From Primula veris (lineage: Eukaryota > Streptophyta > Magnoliopsida > Ericales > Primulaceae): DNA of 64,000 bases. The position numbers were made by a program, and so were the translations under genes. This document shows, one piece after another, positions 1 to 64,000 of this stretch; the first letter of the stretch is position 1; every line of letters begins with the position of its first letter. The stretch is from NCBI GenBank assembly GCA_963682055.1, contig OY821740.1, forward strand, positions 17,570,814 through 17,634,813. Reading direction: 5' to 3'. The notes below the pieces were generated by a model that was given only the letters and a program-made list of their open reading frames with translations, was not told the DNA's origin and searched no databases.

Positions 1-1
1 G

Positions 2-1357
2 GAGCTTGCCGACTACCTCGGAAGCGCACCCCTACTGACCAAGCCTAACACCGGCGATGTCCTTGCCCTATACCTGGCTGTGTCTGAGATAGCGGTTAGC
101 GCCGTCCTCATTAAAGAGCTTGGCAGGGAGCAAAGGCCTATCTATTACGTACGCAAGACCCTCCTGGACGCCGAGGCTAGGTATATGCCCTTAGAAAAGC
201 TCATCCTAGCCCTCGTTATGGCCTCGCGTAAGCTAGCTCACTACTTCTCGGCCCACAGTATCATGGTGTATACCGATCAGCCCGTCCGGGAAATACTCCA
301 AAAGGGGGATCTGTCTCGACGTATGACGAAGTGGGCTTGCCACCTAAACGCGTACGACATCCATTATGAGCCTCAAACGTCCGTCAAGGGGCAGGCCCTG
401 GCCGACTTTGTGGCAGAATTCACCATGGAGGACGGAACGACCGTACCTCCCGGCACCAAGGAGCGTGCCCAAGAAACGTGGACCTTGCATACGAACGGAG
501 CTTCCAATAAAAAGGGGTCCGGCCTTGGCGTTGTACTCTGGTCTCCACAAGGAGACGTAATCGAGAACTCAATCCAGCTTGGTTTCCGGGCCACCAATAA
601 CGAGGCGGAGTACGAGGCTGTGATCGCCGGCTTGAAAATGGCACGAAGCCTTGGGGTCAAGAAGATACTGGTGAACACCAACTCGCAATTAGTCAACAGC
701 CAAATAAGTGGGGAGTTTCAGGCAAAGGACGAAAGAATGGCAAGCTACATAGCCGTCGCTTCCGGAATACTCCGAACCTTCGAATGTCAAGAAATCGTCA
801 ACATCAGCAGGAACGATAACACTCATGCCGATGCACTAGCGACCCTAGCCTCGGCCATCAGTGATATGCGAGAAAGAGTCATCACCGTAGAGTACGTCCC
901 TTCTTCTAGCATCGAGGCTAAGGCAAAAATTAATGTGGTGACCGACCTCCCCCCGGAACCGAGTTGGATGGACCCCATAATCGAGTACCACCGCTCCGGT
1001 GACCTGCCCGACGATAAGAAAGAGGCTGAGAAAATAAAGAGGAAGGATCTAGGGTTCTGGTTGGCTCCCAGCGAGAAGCTCTATAAAAGATCGTTCTCTT
1101 GGCCCTATCTGCTCTGTGTCCATCCCGACATGGTGGTGAGAGTCATGGAAGAAATACACGAAGGAACGTGTGGAAGCCACATTGGAGCCCGATCGCTGGC
1201 AAACCGGGCACTGACCCATGGATACTGGTGGCCCCTCATGCAAAAGGATTCAACAACGTTCGTGCTCAAATGTGAGAAGTGCCAGAGGTACGCGCCCATA
1301 CCCCTGGCCCCGGTGCAAAAGATGAGCAGCATGACCTCGCCATGGCCTTTTGCATAA
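2..1357 (+). pseudogene. Retrotransposon pol: RNase H, second RNase H, integrase zinc finger (broken)
   Basis: The reading frame is open from base 2, so the true start is outside the window. From the left: the end of the RT-linked RNase H domain (YYVRKTLLDAEARY, then KGQALADFVAEF near 360-420). Next comes the second, archaeal-like RNase H of Tat elements (about 475-860; NNEAEYEAVIAGL, HADALATLAS). Last is the integrase HHCC zinc finger (HEGTCGSH ... CEKCQ, about 1155-1290). In the second RNase H, two positions that are normally aspartate read Asn (LHTNGA and NTNSQ), each explained by one G-to-A change, so catalysis is probably lost. The frame ends at TAA 1355-1357, although integrase-like sequence (WGMDIVGPL) continues directly after it. 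Confidence 0.9.
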
Positions 1358-2205
1358 TGGGGGATGGACATCGTCGGACCACTCCCTAGGGCCCCGGGGG
1401 GAAAAAGTTCCTCCTCATGGTCACTGACTACTTCTCAAAGTGGGTTGAGGCCGTGGCATTAGCAAAGATTACGGAGGCCGAGGTGATCAGGTTCCTTTGG
1501 AGAGACGTGATCACAAGATTTGGAATCCCTTATTCAATAGTCGCAGACAATGGGGGCCATTTCACCGGAGCTAAGTTGAAAGCAATGTATGCTAAGTATC
1601 ACATCAGGAACTACTATTCGACCCCATCATATCCCCAATGCAACGGACAAGTCGAGGTGTCGAATAAAACCGTGCTCGACGGGATCAAGAAGAGGCTAGA
1701 CGGGTCCAAAGGACGATGGGCTGCTGAATTACAACATGTCCTATGGGCCTACCAAATGACGAGAAGATGGGGCACTCAACAGATGCCCTATAGCCTAACC
1801 TACGGGATGGAAGCTATCATCCCGTTGGAAATCGGGCTCCCCTCCCTGACAACCGACATGGTTGAGAATGGGCTGAATGAAAAAATGATGGGGCTCGAGC
1901 TCGAATATGCTGAAGAAAGAAGGGAAGTTGCGGCCATTCGTAACGCGGAGTATAAGAGCGAACTGGGACGTTCCTATAACAAAAGAGTGAACGCCAGACG
2001 TTTTCAAAACGAAGACCTAGTGTTACGAAAAGTTAACAACAACTCGAGAATACAGTCCGACGGAAAGCTGGGCCCCAATTGGGAAGGCCCTTATCGAATC
2101 CTCGGAGCAGCCGGGAACGGTGCCTATATGTTGGGCCGCCTCCCCGACGATGTCCCGATGGATCGACCTTGGAATGTCAACAACCTAAGGAAGTACTATC
2201 AGTAG
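1358..2205 (+). pseudogene. Retrotransposon integrase catalytic core and C-terminal domain (frameshifted)
   Basis: This continues pol after the TAA. WGMDIVGPLPRAPGG is in the upstream frame; the sequence then shifts by one base in the run of G and A around 1395-1408, and the rest (MVTDYFSKWVEA onward, 1417-2205) is read in another frame. The three acidic integrase residues are visible: Asp in TDYFSKW, Asp in VADNGGHF and Glu in NGQVEVSNKT. The C-terminal part (NWEGPYRIL ... LRKYYQ) matches the usual end of Tat-type pol, finishing at TAG 2203-2205. The core domain therefore looks chemically intact, but it is cut off from the zinc finger by one stop and one frameshift. Confidence 0.9.
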
Positions 2206-2297
2206 GGCTCGACCTTTGTGTTTTGATGTAAATAAGAATATGATGTAAATATGCCTGAGGGCTTTATGAATGAAACTGTTGTTCTTTCAGAATTACC

Positions 2298-2537
2298 CGG
2301 TTTAAATGTTTGTAATTTTATAAGTGTTTCAGAACACCCCGAGCCTATACAGCACCCCGGTTTAAATGTTTGTAATTTTATAAGTGTTTCAGAACACCCC
2401 GAGCCTACACGGCACCCCGGTTTAAATGTTTGCAATTTTATAAATGTTTCAGAACACCCCGAGCCTATACGGCACCCCGGTTTAAATGTTTGTAATTTTA
2501 TAAGTGTTTCAGAACACCCCGAGCCTATACAGCACCC
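2298..2537. repeat. 60-bp tandem repeat, four units
   Basis: Four near-identical units of exactly 60 bp (starting at 2298, 2358, 2418 and 2478) follow the pol stop; each begins cggtttaaatgttt and ends near cagcacc. Because 60 is a multiple of 3, the array reads as a 20-residue peptide repeat on +, but no start or domain supports translation. Tandem repeats between pol and the 3' LTR are common in Tat-type elements. Confidence 0.95.
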
Positions 2538-3035
2538 CGTTCTAAATTCCGTCCCAAGAAGGTTTCGGCCCTCAAGGGAACCCTGTTTACATTTATAAGA
2601 TTTATGACGGTATGCCCCACAAGGGTTTCGGCCCTCTGGAGCTCCAGATTCTTAGTTCAGATTATATGTGTTGTTTAAACAAGGAGTGGACCCCATGACA
2701 AAGCATAATGATCCACTCATTGGGAGCACGCCGGAAACAAAACAGAAAAATAAATACAAGTCCAAAGGCCAAAATTGTTCTGTCATTTCATTCCACAAAA
2801 AGCTATTACAAGCTAAGAAATAAAAGAAAGATTACATCAAAAACAAAAACCCAAAACTATTCAAGCCCTAGTTGGCCTCGTCTTCATCTACCTCTTCGTC
2901 TGAAAGGGCTCGAGGAGTTAGAGGAACCACCTCGGGAATGGGAGCTGAGGGGACGGGAACGAAAATATTTTCCATGTTCCACACCGGATGATCCGGTCCC
3001 GCCCTCATGAAAGCAGCTGCCTCTGACCAGCCATC

Positions 3036-3066
3036 GACATAGAAGGAATTAAAATCCTTCTATGTC
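3036..3066. repeat. 12-bp perfect inverted repeat in aORF exon 3
   Basis: gacatagaagga (3036-3047), a 7-nt spacer, and its exact reverse complement (3055-3066). The right arm supplies the in-frame TAG (3062-3060) on the minus strand, after which the same frame stays coding-like to the natural-looking stop at 2868-2870. The stop therefore looks like a local templated insertion making a palindrome. Confidence 0.7.
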
Positions 3067-3389
3067 TTTAGGGCCAAGGCGGCGCTCATCTCGGCCTGAG
3101 CAGATTGGACCGCAACCTTCACCTTGTCAGCCACGCCCGCCTCAGCCTCCTCCAGAGCCGCAACCGCAGCCTGGGCACGCTCATGTGCCTCGATCTTAGC
3201 CTTCATGGCTTCAGCTCTCCGAGCTTCCACTGAGGCGTTAAGGCCTTCGGCCTTCTCTGCCCTTTTCCGGGCTTCCTCCGCCCTCTCCAAGGCCTCCTCT
3301 GCCTGCTTGGCGCTGGCCTCGGCCTTCGTGACCCATGACCTTACCAGTTGGCCTTGATGATAGACATACTGGTTCATCATCAAGTAAGC

Positions 3390-3473
3390 CTACAAGAGAA
3401 AAACAAACACTTAGCAAAAATTTAGGAAATAAACGAAGACACATAGAATGGCACTACGAAAACAGCAATTTAC
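3390..3473 (-). other. Intron 2 of the antisense ORF
   Basis: 84 nt on the minus strand, donor CAG|GTAAAT and acceptor CTCTTGTAG|GCT. Removing it joins two coding-like blocks in the same frame at a codon boundary (Pro-Gln | Ala-Tyr-Leu). Confidence 0.7.
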
Positions 3474-4111
3474 CTGCGGGATCATGGCCATGGCCGACGC
3501 CATGGAAGAGGCGAGGTCACGACCGCGATGGTCGGCCTCAACGCTCTGTTGTTGAAGCACGGCCAGAGCAAGCAGGCCAGCAGAAGGGTGGGCCTCCATG
3601 ATGCTCCCCACCCCAGTCGCCGCCTTTACCTCCTCGGGGGTCTGGATGGGCATTCTGTGGGACGGGGAGCCAAAGCTTGAGCTTGAGCCCGAAGCCGAAG
3701 CACTCGGTAGCGGACCCTCTGCCCGAGTGGTTGACACCGCTCGCTCTTCCACGACCACCACAGGTCGGCTCGGCTCCCTCGGCTCCGGGATGGACACGAC
3801 ATTCTCCCTCGGCTCGGGTTCCCCGGTCCGGGCCTTCTTCGCATTCCGAATGGCCTTCGCCTCCCCCCTTTTTCTCTTATCGGCTTCGGACTTGCGAGCG
3901 ACTCGGTCACGCCTTGCCTGTGCCGCCAACTCTTTCAACTTTTTCAAGGCCTTTGCCGCAGCATCAACCGGAGCCTCGACGACCTCCTCCTCAATTGCCT
4001 CGGGCTCGATAACCCCCTCTATCCCTTCGCCATCCACTTCCCCCCTTCGCCCGCCTCGTCCTCAGCCTCGGCTTCTTCTTCTACCTCCTCCTCTTCGTCA
4101 GAACGGACCAC

Positions 4112-4203
4112 CTGCATAGGTCAAACAAAAAATAAGTTAGAAAAATTCACAAAATTTAGCTAAGTGTGGAACTGGAATTAAAGAAAAACAAAAGATGGCA
4201 TAC
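4112..4203 (-). other. Intron 1 of the antisense ORF
   Basis: 92 nt on the minus strand. Donor GTATGC follows ATG directly, and acceptor TATGCAG precedes GTGGTCCG. The interior is T-rich, whereas the flanking exons are GC-rich and coding-like. Confidence 0.7.
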
Positions 4204-4551
4204 CATGGTCCGCAAAGTGCCCAAGCTCGGCCCGGTAGGACGTGCCTCAGGAGAGCTGTCTTCTAAGCGAAGTGGGCTCCTTACAAAGGGCTCCCTAGAG
4301 CTCAGGGGAAGGACCTCTGGCAGAGGCTTCACTTGCTGGTCAATGTAGCTGCGGGTACCGTCCGGCCCCTCCCTATAATGGAGGACGGTACCATCGGGCC
4401 GGGTCTCGAAGAGAACCCCGGCCGTTGTAGCAGGAAAAGATCTCACCGGCACGGCCTTCGTCTTGCTGCTCGGCTTCAGCTTCATCGCCTTCGCCGTCTT
4501 CAACACTTTTTCAGAAGGCCCCTCAGTGGCCTCAGATTCTTTGGGAGCTTT

Positions 4552-4568
4552 GGGGGGGGGGGGGGGGG
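4552..4568 (+). repeat. Run of 17 G
   Basis: An uninterrupted G run inside aORF exon 1, read as a proline run on the minus strand. Its length may vary or be mis-sequenced. Confidence 0.9.
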
Positions 4569-5607
4569 AGAGAGTGGACTCCAACCCCTGCTCCTTCTCC
4601 CACCTTTCCCGGGAGTACCCCACAGGGCAGAAGGTCCTGTGGGGCCACTTAAAATAGTTCCCCTTACAGGTGGTAGGGGAACCGCAAGTCAGCAGGCGCT
4701 CCGCATCACGCACGCCTGCATCCGACCCGTTTGGGCCCCACCAGTTGAGGGCCACCTCCAGTGACCCGACGTTGGGCTCACTGAGGCCCCTTAGCTTCGA
4801 GGCCACTGTGGCCTTGTTTTCCTTGGTGCTGAGCACCCTCCCCGCCCTAGATGGGAGAATCAGGTCAACTCGATGGAGCCAGTGGCCCTCCACCACGATC
4901 ACATCTTGCGTGTAACCCCGATTCGAATCGGAGTTACCTGTGATCAGTTGGTTGTAGGCCCCGCAGATAGGGCTGCCTGCTTTTGGCCTGGGAGCTTGGC
5001 TCGCTCTGCAGAAACTCGTAGCAAGCCAGGAGCTCCTTCAGTCCCAACGGTTCTGGCAGGGCCGAGCCCAGTAGAACGTTGAGGGCCTCCATTCCGGCAC
5101 AGACGCGGTGCGCCTGCAGTGGCCACTGGCACGGAAGAGTCTGCATCCAGGCGCATAACTCCGCCAGCAGCTCCGGAATGGGGAGGTCGGTGCCCCCATA
5201 CAAGAGAGTAGAGAGGGAGAGGGTCACCATGTTATTGGGATTGACAACGATCCCGTTCACCTCGTCGGCGCTCTCGCATGTCTGTAGTCAGAACTCTTCA
5301 CCAATCCCACAGAGCTGGCAGAACTTGTCCAAATCGGACTCATGTTGCCTCACCATGATGCTGTTATCGTTAACAGCCATGCTCAGGGCCGGGTCAATAA
5401 CCATTGCCCGGAATGGCAAGGCATTGGCCATCACGGCCAGGCGCCGTGGTTGGGGAGCAACCATCGGGCCCTTTCCGGCTCCGTAAACTATAACCATTTT
5501 GGTTGGATGTTTGTTAAAATTTGCTGAGTGTAGGAAGAGAGAGAAAGTGGTTTGCTGTGAAATTTTAGAGAGAGAACGAGAAAGTGAAAATGAATTTTCA
5601 CTGAGGG

Positions 5608-5615
5608 TATTTATA
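5608..5615 (-). promoter_or_regulatory. TATA box for the antisense ORF
   Basis: Reads TATAAATA on the minus strand within gcctataaataccctc, 111 nt upstream of the ATG at 5497. This leaves room for a leader of about 80 nt. Confidence 0.6.
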
Positions 5616-5779
5616 GGCCCCCACTGGAAGGTGAAAAGACATTTACCAGAAGATGAAAAGACAGCAACGGCCCATTGCACGAACTCCCACATATAACCGC
5701 CACTGCGCAATTAAAGCATTCCACGTGTACAACAGGCAGATGCCATCTGCCAAGTGTCACTCAGCAGCCATTTGACATT

Positions 5780-6700
5780 AATGACGTTGATGAAATCGAA
5801 GAGACAGATGCGGCGCCTCATAAATGCATACTAGACGTGCTCCACGTGTAAGAAATCCATAAGTACCTGAACATGCGCCACTAGACAGGCCATGCTGAGG
5901 CACCTCCGAACCTCCAAACATGTGAACAGAATGACCGGAGCCCCCGTAAAGACTGAAGATCCTTGCCGACCTTGTCCTTAACGACGACTCCGGACAGGGA
6001 TCTGTTGGCGAGGGAATGTCAGCATCCCCTCGTCCGGACCGGTACAACCTCCGAAGCAGGGTGTCCGGCCCATGCCACCATGGATGACATACCACCCCGG
6101 CTCTAGAGAGGTCGAGCTGCGCCCACGTCAGCCTAAAGAAGCGTGTCATATATGCTTCCCCAATTAATGTTGCTGCTCCCTTGGGGGACCTCTCAGCATT
6201 TCATCGACGTGGCCCAATCACAGGTCATCACCTGTGGGCCCCGGAAAAAGACTGTACTCTTGTCAGAGTCATAAATGACCTAACGCCGTTGGATTAGTAC
6301 TTGACAGTACAGTGATCCAAGGGCTAATACACTTCTGGATCACACTATAAATACCCCCACTAATACTACTTAGAGGGGGGACAGAAGGAGAGCAAGAAGA
6401 GAGATAAAGCTGAAACAACCCGGACTGCCTAAACACAACCTCTAACATCCGATACCACGATTTGTAACCGGCCCGATCCCTCACCCTTCATTATATACTT
6501 ACTTTCAGTCTCACCTATACTGACTTGATCGTTGGAGAGGGAAAACCTGGTACCAATCCCGGGCCCCTGTTCGTTTCTTGTGCAGGCACGAGAAGGACTC
6601 CGTCACCGAAGAGACCACCCTTTTACGGAGCCGACGCGTGCTGTTGATTAAGCCGAGCCTAGGAAGAAAATTAGGCTCGCCAGTAAGATCAAGAATAGGC
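5780..6700 (+). repeat. Probable 3' LTR of the Tat element (boundaries approximate)
   Basis: No coding sequence. The segment has a plus-strand core promoter at 6346 and a region downstream resembling an R/U5 leader. No second LTR is in view to fix the ends, so the edges are estimates from the end of the antisense promoter and the drop in GC content. Confidence 0.5.
6346..6353 (+). promoter_or_regulatory. TATA box of the 3' LTR
   Basis: TATAAATA within cactataaataccccc, followed by a purine-rich stretch (agaggggggacag) where transcription would start. It points rightwards, towards the FSP1-like gene about 0.9 kb away. Confidence 0.65.
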
Positions 6701-7123
6701 TATATATATAGTTCGCTTCAATATAAAAAGAAAAGTATATTCATTTTTCAAACCAGATCAATGTCATTTGCAAATCATGGGGTTCTGTATTTGCATTCAT
6801 CTTGTTGGAGGGTGTCTTAAATTGGAATGTTAAAATGATACCGGCGAAAAAATCACTCCAACTTTCGACCATAAAATGTAAATGTGTTAATTTAAACAGA
6901 ATTATTTAATAAGTTTTCTTCCCATAAAATTTCCCCATCTTTGTGACCAGCCAATCCAAAATTGTAAAGTGATTTTATTTCTAGAAGCAGTCAACTTTGG
7001 TTTCTACTTTTTTCAGCCTAAGCATTATTTTCTAGAAGCTAATTCCTCTCATTTCTCAACCGCGTTTCATTCTTGTGTTTAAAAGTTGACTATTCCTTCC
7101 AACTTACTAATTACGTATGAGAC

Positions 7124-7139
7124 TATATATACCTATAAA
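7124..7139 (+). promoter_or_regulatory. Probable TATA region of FSP1-like gene 1
   Basis: tatatatacctataaa lies about 120 bp upstream of the start codon at 7257. A (TA)n run at 7172-7195 sits inside the likely leader. Confidence 0.4.
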
Positions 7140-7256
7140 CACAAACTCATCATCACAACAAATCAGCAACTTATATATATATATATATATATATACTCCT
7201 ATTATCTTGGCTTTCATATCACATAGTAATTCTTAAGTTATTGAATTCTAATTATT

Positions 7257-10200
7257 ATGCCAACGGTAGTAATTGTGGGAGGTGGAATTGGAGGGTCGCT
7301 TTTGGCAAAATGTCTTCAAGACCACTGCAAAGTTGTTCTCATTGATCCGTAAGCTTTTTGAAACTTCTATTCAAAAATTTATAATCATTTAAAAAAAAAA
7401 TGTGTCAATGTGGTTTATGACCTTTTAATCTTTATAAAAGTTTCCTTGTTTACTTGTTAGCAGTGCTGTATTTGGTCGGCCAACTTAAAATTTTGGTACT
7501 TGTGAATTTTGACCAGTAAAAAAGCTATAAAGTTTAGGATAAAAGACCACTTTTTTTCCCACTCAAATAAGACATCGTGTAAATTTCAACTGTTCAGGGT
7601 GTTGCTTTAGTTACGATTACGGTGTGTAAGCTTCATTTCGTTTTTTCCACGTAAATTAAGGCACGAAAGACTAGAAGACCATGCTAATAAACCTGAATTT
7701 TTGCTTTAACTATGGATCCCCTCGGTAAGTTGTGATACCAGGTCGAGCCTCCTGACCTAGGCTATTCTTAAAAAAATTGCACATTAAGGTGGAATCATCG
7801 CTCCATAACTCCATTCTAGTTTTGTAGTGCCTCATATGGTCTATCGGGCAGCTTTTCCCGTCATACAGCTTAAATTCTGGGATGACAAAACCGGTTGGGG
7901 TTTCGGTACCGTGTTATTTGCTCGATACACGGTGTTTCCTGGCAAACATTCCATGCTTGCTGGAAGACTTCGTCATGTGTTTGATACTGCGGTGTGTATC
8001 CTCCACCGCCATAATTTGTGTGAATGGGGGCGTAGTGCTCATGTACTCCCCCTGCCTTGTTGTCACCATATCCCCCGCTTTTCGGGACTATGCCGTATGC
8101 ATGTCCGGCCTGGCTACTCTGGAAGCCGGGTCTTGGTGTGAAAGGTTGTGGTGGCATCCTTGATAGCAGTTCCCCTTATTGGAACCTTCCTGCCTCTCGT
8201 TGTCGGTCTGCCACTTCCATGGCTGCCCTGTACGTGGCATCTTCTATTTGCTCGCTTCTTGGGAGAGCTCTTTTTGAGGGTCGGCTGCTTGTTGTGTCAG
8301 CATTCTTATCCCCGCAACTGTCATGGCTGACATGCAAGCTGCTAGCCGAGCTTGAATTTGGACATGATAGCTTTCATCAGTCCGAGATATCACAACTGCA
8401 TTTCCTACCGGTTGTATCATCGGTTAAAATTCCACCGTGGATGTTGTGATTATTTGTGGAGAAATGATTGGTTGTCGAACTGTTTGTTTCTGTGTGTTGG
8501 TAGGTGACATCCCGTATTGGAATGCCCTTGGGTTTGTCGGGCGCTGTTGGGTTTGTCTCGTCTCCTCGACGTAGTTGTCTTTAGACTGGAATTGACTTCT
8601 TCGTTATTGAGTTGGAAACGAGTGACCCTCCCTCTGTGTGAGCTTGAGTTGGCGACGGCCAACTGTTGCCTGGAGCTTGGTCTTGTTGTATTTATTGTGG
8701 GCGCTACACTGGAGCTCTCTCCTCCTCCTCGGAATCGGACGGATTTTCATCTATCAGCCCGTCGATCATTGGAGGTTGGTCTTGAAATTGTGAGTGTTCG
8801 TTAGGGAGGTTGGAGGTGAGTGCTTGGTATCTTTGGTTGATGGCTAGAAGTGCTTCTAGCTCGTCTTGGCGAATGCGTATATCGTTGTTGTTGTTTGGGG
8901 TTGTTCCCACCTCCTCGGGACGATTTTCTTTTAGGGTGGTAACCATTTTGCTCGTCTGGTAAAGTTGTGTGTTCAACTTCGAAAATAGCTGGCACTACAT
9001 GAAGCGTAGTGACGTCGCCATTTGATAAAGCATGGACTTTGGTCGATCAAGTCGTACTTTTCAACAATAGTTATGTAAATGGTTAAAGCAATAATTTGGA
9101 CAAGTAAATATCTTTATTGATTAATTGAATGAATTACAATGTACTTCTATTATAAATCTCAATTATCTAATGCTCGGTGTAACTCTTCGGTCTATGACTT
9201 TGACTCTTTGTGTATACTTTCTAGTGAGATGAAATCTGAAAAGTCTCTGTACTTTTTATGCTTAGAAGTCAGATGATCTCATTGTACTGCTATTTGACTC
9301 TATTTATAGGGGTACGTGCTCCATAAGATGTTGATAAGTGGCGTTTTCATCTGTCAGATCATGAGCTTTTTATGTAGTGGGCTTCGTTAATTAGAGTTAG
9401 TCCAATGAGTAATTACCTTTCCTATTTTATAAAGGAAATGACATTCGTGTCTTTATACCAATTGTGCTCCCCATGTTTAAAGTGATGGATTTCCATGAAA
9501 AATATATGGGTCGGGTTACTACCAAATATCGCTTAACGGGTAGTATTTTCATGTCGTATCACCATCAATTTCCGTCTACTTGCAATCAAAAGTCATCTCA
9601 AACCGGAAATGATTTTTCAAATGGGGATGTTTCATGTTTCATGTTTTAATACCCCTATACTAACAGTACCCAAATTAGGCTAAGAACATTGTATAACTGA
9701 CCAACCCATAATTTTATCTTGTACCTAGATGATGCAAGGATGGTTTTTATCATTCTCAAAGCGAAATATAGTAGTTACAATAGTAGGTTAACACTACCTA
9801 AAATGGGCTAAGAAGATAGATGACACGTAACTTATCCACCCACAATTTTTAATTTATTTGTGAACAGGAAGGAGTACTTGGAAATCATATACGGAGAGTT
9901 GAGGTCAATGGTCGAGCCATCGTTTGCAACCAAATCGGTTATTAGCCATTTCGAGTACATTCCCAAGGTCCGTTTGATCGTTTCAACTGCAGTGAAAGTT
10001 ACAGAAAATGAAGTTTTTACTGCTAATGGCCTAAGTGTTGCATACGATTATCTGGTCATAGCCACTGGTCATCTTCACACCGGTGAACGAACTCGGAGCG
10101 ACAGGCTCAAGCACTATGAAGCAGGTAATTAGTCTAATTATACCCGACCTAAGAAAAATTCCGAAAGACTGAAGAAGCTGAAAGCTGCATTTAATACGAA

Positions 10201-12277
10201 TATTACTAACTGTAATTTGGAGTAAAGGTTCCCTAAACACTTGTAAATCGAAACTTCCGGAATGATTATTAATAGCATAGCAAGTGAAAAAGAAGTATAC
10301 TAGGAAAATCTGCCTTTCCAAATTACGAAATTCCCAGATGCAGTTTTGTATATTATTTAGCAAAAATTAAGTTGGCATGTTCCCACCGCCATCAGTTTCC
10401 TAAGAAAGTCTAGAAACAACAACGGTGCCAAGGTAAATGAGATCTTGTTCAGTTACAGCTTTTAATCTCAGCTTCGTTTCGTTGATTTAAAGCTGGATCG
10501 GATTTGGTTGATTAGCTAAAAAGCTGACTTTTCAGGTTTACTTGCCAGAACAAACTATAATATTAAAGCATGATCTCAAAGTTTTTATATGCTACGACGA
10601 AACAAACTATGAGTTTTACAATTTCTTATCAGGCTTTTCTTTGCTATTTCTGTTTATCCTTCACGTTCTTCCAAACACATAATGGATATTTTCGGGTTAA
10701 GTGACAAAATACCTGATATTGATTGCATATAACTTTAAAAATGTCCTCCTATTTGTGTATCAGGAAACTTATATAATATTTTCTCTAATTGCAGAGTTCC
10801 AGAGGATCAAATCATACAACTCAATACTAATTGTTGGAGGTGGGCCCACTGGTGTCGAGCTAGCCGCCGAAATCTCCACCGATTATCCCGAGAAAAAAAT
10901 CACTCTAGTATCTCGAGGAACGAGATTATTGGAATTCATTGGGGAAAAAGCTAGTAAAAAAACACTAAAATGGCTAATAGCGAAGAACGTTCGTGTCATA
11001 CTGGGACAATACGTAGACTTAACCCCCGTGTCTATAGGCGTATATAAGACATCTGGTGGAGAAACTATCCAAGCGGACGGGGTTTTCAAGTGTCTTGGAT
11101 TGCCTCTGGCCTCAAAATGGCTTAAAGATACAATTTTGGAGAGTCGTTTAGATGATCAAGGAAGGTTAATGGTTGATGGGAATTTAAGGATCAAAGGGTA
11201 CAAGAATGTATTTGCGATTGGAGATATTACTGATATTCCTGTGAGTTGTTTCAATCTCCTGTTTGTTCTGCTTGGTTGCAGCATTTGAGCTCAGTTTTTA
11301 TTCTTTTTTCCCTTCTTAAAGAGTTGGCACTGCATATGCCTGATCAGCTATCAAGCTGAGGGTTTGCGGATTTTTCTTCATTGAAAATGCGAGTATAATT
11401 TTTAAGTTGGATGAACCTACTTTTCTCCGAACCTCTAAATGTCCAGCTTGTTTGCTTAAAAGATGCATTAAAACAAGCATTAAGACTTCTCATATTCGAA
11501 GAACTTGTTCGGTGTTTTGGCTTGTTTTGGTTGTGGCTTAGGGCTCAACTTATTTTAGCTTTTTCCTTATCAGGTGAAGTATTTTGGGTACCGTTGACCA
11601 GCTCAAAAGCTATTTTTTTTGGTTTTCTAGCCTGAGCAAAAAAAAAATCTGGAAGTTTTAAGCTTGATGGCCAACTTTACCGTCTTAATAAGCCACAACT
11701 TATTTGTGTAAAAAGTTGCAACCAAACAAGCCCTTAACTATAACTAGGCTCTAAATTTCAGATGGCTATAATATATATAAATTTTCAATGAGATCATATA
11801 TCAATCCAATTATCATTTATTCTGGAAGCTGGAAAAAAATGTTTTAGGCTCAAATAGAGTTGATTTTTAGTCTTGTTTTGAGATTAGATTTATTCATCGA
11901 AAACAGATTTTGGCTTAAAATTTATCTGCTTGTGTTAAACTGAAAACCACTAATATCATATATATCCAAATTTAGTCGCAGTTTTATCTGATAGTATGTT
12001 AAATTAATTAATTCTACAGGAGCTAAAACAAGGGTTTATAGCACATGAACATGCTAAAGTAGCTGCCAAGAATTTGAAACTGTTAATGTCAGGTACGGAA
12101 GAGCGAAAGTTAGCTACTTACACAGCTGCCAAACCTTTTGCATCTGTATCTCTCGGTAGACACGTGGCTGTCGCACAAATATTGGGTGTGACAACAATAG
12201 GAAGAATACCTGGAAAAATTAAATCGGGGGATATGTTTGTAGGAAAAACAAGGAGGGACTATGGGCTAAAACCTTGA
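7257..12277 (+). CDS. FSP1/AIFM2-like FAD-dependent NAD(P)H oxidoreductase, copy 1 (4 exons, 350 aa)
   Basis: Exons 7257-7348, 9868-10124, 10795-11240 and 12020-12277, all with GT-AG introns; the join keeps frame through 1053 nt. The start is fixed by an in-frame TGA at 7242-7244 just upstream. Residues 3-13 (TVVIVGGGIGG) are the FAD-binding Rossmann motif. DYLVIATGH is the conserved strand before the second domain. ILIVGGGPTGVELA is the NAD(P)H-binding motif, and NVFAIGDITDIP the second FAD contact. Known: this family (plant apoptosis-inducing factor homologs, human FSP1) uses NAD(P)H to reduce quinones at membranes. Unlike copy 2, it has no N-terminal membrane segment, so it is probably soluble or attached some other way. 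Intron 1 (2.5 kb) hosts an LTR element remnant. The substrate is inferred from the family only. Confidence 0.92.
7735..9440 (-). mobile_element. Decayed non-autonomous LTR element with gag remnant in intron 1
   Basis: On the minus strand a TATA box (ctataaatagag, about 9300-9310) lies in an LTR-like segment (about 9440-9010). A gag-like frame follows, starting near 8946 (MVTTLKENRPEE ... MIDGLIDENPSDSEEEE), stopped by TAG near 8709 and continued in fragments to about 7870 (Gly/Tyr/Gln-rich). No protease, RT or integrase is visible, and I did not find a second LTR, so the copy is truncated. It lies antisense to the host gene. Edges are approximate. Confidence 0.5.
11440..11735. repeat. Dispersed GCTTGTTTGG-type element in intron 3 of copy 1
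   Basis: The right end reads gttgcaaccaaacaagccc, the reverse complement of the left end seen in other copies (ggcttgtttggttgcaac). The interior shares phrases such as gaccagctcaaaagct with copies at 21.4, 24.5, 25.4, 32.4 and 62.75 kb. It has no coding sequence and is probably a hAT-like MITE. Confidence 0.5.
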
Positions 12278-12590
12278 GTTGTGACCGAGGGGATTGGCAA
12301 AAGAAAAAAAATTGGTTTCCAGATTTTGTTGTCGTGTGCTTGTCATCTATTGATGCAAATGGCTCATCTATTTTTGTTACCGTGTATATTACAATTTTTC
12401 TCTCGGTGTTGATACTAGTGAAGTTTCTTTTCCTTGTATTAATGCTGTGTGTACTTTTGAAGTAAATATTGTGCGCTATTTCAATGTTACTGTTTTGAGT
12501 TGGTTTGAAATTTTGAATTCATGCAGTTTAATAAAATGATTTTTGATTGTATTCAGTAAATCGAACAGAATGCTCATCGGTCATCAATAC

Positions 12591-12660
12591 GCTCGTACAA
12601 ATATTGGGTGACTACAATGGGAGGAACTGCTGCCAAGATAAATCAAGTCCGAGAATGTTA
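12591..12660 (+). pseudogene. Fragment duplicating the 3' part of FSP1-like exon 4
   Basis: acaaatattgggtgactac and the following bases match the segment of copy 1 exon 4 that encodes QILGVTTIGRIPGKIKSG, with small deletions and no open frame. It lies about 310 bp past the stop of copy 1. It is closer to copy 1 than to copy 2 and is either a local partial duplication or the end of a dead gene copy. Confidence 0.6.
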
Positions 12661-12699
12661 AATTTTGGGCGTGATAACAATCAATTATTGCCTGCAATT

Positions 12700-13500
12700 T
12701 TTAAGCTCAATTTTTTTACATTTTCTTCTTGGAGCTGTTTCAGGCTCATGCTTGAGGTTTTCTGCTTTTCTGGACTGCATAAGCTGCAAGCTTTTAAGTC
12801 GGGATGAGACTTGAAACTACCTTTGTTCAACAAGTGAAAGCTACAAGTAAACAAACATAGAGAAAAAAGTAGGTTCGTCAAACGCTTAATTTCTTTAGCC
12901 TTTTTGGTCAAAATATCTAGCTTCTAAACTAAATCACCACATATACTATAATTATCAGCAAAAGAATAGCGATAAATTGAGTTTAAAAACTGCATAGAAA
13001 GAAGTCCATAACTTCTTTTAAGCTATGCTTGTTTGGCTGAAACTTTCAGACTTTCCAATAAATTAGTTTTTTTCTTCAAAGAAGGTAAAAATTAAATGCT
13101 AGAAACACTTCCTTTTATTCTCCGTCTAAATTACCAGATCAAAGCTGCAGTCATATCAGCTTAAGTGTATACACGTTGAATTTCTTCAAGAGCATGTGTC
13201 ATGTTTCGAATTTACAGAAACCCAGGGACGCGATTAAAAATAAATAAAGGAAAATAACCACAGAACAGATGACCTTCAAATCACATCATTTTCACTTATA
13301 TATTACACAAACACTGTTCAGAAACATATATTGTATATGCAAAACGATACTAACTTGGCCTTGAGTGCCTACACACGTGCACATCAAATCGTTCCCGCCT
13401 CGAGTTCTGCTAGAACACTCAAACATGCCTCGACCCTGTACATCAGTGCCTCTGCCTAAAATAATATAAGTAAACAGAAACGAGAAACAGAACTAAGAGT
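12700..13500. other. Intergenic, no gene seen
   Basis: AT-rich. Around 12715-12860 there is a degenerate copy of the dispersed GCTTGTTTGG-type element (aagctgcaagcttttaag). No domain-bearing frame is visible on either strand. Confidence 0.5.
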
Positions 13501-13599
13501 GAATCAACTTAATTCATCACATATAGGTCTACAACTACAAATAATAATGCAAATGTATATGTATTTTGATTCTTTTAATATTAGTGTTTCATCCTGTTA

Positions 13600-13930
13600 T
13601 ATCTCTTTTGTTACACCTCTACTACACCTCGGCTACAAACACCAAGTGGCGTGACTCCACACATGACTCAAAAGTGTACGACTCAAATGTGTATAAAGTC
13701 GGATTCACACTCCTCAGATCCATGTATAGAATCAACTCCTCATGAGACTATACACCGGCTATTACCGTATTTTCCGTGAGCATCAGGCCTGCCAGAACCC
13801 TGTGGCACGTGAACCCTAAACCAAATAAAAGACCGACAAAGTCGGATTCATAAATAAAGTGCCGGATCAATCCTCAGTCCACGTATAGAGTCAACTCCTC
13901 ATGAAACCATACACAGCACGTGAATCCTAA
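13600..13930. repeat. Diverged direct duplication
   Basis: Two segments about 140 bp apart (13697-13750 and 13838-13910) share aaagtcggattca and tcaactcctcatga plus an acacc/acaca tail. No frame is maintained. Probably old transposon material. Confidence 0.5.
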
Positions 13931-14244
13931 AAGAACTTTATAAAGGACGATGACAACAAAGGACTCACAAAAAACATCACACCTATCCTCGATTATTTAG
14001 CCTCATTATTCCACTTTATTCATAAGTTATATGATAAACATTTATATAACACTCAATGGAAAGCTACTGTACACCATCCGCAATAACCATCGTAATAATA
14101 TAATATGAAATGGACTGCATACCAATGTAAATAACAACAACAATGATTAACAAATACATCATTTGTAATAGCTATCCATGAACATAAATTTTGGTTTCCG
14201 CAAAAACGTCTCAAACTTAAGTTCAAATAAATTCGGAAAGCTCA

Positions 14245-14925
14245 GTAAGTCTCCCCTGAAAGATTCCAGTTTCTATGAAGTACAACATGTAGTTAAGACT
14301 ACTAAAACACATTAAAAACAGCTTTAGGAAAGAAACCGACTCATGCTTGACATCATGTAGAACACTTCTCTCTTCATTACCAAAATGGTACCTCATCAAA
14401 CAAAACCAGCTATGTTCAGCTATAAACTACAGCTAATAGAGTAAAACTACTATACACCACAAGAAAAAATACACAAGAAACAGTATCCCGCTCCTATCAC
14501 GTAGTAAACTTCCCTCTTTGAGTACCGAAATAGTACTCGAATGTCTGTAATCAACCAGTTTGCAACTACAACTACAACAAAAACAAATATTGCTACTATA
14601 AACAAAGGGAAGCAGGGAGGCGATTACCGCATCAAATCAACATAAAAACTCCCATATCAGTACCCAAACGGTACCTCATTTAAGTTACTATACAGCGAGA
14701 TACAATTATATAATCTCAACCACAAAATATTAATTCTACTATAAATAACAAACAAAAGACTGCCTTTAAGTACCAAAAATGATACCTTGATAACCCAGCT
14801 ATATAATTTCAACTCCAAATAAAACATACTACTACAAGTAATCATATAAAAAGCAACATGAAAGCGATTTCAACAAAATACACCAAAAAGACTCCCCTTT
14901 TAAGTACCAAAAATGGTACCTGATT
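14245..14925. repeat. Diverged tandem repeat built around GGTACC hairpins
   Basis: At least five units spaced 110-145 bp (centres about 14386, 14530, 14669, 14779 and 14912) carry a core like taagtaccaaaaatggtacc. The core is itself a short inverted repeat, usually preceded by ctccc-type sequence. Sequence between cores is only weakly alike. No gene or known element was recognised. Confidence 0.6.
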
Positions 14926-15419
14926 GAGGCTAAGAAAGGCTGAGCAGATGAAAAGCGGTGAACATGCAATGACAAGACAAGAAACTACTCCATTTGCCTT
15001 AAATTTCGGCTTAAAACTCGCGAGGCGTAACTAAAAGAACTTGTTTAAAACTTATCACTTTGAACAGAACTTACAGCATGTTAAAGGTTCAAAACAGACT
15101 TGAGAAGTGGAAAGAAAATACTAAATATGTATCTCAAAATACTCTCCTCTACGATAGCTGTCTAACGAAAAAGACGGATTGAAAAACGGATAATCGATCC
15201 GAGAGAAAACAGGGTTTAGTGTGACTGGGGTGTTTAGGATTATCTTTTTTTTCTCTCTCTCTCTCTGAATATCACCGAGTGTATACGTATGTTTATATGC
15301 TTTATTATTTTTAATGTAGCAGATAGATATTTATGTAAATAATGTATACTAAGATATGAAGAGGTGGGAGATAAAAACAAAATGTGGGTCCCACCGTTTT
15401 CAAGAATTATGTATATGCT

Positions 15420-15800
15420 ACTAATATTTGGCTACGCGTTGCGTGTGCGATGCGTAGTGACATAGATATAATCCTGATAAATAAACTTAATATTTTTTTT
15501 AAATTTTAAATATCGAATGATTAAATATAATTAATTAACAACCGTATAAAAATAGTAACATAATGTTTTACTCTTATAAAAAATACACAAAGATTTTGTT
15601 TGAAATATAAATATGTATGTAAAATAACATTTTTAAAGTTATTTATATATTTGAATTGAGTAATAACATTTAAAAGTAATTAAAATATTAGAGTGGGGGT
15701 ATTTTTGGAAAATTTGACAGGCTCAAAATGGTTGGATTAACTTATATTAATAGCACTTCTTTTATTTATTTTTAAATATGGAAAAAGAAAGGAAAAAAAA
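15420..15800 (+). repeat. Unclassified interspersed repeat, copy A
   Basis: Begins near ctacgcgttgcgtgtgcg and ends near acttatattaatagcac. It is similar in order and spacing to copy B at 17540-17900. AT-rich, no coding capacity. Confidence 0.5.
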
Positions 15801-16118
15801 CATGTATAATATAAATTTATAGATATATGTATTTTATTAGGGGTATTACAACATGCGAGATCTCATTTGCTTATTTGGAAATGCCATATAAAAAGTTTGA
15901 TTACGCTTCTAACTTTTTTCGGGCCAAAAACCAGAAAACTCAGGTTTAAAACTGGCCAATCAAATTAGTACTTTACACTACACCTTATAGGTATAAACAA
16001 GCTTGATTTTTGGTGGAATCCATGATCCCAATTCGTTATTTCCAGTGCATACATGGAAATGGATTTTTGCTTAACCTAAAATATATTTATAATCGTTGTT
16101 CACAACGCATATTATTTT

Positions 16119-16330
16119 TACTAAAACAAGGGTATTTAAGGAACTAAAACAAGGGTATTTAGCCCATGCTCACGCTTAATTAGTAGCGATTAAAAACTTG
16201 AAGCTATTAAAGGCTGGTAGAGAAGGGCAAAAAATAGCTACTTATAAGCCAGATTATAAACCATTAGCAATATGTTTGTCTATAACGAGGAAGCCATTGT
16301 TGCCACTTGCCAGGAATAAGTACGTACCTT
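16119..16330 (+). pseudogene. Orphan exon 4 of a third FSP1-like gene (dead)
   Basis: From 16141 the frame reads ELKQGYLAHAHA, then TAA, then LVAIKNLKLLKAGREGQKIA and TYKPDYKPLAICLS. This aligns along its length with exon 4 of copies 1 and 2 (ELKQGFIAHEHAKVAAKNLK). The in-frame stop and the missing C-terminal half show it is dead. The 20 bases ctaaaacaagggtatttaag just upstream are a near-copy of its own start, a small tandem duplication. No matching exons 1-3 were found nearby. Confidence 0.8.
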
Positions 16331-16994
16331 AATACATCAGCAATAAGTCTTATTTGTACAACTCACTGTACCTGGTGGAAACATTACGTATTTACGTATA
16401 ATAGCACAAGTGCAAAAGAATAATCATAAAAATTACACGAGTATTGATATTTGATAGTTTTATTTCTCCTATGCTACTCCTAGTCTCATACGCACCAATC
16501 ATTGATTGTTTAGACGGACTCTTGATGATTATTTAAAACGTAAGAGATCTATGTATTATACGGTAAATAACAAACTTTGGACGGTTAACACAGGTGGTCA
16601 AACACGAGAAAGTGTGTATTGAAAATCAATACGTTTTCATACTTTTTCTTAGCACCAGATATTATTAAAAGAATTCAAAAGGTCATGCATAGTAATGTCA
16701 TATCTCTTAGGTCTATATATGTAGTGTTTAAAAAAATTAGTTTTGCGATTTAGAAAGAGTTAGCGGTGCAACTTGTTACTCGTTTGCCCTCCATCTTAAT
16801 GTAATCATTTTATGATCTTTAATTTAACTTTATTTACAGTATTCGGTGCTTTGGTTAAATCTTTTGGGTATTTACAGAGATTGTAAGTGTCATCACATCC
16901 CAATTTTAGGTGCCAATGTCAAAAACAAAACTATAACAAACTCATTAACTAACCCCCGGATAATTTTTTTCAGTATCATCTTTCGGTTCTTTTC

Positions 16995-17520
16995 ACGCAC
17001 AATTAACATTGGGGGTTTTATAGGTTTAGTACACCAAATTATCTGGTTTTAACGATATGAGTAACCATCTTTCAAATTTTCCAATTTAGATACCACACTA
17101 TAATAACTTTCCAATTTAGGTACCACCGTCTAAATAAATTACGGAATCGTGTCACATGACATTTGAGAGCCTAATTTGACAATTTTGCACAAAAATATGT
17201 CATCCTAGAAAAACTTTACCCCCAATTTCACATATAAAAAAAATTAGCATATAATCCAAATTATTGTTATATGTGAAATTGATAAAAACGTTTTTATAGT
17301 ATGACATATTTTTGTGTAAAATTATCAAATTATCCTCTCAAATTAATGTTTGTCAAATGTCACGTGACATAATTCCGTGATTTATTTAGACGGTGGTATC
17401 TAAATTGGAAAGTTATTATAGTGTGATACCTAAATTGGAAAATTTGAAAGGTGTGTACCAAAATCGTTAACAACACTATAATTTGGTGTAATAAATGTAT
17501 TTTTTCCCATTAATAGTGCT
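16995..17520. mobile_element. Hairpin MITE with arms of about 200 bp
   Basis: The left arm (about 17027-17215) is matched in reverse complement by the right arm (about 17285-17500). Shared phrases are tttcaaattttccaattta, tataataactttccaattt, accaccgtctaaataaat and gtcacatgacattt. Each arm also repeats ccaatttag internally. The loop has no coding sequence. Edges are approximate and no target duplication was fixed. Confidence 0.8.
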
Positions 17521-17539
17521 ACAGGTGTTAGGAGTCATT

Positions 17540-17900
17540 ATATATATATATAGACTAGTAATCGTAGCTCACGCGTTACGTGTGTGACACGTAATTGCAT
17601 AAATATGATCCGACATAAATAAATTTAACATTTTCAAAAAGTTTACAAAAATAATTGGATGAATATCGTAAAAATATAATATTTTATTGTTATAGTAATA
17701 TAAAAATACATGTATGATGATTTGTTTGAGAGATGATTTGATATGTGAAAAAAAAAAAAGAATATTTATTTATTTAAATTGCATTAAATTATTTTAATAA
17801 TTAGTAAATTAGAATATGGACATTTTTGGAAAAAAAAAGGATAAAATTGGACAGTCTCAAGATTTCTTGAGTTATTTTATATTAATAGTATGGTATGATA
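17540..17900 (+). repeat. Unclassified interspersed repeat, copy B
   Basis: cacgcgttacgtgtgtgac through ttatattaatagta matches copy A at 15420-15800. It starts after a (TA)n run at about 17540. Confidence 0.5.
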
Positions 17901-19630
17901 TGATATAGAAACAATGATACATACATTAATCTCAAATGCACAGCCCAGATTTAGACTTTTAGTTTAAACCCCCCCATGATTTTAATTTAGCCAAATACAC
18001 CCTTTTGATTTGAAAATACAATACAACTCTCCGAATTTTGATTTTGATTTAGGTTTGAGAGTAAAAATGGCGCTTTAACCTTTTCTTAATTAATAAAATA
18101 TTCTTTGGATGATGTATACAGTACATCACAATTATCATAAATAGTTGTTGTTATAATAAACTTAAAAAGACAATCATATGTATGGATAGAATTACCTTTT
18201 CATAAAGATTTATTTACACTACTCTAGATATAAAACATTATTACATGCTAAGTCGGGTCATTTTGGAGAAAGTAAATATACCACCAACAGTGGATTTTTC
18301 TTTATAAATATGCACACACAAAAAACTCTTGAGGGGGTATGCGTGATGTCTTCAGAATCGGCTTGATGTATTTGATAAAATCTAAAATAAGTGGGTGTTT
18401 TTTTAATTTTACCCAATTAATACATAGTACGTGTTTTTGATGGTTAGTAAAATATGGAAGTGAAACGACGTGATTAATCAATGGAATACTCTATTGAATT
18501 ACATCATGCTAATGACAGCTTAAGCAACGTGGTTTGGTCAATGCTATGATATACGGTGTTATTATATATTCAGCTATTGATCGAAGATTCACGGGAAAAC
18601 AATGTTTATAGTCTTAAACAAAAGCGCATGTGCATTTTCAATGGTTTAGCAATATGCCAACATTCCATTAATTTTTAATCCTATTTTTTAAAAGGCCACA
18701 ATATTTGTGAATCACGATTAAGCAACTTTCATTCTAGTATTATACCTTTTTTTAAGTAGTACTATAGTTATTAAATAAAATGAAAATTAAACTAGTATAG
18801 TAAAACTTCTATACAATCATGTAATTCATACCACAAAAATAATTAAGCTATATGGTTATACCTAAATAGAGGTTGCTTAAAAAACTACTATAATTTTTTA
18901 AAAGTTAAGTACATATCCATATTACAAGATGCGTGGAAAAAGCTTTTGTAAAAAAACATGAATTTATAAGAGTTTATAAGATGAAGTGTGATCGATGATT
19001 TGGTGCATTCAACAGTAACATGTCCATGCGAATCGGCCTATAAGAATTTGGTAAAAAAAAAACTTAGATAAATTTATTGAGTGGTGATTTAAGAAGTGAC
19101 TTTTTGATACAGACTCTCGCATGGACTAATTATAGACCGTTGATGTATCGTATATATATTGATCTAACGGTCCACAATTAGTCTCTGTAAAAGTCTAGGT
19201 TAAAAAATCTATTTTTATATTATAGCTTAAATTTATTGCATCATCTTAAATTCAATTAATCAGATCAATATTATTCATAACTGACCTAAGCTAAATTAGA
19301 AACAAAACGTTTTATAACCAGATACTACAAGTAATACCAATATAGTAATATTTTATGCAATATTGTATCATTAAATTTCAAACTATTTGTTTTGCTTCTG
19401 TTTCAAGCACAAGATCTTCTAGGTACGCGCATCTCTCTCTTTCCCTCTAAAATATTAAAAACACTATTTGTGTACATATTTTGACCAAGACTTTTATTCC
19501 ATTTCCACCTAATCTTTCTTAATAAAACCTCAATTTTTCTCCAATTTACAGCTTGCAATTACATAATTTACATTTCATCGCTGTTTCATATTTCTCTTTG
19601 TCCTAAGAATCTTTAATAAATACTATAAAA
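17900..19630. other. Intergenic / promoter region of copy 2, no gene seen
   Basis: AT-rich with scattered stops in all frames. A CT-rich patch (about 19430-19446) and TATA-like tataaaa at 19624-19630 lie just before the first ATG of copy 2. Confidence 0.5.
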
Positions 19631-19635
19631 ACATC

Positions 19636-22600
19636 ATGAAGATCATATCTCCTGAGTTAACTCTCTCTCTCATTGCAATAACTCTCCCACTTATTCTTAT
19701 AGGAATATATACATACATATACAAATCTAAATTAGATAATAAAATGGCCGAGAAAAAGACGGTGGTGGTCGTCGGAGGAGGGATTGCTGGGTCGATATTG
19801 GCTAGACACCTTCAAGATCATGCTAATGTTGTTCTTATTGATCCGTAAGTTATTTGTTTCTTTTTTCCTTATTTAGTTACTACTCCTTAATGTTATTTTA
19901 GGTAAGTTGAGCCTGCTTAATTTAGCCATTTTTTAAAAAAAATACGCATACACTTTTATATTAATTACAATAATATCATAAAAATATAAAAATTAAAAAC
20001 TAATAAAATTACAAAAAATTCTTTTAAATCTTAAACTATGTTTTTTTTTTATCATAACTATACCTATTTTCTATATTTTTATTGCATTACACGCCACACT
20101 GCCACACGATTAGCAGTGTAAAATAAGCTGCCTTGTTTGTGCTTATTGATAGGTAAGTTAATTCTTTGTTTTTCCACTTTTTTTTTCCTTATTTAGTTAG
20201 TATTCTGTAATGTTAATTTACTTTATGGTAAGTTATTGTTAGCGTTAGATAAAATAAGCTGGCTTGTTTGTGACTTAGTGCATGTTTGGCAACAACTTTT
20301 CTTCTTAGCTTTTTTGGGTGCTTGGGTTGTCAACTTTTTTGGCTTTTGGGTCAAAAAAACGTTGAAAAACTCAAAAACAGATAAGCTAGGAAATTGCGCT
20401 TTTTTTTTGCCTTTTCATTTTTGATAAGTTTTTTTTCCTTATTTAGTTAGCAGTACGTAATGTTATTTTGCTTTTATGGTAAGTTACTAAGTTATTATTA
20501 GCGTTAGATTAAATAAGCTGGCTTGTTTGTGATTGAGTGCATGTTTGGAAACAACTTTTCTTCTTAGCTTTTTTGGGTGCTTGACTGCTTGGTATGTATC
20601 TTTTTTAGCTTTTAAAAAACCAGCTTTTGGGTCAAAAAATCTTAGAAAAGCTTAAAAGCAGAGAAGCTAGGAACTAGCGATTTTTTTTTATAGCTTTTTC
20701 ACATTAAATTTTTCAAAATTAAAAATTTCTTATAGAATGTGTTTGTATATCTTTAACTCACATATAAGTTAAAATATGTGACTAATGACTAATGACTTAT
20801 CACTTATCAATAAAAATAAGTTATAAATCACTTATAAGTAAAAAAGTTACAGTGGTGCTACAGACTGCAGCTTTTTTTAAGCAAGTTTTTTTCTCATTGC
20901 TTTTTTAAAAGCAACTTTTTGACCAAAAAATCTGATGCCAAACGACCCTTAGAAAAAAGATGGGTCTATAGTTTCAACCTTTTGGGCCAATGTATTAAAT
21001 AAAGCTATTATTCCTGGTATTATGAATTGTCAAACAGATATACAGCAGCCAAGTAGAATTCAAAACTGGCAACTAAACAAGCATATCGTGTCGTGGGGCC
21101 TAGTTGGAGTTGGTATCTTTTGTCTAGAAAATGGACTTTAGTTTGTTAATAACTTAATATTGATTATAGGAAAGAAAGAAATGAAGTGAAGTCAATCTGC
21201 TACTCCCTAATTTGTTGGGTCAAAGTTCGTAAGAATATTAAAAGTTCAAAACCAAGTTATTGATGTGATCATCTAAAGAACAAATAGCGGTGAAGCATTA
21301 ACTTGTCGTAGATGGTTAGTAGGCTAATCCAGTTATGTTAAAGATACAATTTTGCCTTTGTTTGGTTGCAGCTTTGACAACCAAGCTGGATTATATGTTC
21401 AGATTTAAAAAAAGAACAGATCCATAGAGTTGAATACTTCCAATTCCACCTTTCAGGCAAAGATCATTTTTTTAAGCTGATAAATCAAGTACAAACCAGC
21501 TTGTTTATTAGAAGCTGGATTGCTTCAGGTTGACCAGCTTAAAAGCTGAGCTTCTGGTCTGGAAAAGCTGGAAGGTTTAAGATGGATTAAATTCGCTTTT
21601 TTCTCAAACCCAACAAACCTGTGAAACTAAACAGTACAAATATGGAGTCTTTTATAAGCAGGCTTGTTTGGGACTGAGAAAAAATATGGGTCTATAGTTT
21701 TAACTATATCGGCCAAAGTACCAAAAAAGCTATTACTGTTACCATGAAGTCTCTAACAAATATGCAGCAGCTAAGAAGAGTTTGAAATGCGCAACCAACA
21801 AGCTCATAACGTCGCATACGGGAATGTGTAAATTTTGTGTGGAAAATGGAATTCAGTTTGCTAATAGTGAATACGGTAAAGAAGAAATTAATCGAAGTCA
21901 ATCTGCAAACTTAAAATTTTGAAACTAAGCGATATAAATATCGAGTCCTTATCTAGTAGGAAGAACTTCTACTTGTGACTTGACATTCAACTAGCTAAAT
22001 ACTCACAATATCAAATTTTATAACACTCTTATATTATGGTGCTAATAACAGGAAGGAGTTTATGGAGATACCCTATGGTACATTGAGATCAATAGTTGAA
22101 CCATCTTTTGCCAAAAGAACTGTTATTACCCACACCGATTACTTTCCAAACGGGCGTATTGTCGTTTCTAAGGCAGTTAATATCACTGAAACTGAAGTAG
22201 TAACTGAACAAGGCGATCATATCGCATATGATTATTTGGTTATTGCCACTGGTCATATCCATAGTGGGGCACTGACTAGAGGTGAAAAGCTCCGTAATTA
22301 CGAAGAAGGTAAATATATCACTATTATTGTACATATAAGCAACGCACTATAGCTTCCCAATGAAATTCCATAAATTAATCATTTTTTTTCTGTTTGCATA
22401 AGCACTTTATATTTGCATAAAACAACACCAGTTTTCTATCAGCTTTCCTGCTTTTATATTAAACTAACACTTTTTTCTCCTTCCTCGATGATGTTTAACA
22501 TTACATTGTTTTGTGAATAACTGAAATTTCTTTAACTTCAATAGAGGGAAATTGATTAAGTACGATTGTAGCTTCTTAGGTTATTAAGATTTGGGACCCT

Positions 22601-25030
22601 TAACTCTATTGTAATTTAGTTCTTGTATAAGTACTAGAATTTCGATTTTTGTGAAAAACAATGTTATTTGTCAGCTTAGTACTCAACCCCAATTTCCGTA
22701 GACTGGAATACTTCAGTTCGTTGACAAAATCTTGCAAGTTGAGGACACAAAGGTGAAAATTGTGTAAATTGAGGATAAAAAATTGACGGCTATAATCAAC
22801 CAAAAATGTAGTTTAGTGCACTAGAAAAAGAATATCGATAGTTGAGTGTTCTAAATTGAAATTGCCTCATGCTTCTGTGTATAAAAGATTGATTATCCCA
22901 CAACTTTTTTGTCTTATCTGTGTCTTAAGCTAGTAGTTTCTTATGTTCAATAATTTCTCCCTCTATTTTCGTTGGTTACAGTTCTTAAGCAAATCAATTG
23001 AATTTTTTGAGGTTTAAAAAAGAGTTCAGTTCATCCATCTTAAAGTTTCTAGCTTTTTCAACCCAAAAAAACAAAAAACTTGTTTTGTGCAAATAAAAAA
23101 ACTGAGTTTAAGTTCTGCATCCTAGCCATGCGTTCCATCCTTTCTTTCGTATGTTTTATTGGTTGATCCCAATATTCTTCTAATGTTATAGAGAACAACA
23201 AGCTTAAATCTTCAAGTTCCGTACTAATCGTTGGAGGGGGACCCACCGGGGTAGAGTTAGCTGGCGAAATAGCCACAGATTTTCCTGAAAAAAAAGTAAC
23301 CCTTGTCTCTCGTGGTCCTCGTTTGTTGGAATTCGTCAGTCCCAAAGCTAGCAAAAAAGCACTTGACTGGTTAGTTTCGAAAAAAGTCGAAGTTATATTG
23401 GGACAATCAGTGAATCTGGACTCTGCTAAAGATGGCACTTATGTCACATCTGGTGGAGAAACGATAAAAGCCGATTGCCATTTTAAGTGTATCGGTTTGC
23501 CAATGGCTGGGTCATGGCTTAAAGATACTATTTTGAGAGAGAGTTTGGATAATAAGGGGAGGTTAATGGTTGATGCTAAACTGAGAGTTAAAGGTTTTGA
23601 GAATGTGTTTGCTGTTGGAGATATCACTGATATTCCAGTAAGTTATTTTCCATCATTAATTTTTTTTGTTTGGTATAAATTATAAGAAACTTACGATGAA
23701 TGTTATTTTTAAAAATTGCTCCGAAAGTAGGAGTATGATGCTATGATGTACTAGTACTGGCTATGAGGCTATGGGCTATAGAATAACATTTATACTAATG
23801 TATTTATATGGTACTATAACTCATGAGATGAAAGTTAAGAGTAAATGGACCCAACCCAATTATTTTGAATACCTGTAGAGCTACAAAATAAAATTGGCTC
23901 TGAGGTTTTTCTCATTAACTTATTATAAACACTATGTATACCCCCCCACCTATTTACAACACTTTGTATAATTAGTTATATACGGAACATATAACTTATA
24001 AGATAAAATGGACCCTATGGTTTTAAGGATCTTTCTTTCTTTCTCACTTTATGTGTGAGAGCATCTTCCAAATTTTTATGTCGATATGCATATTGTTGCT
24101 GGTACGTTAAAATCATGATTGATGGATTTGCCTCTTTTCATATCTAGTTGTCTTTGGCTAACAAATGGAACTCTTGAGCAAATTATGTCTGTCAATAAAC
24201 ACATTGCTCTTGAACTATTAAAAACAGGAAAGTTTCCTGGCGGAGTTTCTAAAAAATCTTGCTTGGTATTATTTTTATTTTGGGTAAATATGCTCAATTC
24301 ACCACATTTTATAAGTTTCAGCTAAATCTTTTGCTATTTATTTATCGTATCTAATAAGCTTTAGTTAAATGTTTTGATATTTTTACAATAAAAAAAGCCC
24401 CATTATTGAAGTGGCCTAGAGCCCCCAAAACTCTGGAACCGACACTGCAGGAAACCTTATAACTGTTCTGAAACCGGGTTTTTTTTTGTTCGATTTAATG
24501 GATGAGCGGCAAGTTTCATTGCAGCTGTTAAGCAAATAAGATTGATTTTTAAGTTCAAGAAAAAAGGTACATCCAGCTTAGAGCTTTTAGCTCTTTCCGG
24601 CTAAAAATAAAAAAAATACTGACCTTTTGACCTGATTAAAAAGGCAGGATAAGCTTGAAAGCTGCAACAGACAAGGCCTTAGTTTTTTTCTGTCTACATG
24701 TATATGAGTGTACAATTTTCCGTTCATGAATCTGATATGAACTCTTTATTAAATATGCAGGAGATGAAACAAGGATATTTAGCAAACATGCATTCTGGTG
24801 TTGCTGCAAAAAACATAAAGCTGTTGATATCGGGAGGGGACGAGCGGAAGATGGGGACTTATAAGGCTGCTAAGCCGTTTGCAATAGTTTCACTTGGTAG
24901 AAACGAAGGGGTTGCACAAATTCTTTGTTTAACCATGAGTGGAAAAATTCCTGGGAAAATCAAATCTGGTGACTTGTTTGTGGGCAAGTCAAGAAAGGAA
25001 TATGGGCTCAAAGCTGAGGCACAGGATTGA
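19636..25030 (+). CDS. FSP1/AIFM2-like FAD-dependent NAD(P)H oxidoreductase, copy 2, with N-terminal membrane segment (4 exons, 393 aa)
   Basis: Exons 19636-19844, 22052-22308, 23192-23637 and 24761-25030; exons 2 and 3 have exactly the lengths of copy 1 (257 and 446 nt) and the same phases. Residues about 9-28 form one hydrophobic segment (LSLIAITLPLILIGIYTYIY), then Lys-rich sequence, then the FAD motif TVVVVGGGIAGS. The NAD(P)H motif is VLIVGGGPTGVELAGEI and the second FAD contact NVFAVGDITDIP. Inferred role: NAD(P)H-driven quinone reduction on a membrane, here with its own anchor. Alternative start: Met-37 at 19744 would give a soluble form like copy 1, and the TATA-like motif lying only about 10 bp before the first ATG makes this possible. 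Intron 1 carries tandem duplications and a hAT-like MITE. Confidence 0.92.
19858..20600 (+). repeat. Tandem duplication in intron 1 of copy 2
   Basis: Segments starting near 19860, 20183 and 20432 share ccttatttagtta, taatgtta and ggtaagtt. The last two copies also share ataagctggcttgtttgtg and gtgcatgtttgg, with a period of about 250 bp. Each contains a ggtaagtt sequence resembling a splice donor. Confidence 0.7.
20537..20952. mobile_element. hAT-like MITE in intron 1 of copy 2
   Basis: Left end gtgcatgtttggaaacaac and right end tctgatgccaaacgaccctt are imperfect inverted repeats of the kind found on plant hAT MITEs. No coding sequence inside. The left part is also contained in the tandem duplication just upstream. 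Confidence 0.5.
21355..21680. repeat. Dispersed GCTTGTTTGG-type element in intron 1 of copy 2
   Basis: Begins ctttgtttggttgcagctt, contains ggttgaccagcttaaaagct, and ends near gcaggcttgtttgggac. Same family as the copies at 11.4, 24.5, 25.4, 32.4 and 62.75 kb. Confidence 0.5.
24510..24682. repeat. Dispersed GCTTGTTTGG-type element in intron 3 of copy 2
   Basis: Compact copy with left end cattgcagctgttaagc and right end gaaagctgcaacagacaagg in inverted orientation. Shares gcttagagcttttagct-like sequence with the family. Confidence 0.5.
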
Positions 25031-28000
25031 AAGGTAAAAGTAGATGTTGTGAAGATTCTAAAATAATGGATTCCATTTAAAACGAAAGTTTTGATAACAA
25101 ATTAGGGTGATTGAACATATTCTGAACTTGTTCCTCGTTGCTACTGAGAAAATTTATTGAACATTTATGCCGATGAAAACTAGTTCTTTGCGTATATGCA
25201 TATAAAAGATTAACATTAACTGAGAAACAAATTACCATTTGATTAACCGAAACTTAAGTGCAAAATGTATCACTCAATAGTATTTTCTAAAATAGACTTG
25301 CTTTGGAGTCTTGAAGGTCCATTGAAACAAGACCAACCTTCACAGGTTACAAAAAACTGAGGATTATACAAAATGTTCAGGTCCTGTGGTTGTTTCATTG
25401 CACCTTGTAAGTTCATAACCTTTTTTTTAGCTTAAATTGCTGTGCATTTGGTTGACCAACTTAAAAACCAAGTATTTATGGTTCTTTTTGGCCCGAGAAG
25501 ACGCAAATAAAGCTATATAAATCTTACCTTTTCTTTAATCCAAGTAAGCCAGCTCATTGGCTCAAAAGTTGCAGCAAACCAAGCCTTTACCTTAATTACC
25601 TTCTTAATCGGTTAACATTGTTCTTGGCAGCATGATTACAACACGATAACCAACAAATGTGCCACTTTTGTATCACATTCGCAAGCTTTAAATGATAAAA
25701 TTTTCATTAACATTCATGAACTTTCAGGTATTGCTGCTACTGGAGTGACCCACGTTGATCCTGGATGCTCCTCTGTTTCATGTTTTCTGTCGTTCTTAAA
25801 CTGTGTTGTCCTTCAAAAGTATTTTTTATCTTTTATGAACAGTTTTCTTGCATGTTTAAGATTTTATAAAAAGTCATTCAGTCGATACATGTACTAATCG
25901 GGAATCTCCTTATAATATTCAAATTTTACATTTTGCGACATATGTTTACTGCTAAATATTGTTAGTATGATCTGTAATATTAGTAAATTGTTTCAATTTT
26001 TACTTGATATCTGATGTGAATGAATTCGTTTGTTAAAATTGAACTTAATTAGTGTAAAATTCTGCATAAACAATTGAGAAGACATTGCCCCTATTTGCAT
26101 AGGTAAAAATTAGAATAGATCTCTTCAATCAAGATAACCTGACCAATATATCATTTCAACTGATAATTACTTTGTTGAATAACGAATTCTCCCTTTCGTT
26201 TCACTTTAAATAACAAGCACTATTTAGCAAATAGTCTAGTGCAATTTGTTCATTACCAATGGTGTGTCTAGTTAAGCAAAATTTGTTGCAGTTTTTTCCA
26301 AAACATTAGGATGGTATGGGAAAAATCCATTCAGTCAAGGGATCGAATAATCGATATGCTTTAGTTTTCATTTTTGCTTTTTAAATTTAAGTACTGTTAC
26401 AACCCAAAGTACTCAGCCAACGATTTAAGAAAATCCATTCCAACTGATCCAAATTTTTTTTCCATTCAGCAAAACCATTCTCCTCAACCTAACCCCTCCG
26501 TCTCGTGAGAAAATCACCTGTGTACTCCTTAATAGCTTAAAATCTGCTAAAGAACAAGACCTTAGATTTTGTCATGTCAGCTTATGGCAACTCTGTCGAG
26601 AAAAGTTGAACACGCATATCGAATTTGTATTAGGGAGTATAATTTACTGCATTTAAATGTTCTGATTTGATAATGATTTCCTTAAAGAGTAGTTTGGAAG
26701 TGACTACTGTCCTTGCATATTAAAGTAAATTCGGGTTTTATAATGTATTTATCGATCGAAAATATAGTCTTTTAACTAGTAACAGAGAAATAAGGCGCAT
26801 GGGTTCAGCCCTTGCCGCCTTGCATAAGTGAATCCTAGTTCCACTACAGAAAATAAGGGTCACTAGTGTAATTCATCTTGCAAGTAGTTATGGTCTCGGA
26901 TCTTTCTTTCTCCCTATCAACGAGCGAAAAAGGGTTGGGACGGCATATGGACAGGGCGTATGTGAATAGCATTTTTCAACAAACATTTTAGCCGGATCTT
27001 GATTCAGTAAATTACGCAATTAATGGAGTTAAAGAGTAGTAGATAATAATCATTGGACTGCTTTGTACTTCATACAGGAATGTGAGATCCCATTGAAAAG
27101 TTCACACAATCTTAATGTAAGTGCAGGTAGCCTTTTACTATCAAAGATGGAAAAATGAAATGAAATCCAGTACGCATTATTTCATTATTTAGTTTAATTC
27201 CTTTATATCCAATTCAAAGTCCTAAGTCCCGAAAATCTTATTGAAAAGGTTGAATCCCAACTTATGTTAAGTAAATTGAAAATGGGTAAATTTTGGTCAC
27301 AATTTCAAATCCGTGTTCGATTTGATCATGTTCTCGTATTCTTATAAAATTTAAAAGAAGCGTCTAGATCTATAGTAGAAAATATACCATTTTAAAAGGG
27401 TAATCGCATATGAATGACAAGAAAATACACAGAATAATTAATTATAGTATTAGAAGAAATACTGCTCCCTCTGTCCAATTTTAATAAAAAGTTTAGTCAC
27501 GTGCAATGTTGCAATCAAGACCGGCCCTGACCACAGTTACAACAACCTCTGAGCTTAGGTGTCGTCGGTTCGAAGGCGCCTAAATTTTTATTTTTAAAAA
27601 ATAATACATAAATGCAACTTTTTATGTTAGATATAACAATTTCATATATAGTTTTTAGTTTTGCGTTCATAACACAACGGACTGTCATGTAAATTGCTAC
27701 ATTTAGTTCACTAGTTCGATTCTTTGCAACCTTTTAAATAATATTATGTTTTTTAACCAACATAGATAACACTTACTTTGTTGCATTAGTTGCAAATGTT
27801 TATAAAGTTGACTTTTTGTAGGTGAAAACAAAAGTAAGTTTAGGTGCCCAAATCATAAACATGTCCTGATTGCAATTATGTTAAAATATCAAAAATTATA
27901 AATTTCAAAGGTAAACTCATTTTAAGCACCCCAATACAATCTTTTGAATATTTACGATTACGATATTTTAAGTATATGCCAATTTTGCTTCCTAAAATTG

Positions 28001-28120
28001 CACCGATCGCCAAAATTATTAGGATTGTAGGATTACAATTTAGAGTTTCCTTATATAAAGAAGAAATAAATGTCAAAAAAGAAAAGGAGCGCGTGAAAGA
28101 CCATTATTGTCTTTTTAGTC
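25031..28120. other. Intergenic, repeats only
   Basis: No gene-like frame. A GCTTGTTTGG-family copy lies at about 25432-25590 (ends aaaagttgcagcaaaccaagc). A Stowaway-like end (ctccctctgtccaattttaat) is at about 27470. Short transposon-like scraps are at 26780-26840 and 27520-27580. The rest is AT-rich and unrecognised. Confidence 0.5.
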
Positions 28121-28121
28121 G

Positions 28122-28163
<42 letters not shown>
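28122..28163 (+). promoter_or_regulatory. (TC)n/(TA)n core promoter patch of VPS60
   Basis: A 27-nt CT run followed directly by a TA run about 160-200 bp upstream of the VPS60 ATG. Pyrimidine patches next to TATA sequence are typical of plant core promoters. Confidence 0.45.
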
Positions 28164-28320
28164 CAGTACTTTTGTTTCCATTTTCGTTAAAATAAATAAA
28201 CTCTTATTAAAACCCTAGTTGGCACCTTTATTTGTGTATTTCTGCTGCGAATCGGAGTACTATTTTAGTAAATTGTAAAAACAAAACCATAATTATCTAA
28301 TTCATTAAAAGAAGAAGAAG

Positions 28321-31300
28321 ATGCAGCGAATATTCGGAGTTAATAAGAAAAACAAAGATCCACCCCCTTCAATTACCGATACCAGTGATCGAGTTAGTTT
28401 TTTTTTTTAGTACTTTAATGGCATTATTTGTTTTCTTTCCATGTTACTGTGATAATTTAATTCTCATTATCTGTTTGCTTCTTCTGTTACATATTTTATT
28501 AATTATAAGTTTTAAGATTAACGTTTTGGAATAATATTGTTATCAAGCATGTGTATCAATTGTTACAGAGTCTGTGCCATATTATTATTATTATTATTTA
28601 AATTCTAATTTATAAAAGAAGAATGTCTAGGCATATTAGAATTTACTTTTAAGTTTTAAGTTTAGTGAGCTGTGATGATACTGCTTCTGTGTCGTTAGAA
28701 TTACCCGAGGGTTTTAACTGTGTTTAAATATGGGATTAAACATGTGTATATAAGCTCATGGGTACTAAAAAAAAATCAATAGAATTTAATTTTAAGTTTA
28801 GTGAGCTGTGATATCGCTTTTGTCGATAGAATTACTCGACGGTTTTAACTGTGTTTAAATATGGGATTAAACATGTGTATATAAGCTCATGGGTTTGTTT
28901 CTTCTGTTACATATTTTATTTATTCTAAGTTATTAGATTACCGTTTTGGAATAGTATTGTTACCAAGCATGTGTATCAATTGTTACAGATTATTTTACCA
29001 CCCTTCTTCACCAGGAAAATATTATTGTATTTTTTTAATTCTAATTTATGAAATTAAGCTGTTAGGCAGATTAGAATTTACTTTTAAGTTTAGTGAGCCG
29101 TGATAGAATTATTCGACAGTTTTAATTGTGTTTTAATGTGGAATTGAACATGTGTATATAAAGCCCGTGGGTACTAGTAATCTTTTTTATAGAATTTTAC
29201 TCAGGAGTATTTGTCAAAAATATGTCCACTTTGAGTTAAGATACTATAGTCGCCTAGTCGGTATCAATGGTATGTCACTGGATATATACATATGCTACCG
29301 ATTTGATCCCTTTTGTAGTTTTTATAAACAGATTGGCGCATGTGTATCAGTTTTTACAGAGTCTGTCTGTGCCATATTATTATTATATTTTAAATCTAAT
29401 TTATGAGAGAAGGCTGTATAGGCAGACTACAATTTAATTTTAAGTTTAGTGAGCTGTGATATTGCTTCTGTGTCGATAGAATTGCTTGAGGGTTTTACCT
29501 TTGTTTAAATATAGGATTAAACATGCGTATATAGTTATAAGCTCATGCGTACTAATAACTTTTTTAATAGAATTTTACTCATGAGTATTTGTCAAAGATA
29601 TGTCCATTTTAAATTAAGATACTATAGTTGGCGTGTTATTGGCAGAGGCGGTTCAGCACATAGACTAGTGAGACAATGCTCTACGGCGCAATCCAATTGA
29701 GGCGGAAAAAAACCGTTTTGGTCTGAAAATTACAGCGACATCGTTCTACGGTTAAATAGTATTTGTTACTTTAAATATGTTATCGAGTTGATTTTTTTTA
29801 TTTGGGGTTTCTTCTTCGTGTAATTTTTATTGGTATGACGTGGGGGGGATTAGGGCGGAAAAAAACGCAGCTGAGGCCCTAGTAACTCTAGGCCCAATAG
29901 ACATATTCTACCGATTATGTGCACCTTTCATTGTATATAATCCCTTTTTCTAATTTTTATTAACAAATTGTGATATAATCATTCCATTATGAATTCTTGT
30001 GTAGTTGTGTATTTGTTGTTGTAAAAGCGTATGCATCCAATGCTAACCTTACAAGTACTGTATTGCTAGCATTATTAGTTTTGTTTTCGTCACACCATAC
30101 ACAAACAATCATGTATTGCTAGCATCCTTTTTATTCTTATGTATCAACTGTATTACTTGCCTCGAATGTTTACCATCTGACAAGAAGTGTTTGCATTATT
30201 TGATCACTAAGCAACTATTTTTTGCCATCTCAACCATAACTGTCTTATAATGTAAATGTTCATGTGCCCCGTTTTGTTAATAGCATCCTCTCATTAGTCA
30301 TTACTAAATGGGTGCTAGTGTCTTCCAGTTAATTATGATTGGTGTTTATGTGATAATGGATTTTTATGTATTTGAGTCCCCGATTGAAGTTTATGTTCTT
30401 TTGTTCTTCTTCTATTATTTAATTTTTTAATGGTGTGGATGACGTATTTGGCTTGCCTTCCCCATTTCTTGGGGGATGTTGCTCAACATACTTTCATCAT
30501 ATCTAAATTTATGCGCATTATCTGTTTCTCATATTTTCCAGATTAATAAAAGGGGTGAATCAGTCGATGAGAAAATCAAAAGGCTCGATAGTGAACTTGT
30601 TAGATACAAAGAACAGATAAAGAGAACCCGTCCTGGCCCTGCTCAAGAAGCCATAAAAGCTCGAGCAATGAGGGTTCTCAAGCAAAAGAAAATGTAAGCT
30701 AGGAATTTCCAGAAAAGTTTCTTCAAATTGTTGTGGATTAGCCCTAAATTCCTAATTACATACATCAAAGTTTTTGTCTCAATAATTGTTTAGGCAATCA
30801 CCAAAAAAAACATGGACCTCTAATTCTGATATGCCAGGTTGGTAATATCAATGCATGTGTAACGTCTATTAACTTCTATGAGTCGTATTGTTCTTTATTA
30901 TGAGTAATTCTGATTAAAATAAACTGTCTATTGACTCTATCCACCTGTTACCCGTCTATATTACCAGGGGACAACTATGGTTTATTTGTTTGCTGACTAA
31001 CATACTTTGCTCCTCTCTGCTTTAAATATTAACTGATGGATTTTCCTTCGTATGATTATAACTTACCAATTATTTTCCGCAGGTATGAAAATCAACGTGA
31101 TATGCTATACAATCAGTCATTCAATCTTGACCAAGTTTCATTTGCTGCGGAGGGCATTAAAGACGCTCAGCAAACAGTATGTAACTAGACGCCATTTGAT
31201 GTCATTCACATTCCTTTTGTTGTTAATCTCTTTGTTATTGAAATTCGAAGATCTTGTTTGTATGTTGTTTCCGTGTTCTGTCTGATTTCTTTGGACATAG

Positions 31301-33923
31301 ACATGTTTGAGCGTGAGGATGGATATACAGAATTCGAAATTAAATGTAGTTTTCATTTTTCTTTTTGGTGAATGAAGTATAAAAACTGGTCCTTGAAAAT
31401 GTGAAGAAACCCCAAAATTTGCAAGGAAATACATGCACGTAAAAAGTGTTATGATGTTCAATCATGTGAACTTCGTTTAATTCCTTATTAATGAAAATTG
31501 CTTACATTTTGATAGCTAAGTATGAGAAATAGCCTGTTTGTGTAACTTTTTTGTTACCCTGTCTGATGAATATTTACCTTATGAGAAACTTGCTTATAAT
31601 TAATCAGTTATTATATTGTGAAAGTTTCTTTATATTTACGATAAATTATTGTTTCCTCGGTAGCGCTCAAAGAAGAACAATTCCAAGCAGATTAAAAGGA
31701 ACTTTTTCTGGACCTGCTCGTAAACAGAGGTAGGAGTTAAAAAATAATTGGCTATTATGGGTCCTAGCTTCAAGTTAGTTTCCGCCTTGGGTTTTAGAAT
31801 ATGGCTTCATATTAGTACGCAAATCTGTGCCTAATAGATTTGTTGTACTGAGTAATTAATAATTGACGACTTTTGACTGAATGCTTTCGTTTTGTTTTTG
31901 CAGATGACAGCTCTGAAATCGGCAAATAAGGAGTTGAAAGGAATGATGAAGACTGTAAAGCTTGGAGATGTAGATGTGTGCATATGTTTTCTGCTCTAGC
32001 TTTTTCACTATGATTATAATAGGGTTTCTGGTGTTAGTAACTTGCTTATTTTTTTCTGTGCAGAATTTGCAAGATGAGATGATGGACCTTATGGAGGTGA
32101 GCAGCGAAATTCAAGAGTCCCTTGGTAGAAGCTATAATGTTCCTGACGACATTGATGAGGAAGATCTTATGGGAGGTATAGTGTCGGTGTATAGATAATT
32201 CTCAACTGAAAGTCTAAGTTACATCGTTAGGGATGAACCCATCTGTTTTCTCATACTGGTTAGAAGCTTAAGCGAGATAAACCCAACTGTTTTCTGAACC
32301 CTGAAAGTATCTAGCTTATTTTCTTTAAGTTACAAGCAAACAAGCTTGAACAAGAATATGAAAGTTATTAATGAGTAAAAAGGTAATTTTTTGTTTTTTA
32401 AGACGAGCAAAAGGCTACTCAGGGTTTGTCTGGTTGCAGCATTTACGCAAATAAGCTGGATATTTTCAAGGTCGGAAATAAAGATTGGTTCATCCAGCAT
32501 AAACTTTCTAGTTTTTTCAGGCTAAGATACCTAAGAAGCTCAGCTCTTATGCTGATTGACCAAAGTTCTTCCAGTTTTTTAGAAGAAAACAAAAGGCGAG
32601 TTAAAAATAGCAATTAAACACTCTTTAGTGGTTGAAATTTGGCAATACAACCAAGAATTGTTGAATGATAAGTGAATATGTTTATTGTTACAAGTTTTAT
32701 GACGCAGAGCTTGATGCTTTGGAAGAGGACATGGGCATGGAAAATGAAGAAGATGGGTTGCCTTCATATCTTCAACCTGACAAAGAAACTGATTTTGATG
32801 CTGAGCTTAACTTGCCATCTGCACCGTCGGGGCATGCAATCCCAGCTGGTAGAGTCAACCAGGTGTCTTTCTAATCATTTAAGTGTATAAATATAAACGC
32901 TGAATTAGTTTTGATCAAGTATAGACTAGAGATTTGTAAAAAAAACTGTGCAGCCGCCTAGGGCCATATTATTATGTTCTATAAATTTGTGGTTAAGCAT
33001 CACTTTTTCATTTTTACACATCCATTTTCTGTTTATTCAATTCGTCATATTCCTATCAACTTCTCAATTTTTATTTTGAGTTATTGCTCTCTTTCCAATA
33101 CTTTAATAATATCATCTTCATTTTTTTTAAATGTTAGAATGTGAGCGGAGAGAGAGTGTAGAGCAAAGGGATGATTTGTAATGGGAGAACCGAGATGATG
33201 TATTTCAGTGGCTGAGGTTTAAACTCACTTCAGCAACTTGGGTTCCATGTTGTGGGAAGCCGAGTTGCTGAATTTTTATCATCCTAGCCGTTGAGATTGG
33301 TATGAATGACTTAGATTAATATGGATGACCGAGGTGATGTACTTCAGCAGCTGAAGTGAAAATTCACTTATGCAGCTCGGGTTCCAAATTTACTATCACA
33401 AACTCAGGATTATAGGAAGCTGTTGGGAAAAAATAAATACGAGCTTGGGTGAACATCCCAAAAACTCATAGTAAAAATGCATGTTTCGAGGAAGCTGTAC
33501 TGGATCCTATGATTGTGACCTTATATTTTCATTTTTTTATTAGACCAACGGCAAATTGTGTTTTTAGTTGCTAAAATTTAATCTGAAACTAGGAATAAGC
33601 TAAAAGAACTGTACCATGCGCAAGTTGAGAAAAATCGACATTTTACCATGTAGATCAACAGAAAACTGTCTATTATAGCATTCCAGCTTCTTGCATAGTA
33701 AAAAAAAAATCATCTACATGAAGTACTGCATCTACCATAAAAGAAAACCGATTACGCCATTTTATGGAATGATGTTTTTTGTAATTTCCACATATATTGC
33801 TAAGTTGGGCTTTCATCTAATTTTCAAAATATTACCTATTTATATGCTTCGAACTGCGATTCATGACAGGCCGGGGATGAGTTTGGTTTACCTGCTGTTC
33901 CTAGGGCTTCTCTTCGCGGTTAG
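28321..33923 (+). CDS. VPS60: ESCRT-III subunit VPS60/CHMP5 (7 exons, 236 aa)
   Basis: Exons 28321-28392, 30542-30693, 31083-31176, 31904-31975, 32064-32175, 32708-32862 and 33870-33923, all GT-AG; 711 nt in frame. The protein starts MQRIFGVNKKNKDPPPS. A basic Snf7 helical core follows (KIKRLDSELVRYKEQIKRTR, VLKQKKMYENQRDML), then FDL-type sequence SFAAEGIKDAQQT, an acidic second half (DEMMDLMEVSSEIQES, ELDALEEDMG) and the C-terminus GLPAVPRASLRG. Length and order match plant VPS60/CHMP5. Known role: an accessory ESCRT-III protein on endosomes that binds the LIP5 cofactor of the VPS4/SKD1 ATPase during multivesicular-body sorting. Nothing is broken. Introns 1, 5 and 6 carry repeats. Confidence 0.96.
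28470..29580 (+). repeat. Tandem duplications in VPS60 intron 1
   Basis: Landmarks recur in order: cttctgttacatatttta (28483, 28899), catgtgtatcaattgtta (28549, 28969; diverged at 29338), taagtttagtgagctgtga (about 28660, 28797, 29444; ...gagccgtga about 29085), catgtgtatataagctcat (28742, 28874; variants at 29152, 29520). This gives about four units of variable length. Imperfect, with no coding sequence. Confidence 0.75.
32407..32632. repeat. Dispersed GCTTGTTTGG-type element in VPS60 intron 5
   Basis: Begins gggtttgtctggttgcagc, contains agctcagctcttatgct and gattgaccaaag, and ends near tagcaattaaacactc. Confidence 0.45.
33185..33390 (+). repeat. Direct duplication of about 65 bp in VPS60 intron 6
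   Basis: accgagatgatgtatttcag ... ttgggttcca (33190-33248) recurs as accgaggtgatgtacttcag ... tcgggttcca (33328-33390), about 140 bp apart. Confidence 0.65.
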
Positions 33924-34639
33924 CATGGAAATTTCACTGATTTTGGCTGCATCTTTTTGTTTTTGTCGCTTTTATTTTTAATTGTGAAGTCGTGGGGTGT
34001 TTGTTTTTGTTCAGTTTGGCAGTATCCTATTATTAATGACAACTCTGTATTTAGTTTGAAGAACTTTGAAGTAAAATGACAGTAAAAAAAGTGTCCATCT
34101 ATACTGTATACATTTAGATATGTTGATGGTCTCCAATTTGCGTTTTACGAATCTTTTTTTATTATATATTGTGAAATTTTAGCCTATCGCATTTTAGCTT
34201 ATCGCTGTTCCGGAAGCGTAACCTTTATTCTTCAAGCCGTGCCATGTCATTGCCCTGTATATAATTATATTATTGTATTTGGTTAGCATGATGCCATGAT
34301 TTATGAAAGCATGCTCAGTGATTTAGTCCACCTAATCCTTCAACCTTTGAACTATCTAACGAAAAAACGAATTTAATCCCATAATGGATATAATCATCGA
34401 TAAATTCTCAAAACATATAATGTGTTATGAAATATTATCAAAACATACAACTCAAACAAATTATTCACAAAACATACGATTGACCCAAATATAAAAAAAT
34501 ATATATTTCTTCCTACCTACCAAAAAATTTCTCTCCTCTTTCTCCTCTTTCTTTCTAAATCATCATTTTTTTTCCACAAAATACTACCTTATTTAACGTT
34601 AAAATGACTTCTAAACCGAAAAAAATAAAATTACAACAA

Positions 34640-35460
34640 AAAATAAAAAAAGTTTAAAAAAGTCGAAAACCCGAAAAAACCTAAAAAAATGTTGGAAAAA
34701 CCTTTAAAAAAGTCGGTAACCCGAAAAAATCCAAAAAAATGTTAAAAAATAAAAAAAACCAATAAAAATCCAAATTCACAAAAAAATGAAAAAAGTTCAA
34801 AAAAGTCGAGAATCCGAAAAAACCCAAAAAAGGCTGAAAAACCTTTTGAAAAGTCGAGAACCCGAAAAAACCCAAAAAAGGCTGAAAAACCTTTTGAAAA
34901 GTCGGGAACCCGAAAAAACCCAAAAAATGGTTAAAAAAAGTAAAAAAAAAAAAAACAAAGAAAAATCCAAAATCACAAAAACAATGAAAAAAGTTCACAA
35001 AAATCGAGAACCCGAAAAAACCAAAAAAGTGCTCAAAAAACCTTTAAAAAGTCGGGAACCCGGAAAAACTCTAAAAAAGTGGCAAACAATAAAAAAAAAA
35101 CCAAGAAAAATCCAAATTTACAATAATATATAAAAATAAAGTTCAGAAAAGTCGAGAACCCGAAAAAAGCCCAAAAATATGGTAAAAAACAAAAAAAAAC
35201 AAGAAAAATACAAAATTACAAAAAAAAAATGAAAAAAGTTCTAAAAAGTCGAGAATTCAAAAAAACCCAAAATATGCTGAAAAAACTTTTAAAAAAGTCG
35301 GTAACCGAAAAAACCCAAAAAATTGGTAAAAAAACCCAAAAAATCCAAAATCACAAAAAAATGAAAAAAGTTCAAAAAAGTCGAGAACCCGAAAAAACCC
35401 AAAAAAGGCTGGATAAACCTTTTAAAAAGTCGGGAACCCGAAAAAGGCCAAAAAATGGTT
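34640..35460 (+). repeat. A-rich 48-bp minisatellite
   Basis: Diverged units, clearest at 34800-34920, with a period of 48 bp (gtcgagaacccgaaaaaacc, then ggctgaaaaaccttttgaa). 48 is a multiple of 3, so + reads as a 16-residue Lys/Glu-rich peptide repeat (KSREPEKTQKRLKNLL), but the frame breaks repeatedly and no gene is supported. A second patch of the same unit at about 35610-35760 lies inside the next array. Confidence 0.9.
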
Positions 35461-35464
35461 AAAA

Positions 35465-38080
35465 AAAGTATTGTGTATGTCTGTATTGCGTATTTCCGTA
35501 TTAAAAAACATGTATAAATTGTGTGTTGTGTATGCATGTATTAAATAACATATATAAAAAATGTATTGTGTATGCCCGTATTAAAAACATGTATAAATTA
35601 TATATTGTGTATGCTGAAAAAACTTTTAAAAAAGTCGGTAACAAAAAAAACCCAAAAAATTAGTAAAAAAACCCAAAAAATATCCAAAATCACAAAAAAA
35701 AATGAAAAAAATTCAAAAAAGTCGGGAACCCGAAAAAGGCCAAAAAATGGTTAAAAAAAGTAGTGTGTATGTCTGTATTGCGTATTCCCATATTAAAAAC
35801 ATGTATAAATTGTGTGTTGTGTATGTATGTATTAAATAACATGTATAAATAATGTATTGTGTATGCCCGTATTAAAAAACATGTATAAATTATGTATTGT
35901 GTATGCCTGTTTTAAAGAGCATGTATAAAAAGTATATTGTGTATGAATAATAAGAAAAAAAAACAAAAAAAATGGACAGTGTCAATTGATACATAATGTA
36001 TTGTGCATGACTGTATTAAAGAGCGTGTATAAATAATGTATTGTGTATACCTGTATTAAAAAGCATATATAAAATATGTATTGTGTATGCATGTATTAAA
36101 GAGCATGTATAAATAGTGTAATGTGTATGCCCGTATTAAAAAAACATGTATAAACCGTGTATTGTGTATGTTTGTATTAAATAGCATGTATAAATAATGT
36201 TTTGTGCATGCCTGTATTAAAAAATATATATAAACTGTGTATTGTGTATGCCTGTATTAAAGAGCATGTATAAAATATGTATTGTGTATGCATGTATTAA
36301 AAAGCATGTATAAATGGTGTATTATGTATATCCGTATTAAAAAAACATGTATAAACTGTGTATTGTGTATGTCTGTATTAAAAAGCATGCATAAATAATG
36401 TATTGTGTATGCCCGTATTAAAAAAACATGTATAAAAATTGTGTATTGTGTATGCCTGTATTAAAGAGCATGTATAAAATATGTATTATGTATGACTGTA
36501 TTAAAGAGCTTGTATAAAAAGTGTATTGTGTATGCATGTATTAAAAAACATGTATAACAATGTATTGTGTATGCCTGTATTGCGTATTCCCGTATTAAAA
36601 AATATGTATAAATTATGTGTTGTGTATGCATGTATTAAATAAAATGTATAAATAATGTATTGTGTATGCTCGTATTAAAAAACATGTATAAAATATGTAT
36701 TGTGTATGCATGTATTAAATAACATGTATAAAAAGTGTAGTGTATGAATAATAAGAAAAACACAAAAAATAGACAATGTCAATGGATACAGAATGTATTG
36801 TGTATGGCTATATTAAAGAGCGTGTATAAACAATGTATTGTGTATGCCTGTATTAAAAAACATGTATAAAATATGTATTGTGTATGCCTATATTAAAGAG
36901 CATGTATTAATAGTGTATTATGTATGTCCGTATTAAAAAACATGTATAAACCGTGTATTGTGTATGTCTCTATTAAAGAGCTTGTCTAAATAATGTATTG
37001 TGTATATCCGTATTAAAAAAATATGTATAAACTGTGTATTGTGTATGCCTATATTAAAGAGCATGCATAAAATATGTATTGTGTATGCATGTATTAAAGA
37101 GTATGTATAAATAGTGTATTGTGTATGTTCATATTAAAAAAATGTATAAACTGTGTATTGTGTATGTCTGTATTAAAGAGCATGTATAAATAATGTATTG
37201 TGTATGTCCGTATTAAAAAAACATGTATAAACTGTGTATTGTGTATGCCTGTATTAAAGAACATGTATAAAATATGTGCAATGTATAACAATGTATTGTG
37301 TATTCATGTATTGCGTATTCCCGTATTAAAAAACATGTATAAATTGTGTGTTGTGTATGCATGTATTAAATAACATGTATAAATAATGTATTGTGTATGC
37401 TCGTATTAAAAAATATGTATAAAATATGTATTGTGTATGCCTGTATTAAATAACATGTATAAAAAGTGTATTGTGTATGAATAATAAGAAAAACACAAAA
37501 AATAGACAGTGTTAATAGATACAGAATGTATTGTGTATGATTATATTAAAGAGTGTGTATAAACAATATATTGTGTATGCATGTATTAAAAAACATGTAT
37601 AAAATATGTATTGTGTATGCCTATATTAAAGAGCATGTATAAATAGTGTATTATGTATGTCCATATTAAAAAACAAGTATAAACTGTGTATTGTGTATGT
37701 CTCTATTAAAAAGCATGTCTAAATAATGTATTGTGTATGCTCGTATTAAAAAAATATGTATAAACTGTGTATTGTGTATGCCTGTATTAAAGAGCATGCA
37801 TAAAATATGTATTGTGTATGCGTGTATTAAAGAGTATGTATAAAAAGTGTATTGTGTATGTTCATATTAAAAAACATGTATAAACTGTGTATTGTGTATG
37901 TCTGTATTAAAGAGTATGTATAAATAATGTATTGTGTGTACCCGTATTAAAAAAAACATGTATAAACTGTGTATTGTGTATGTCCGTATTAAAAAAAACA
38001 TGTATAAACTGTGTATTGTGTATAAAATATGTATTGTGTATGACTGTATTAAAAAGCATGTATAAACACTATATTGACAA
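35465..38080 (+). repeat. 40-bp minisatellite, roughly 60 units, with higher-order structure
   Basis: The basic unit is about 40 bp (tgtattgtgtatgcctgta, then ttaaagagcatgtataaa), with units of 38-42 bp. A non-unit marker (gaataataagaaaaa ... acagtgtcaat) recurs at about 35943, 36747 and 37479. A second marker (tgtattgcgtattcc) recurs at about 35480, 35775, 36575 and 37305. These show a higher-order repeat of about 730-800 bp. A few further units are at 38320-38490. No gene. Confidence 0.95.
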
Positions 38081-38539
38081 GTTAATCGGCATTTTTCATA
38101 TCGAGTAATAGAATATGTCAACAACACATCACCTTTATCCAAATTCGGCCAAATATCACAAATTTTATCCACCAATTTTTCAAAACTTATATCGATTTAA
38201 ATTGCAATTATAACCATCTTAAAACTACCAACCGTGACAACATCTAGATTGCACATCATCAAAATATTGCCCATTGCACTACAAAACAACATAAAACAAA
38301 ACACACAAAAGTGTAAATAGATAAACAATGTATTGTGTATGCTTGTATTAAAAAAATGTGTATAAAAAATGTATTGTGTATGCCTGTATTAAAGAACATG
38401 TATAAAACATGTATTATGTATAACTATATTAAAAACATGTATAAAAAATGTATTGCATATGCATGTATTAAAAGAACATGTATAAAAGATGTTATTATTA
38501 AGTATATAAATTTAATTATAGTAATTTTTAAAAAATAAA

Positions 38540-38760
38540 AAAATATCTCGAAAATTGACGGATGAACGGGTGTATTGACGAGAAAATTGGCACATATTGC
38601 CTAGTGAATTGTTGAAGATGATGATCAAAATAACTGAAAATTGACGGATGAATTGATCGGAGAAGACAATAGCGAGACCTGTGAATTGATCGGAGAAGAA
38701 GATTGAACTCGGATATAGACATGTGAACTGATCGAAGAAGAAAATTGAACTATTTTTAAA
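38540..38760 (+). repeat. Short direct repeats beside the 40-bp array
   Basis: tgaattgatcggagaaga-type units occur three times (about 38648, 38682, 38726), together with two copies of aaaattgacggatgaa (38550, 38637). Confidence 0.7.
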
Positions 38761-38990
38761 GAAAAAAAAGAGATTTCTGTTTTTAAAGAAAGAGTAGAGA
38801 AAGAGAGCTCTGTTTTTAAAGAAGAAAAAGAGAGAGAGAGAGACCGTTTAAAAAATATAAGTGATTTAATATTTATAATTTTAATTAGTTGTATGTTTTG
38901 AGAATAAAGTGTTAGGGTATAATTTTTTGATAATTAGTTTAAAATAGTTGTATATTTTGGTAATTTTCCCTATAATCATATAGGTTTGGA

Positions 38991-41900
38991 TGCCCATCTA
39001 TGTTATCAGTACTAGGCTACTAGCAGTAAACTTGAAAAAAATAAGGAGTATATATTGCTATCCCTAATTGTTTAAACTCCATCCTAATTGTCTGAAATAA
39101 TGTAATTTTAATCATTAAAATTTTTATATCTAAGAATATTCTCAACAGTGTATTTAAATTGCCTCTTTATCTCAACAATGTATTTAAATTGATTCTTTAT
39201 CTCTATAGGTAGATATGTGAAAATATTTAGTTATCCATCAGCCTATTTTAGAGTCCTTTTTATCTTCAAAAAACTTAAAAATTTAGATATATTCAGATTT
39301 GCTATTAACATGTAGAGAGTCCATCTACATATATCTACATTTTTTTATTTGCTCAACTAGCAAATCAAACAGAAGTTCACGTTCTTTTCTTTCTCACTTT
39401 TTCATTTTTTTCTCTCTATCTAGACATATAATATTTTTTTCTCCTGTAAAATTTTTTTTTGTCTCTTCCGTGTGATCTCCTCTTCTCTCCATTAAAGATA
39501 AAATTTCTCATAAGGCCTACATCTCCTTATTACAAACAATCATATCATGTGCTAGTAGGTTTTTGAAACTCTAGTTTGATTATAGATATTTTGACTATTT
39601 GTCTTTATATAATCAAAACGTAGATACTTGTTAGAAGTTACTAATTTGTAAAGTTTTATATGTTTTTATCTTTAAAATCATAGTTTTATTTTTTGCGTTA
39701 TGTTTTTTTTACTATATTTTGGTGATAAGTTTAAAATAAAACACTTTTTTTTATCATAAAGTTAAGGTTATAAATGAGTCTAACATGTCTAAGTTGTTAT
39801 TTGACAGAAGAAAAATGTTTAAAATAGAAAAAAGCAAAAAAAAAAAGTTATTTTTGTTAATATGTATATATCAAATTTATATAGCATTGTTGTGCATCAT
39901 ATGAAAAAATATATATACAGAGTTCATAAAATTTGTATAGTCATATTTGGAGAAAAAATTAAAAGAGACTGTTGAAAATGCAGTGTCGAAATAAAAATTG
40001 TAAAAATTCCGTCATAGTTCTAACCATTAACTATTTGATTAACTTTTGAAAGTTTTTTTTTCCGGTAATCTAGATATTAAAATTTTACGGTTAAAAGTTT
40101 TTATTATAACCATTTATTTAGGAACGGAGGTAATGTATAAACAATAATGATATCACTCTTTGTAAAATTTTGTAATTACTCTTTTTATCTTTGTCTCATA
40201 GCTTAGTTTCGTTTCAGCGTCCCCTGTTTTAATGTCACCGGGGAATACATTCTCTCTTTCAATGACGTGTTTCCCCCTGTTCCGTTTCTCGATCCCAATC
40301 ACCTTATTGAATAAATATAAAAATATATCTTGCTTAACGTGTTTCCCGTCACCCATTTCTTGATTCCGATTTTCTGTTATTTTACAATTTACATGCAACT
40401 TTTTTCGTGAATTTTTGTTAGGACTATGGTACGGCTTCGCTTCCCTGCTTCAAAACTTTTTATCACATGAGAGAGTATGGATCAAATGAAACAATGGCAG
40501 ACAAGAGTAGGAAATGGGGGAAATCAGATACTTTTTTGATAATTTCAAAAGAGGTGAAGCAAAGCAATATTGCCCTTTGGACTTTTTTTTATATTTGCTT
40601 CTCCACTATTACAACTCCAGACTTCCACACCTTCGTGGAACGTAGTACAGTACTTACTTTTTACTTCAACTTGTATATTTACACCAAACCAACAACAGCT
40701 AGATAAAACTCGTCATTTGCCAAGAAAACGAAAAAAAATTACACAACACCGATATCACTCGTGCCTTGGGCTTGAGAGATCGGGTTCAGCTTCGGCTTCG
40801 GCTAGGCTCAGCCGCTCACTCACACTGTCACACATACCTTGATGGAGTAATTTATTTAATTTTCTATTTTTCTAGAAAAAGATTCCATGGGACCTGCAAC
40901 ATAAAAATAAAAACAAGAATAAGTCACGTGAAAAAGACACATTACCCAAGACCAAAAATAGGTGTAAGCAAGCATGCAAGCAAAGAACCAACAGATAAGC
41001 ATAGATGGAGGAAGTAGATGAAACAGAGTTGACCCCACGTGAGCTCATCACCGTTCAATACTCAATTGCGATCTACATGTTTTTTATTTCAAAAAATGAA
41101 AAATACATTACACAACTCATTGAAGAGAGTGTTTTTTTTTTTGTTTTTTTTTTGAAATTTCCTCTCCCTTCTAGATTAGTAGACTGCTGGGTAAATGACT
41201 CGGTGAGGACATGTAAATTCAATTTATACATACTACTCGTTTTTTGTTTGTTTTTTATGGACTGTTGTTATTAACCACAACAGTCTATTACTATAACAGT
41301 ACAATTTGAAGGGAAAACAAGAAAACTATTTTATAATTAAAGAGATTAATGGCTTAAGTAAATGCTTGATTTAATTTGAGAGTGATAAAAGATGGGACAG
41401 GCGTATGTTATGCACACATATATATATATATATATATGTGTGTGTCTTAATTAATCTGATTTCTGAACTTAATCTAGCCGGAAGGCTTAAAGCATAAAAT
41501 GGATTGAGTAATGCAATTATACTAATTTGTCAAACTTCAACCACTAAAGATTTCCATTAAATCTAAAAAAAAGTGGTTCCTTCAAAGATGTGCAATGCTT
41601 TGATGCTTTTAGAAGCAACTAATAGAATAAAGCAAATAAAAAAGAAAGAAAAAGAAAGGTTCGCTAGCCGACAAAAAAATAAGTAAACAAATGAGTAAGT
41701 AGGACTATCAAAAGAACAAAGTGATAAAGGATAATTTGGTCCACAATATCGATTTTCGTACATAATCTTAAATACGTGTGTATCAACCACTATTTTATAG
41801 AGAAAATGATCAATTAGTTTGGTCAAAAGTCCTAAATTCGTTAAATGACGACAGATATTTACTTAATGATTTCGTCGTGACAGATGCCCATCAGCTACTA

Positions 41901-42200
41901 CCAATACTAACATGATAACAGTTGCACAAAGAAACAATTTAGTATTGTCAATGGGGATGGGTAAAAAAAATCTGTAAACCTAATCCGTAACAGACCGGAA
42001 CGGGTTCAATGTTAAAAAAAAAATCAATCCGTCATGTTCAATCCGCTATAATTAACTTCCCGCAACTTATATTTTTCATATATATTTTTGATAAGTTCAC
42101 ATTCTTCATATGTACTACTTTTTAATTATTTAGTTTACTAAATTGTTACAAACAAAAATATAATAGACATATTTTATCTCTACAAACCCAAAAAATAGTT
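38991..42200. other. Intergenic, no gene seen
   Basis: AT-rich, with frames closed by frequent stops. A Stowaway-like end (taggaacggaggtaatgta) is at about 40117-40135. A palindromic (TA)n run (acacatatat ... atatgtgtgtg) is at about 41415-41446. Short frames near 40153-41274 show no recognisable domain and no codon structure. Confidence 0.5.
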
Positions 42201-42364
42201 AAAAATAGTTTTAAATTACAACAAAATCACAAAAAATTATTTAAAAAATCACAAAAATCACAAACTTTTTGTCAGTATAACATTTTTTATACCGAAAAGT
42301 GAATTTTTTTTTATACAAAAAGTGGTTTTTCCATTAAAATGTGTATTTTTTTAATCTAAATGAG

Positions 42365-43140
42365 CTGAAAGTCCATCTAATTCAGTCGAAAGTACATATA
42401 GTTCAGTCAAAATCGTATATAGTTCAATAAAAGTGCATATAGTTCAGTCGAAAGTTCATATAGTTAGTCCAAAGTTCAGCTGAAAGTGCATCTAGTTCCG
42501 TTGAAAGTGCATACAATTCAGTAAAAAAGTAAATATAGTTCGATAAAAGTGAGTATGCATATAGTTCGGCTAAAAGTGCATCTGGTTCAACTAAAAGTAC
42601 ATCTGATTCAGCTTAAAGTGCATATGGTTTTTCATTAAAATGTGCATTTTTTTAATCTAAATGAGCTGAAAGTCCATCTAGTTCAGTCGAAAGTACATAT
42701 AGTTCAGTTAAAATCGTATATAGTTCAATAAAAGTGCATATAGTTCAGTCGAAAGTTCATATAGTTAGTCCAAAATTCAGCTGAAAGTGCATCTAGTTCC
42801 GTTGAAAGTGCATACAATTCAGTAAAAAAATAAATATAGTTCAATAAAAATGAGTGCATATAGTTCGGCTAAAAGTACATCTGGTTCATCTAAAAGTACA
42901 TCTGATTCAGCTTAAAGTGCATATAGTTAAGTCAAAAGTGCATATAGTCTAGTCGAAAATGAATATAGTTCAATCGAAAGTGCATATAGTTCAATAAAAG
43001 TGCATATAGTTCTGTTAAAAATGCATCTGGTTCTGTTAAAAATGCATCTGATTCAGCTGAAAGTGCATCTAATTCAGTCGAAAGTATATAAAGTTCAATA
43101 AAAGTGCATATAGTTCAGCACAAAAAGTGCATATATTTTA
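42365..43140 (+). repeat. 21-bp minisatellite with a duplicated 300-bp block
   Basis: Unit about 21 bp (agttcagtcgaaagtgcata), roughly 35 copies with variants (ctggttc, tagttcaataaaa). The block starting at cattaaaatgtg-tattttt (42332) is repeated at 42635, giving a period of about 303 bp. Confidence 0.9.
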
Positions 43141-43159
43141 CTTTAAAGTTAAAAAAATT

Positions 43160-43240
43160 TGGGTGGATCCGAACCACCAACCTCTTGAACATCGGTGTTG
43201 GGTGCAAGCGTTCTTACCAATTTGATATTACGGATCTAAA
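43160..43240 (-). other. tRNA-like sequence (degenerate; T-arm and B box intact)
   Basis: On the minus strand a perfect T-arm is visible: 5-bp stem GGTGG/CCACC (43162-43178) with loop TTCGGAT, giving the B-box-like string GGTTCGGATCC. About 55 nt upstream, caaattggtaagaacgc resembles a weak A box. CTTG and CAAG about 20 nt apart could form an anticodon-arm stem. No 7-bp acceptor stem could be formed, so it is unlikely to be a functional tRNA. A tRNA-derived SINE head or decayed tRNA gene is more likely. Confidence 0.4.
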
Positions 43241-44533
43241 ATTAGTTACTAAAATTAGTTACTAAAATCAGTTTCTAAAAAGGCAATTCAAACTTTAACA
43301 AGCATTGAAATGAGTCAACGAGAGTTAAATACATAAAATTCATTTTTTGATGAAAAAGTGTTTTTATGAAAAAGCAGCTTTTTCGGTTTAAAAAATGGTA
43401 TATTGACAAAAAAAATATTTTTTATAATTTTTTAAAAAGTTTGTGATTTTTTTTATAATTTTATGTGATTTTTGTGATTTTTTATAATTTTTTATGATTT
43501 TTGTGATTTTTTTCATTTTTTGTTATTTTTGTTATTTTTTTTATAACTTTTTATGATTTTTTTTATTTAGGAGGGAGGGAGGGAGAAATATTTTTTTTTT
43601 TTTTATGAAATTAGATTTTTTTAAGTTTATATAGTATGAAAAAATGGTATATATGATAATGCAAATTATAATAGATACCTAGTGGAAATTAAAGTTCAAA
43701 AGTGGTACCTAATCCTAGAAAATAAAGGTATAAGTAAATTCGGTTATCTACCAAAAACAGAATTGTAAATATATGGGTTGTCCCTCGTGGTGAACTTTCC
43801 AATATAAGCGGATTATAAGGCAAAACTCGAGGCAACAAATAAGCATGATTTAAAGTGATCTAAAAATCATAAATTCTCAACCAGGCAGTTCAAACTCATT
43901 CAATTCAATTATGAAAAGTAACAGCATTAGTAAATGTTGAATACGGAACAGCAATCCTTAAAATGGAAAAGAATTTAATTACAAAAACAGATAAAAGAAT
44001 TAACTGTAAAGACCTTAAAACTCTAGCATGTCATATTTAAAAATAAATGTCAGCCGAGGAAATAATTAGTTAGATTCGTCATCTAATGTAAGAAACAAAA
44101 ATGTCATTTTCGAACCTTGCAACAATATATATATACAAAGAGTTAAAAATATAGCACCAAAATTCCAAACAAACACAATAACATATTGCCAACTTATAGA
44201 TGCACTCCTTTAAAAATAAAAAAAAAAACCAAGTGAATACTGAATACCTCACAGGCTCACTCACACCACAGGAATGCAAATAAAGGTTAAAGAAAAATCA
44301 TGTAAACCATAATGAAAGTACCAACATCACAAACTATATTGAAATTAAAGTACATTAATTTGGATGACTTATATTTCACTAACTAAATTACTTTAGGCCT
44401 TATCAAAGGTAAAAATCCTCTTATTGCTTCAGTATATTTGGAACTAGTGAATACTCAATTCAGCACACAGCACACATAAGAAAAAGCAAAAGGTAATGAT
44501 TTAATATAAAAGAAGTTCTTACCGGACACGTAT

Positions 44534-45976
44534 TCATCTCTGAAAAATGACCCGATCTGCCAACTCCATCAACGGCTTCAAACACTCCGGCGAAAATTTC
44601 CTTGCAAACAAATACGAATAATCTGACGAATTCGATACCCTCAGCTCACGTATCAAACTCTTATTAACCTCATCCTGCCCATACATATACGGATGCCCAC
44701 CTGTCGAACCAGTCCAATTAACACGCATAAGCGTATATTTTGTGCACCCGTCAGGGTCGACCATATTTAATAATGTTGGGAAATAATGCTCCTCTGCGTA
44801 ACAGGTGTCTGCGTCCAAACACGGTAATTTAAATTTATTCCATAATTTACGGTCCTTGACTACTGTCATCGCGTGCCTTCGGGTTAGTGTGAAAAACTGC
44901 GACCCGATCCGGAAATCGTCAAACTTGATTTCCGGAAGCATCACACGTGGACCACGTGCATCATACCTGCAGGCATGCATTTTCGGCCATTAACTACTTT
45001 ATCAGCAAAATTACACAACTTTATTGTGTGTTTCTTATAAGTATTAGACATAAACTAGAAAATTGAAAGCCACACTATTATCAGTAAAAAAAAATGACCT
45101 GAAGAGTGAAGATACCCAAATCTTAATTAGTGATAAGATATGCTACGCCACTAAATTAGCAAAGCTTCAGCCGGTAGCAAAACTTGATCAGTAATAACAC
45201 AATTTTGTATAACTCCAGCAAATAAATAAGTAATCTTTAACATGCCTAAACAATAATGTTAACAAAACAACTACTACTAAACTATCAATTCATACAAAAA
45301 TGTAAGGATATTAATTAATAAAAAGAAATACATACCTGTCCTGGAGCTGCGGCTCACCCGAGAGGATCTCAATGTAACTTAGCCGACTCGGCACCACCCG
45401 ACTCGCCTTGCTCCTCTTATTACTAAACAGCATTTTATGGGTATACTCAAAAGACCGTAGCGGCACACAGTGCTGCGACACGAGGGTAAAATAGTAATTC
45501 ATCGGATCGTCAAGCAACGCCGTCGCGAGCAGCCTCCTTGCCGCCGATATCAGCGTCGGCGTGCCTCTTTGTGTAGCTTTCGCCTCGATAAACCGTCCAG
45601 AAAACACACCTCCAGGGTTCGGAACAGCGCTGGACGGGTCCGCATGAACATAAATGTTAAACAGGGGAGTGGTTGGGTAATTGTTTGAAACTCTAGGGGT
45701 GTGTTGTGTGAAGTATTTTTCCCATAGAGGGGCAAAATAGAGCTCAGTGTGTGTTAAGAAAAGGAAAGCTATTTTGGGCTTTGGGTTGGTTGTGCCGAGG
45801 CGGGAGATGGGGCGGCGGTGTACGGAGGCGGTGCGGCGGAATAGGTTCAAATCGGAGAGTTCATCAGCGGGAGAGATTTGGGAGAGGGGAGATTTGAACC
45901 TGGGAGAGATGAAGAAGAATATTAGAGGGAGAGAGAAGATTAGTGAGAGGCAAAAGATTATTGGGGATGTTATCAT
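44534..45976 (-). CDS. GT14 family (Core-2/I-branching) glycosyltransferase, 2 exons, 357 aa
   Basis: Exon 1 is 45976-45336 and exon 2 is 44966-44534; donor GACAG|GTATGT and acceptor CTGCAG|GTATGA, joining as Asp-Arg-Tyr-Asp. Residues about 3-23 (TSPIIFCLSLIFSLPLIFFFI) form a signal anchor, expected for a type II Golgi membrane protein. KIAFLFLTHTELYFAPLWEKYF opens the catalytic domain; FNIYVHADPS, YYFTLVSQHCVPLRSF and GSQFFTLTRRHA are conserved blocks. DTCYAEEHYFPTLL precedes the WTGSTGGHP segment. Known: plant members resemble animal beta-1,6-N-acetylglucosaminyltransferases and rice BC10, and some GT14 proteins act on arabinogalactan. The actual sugar and acceptor here cannot be told. Length and ending (ADRVIFQR) are normal for the family. 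Confidence 0.93.
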
Positions 45977-45979
45977 GGT

Positions 45980-46830
45980 TAAAAAATTGAGTTTTTAGTG
46001 ATGAATTGAAGTGAAATTAGAGTTTGAATTGGGGGAAAATATTGGTTTTTAGTAGTTTGGGACTTGGGTAATGTGAGATTTGGGATATTGTGTTTGTTTA
46101 GGCAGAAAAGATTGGATCTTTGTTATCAATTGAGGTGACACCATAGCTTGAGTATGTATAGAATAAATATTGGATTTTTGTGATTAATTGAGATGAGATT
46201 ATGGCTTGAATGTATAAATACTGGATCTTTGTGATTAATTGAGGCAAGTGAGTTTTTGTTACAGATTTAAGGAAAGTTAGGATTTGGGTTAGTGGAAAAT
46301 ATTGGGTTTTTTGTGTGTATTTGGATGGAAAGATTGGATTTTGTTTTGTTTAATTTGAGTGAGGTTAAGGAATCAATGGGACAAGATTGTTTTTGTTTGT
46401 TTGTAAATGTTTTTTGAGAGATGGGTTTAGAGATTATAGAGGTGTATTAGGGGGAAAGTGAAGTGTAGATAGAAAGAATGGAGGTGAGTGAATGGTGATG
46501 GGTTGATATTGATGTGGACTATATTGATGGCGGGGATTTGGTGGCGGTTGTCGTGTCTGTTTTCCAATTTTTTAATTAAAAAAAAATTGGGGACTTTTTT
46601 TTAAATGTGTTTTATGTTATTTTAAGTACTTTTGGCAACTTGGGGGGCTATAGTGTTGTACACCACACACAACTGTGTAGATGTGGATCCTATGCGCACT
46701 TTAGGTATAGCCTTGAATGTTGAATCACCAAAGATGTCAAAGTTTGAAGAGAAATTGAAGTTTGATCCGTAGCATTAAAAATTCATGTATTTGAGTTTGT
46801 AACATTATACTGTAACGGTTAGTGAACTTT
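45980..46830. other. Upstream region of the GT14 gene, no other gene seen
   Basis: Contains short degenerate direct repeats on + (ttggatctttgtgattaattg, about 46105-46250). No domain-bearing frame. Confidence 0.4.
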
Positions 46831-46834
46831 TTAT

Positions 46835-47032
46835 GTTTCACTAAACTGTATTTCTCATTAAAATTTGTAATGCGTTCCAAAAAATATAGTTTCGTAAGAC
46901 TTTTTATCAATATTAAAAAATATAGTTACAATATTTAACACATTTTTTAATATTGATAAAAAGTCTTAACGAAACTATCTTTTTGGAAACGAAGGCACTA
47001 CAAATTTTAATGGGAAATACGGTTTAGTTTAA
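46835..47032. mobile_element. Near-perfect hairpin MITE, about 195 bp
   Basis: The left arm (ctgtatttctcattaaaatttg, cgttccaaaaaatatagtttcg, agactttttatcaatatta) is repeated inverted at 46945-47032 (taatattgataaaaagtct, cgaaactatctttttggaa, caaattttaatgggaaatac). The short loop is near 46917-46945. Non-coding. Confidence 0.85.
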
Positions 47033-47039
47033 AAAAATT

Positions 47040-49580
47040 ACTTTATTACCCTTTGAATAATATCAAAGTTTAATACTTTTGCTATCAATGCTAATTTTAA
47101 TATGAGTATGTGTAATTTTACAACATATCTATCATCTCGTAAATACAAACGAGACCATAATTTGAGAAAAAAAAAAAAATAGAATGAGGCTATTTTTATT
47201 GGATGGAGGAAATAGTAATTAAAATAATTTAGAGTATGGACATATTTCCGAAGTGTGTGTACTGTGTTGTGTGGATTAAGACTTTGGACAGCTGACTCGT
47301 CTTGGATGAATCAAGTGGTTGGCATTAATCTTTAGCCCAAATTATTTAGCTCAAAAAAGTGCTATGCTCTAGACGACAACTGCACTTGGCCCAATTACTA
47401 TTGTTCAAGTAAATTGTACCCAAAATAAATAAAACACTGAAAAAGAAGGCTGGGGCTAAAATATTTGTGTAATTTGCATTACATGGTTGTTTAGAGTTTC
47501 CATCCATATTGAGTTTTCAATCAGATTTTGTTTAAATTATAAATTTACAACATTGTGTTTCAACGACTTATTATTTGACCGTACTGTAAAGAAGAAGTGT
47601 ATCGTTTTCAAAGCGCATATTACATACCTTTCAATCACCAACTGACTGACTTTCAGAGGTTGAGCCAATATTTAAAAAGTTGCAAGACGTATTATAAACA
47701 GAAATAGCTCGTTTAGTGCATAAACATGTCTAATTTCACTTAAACACCGTCCAATCCGCATAATCTCGCATAATCTACTAGATAATTATGCTTTATCTGT
47801 CGATTACGCTATGCCCGTACTCATTTTTAGAACATTGAGTTAATACAATTAGTATAATGTGCTCGTATTGTTTACATAATGCATGGGGCTTATTTGTTTT
47901 GGTTAGTATTAACATGATATTGGACTAGTGATACATGGGACCTGCGTGATACATTGTTTGGTAAGGAGAATTTGGGGTGTATTTAGAGTGAAACTGGATC
48001 GTAAATGATGCAGTATGCGAGTATTTGGTGTACCTAACGAGGGTGGGTATTGAACATTGTAATCCGAATTTAAAGGTTAAAAAGATTCAACAATCATTTT
48101 AACACATTGTGCACCACTCATTTTCATCTACCATACAACTTTACATACAAATGTACATATATACACAAAATGGTGAAATATATACATATATCCATTCAAC
48201 AAAATCTATATTCTGCAAAACAATTTTACGTATGCACGTAGACGGTATACAGTAGAAATATAGTAAAAGGGTAAAACTGAAAAATCCATGAAACTATTCA
48301 ACAAACCCAAAATTAATCTCATCTCAAACAAAAATAAAGTATCCATAGTCCCGCCGAAAGTGTTTAATCCCACAATATTTATAGTCAAAAACTTATCCCA
48401 CAGTATTTCGACTCATATCGAAAATAGTACCGCAAACAAACGAGTTCGTTATGTATTGCCATGTAGTATGTACTTTATTTAATAGTGGTCATATGTATAA
48501 GTCCAATACCTCCTCCTATTTGATTCATAGTCAAACCTCAAAAAATAAAAAAAAGTTGCGTAGTGTTATCACAAAGTGACCGGTCTCCTCTTTCCTCTTT
48601 ATCATCTCATTTTGGGTCTTTCGTGATAGTCCACAAATGATTTGGATGTTTCAGAGAACTTACTTAAAATGAAACCGTACCTAGCAATTTTCGGTTAGAC
48701 GTATAAGGTTATACATACGACTATTTCACAAAAGGAAGAAAACAGCAATAGAAATAAATTAGACGACCTAGAAGGGGAAGGGTCATTGAGAAATAAATAG
48801 GAGTTAGAAAGAACAAGACGATAAACTTTGACGAAACGGGACAAGTGTTAGCGAGAAGAATATCAGCAAGGACATGGGGAAAATTAAAATAAAGAAGCAA
48901 TTTAAATATTGGAGCTAAGAATCAAAGATTCAAATAAAATAACCGCAATGAGTACTGACATTCTCAAATAAAAAAATCCTGAGTGTTGCTATAATAGACT
49001 ATCTAGGACCGTTCAACTTTTGTAAATAAGTTGAGAATGCTATCAAAACATGTATTTTTGGGCAAAAAAGAACCGTACTTCCACATGAATAGTACGTATG
49101 AGACCCGGCTATTAAAATTCATTGGAATCGTTGTGATCACCAAGTAAAATTCGTTGTGATCACCAAGTAAAATTAGAGTAACAATGCTGCACCAAGTAAA
49201 AGGGATCCTTGTCAGAAATCCGTTTCGGTATGGCTACAATCTTCAATGAACCAAAACCTTGATTATGATATTGGGAAATTGGCATTCATTTATCGGTCAT
49301 TTTACCGATTTCTTAGTGGAAATTTATCATTTGAAAAAAAATCTAGAAAGGCAATATAATATAAATAGTTCATGATCGATATACACCAAATGGCATCTCC
49401 ATATTATATATTTTTTTTTCACAAGTCTTATTAAACGTTTCAACTTAGATCTATTCCGTTTTTATATATGATCTATCCATTTAAAAAAAAATACTAAGAC
49501 CTCTCATACATCATTTGAAAGAAAATAACGTTTTATTTTGTGCAGAAATAGTTCCAAAAAAAAGAACTCTCATACATATT
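47040..49580. other. Intergenic, no gene seen
   Basis: A Stowaway-like end (ttggatggaggaaatagta) lies at about 47198-47217. The rest is AT-rich, with frames closed by stops and no recognisable element. Confidence 0.4.
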
Positions 49581-49585
49581 ACAGT

Positions 49586-50358
49586 AAAACCTCTATAAAT
49601 TAATAATGTCGGGACTGTAGAAATTTATTAATTTAGAGAATTATTAATTAATTGATAAATTAATAATTATTATTTTAAAGAGATTTTATTTATTGGACGA
49701 TTAATGTTCACCGAGCAACAATAACAAAGTAGTATCAACACTGCAAAATTGGTTCGGGTTAATAAAGTTTCAATTAATGCATGAAACCACTATCGAGTAA
49801 AATATTTATGAACTTGAAAAAACGATTGATGGTCTCGATTATCGTAATAAAACGGATGTCAATAGATTGCTAGTTAACAAGTGAAAATGATAGAGGCATC
49901 TTAAAATTTTTTTATGGAAATCGTGTTTGGTAACAATAAAGATGATGACGCTGAAAATGATACCGTATTTTGGAACTATTCATGAGAAAATAAACATTTA
50001 TCGCGTTTATAACTTTTTTTGGTGCAATTCGAAAATGTTATATCAAAACTTTTGGATGCAATTAAAAAAATTAGGAATGCTATTCAAGTAGATTTAAATT
50101 TTAATAAAAATCAAATGAATATAGAGTTCTATTTCGCTAAGTTGTCATAGTAATGTTTGTCGTTTTGAAGAATTATTAATTTATAATTTTATCGGGACCA
50201 ATATTTATATAAAGATTTTTAGAAAATTTATTGTCTTATTAATTTATCGAAATTGGTGATTTTTTACATTGGCCCAAGTCGAAACTGAAAAAAATTAGTA
50301 TTTTAAAAAATTCATTAATTTACCGAGCATTAATTTAGATAAGTTCTATAGTAATACA
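49586..50358. mobile_element. Emigrant/pogo-like element (degenerate)
   Basis: The left end cagtaaaacctctataaatt and following taataatgtcggg match the right end read in reverse (tactatagaacttatctaaatt, gctcggt) as imperfect terminal inverted repeats. The left end resembles the known termini of Emigrant/Lemi1-type pogo elements, which insert at TA. The interior of about 700 bp includes a short coding-like scrap (AIKKIRNAIQVDLNFN, about 50060-50105), but no intact transposase. Confidence 0.55.
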
Positions 50359-51030
50359 AAATATAGGGTGCATCTAGCTTAAACTGATTTAATACTTCTA
50401 GAATTTTCCAAACTCAATAATATGAAAAACCTTGGTATCTGGAAGATCAATCAAGTACATCGGAATGAGAAAAATGATATGTTTACTCCTCTAATACATT
50501 AAATACATGTGACATTAACCAACATCAACTTAGTAATTCATAGACAAATCTGCCATAGCATGTTTTGGTACCGTCCCATACAAAACTATTTTAGTAGTTA
50601 CAGTTTACTTAACGTAGTATAAAAATAAATCTGCATCCATTGAAACAGAAGCGGAAAACGAAATGAGAAATGCAAACGTAAAACGTGAAAAAAGAAAAAA
50701 AATCTAAAATTTACACGTGAAATAAAAAATAAAAAACAAGAAGCACGTAGCAATATACCAGATTTTGAAAAAAAGAAACAATTTCCCCGGTAAATATTTT
50801 ATTAGAACACTTTATTATTTTGTTTTCCATGAGAAATTAAAAAAAAATCAAAAAAATGTACTCTTCGAAGCAAAAAAAGAAAATATAGGTTAGATCTAGA
50901 CCGTCCAAATAATCTGAATGTTATAGTGATATAAACCAAAAACCTAACTAAGAACAAACCCTCTCTGTTTGCACCAAGTCCACACAACTCCCCCTTTCTC
51001 TCTCCTCCTAAATCTCCTTTCTCAGGTTCA

Positions 51031-51031
<1 letters not shown>

Positions 51032-51066
<35 letters not shown>
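51032..51066 (+). repeat. (CT)n in the DnaJ 5' leader
   Basis: A 35-nt CT run about 115 bp upstream of the DnaJ ATG, inside a longer pyrimidine-rich stretch (50985-51066). Comparable CT-rich patches precede the VPS60 and glutaredoxin-like genes. Confidence 0.9.
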
Positions 51067-51067
<1 letters not shown>

Positions 51068-51182
51068 AAACCCACTTGCATAAATACATATATATGTACT
51101 TATTGGTTGAATTGATTTTGTTTGTTTTTGTTTTGTGTTTTGTGTATTTTTTTAGATCGGATTGATTTAGAGTGAGAGAAAC

Positions 51183-54100
51183 ATGTTTGGGAGAGCACCA
51201 AAAAAGAGCGATAACACTAAGTATTATGAGGTTTTGGGTGTGCCTAAAACAGCTGCTCAAGATGATCTAAAAAAGGCCTATCGAAAAGCCGCTATTAAGA
51301 ATCATCCCGATAAGGGTGGTGATCCCGAGAAGGTTATTTTTATATCTGTCTTGTTAATTGGTTTATGATTGAAGACTTGTTATTAGTTGACTTGTGTTTT
51401 TATGTTGGTTGAATTGTTAATTAGCTTATTTGAATTTATAATTCACTGTTGATTGATATCTAAGTAGCAAAAAGGTGTGTCTTTTGAGACTGTATCGGGG
51501 CTAAAAGCGGTGATCCCGAGAAGTTTTTTTTATCTATCTTATAAATTGGTTTATGATTGAAGACTCGTAATTAGTTTAGTTATGTTTTTATGTTAGTTGA
51601 ATTGTTAATTAGCTTATTTGAATTGATAATTCACTGTTGATTGATATCTAAGTAGCAAAAAGGCGTATCTTGTGAGATCGTATTGGCACGTTAATTTAGA
51701 AGGGTACTAAAGCAAGGGAAGAATGTAGGGAAAAAACTATATCTAAAATTAGCAATTTTAAATGTGAGATTAAAGATTGGACATGTTTGAGACCAAGGAA
51801 TAGGACTGTTAGTTACCTGTTGTAATGATGTTATTTGGTTAGAGTTTGTGTAGGTATTAGAAGTGAACTGATCTTTAGCTGTTATTTTGACTAAAGATGC
51901 TACCTTTTTTTGATGGGTTGGTATGTGTTAATGAAATACCGATTTTAAGAATCACCCCGATAAAGGCGGGGTGATTATGAAAAGGTTTTTATCTCTTTTA
52001 TTAATGGGTTTATAATTAAAGACTTGTAGTTAGTGAAGTTGTGTTTTTCTGTTGGTTGAGTTGATAATTAGCTTATTTGTTGACTCAATATTGGAATAAA
52101 GTTTACTATTTTTTTCGACTAATTCACTGTTGATTTATATCTAAGTAGCAAAAAGGTGTCTTTTGAGACTGTATTGGTACTAAAGACGGTGATCCGGAGA
52201 ATGTTTTTATCTCTCTTAATTGGTTTAGTTGTGTTTTTCTGTTGGTTAAATAGATAATTAACTTATTTGTTGACTCGGTATTGGAATAAAGTTTACTATT
52301 CCTTTCGACTAATTTACTGTTGATTGATATCTAAGTAGCAAAAAGGTGTCTTTTAAGACTGTATTGGTACTAAAGGCAGGGATCCCGAGAAGGTTTTTAT
52401 TCGTCTTATTAATTGGTTTATAATTAAAGACACGTTTAGTTTAGTTGTGTTTTTTCTGTTGGTTGAATTGATAATTATGTTATTAGTTTATGGTTTGTGT
52501 AGGTAGGTGATCTGATCTTTAGCTGTTATTTTGATTAAAAGTGCTACCTTTTTTTGATGGGGTTGTATGTGTTAATGCTATACTGATTTTAATGGTACTA
52601 TTGATTTCAAGAATCACTCCAATAAAGGCAGTGATCACAAGAAGGTTTTTCTCTCTCTTATGAATCGGTTTATGATTAAAGACTCGTTATTAGTTTAGTT
52701 ATGTTTTTCTGTTGTTTGAATTGATAATTATGTTGTTTGAATAAAGTCTACTATTGTTTTTTACTAATTCACTGCTGATTGATATCTAAGAGTAACATGA
52801 ATGTGTCTTGTGAGACCGTATCGGTATGTTAATTTAGAGGGGTACTAAAGCAAGGAAGAATGTAGGAAAACTTTAAATTAGCGAATTCTAAATGTGAGAT
52901 TAAAGACTCGTTATTAGTTTAGTTGTGTTTTTCTGTTGGTTGAATTGATGGTTAGTTTTTTGTCGACTCTTTATTGGAATAAAGTTCACTATTGTTTTCG
53001 ACTAATTCACTGTTGATTGATATCTAATAAGTAGCAAAAAGGCGTCTTTTGACTGTATTGGTTCTAAAGGCGGTGATCCCGATAAGGTTCTTATCTGTCT
53101 TATAACTTATTAATTGGCTTATAATTGAAGAGTTCTAATTAGTAGTTTAGTTGTGTTTTAGTGTTGGTTGAATGTATTATTATATTATTAGTTTACAGTT
53201 TGCGTAGGTATTAGAGGTGAACTGAATGTTATTTTGATTAGAAGTCCTACCTTTTTTGATGGATTAGCACGTGTTAATGCTAGACTGATTTTACTGGTAC
53301 TATTGATTTTAAATATCACCCCGATAAAGGCGGTGATCCCGAGAAGGTTTTTATTTCTCTGATTGAAATTGTTTTATAATTAAAGACTCATGATTAGTTT
53401 TCTGTTGGTTGAATTGATATTTAGCTTATTTGTTGACTCTTTATTGGAATAAAGTTTATTGTTTTCCACTACTTCACTGTTGATTGATATCTAAGTAGCA
53501 AAAAACATGTGCCGTGTGAGACTGTATTGGCATTTTAATTTAGAGGGGTACTAAAGCAAGAGAAGAATGTATCGGGAAAAAATTATATTTAAAAATAGCA
53601 AATTCTAAATATACAATTAAAAACGGGATATGTTTGAAAGTAAGGAACCAAATATGTTATAAAAAACCGTAAGGATTGGACAGGACTGCTAGTTTCCTGT
53701 AGTAATGATGCTTTTAGTTTACAGTTTGCGTAGTTATTAGAGGTGAATTGATCTTTAGCTGTTATCTTGATTAAAGGTGCTACCTTTTTACTATGGGTTA
53801 GTATGTCTTAATTCGTTTACAATTAAAGACTCGTAATTAATTTAGTTGTGTTTTTCTGTTGGTTGAATTGATAATTAGCTTATTTATTGACTCTTTATTG
53901 GAATAAATTTCACTATTATTTTCCATTAATTCACCGTTGATTGATATCTAAGTAGTAAAAAGGTGTGTCTTGTGAGACCGTGTGGGTACATTAGTTTAGA
54001 GGGGTTTTAAAGCAAGAGAAGAATGAAGGAAAAAAAAACATTTTTAAAAATAGCGAATTGTAAATATGAGATTAAAGATAGGATATGTTATATGTTTGAG

Positions 54101-57100
54101 GCTAAGGAACCAAATATGTTATGATTAAAAACATAAGGATCGAACAGGACTGTTAGTTATTTGTAGTAATGATGTTATTAGTTTATAGTTTGTGTATATT
54201 ATTAGAGGTCAACTGATCTGTAACTGTTATTTTGATCAAAGGTGCTACCTTTTTCCGATGGGCGAGCATGTGTTAGTGCTATACTAATTTTATTAGAGGT
54301 CAACTGAATGTTTTTTTCTAATTCACTATTAGTTGGAGTTTTTACGATATAAAGATGGATCTTTAGTTGTTTGTTTGATTAAATGAGTTATGGTTTCGGG
54401 AGGGTTATATGTGTTAGTTCTATAGATGAGATATGTACTTGTTGTTGGTGTGTTTGTTGATTTTCTTATTTATCACTGTCAACATGACCATGTAATTGAG
54501 GAGTTGGCCTTGAGATGATTTCTTCTGTCCATGCTTAATATGAGTAAACATGATTATTGCTTATCATTTGGTGACAGACTCCAAAGATTTGTAATTTTTA
54601 CCTTTTTTGTAGTCCAACCTAGTTTAATCACGTTGTTCCAAATGCCTGTTTAATGTCCAGAGAAACTAGGCTATTTTGTTTAGCCATTTTGTGTGTCAGT
54701 GTGTGCAAGTACAGACCTTACTTGTTCTGAATTTTGTTCCAATAGGATGTATCTTCCCCGGTTAAAGAGACGTGTGGAAGTACAGAACTGATTTGCACTT
54801 TTGAAAAGCCAGTTGTGTGTAATGATATATGTTTTTTGAATATAACTTTTTTAAATCATGATTTTTTGAAATAATAGGAATCATCTATAGAAATAATTTA
54901 TAGAAGGGCTTCATAGTTGATTTTTCTAGAGTGCACTGTGTTCTTTCAATCTGTGGAATCATGGGCTTAAGTGCTGTGCTTTACTGCTTTGTATAGCTTT
55001 TCAAATTATTGGAATCTTGTACTTAGGTACTGGTCTAAAAGAGCTCCCGTAGCTGACCGTATTTAATCTTGTTTCTCAGTTTAAGGAGTTGGCTCAAGCT
55101 TATGAGGTCCTGAGTGATCCTGAGAAACGTGAGATATATGATCAATACGGTGAGGATGCTCTCAAAGAAGGAATGGGCGGTGGTGGAGGTGGCCATGACC
55201 CCTTCGACATCTTTTCATCGTTTTTCGGTGGTGGCGGCAATCCCTTTGGTGGTAAGGATATGTTCACAATGGCTTGTTAAAAAAATAAAATTTCCCCACT
55301 ATCATATATTCCCCCCGCTTATTTGAATAATGCAACTGATTTTGATGCATTTGAATTTATATATTTTTTTTGCCAGGTGGCGGAAGCAGCAGAGGCCGCA
55401 GGCAAAGAAGAGGAGAGGATGTAGTTCATTCTCTCAAGGTCTCTTTGGAAGACTTGTACAATGGAACATCTAAGAAGCTTTCACTGTCTCGCAATGTTCT
55501 TTGCAAAAAGTGCAAAGGGTAATTCTCTTTATATCCATTTCAACCTTAAACATTCATAATCTCGGCTTCATATAAAAATGAACATTAAGTACATAAAATG
55601 TTAATACCTACAGCTTTGTTAATTTTTGCATTCATTGTAGCATAAGCAAGCTATTTTTGCATCAATTCATTTATATGTTCATAAATTGAATCATTTTGTG
55701 TAAACATAAAATACCATGCGTAATTCATATTAACAACAAACAATTACCTTATAGTATCATACACATACAAAATTTGAAAAGGGTAATCATTTTTGTAAAA
55801 CTGTAATAGAGATCCCATGGAAAAAAACAAGAAGAACCCTAAAGTTCACATCTTTTGTGCTTTGACGTATTGTTGTGCTTTGAGTGAAGCTCTACATTTT
55901 TCTTGCTATTTGTAGTAAAGAGAGTAATTCAGTGTTCTGTTAATTTTTTTGAACATAGCATATGGAACTAAAGTACTGTATTCCATGTTGATTTTTGCAG
56001 TAAGGGATCAAAATCTGGTGCATCAATGACATGTGCAGGGTGCCAAGGGTCTGGAATGAAAGTAAGTATCAGGCATTTGGGACCGTCTATGATTCAACAA
56101 ATGCAGCATCCTTGTAATGAATGTAAGGGTACCGGAGAAACGATTAACGACAAGGATAGGTGCCCACAATGTAAGGGTGATAAGGTTGCCGGGGAAAAGA
56201 AAGTACTCGAAGTACACGTTGAAAAGGGTATGCAAAATGGACAGAAAATCACTTTTCAAGGAGAGGCTGATGAAGCCGTAAGTATATATAGTTTCTTATA
56301 TATATCAACTATATGTTTGATTCCTGGTTATTTACCTTCCATACACTCAAATTTTCTTCCCCTAAACTAGCAATATTTTTCTTTGTATATCAGCCTACAT
56401 ATTTTTCTTTTGCCTTTTGCAACATAGCTATTAATAAAAGATGATAAAGTAGTCTACAAAGTACACTCTGAAAGACTATCAAATACTTTATGTAATATTT
56501 GGTTTTTGTTATTAATTAATTACAAATACCCAACTTATGGTTTTATTTGTGTTACTTTTAAGTCTATATGTACTTCAAATTCGGGTTCTTTACCTTTTCA
56601 TACACCAACCAATCATGTTTTTTTGTTGTGATTATTGTGCTTTTAACACCTACGAAAAAATAAAAGTATATACCAATCTAATCATTTTATGATGAAAATA
56701 TACAGAACTGCAATTGACATGTTCAGTGAATTTATGTAGAATACCAATCTAATCATATTCTGATGAAAGTATACAGAACTTTAATTAACATGTTCAGTGA
56801 ACTTGTCTTATATGTGTGTGTTTCTTGTTTTCCGGCAGCCTGATACTGTTACTGGAGATATAGTGTTTGTTCTACAGCAGAAGGAACACCCAAAGTTTAA
56901 GAGAAAGGGAGATGACCTCTTTGTCGAACACACCTTGTCCCTCACCGAAGCCCTATGTGGGTTCCAATTCATCCTTACTCATCTTGATAATAGGCAGCTG
57001 CTCATTAAATCCCAACCTGGTGAAGTTGTGAAGCCAGGTAAGTTCTCATAGGAATATTTTATACATAAATCTTAAACGATTCGAGTATTGAACCATAAAG

Positions 57101-57808
57101 TGACTTATTTTCTCGTCGTCCCATTGTTTATTCTGTCTGTTTCCCTTTTCATGTTTGCTTTCATCTTTTAAACTGACAACGCCTTATAGTTTTAAACTTA
57201 TCATGCTATATGCTTTTATGCTAAAACCAATGATGGTTATTTAATTTATTATTATTGTTACAAAATCTAAACGAGATAATAGATGGGAAGACAAAACTTT
57301 AGTTATGTGTATGTACATAGTTTCTTTGGCAGTTTTTGATTGATAAACAAACAGTGTGAAATTGTTAGAAAGTTGTCACTCGAAATTACTCTCATGGCTG
57401 CTTCATTATGTATGTCAACTTTTTTTTCCTGATGAAATATGAATGTCTCATTACCCAACATTATTTGCTAATGTTGCAGACTCATTTAAGGCGGTTAATG
57501 ACGAGGGCATGCCAAAACACCAGAGGCCTTTCATGAGGGGGAAACTATACATACATTTCACCGTTGACTTCCCAGAGTCTCTCACTCCTGACCAAAGCAA
57601 GGCCCTAGAAGCCGTGCTTCCCCCTAAGACGAGCACACAGATGAGCGAAATGGAGCTGGATGAGTGCGAGGAAACGACACTACACGATGTCAACATCGAG
57701 GATGAGATGCGTAGGAAACAACATCAGGCACAACAAGAGGCTTATGACGAGGACGATGATGATATGCACGGTGGTGGGGCGCAAAGGGTGCAGTGTGCTC
57801 AACAGTAA
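51183..57808 (+). CDS. Type-A DnaJ/HSP40 co-chaperone, J2/J3-like, with farnesylation box (6 exons, 422 aa)
   Basis: Exons 51183-51332, 55080-55251, 55377-55518, 56001-56277, 56839-57037 and 57480-57808; 1269 nt in frame. The J domain (about 13-75, [12 protein letters not shown]) has the HPD motif needed to stimulate HSP70 ATPase; it is split by intron 1 after GGDPEK. A Gly/Phe region follows (GMGGGGGG ... NPFGG). The zinc-finger domain has four motifs ([32 protein letters not shown]). Then come the two substrate-binding beta domains and an acidic tail. The C-terminus CAQQ is a CaaX box, as in Arabidopsis J2/J3, which are farnesylated. It acts with cytosolic HSP70 in folding and stress responses. 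No break seen; length is close to the 420 aa of J3. Intron 1 is exceptionally repeat-rich. Confidence 0.97.
51290..54010 (+). repeat. Array of decayed exon-1 ends in DnaJ intron 1
   Basis: The last bases of exon 1 plus the donor (gataagggtggtgatcccga ... gaaggtta) recur in decayed form at about 51505, 51945, 52175, 52373, 52605, 53067 and 53310, several keeping gatcccgagaagg-ttttta. A second landmark, gttgattgatatctaagtag, recurs at about 51448, 51636, 52126 (variant), 52319, 52772, 53009, 53480 and 53936. Spacing is about 190-235 or about 455-490 bp, so the intron grew by tandem duplication of a module that included the exon 1-intron 1 junction. Confidence 0.85.
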
Positions 57809-59212
57809 TAAGTAGGTTTTTCTTACGAAGACGAGACCTAATAATATTCTTTAACTTTATGTCTTATGAATTTGTAGCGAGCTTGGTATTTATTGTTTTT
57901 TGATGTTTTTTGTGTGAGCAGACGTGTTATGAATGGTCGGGTAACGAATTCAATAATTTATCTCTCTTTCCATTGTTTATTGTACACCATCTTTACGTCT
58001 TTTATTTAACTTTTAAATTTTGTGGTGCAATGACATATAATGAGTGGGCTATCGGGGTTTAACAGATCGTGATCGAGGGTTCCAATACTGCTCAATTTGA
58101 CAGATCATTGTTTAGAGTCTTCTCTAAAATAAACATTGTCAATATCCAGGATTCCAATACTGATAAATTTAATAGAGGTTATTGTATCCTGTATCCTTTT
58201 CCTTGTTTTGACAATGTACTTTCTTCCACTCTATGGTAATTCAATTTGGTATTTGAAAAAACCTTTACAAGACTTGATTCAACTTAAGTTTCGTATGCAT
58301 GGTTAGGCAAATAGCTGTAAGGCTTTAAAGAGTTATTTCTGGGAAGTGATCGGTCCTTCCTTTCAGCGACTGTTGTATGTGTGTATTGATTATCAATTTC
58401 ACCCTTTTGTATCTGGTTCCAAGGCAACAATTCATACAGACAGGATAATGGACACTCGAATGCAATGATGTGGTTAGCAACTAATGGTTAATTATAGTTG
58501 TTCCTACACCTATAAGTCACCTTTAATTAAGTGGTGTCGCTTTTGATTAAGCCACACATCGTAGTATTGGGCCACAATCCCTGCCTATGTATAGCACTGG
58601 ACCATCTCTCTCTCTCTTTTTTGCTTTTCTTTTTACTATGCGGCATGTTATTTTCTCAACACAAACATAAATTTTGACCAAAGAAAATTAAAAATGCAAC
58701 GTTTTCAAAAAGTGACCAAGTTGAGATTCAACTTTCAAGTACCTTTGTTTTCAAAAAGTTTAGATACAAAGACCTTCTGATCCCCATAGATTTTCAATTT
58801 ACTCTGTAAGGTTCAACATATATGATATATGACAACATTTTGTTTTGGTCTCAGTTAAGTAAAATGTTGTCGAGGCTATGTTATACATATCTAACAGTAT
58901 AAGAAAGAAAAATACAAACTTTACAGTTTTCTTCAAATCCGAACAATTTAAAAGCAGTACAGAAACCTATTTAGATGTCAATTTTACAATATTCAACAGC
59001 AAACAAAATATAAAAAAAATCCCTAATACCAACCACATCATGTAAATTCAGCACTATTGTCCCAACCCACTTAAATTTCAAATAAAAAACCCTTAAAAAA
59101 TCTAGCCGTTATCATCACCATCTCTCTCTCTCTCTCCCTCTTCTCTCTCCCTCTCCCAATTTCCATTTTCAGCTAACCATCTGTAAATAAGAAGAAGAAA
59201 AAAGGGGAAAAA
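57809..59212. other. Intergenic between DnaJ and the glutaredoxin-like gene
   Basis: No gene-like frame. A CT-rich leader (59118-59158) lies directly before the next start codon. The remainder is AT-rich. Confidence 0.5.
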
Positions 59213-60448
59213 ATGAAGAGCATGAAGGGTAAATTACTAAAAAAATTGAAGACAATCAAAACAATTGGGTACTTAAAACCCGAAAGAATACTTCAAGTCA
59301 ATGCATCCGATAGCTATTTTCAACCTTTACACCTTAAATCTTCTCAATTTCAAGTCCAGGCCCAGAAAGATCCGATCTTGATTAGTAATTTAAGCTCTAA
59401 AGAGCAAAAACCCGAGATTATCAATATAACTGAGCTAATGAGAGACCTAGAAAATGAAGAAATCGAATCCGATAGCGAGAAAGAAAATATTAGACCGGAA
59501 AAAGTGGATAAAGAATCGGTTTTGGATCCAAAGAAAGGTTTTTTAGAAGACTTGGAAATGACATTTGAAGGAGACGGGATCGACCCATCAATTATGAGAT
59601 CGATACGGTATATGGGTGATCGAGAATTGGAAGATTATGATATGGAATCTGATTTTGAGCTCGATGAAAAAGAAAACATTAGACCCGAAAAAGGGGATGA
59701 AAACAGAGAATTTCCGGTTTTAGACCCCAAAAAAGGCAATTTAAAGGACCCTTTATCGGAGTTAGATGTGTCCGAATTTCGGCGACCAGATCTAGACTCG
59801 GGTAGCTTATTCGACCCGAATCTTTTAGCGGCGTTTGAACAAGCTGTGATCGAATTCAAGGCACAGGAAGCGGAAAGATTAGCAACAATGAAAGAAAAAG
59901 AAAAAGACTTGGAAAGCAATGAGCCCCCTTTGAAAGCTCGTAAACTCGACGAAAACACAGCCCCCTTACTCGGTTTCGAAGATAAGTGCCCACCTGGCGG
60001 TTTCAATTCGGTCATTTTATACACGACAAGCCTCAGAACAATACGAAAGACTTTCGAAGAGTGCCATAGTGTTCGTTTCTTGCTAGAGAATTTTCGTGTT
60101 TTGTATTTCGAGAGGGATATATCGATGCATTTCGAGTATAGGGAAGAGCTGTGGAGGCTAATGGGGGAGAAATTACTACCCCCTTGTTTATTTATACGAG
60201 GGCGGTATATAGGTGGTGCCCAACGAGTGTTAGCGTTACATGAGCAAGGAAAGCTTCGACCTTTATTCGAGGGTGTGCCTATCGATCGGCTTGGCCTTTG
60301 CATTGGGTGTGGTGGGGCTCGATTTGTCGTCTGTTTTAAATGTAACGGGAGTAATAAGGCGGCTGAGTGTGATGACGTGGCGGCATTGGCGGGGAGTTGT
60401 CCGGAGTGTAACGAGAATGGGCTGATTGTGTGCCCTCTTTGCTACTAA
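59213..60448 (+). CDS. Glutaredoxin-domain protein with zinc-binding C-terminus (single exon, 411 aa)
   Basis: One uninterrupted frame. The N-terminus MKSMKGKLLKKLKTIKTIGYL and ILQVNASD are typical of plant glutaredoxin-like proteins of the At5g39865/At3g57070 type. Residues about 80-260 are acidic and low in complexity, with an internal duplication: KENIRPEK occurs near residues 90 and 152, each followed by VLDPKKG. The glutaredoxin fold runs from about 266 (VILYTTSLRTIRKTFEEC) to 360. The CxxC redox site is replaced by TTSL, as is usual in this group, while FIRGRYIGGAQRVLAL is kept. The C-terminus has four CxxC pairs (CIGC, CFKC, CPEC, CPLC), probably binding zinc. It is therefore more likely a binding or scaffold protein than a thiol oxidoreductase; the exact role is unknown. 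Confidence 0.93.
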   Translation: MKSMKGKLLKKLKTIKTIGYLKPERILQVNASDSYFQPLHLKSSQFQVQAQKDPILISNLSSKEQKPEIINITELMRDLENEEIESDSEKENIRPEKVDKESVLDPKKGFLEDLEMTFEGDGIDPSIMRSIRYMGDRELEDYDMESDFELDEKENIRPEKGDENREFPVLDPKKGNLKDPLSELDVSEFRRPDLDSGSLFDPNLLAAFEQAVIEFKAQEAERLATMKEKEKDLESNEPPLKARKLDENTAPLLGFEDKCPPGGFNSVILYTTSLRTIRKTFEECHSVRFLLENFRVLYFERDISMHFEYREELWRLMGEKLLPPCLFIRGRYIGGAQRVLALHEQGKLRPLFEGVPIDRLGLCIGCGGARFVVCFKCNGSNKAAECDDVAALAGSCPECNENGLIVCPLCY

Positions 60449-61149
60449 TAATTGGGAAACCTTATAAGTTGGTAGTTTATTAGTATTTATCATTATTTGA
60501 TTTATTTGGGGGGACATTCTTTTGTTGTACTATTATTTTAATCTGTGAGTTTTGATGTGGAGATTTAAATTTACGTACTTGTTCTGTATAGACTTGTAAA
60601 ACTTTTGAGAAAATAAAAAAGGGTTCTGGTTCATGCTTTACATTTTATCCAGTTATTCTCAATTTCCTTGCAAAGAATTTGATGTTTTGAAAACTAACCT
60701 ATTAAAGATCAAAACAAGAAGAAAAAAATGCGGATTCATGTTTGAAATCTAAATCATAGCCAATTCTCTTTTCATGATCCGGCGTCGGATGTTACTAGAA
60801 AACCAATTTACCAAAGTTTAAAATTAAAACACCAACTTCGAAAACCAGATGTTAGTATCATTTAATAGATCTATTACTGTTCAACCGAAATAAACTCGAA
60901 CATCGTTTATAGTTAAGCTGAAGAATCAATATTAGGATTTCAGCCACTATAATTCACCGCCATCTCCAAAACAAAAATGAAAAACAGAAAATTACAGAGA
61001 GAAAGACAGATGAAATTTATTCCAGTTTCCGAAATATTCACCCGAAAGGTAAAAAAGGTCAAACTATTAACACTTGCCAAAAAGAAAAAACCTCTATGTA
61101 CTATGTATGATAGTTGTATATATACTCAAAAGACTGCTGGTGATGATTC
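60449..61149. other. Convergent intergenic spacer
   Basis: 3' flanks of the glutaredoxin-like gene (+) and the NT-C2 gene (-). It contains aataaa-like polyadenylation candidates (about 60613) and no gene. Confidence 0.5.
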
Positions 61150-63749
61150 TCACTCCTTATTGTCAGTTCCCTCTAACGCCGGATAGTTAAACATGGGTTC
61201 CAAATATTTAGTGTAATGAAACTCGATTTGTAGCCGATGATGAAGAGGTGTGGACGCCATTAAACCCTTTTTTAAATCAGCTTGCAGTTCTCTAATAGGA
61301 ATAGAAGCTAAAAAGCTTTTTATGTACTCCTTACACAACTCTTTTCCCCCGTAAGAAACTCGTTCCTGCTCATCCTCTTTATTGGTCACCTCATCAGAAA
61401 CAACAAGCTCACCTCCTTCCTTCAAATCCTCTTTTGATTTTTGATTTTTCGGGGTTTCAATTTTTGACTTTTCGTTGGAGATGTCGCTTAAAGACGTACC
61501 TCTATCGAATTTGAGTATATACGCCTCGTTACACCCCTCATATAGCCTCTCACCCAACGTATCAATGATAAAATACGCATCTTTTTCGACCTTTAAAACA
61601 AAGAAATGATCATTCCAACTTACTATATACACCATAGGATCACCATTTTCAACATTATCATCCGCAAATCTACTAATCTCCTGCCAAATACTATCAAAAG
61701 ACATAGCATCTTTCAAAAAAGCAAAACCCTCGGTCTCCTCAAGCCCTTCGGGATGGAAAAAACCAATAAATGACTTCTCCGGTATTACACATAGCGGTCG
61801 TATTTTTGCCTCGAGAACCGTGTCAAGATCGAAATGTTTATCAGGAAAAAGCTCTTTATAAGCTATGTTGTCGCATAGTTTTCTCCACTCTAGTGAACCC
61901 TCTCGAATTAAACTATCAAGTTGAGATTTAATTGGCATTTGATCGGGATTGCTTTGAAACCAATCGGCTATAACAGCCACGAGGGCGGTACATGCGCTCT
62001 CTCCTGCCGCTCTTTCATTCCGCTGGTCGATCGAGGCGAAGAAAACTTGTGTTTGGAGCTTCATGTGTTCGTCGCGGCTGGTTATTTCCTTACTCTCCCA
62101 TGTTCCAATAGCAAAAGTGTCGTCTCCGAAATCGGAAATAGATCTGCGGATAATAGTTGAATCTTCGGTATGCCACTGGCAAATCATCAAAGAAATTACA
62201 AAAAATGAGATTATAGTTATGTATCACAGATTTAAATGGAAAACAAAAATGAGTGAATTTGGAGGTTGTGAACTGTTTCTCAACACTAGCATATGTTAGT
62301 TTTTTGTTTTGTACACCAGCCTAATACCTTATTTAATTTGTAAATTAACTTATAGTTTATTATCTTTACTGTACACTCCATTTGATTGTAACGAAAAAAT
62401 GAGAAGTCATCTGTTGTCTTTTTATCACTTTTGTAAATCGCATATATGCTTGTTATCTCTTTTCTCCGTTTAAGGTAACCAAAGTGTACAAATATGGAAA
62501 CCAAAATGTACAAAATCGAATTGCCTGGATAGAACAGATTGTTTTATAGAAAAATAAATACCATTTGATCTCTTTCTTTGCACTATTACACCCACAAGGC
62601 TTAAATGGTATAACTAGTGAATACCCGTCTTGATACAATTAATGCACTGAATCATCATTCATCCAAACCACCTAAAGTAAAAGTTTGATATAAATTTATA
62701 ATATAAGAATGGTCTAAATTCATCATCATTCAAGATATAATTATATGTAAGGCTTGTTTGGTTGCAACTGTAACAAAAGAAAGTGTATTTCTTAAGATTA
62801 AGAGAAAAGCTACATTGCTTATTCAGGCCAAAAAAACAGAATCTCATGTTTCAAGCTGATCAACTAAATGCCGTCCAACTTTTGAGAAAAAAAAGGCAAG
62901 GTTATAATTTGAAACCAACTATGGCCTCGAGTCGAGACTTAAACGGGTAGAAATCAAAAGAGGAAAAAACTTAGATCTTATACTTAAACTAATAAAAATT
63001 AAAACCAAAACCAAAACAAAAACAAAAACAAAAATGAGTGACGCTTACCCCAAAAGATGACTCATCAGAGGAACTAAGCTGTCGACGATCAAAATCGATA
63101 TCATCACCGCCATCTTCTCGACAATCTTTTTTTAAAAGAGGCTCTCCTTTGTTCTTCGGAGACCTAAACCCTAATTTCCTCTTTCTCCACGGAAGAGTAA
63201 TCCTCCGTCTCGAACTCCGCTGAGACGTCTCGTCAACCGACAAATTCTCACCATTCATCAAACCATCATCATCAGATCTACGATTGCTATAATACACCAA
63301 GTCATCACCACCTTCACCATTACCAGTGTTCGAGAAAAACAAAGTTGTTACGAAACTCGAGTACCCTAACGGCTCATTACTAATAATATCTTCTTTATTT
63401 TCTTCTAATTCTTGTTCCTCGAAATCATCGAATGAATCCGTATCAAAAGGATAATTATAATCCACATCATCACTCCTATCAGTGATTTTTCCTTCGCTGC
63501 CCTCTTCTTCACGATGTTCCTTTTTTGTACCTAAAGCTGAAACGTATCTGGTCAAAGTTATTACTTTCCTCAAACCTGCTTTTATAGCGGAAGTCTCCTC
63601 TTTTATAGGGGAAAATGTATGTGAAGAAAGAGTCGAGTTAGGAGATGAAGCAATTGATCTTTGAACCACCTCGATATAATCTTGTGCTTTAAATTCTAAA
63701 AAATTCAAAGATAACTGCAAAACATATAAACGTGGCATTAATGGCATAC
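61150..63749 (-). CDS. NT-C2 (EEIG1/EHBP1 N-terminal) domain protein, 3' part (two exons in window)
   Basis: Two exons are in view: 63749-63049 (preceded by acceptor ATTTTAG|GT) and 62175-61150 (donor TTTGGG|GTAAGC, acceptor TTGCCAG|TGG); they join as Ser-Phe-Gly-Trp-His-Thr. The first exon encodes an acidic and Ser-rich linker ending in ITLPWRKRKLGFRSPKNKGE and DDIDFDRRQLSSSDE. The second encodes ISDFGDDTFAIGTWESKEIT, QVFFASIDQRNERAAGESAC, DWFQSNPD and an alpha/beta C-terminal domain ending ALEGTDNKE. These blocks are typical of plant proteins of the At3g11760/At2g25460 type, whose N-terminal C2-like domain would lie right of the window. Molecular function is not established. The frame is intact. 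Confidence 0.88.
62751..62885. repeat. Dispersed GCTTGTTTGG-type element in the NT-C2 gene intron
   Basis: Begins taaggcttgtttggttgcaa and contains tcaagctgatcaacta. The right end is weak (gccgtccaactttt). Lies in the 873-bp intron 62176-63048. Confidence 0.5.
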
Positions 63750-64000
63750 CTAAAATAATGTCAATATTAAATCATACTTGCCATATTTTTACGAAGTTCG
63801 AGTTTCATATTATTTCTACTTTTGCTTTGAATTTTCGACAACTATGGACAAACATGAAGTTAAGAAAAATATTGCTTACAAGAATTTAAGAGCTAAAAAA
63901 CTTATAATCCTGTAATTTGACGCCTTTACCAGTTCACAAATTTGTTTTCTTTATAATTTTTCGACAACTATGAACAAATATAATGTTTCAAAGAAACCTT
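63750..64000 (-). other. Intron of the NT-C2 gene running off the window
   Basis: Follows the acceptor at 63750-63751 on the minus strand. AT-rich, with no further exon recognised before the edge; gttttcgacaactatg-like sequence occurs twice (63834, 63959). Confidence 0.5.

Follow-up and report, generated by a model that had tools for sequence, protein, structure and literature searches.

How did the first intron of a plant DnaJ gene come to be filled with copies of the end of its own first exon, and do these copies influence how the gene is spliced? We addressed this question in Primula veris using 64,000 nucleotides of contig OY821740.1 (assembly GCA_963682055.1, positions 17,570,814 to 17,634,813; hereafter the window). 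The best reading of our results, to which we give a probability of roughly 85%, is a founder tandem duplication across the exon–intron boundary that would have been amplified by unequal exchange and would since have decayed neutrally.

The DnaJ gene and the exon-end copies in its first intron

The gene model contains six exons, and the joined product (422 aa) presents the J domain (PF00226), the central zinc-finger domain (PF00684) and the C-terminal domain (PF01556), all above cut-offs; it is predicted to be a type I DnaJ protein.

51183-51332, + strand: DnaJ exon 1, from ATG, ending in the phase 0 donor GAGAAG/GTTATT
51333-55079, + strand: intron 1 (3747 bp, GT...AG)
55080-55251, 55377-55518, 56001-56277, 56839-57037 and 57480-57808, + strand: DnaJ exons 2-6

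An earlier description made from the letters alone (the sequence-only reading) had put the donor at 51332, which is the last exon base; the first intron base is 51333. The remaining four introns measure 125, 482, 561 and 442 bp, and the gene model needs no extra intron. Intron 4 (56278-56838) contains a small repeat of its own, a 71-bp duplicate at 56670-56801 (1.9 copies, 90%).

We searched for copies of the exon 1/intron 1 junction with a 28-bp probe spanning it (51311-51338). Seven further matches were found, with 19-25 of 28 identities, starting at 51502, 51963, 52181, 52371, 52623, 53065 and 53325. Elsewhere in the 64-kb window both strands stayed below 18/28, and 20 first-order Markov shuffles of the intron, scanned on one strand, each gave a best match of 15-18 of 28. 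The weakest copy (51963, 19/28) barely exceeds this control, yet the repeat unit in which it lies matches over 236 columns. The sequence-only reading had reported at least seven decayed copies of the exon end, from HPD to GGDPEK; the seven found here all lie inside its interval, 51290-54010, and each of the donor places that it named (51521, 52390, 53085 and 53347) falls on a copy. The distance from one exon-end copy to the next is about 190-260 or 440-460 bp, close to the values of about 190-235 and about 460 bp that it gave.

Self-comparison of the intron confirmed the array: 3,106 of its 3,747 bp (83%) match another part of the same intron, and the table of direct repeats lists many more shared blocks. 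The array is therefore larger than first described, and the earlier account of the intron repeats was too modest.

One 543-bp unit accounts for the array

To describe the array as a whole, we aligned it to an iterated consensus, the alignment being allowed to jump within the consensus unit; the iteration converged. One 543-bp unit tiles 51295-54307 almost fully, and the segments up to 54289 present 89-98% identity to its consensus. We grouped these segments by eye into ten units, listed below with the consensus columns that each covers.

51295-51332, + strand: true exon-end block, columns 1-38
51295-51498, + strand: unit u1, columns 1-133 and 174-233
51502-51944, + strand: u2, columns 17-137, 174-348 and 383-525; exon-end copy at 51502
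51945-52180, + strand: u3, columns 1-236; exon-end copy at 51945
52181-52370, + strand: u4, columns 17-54 and 83-236; exon-end copy at 52181
52371-52606, + strand: u5, columns 17-123 and 409-543; exon-end copy at 52371
52609-52898, + strand: u6, columns 3-316; exon-end copy at 52609
52899-53062, + strand: u7, columns 69-234; no exon-end block
53065-53308, + strand: u8, columns 17-124 and 412-543; exon-end copy at 53065
53309-53806, + strand: u9, the longest copy, columns 1-507; exon-end copy at 53309
53808-54289, + strand: u10, columns 55-335 and 329-525; no exon-end block
54290-54471, + strand: four degraded remnants, 18-67 bp long and 78-94% identical, that form the decayed 3' edge

The last 38 bp of exon 1 constitute columns 1-38 of the unit. 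This block is found in eight of the ten units: the true exon end in u1 and seven copies in u2-u6, u8 and u9, with u7 and u10 lacking it. All 38 columns are retained only in the copies of u3 and u9; the block begins at column 17 in u2, u4, u5 and u8, and at column 3 in u6. The sequence-only reading had also mentioned a second landmark shared by the copies, which probably corresponds to the block around GTTGATTGATATCTAAGTAG (columns 183-202).

The left edge of the homology lies near 51295, inside exon 1. Over the 40 bp before each of three exon-end copies, similarity to the 40 bp preceding 51295 is at the level of shuffled sequence (26%, 36% and 58% of 500 shuffles score as well), and a single local alignment extends 12 bp further left, to 51283. 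At the other edge, one remnant (54358-54424) matches 52514-52582 (E = 2.7e-7), and three pieces of 24-26 bp that the jump alignment placed at 54551-54700 were taken as chance matches. In an nhmmer search of the window with the unit model, all 12 matches fell on the + strand and inside 51297-54288, so that no copy of the unit was found in the rest of the 64 kb beyond the end of exon 1 and intron 1. An exact 32-bp pattern of the unit gave 0 matches in a collection of viral contigs, which is not expected to contain plants. The array consists of head-to-tail copies within one gene, including exonic sequence of that gene, and as such is an internal tandem gene duplication.

Junctions suggest alternating duplication and deletion

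The junctions between unit segments recur. A break at column 233-236 is followed by column 17 in four places, one at column 123/124 by column 409/412 in two, and u1 and u2 both lack columns 134/138-173. Junctions common to several units probably each arose once and were then duplicated, which suggests that deletion and re-duplication alternated. Short identical stretches, identified by eye, are present at three kinds of junction: TTAA (525 to 1), ATTAAAGA (316 to 69) and TTAAT (507 to 55), as expected of slippage or end joining. For the break seen most often (233-236 to 17), no clear match of this kind lies at the break point, which weighs against our best reading. At the 51944/51945 boundary, intron sequence ending in CTGATT joins TTAAGAATC; because the consensus intron also continues with TTAA there, the founder event may have broken at TTAA. 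The boundaries at 52606 and 53308, the two others that are full, include about 18 additional bp.

The units are considerably diverged from one another. In the 41 pairs (of 45) that share 100 sites or more, the median K2P distance is 0.152 (range 0.098-0.251); this median would place the array at very roughly 11-15 million years under assumed substitution rates. Distances of this size are probably too large for duplicated reads, which argues against an assembly artefact. The tree of the units presents short inner and long outer branches, with an inner support of 0.83 or less. Unit u2 does not carry the changes of the true exon at the columns that it covers, yet it shares with u1 the deletion and several intron substitutions; this mismatch of exon end and intron part weighs against our best reading and calls for an exchange between the two.

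These observations lend good support to the stepwise tandem duplication that had been proposed for this intron: one 543-bp unit is arranged head to tail, with deletion junctions common to several units and no copies elsewhere in the window. The founder would have been a DNA-level tandem duplication of about 525 bp, running from the TTAA inside exon 1 (51295) into the intron. Because the unit spans the exon/intron boundary, each extra copy would have added a 38-bp exon end and donor-proximal intron sequence to the intron, while the first copy would have stayed in register and remained the real exon end. Unequal exchange between copies may then have enlarged the array, and within-unit deletions, copied in turn, would have produced the observed spacings. 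The ten units would since have decayed independently, the intron copies being neutral passengers that are presumably spliced out with the intron as a whole.

The exon-end copies diverge like the surrounding intron

Relative to the consensus, the exon-end copies are changed at 18 of 200 sites and the adjoining intron block at 110 of 1404 (P = 0.58); the remaining intron part of the units is changed at 94 of 1139. Four of the 18 copy changes lie in u3, where the block has two extra bases and aligns poorly; with u3 set aside, 10 of 132 sites are changed in columns 17-38. Thirteen of the 18 changes in the copies are non-synonymous against none of three in the true exon (P = 0.042), so that all differences of the true exon from the consensus are synonymous, three changes only. 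For comparison, 20 of the 108 possible single changes in the exon-end block are synonymous. These results suggest that the copies behave as non-coding DNA, since they diverge at the rate of the intron and mostly non-synonymously. We rejected the possibility that they are maintained as coding micro-exons on the same grounds.

One stretch of the unit departs from this pattern. Columns 183-202 (GTTGATTGATATCTAAGTAG, for instance at 51448-51467) form the least diverged stretch of 20 columns: 2 of 159 cells are mismatched, against 8.0% overall. A permutation over the 208 columns that six or more units cover, made for one window size, gave P = 0.036. Pure neutral decay does not predict this conservation, which counts against our best explanation.

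Could the array act on splicing or expression?

We then considered whether the array might work in splicing, with cryptic or poison exons, or competition for U1 with a weak true donor, lowering the amount of full-length DnaJ mRNA. Donors were scored with an approximate donor matrix, and U1 pairing energies were computed separately. The true donor GAGAAG/GTTATT is indeed weak (2.07 on the matrix, -4.1 in U1 pairing), since 11 of the 316 other intron GT sites scanned match or beat it on that matrix. Five copies keep AAG/GT and tie with it in U1 pairing (-4.1), but score 0.16-0.48 on the matrix. The two other copies score -3.55 and -3.67; the one at 52203 keeps GT without AAG and the one at 51523 has slipped. 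The best intron donors on the matrix (AAAAAG/GTGTGT at 51475 and 53963; 5.77) belong to another part of the repeat unit, the former being located 142 bp downstream of the true donor, and several intron sites pair better with U1 than the true donor does (e.g., 52503 at -11.0). The proposal that the exon-end copies serve as decoy donors thus appears weak: on the matrix every one of the seven scores lower than the true donor, and the copies present no sign of constraint.

The least diverged stretch of the unit ends in an acceptor-like TAG. Scanning from exact TAAGTAG motifs to six of the seven copy donors (all but 52203), we identified three candidate cryptic exons of 52-55 nt.

52339-52392: candidate cryptic exon with a stop in phase 0
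53035-53086: candidate cryptic exon with a stop in phase 0
51468-51522: candidate cryptic exon of 55 nt that would shift the frame

These candidates, the weak true donor, the five copies that equal it in U1 pairing and the conserved acceptor-like stretch speak for a role in splicing. Such a role nevertheless appears improbable to us: the exon-end copies decay as fast as the intron around them, the AAG/GT context is gone in two of the seven, and none of the seven reaches the matrix score of the true donor. A more specific version, in which the array would be anchored on the donor and the output of J protein would depend on copy number through cryptic or poison exons behind the weak donor, is in our view unlikely too. 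Under this version each exchange could re-create the exon/intron boundary, because the unit includes the true exon end.

Effects on expression at another level seem still less plausible. The unit might carry signals of intron-mediated enhancement (IME) near the promoter, its amplification having raised expression; this would fit a first intron close to the start codon and a little-diverged element that about eight of the ten units contain. TTTCGA, one of the newer candidate IME motifs named in PMC8157754, is present once in the unit consensus, and intron 1 contains it three times. However, the unit consensus contains neither of the two older motifs that this paper names, CGATT and TTNGATYTG; on the sense strand of the 3747-bp intron, the former was found once and the latter not at all. 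We did not retain these older motifs as the signal of the array, judging them infrequent from the raw counts in this intron. We regard enhancement as very improbable. Finally, a transposon or an introner-like element that captured the exon end is scarcely credible. Nothing beyond the repetition itself was found in its favor, whereas the copies all lie head to tail in one orientation, the complete ones start with the DnaJ exon end, and the confinement of the unit to this locus within the 64-kb window led us to reject a transposon origin. Founder duplication, unequal exchange and neutral decay remain our preferred reading of the array.

Repeats and genes in the rest of the window

We compared the self-repeated length of 31 tiles of 3,747 bp across the window. 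The tiles that overlap the array most, starting at 50001 and 52001, contain 2,469 and 2,441 bp of self-repeated sequence; those starting at 34001 and 36001 contain 3,135 and 2,543 bp and hold short-period arrays, while the other 27 tiles contain at most 1,156 bp. Intron 1 is exceptional, yet it is not the sole repetitive place in the window, since other tiles are also highly repeated. Large arrays of units of about 40 bp (TGTATTGTGTATGCC...; about 50 copies, with higher-order periods) occupy 35774-38498, and an A-rich array with periods of 48, 100, 132, 150 and 197 bp and open frames of 111-126 aa lies at 34613-35466. Similar frames are present in two places, 9824-11288 and 21999-23685, perhaps a duplicated gene, and look like an oxidoreductase of the AIF/FSP1 type. 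The open frame at 1390-2205 resembles a Ty3-type retroelement integrase. A glutaredoxin-family protein is encoded in the neighborhood of the DnaJ gene; in a tree with 120 of its 929 matches it groups with Escallonia at a support of 0.14, next to an Asteraceae group (0.86), which places the host only roughly.

Relation to known intragenic duplications

Tandem duplication within genes, including exon and splice-site sequence, has been reviewed as a mechanism of intron gain (PMC3443670). The DnaJ array resembles the cases described there in that exonic and splice-site sequence is included in the tandem duplication; it differs from them in that the copies lie inside an existing intron, with no sign of a new intron in the gene model, and in that there are seven further exon-end copies rather than one duplication. 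In potato (PMC4974935), the duplicated segment of an RdRp gene reaches from intron 1 across the start of exon 2, with the gain of a new intron. This is likewise a plant gene with a duplicated segment across an intron/exon boundary, but in DnaJ it was the donor side of exon 1 that was copied, many times over, and the coding sequence stayed unchanged. The 24-bp exonic tandem repeats with AGGT of fission yeast (Zhu and Niu 2013, as cited in PMC4974935) also comprise multiple tandem copies of a donor-like AGGT segment. Their unit is short and exonic, with introns reported across the repeats, whereas the DnaJ unit measures about 540 bp and is mainly intronic. Partial duplications are also reported for plant MSH1 genes (PMC10487979). 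None of the matches listed from the open-licence literature, in their titles and the starts of their abstracts, described a multi-copy array anchored on a donor site.

The DnaJ array is an unusually extended and striking case of a known phenomenon, internal tandem gene duplication. It clearly records, in a natural gene, how an intron grew from its donor side, with the exon-end copies lying beside the original, and it supplies an internal clock as well as a built-in comparison of coding constraint with neutral decay. If copy number varies among individuals, the locus would constitute a natural experiment on competing donor sites.
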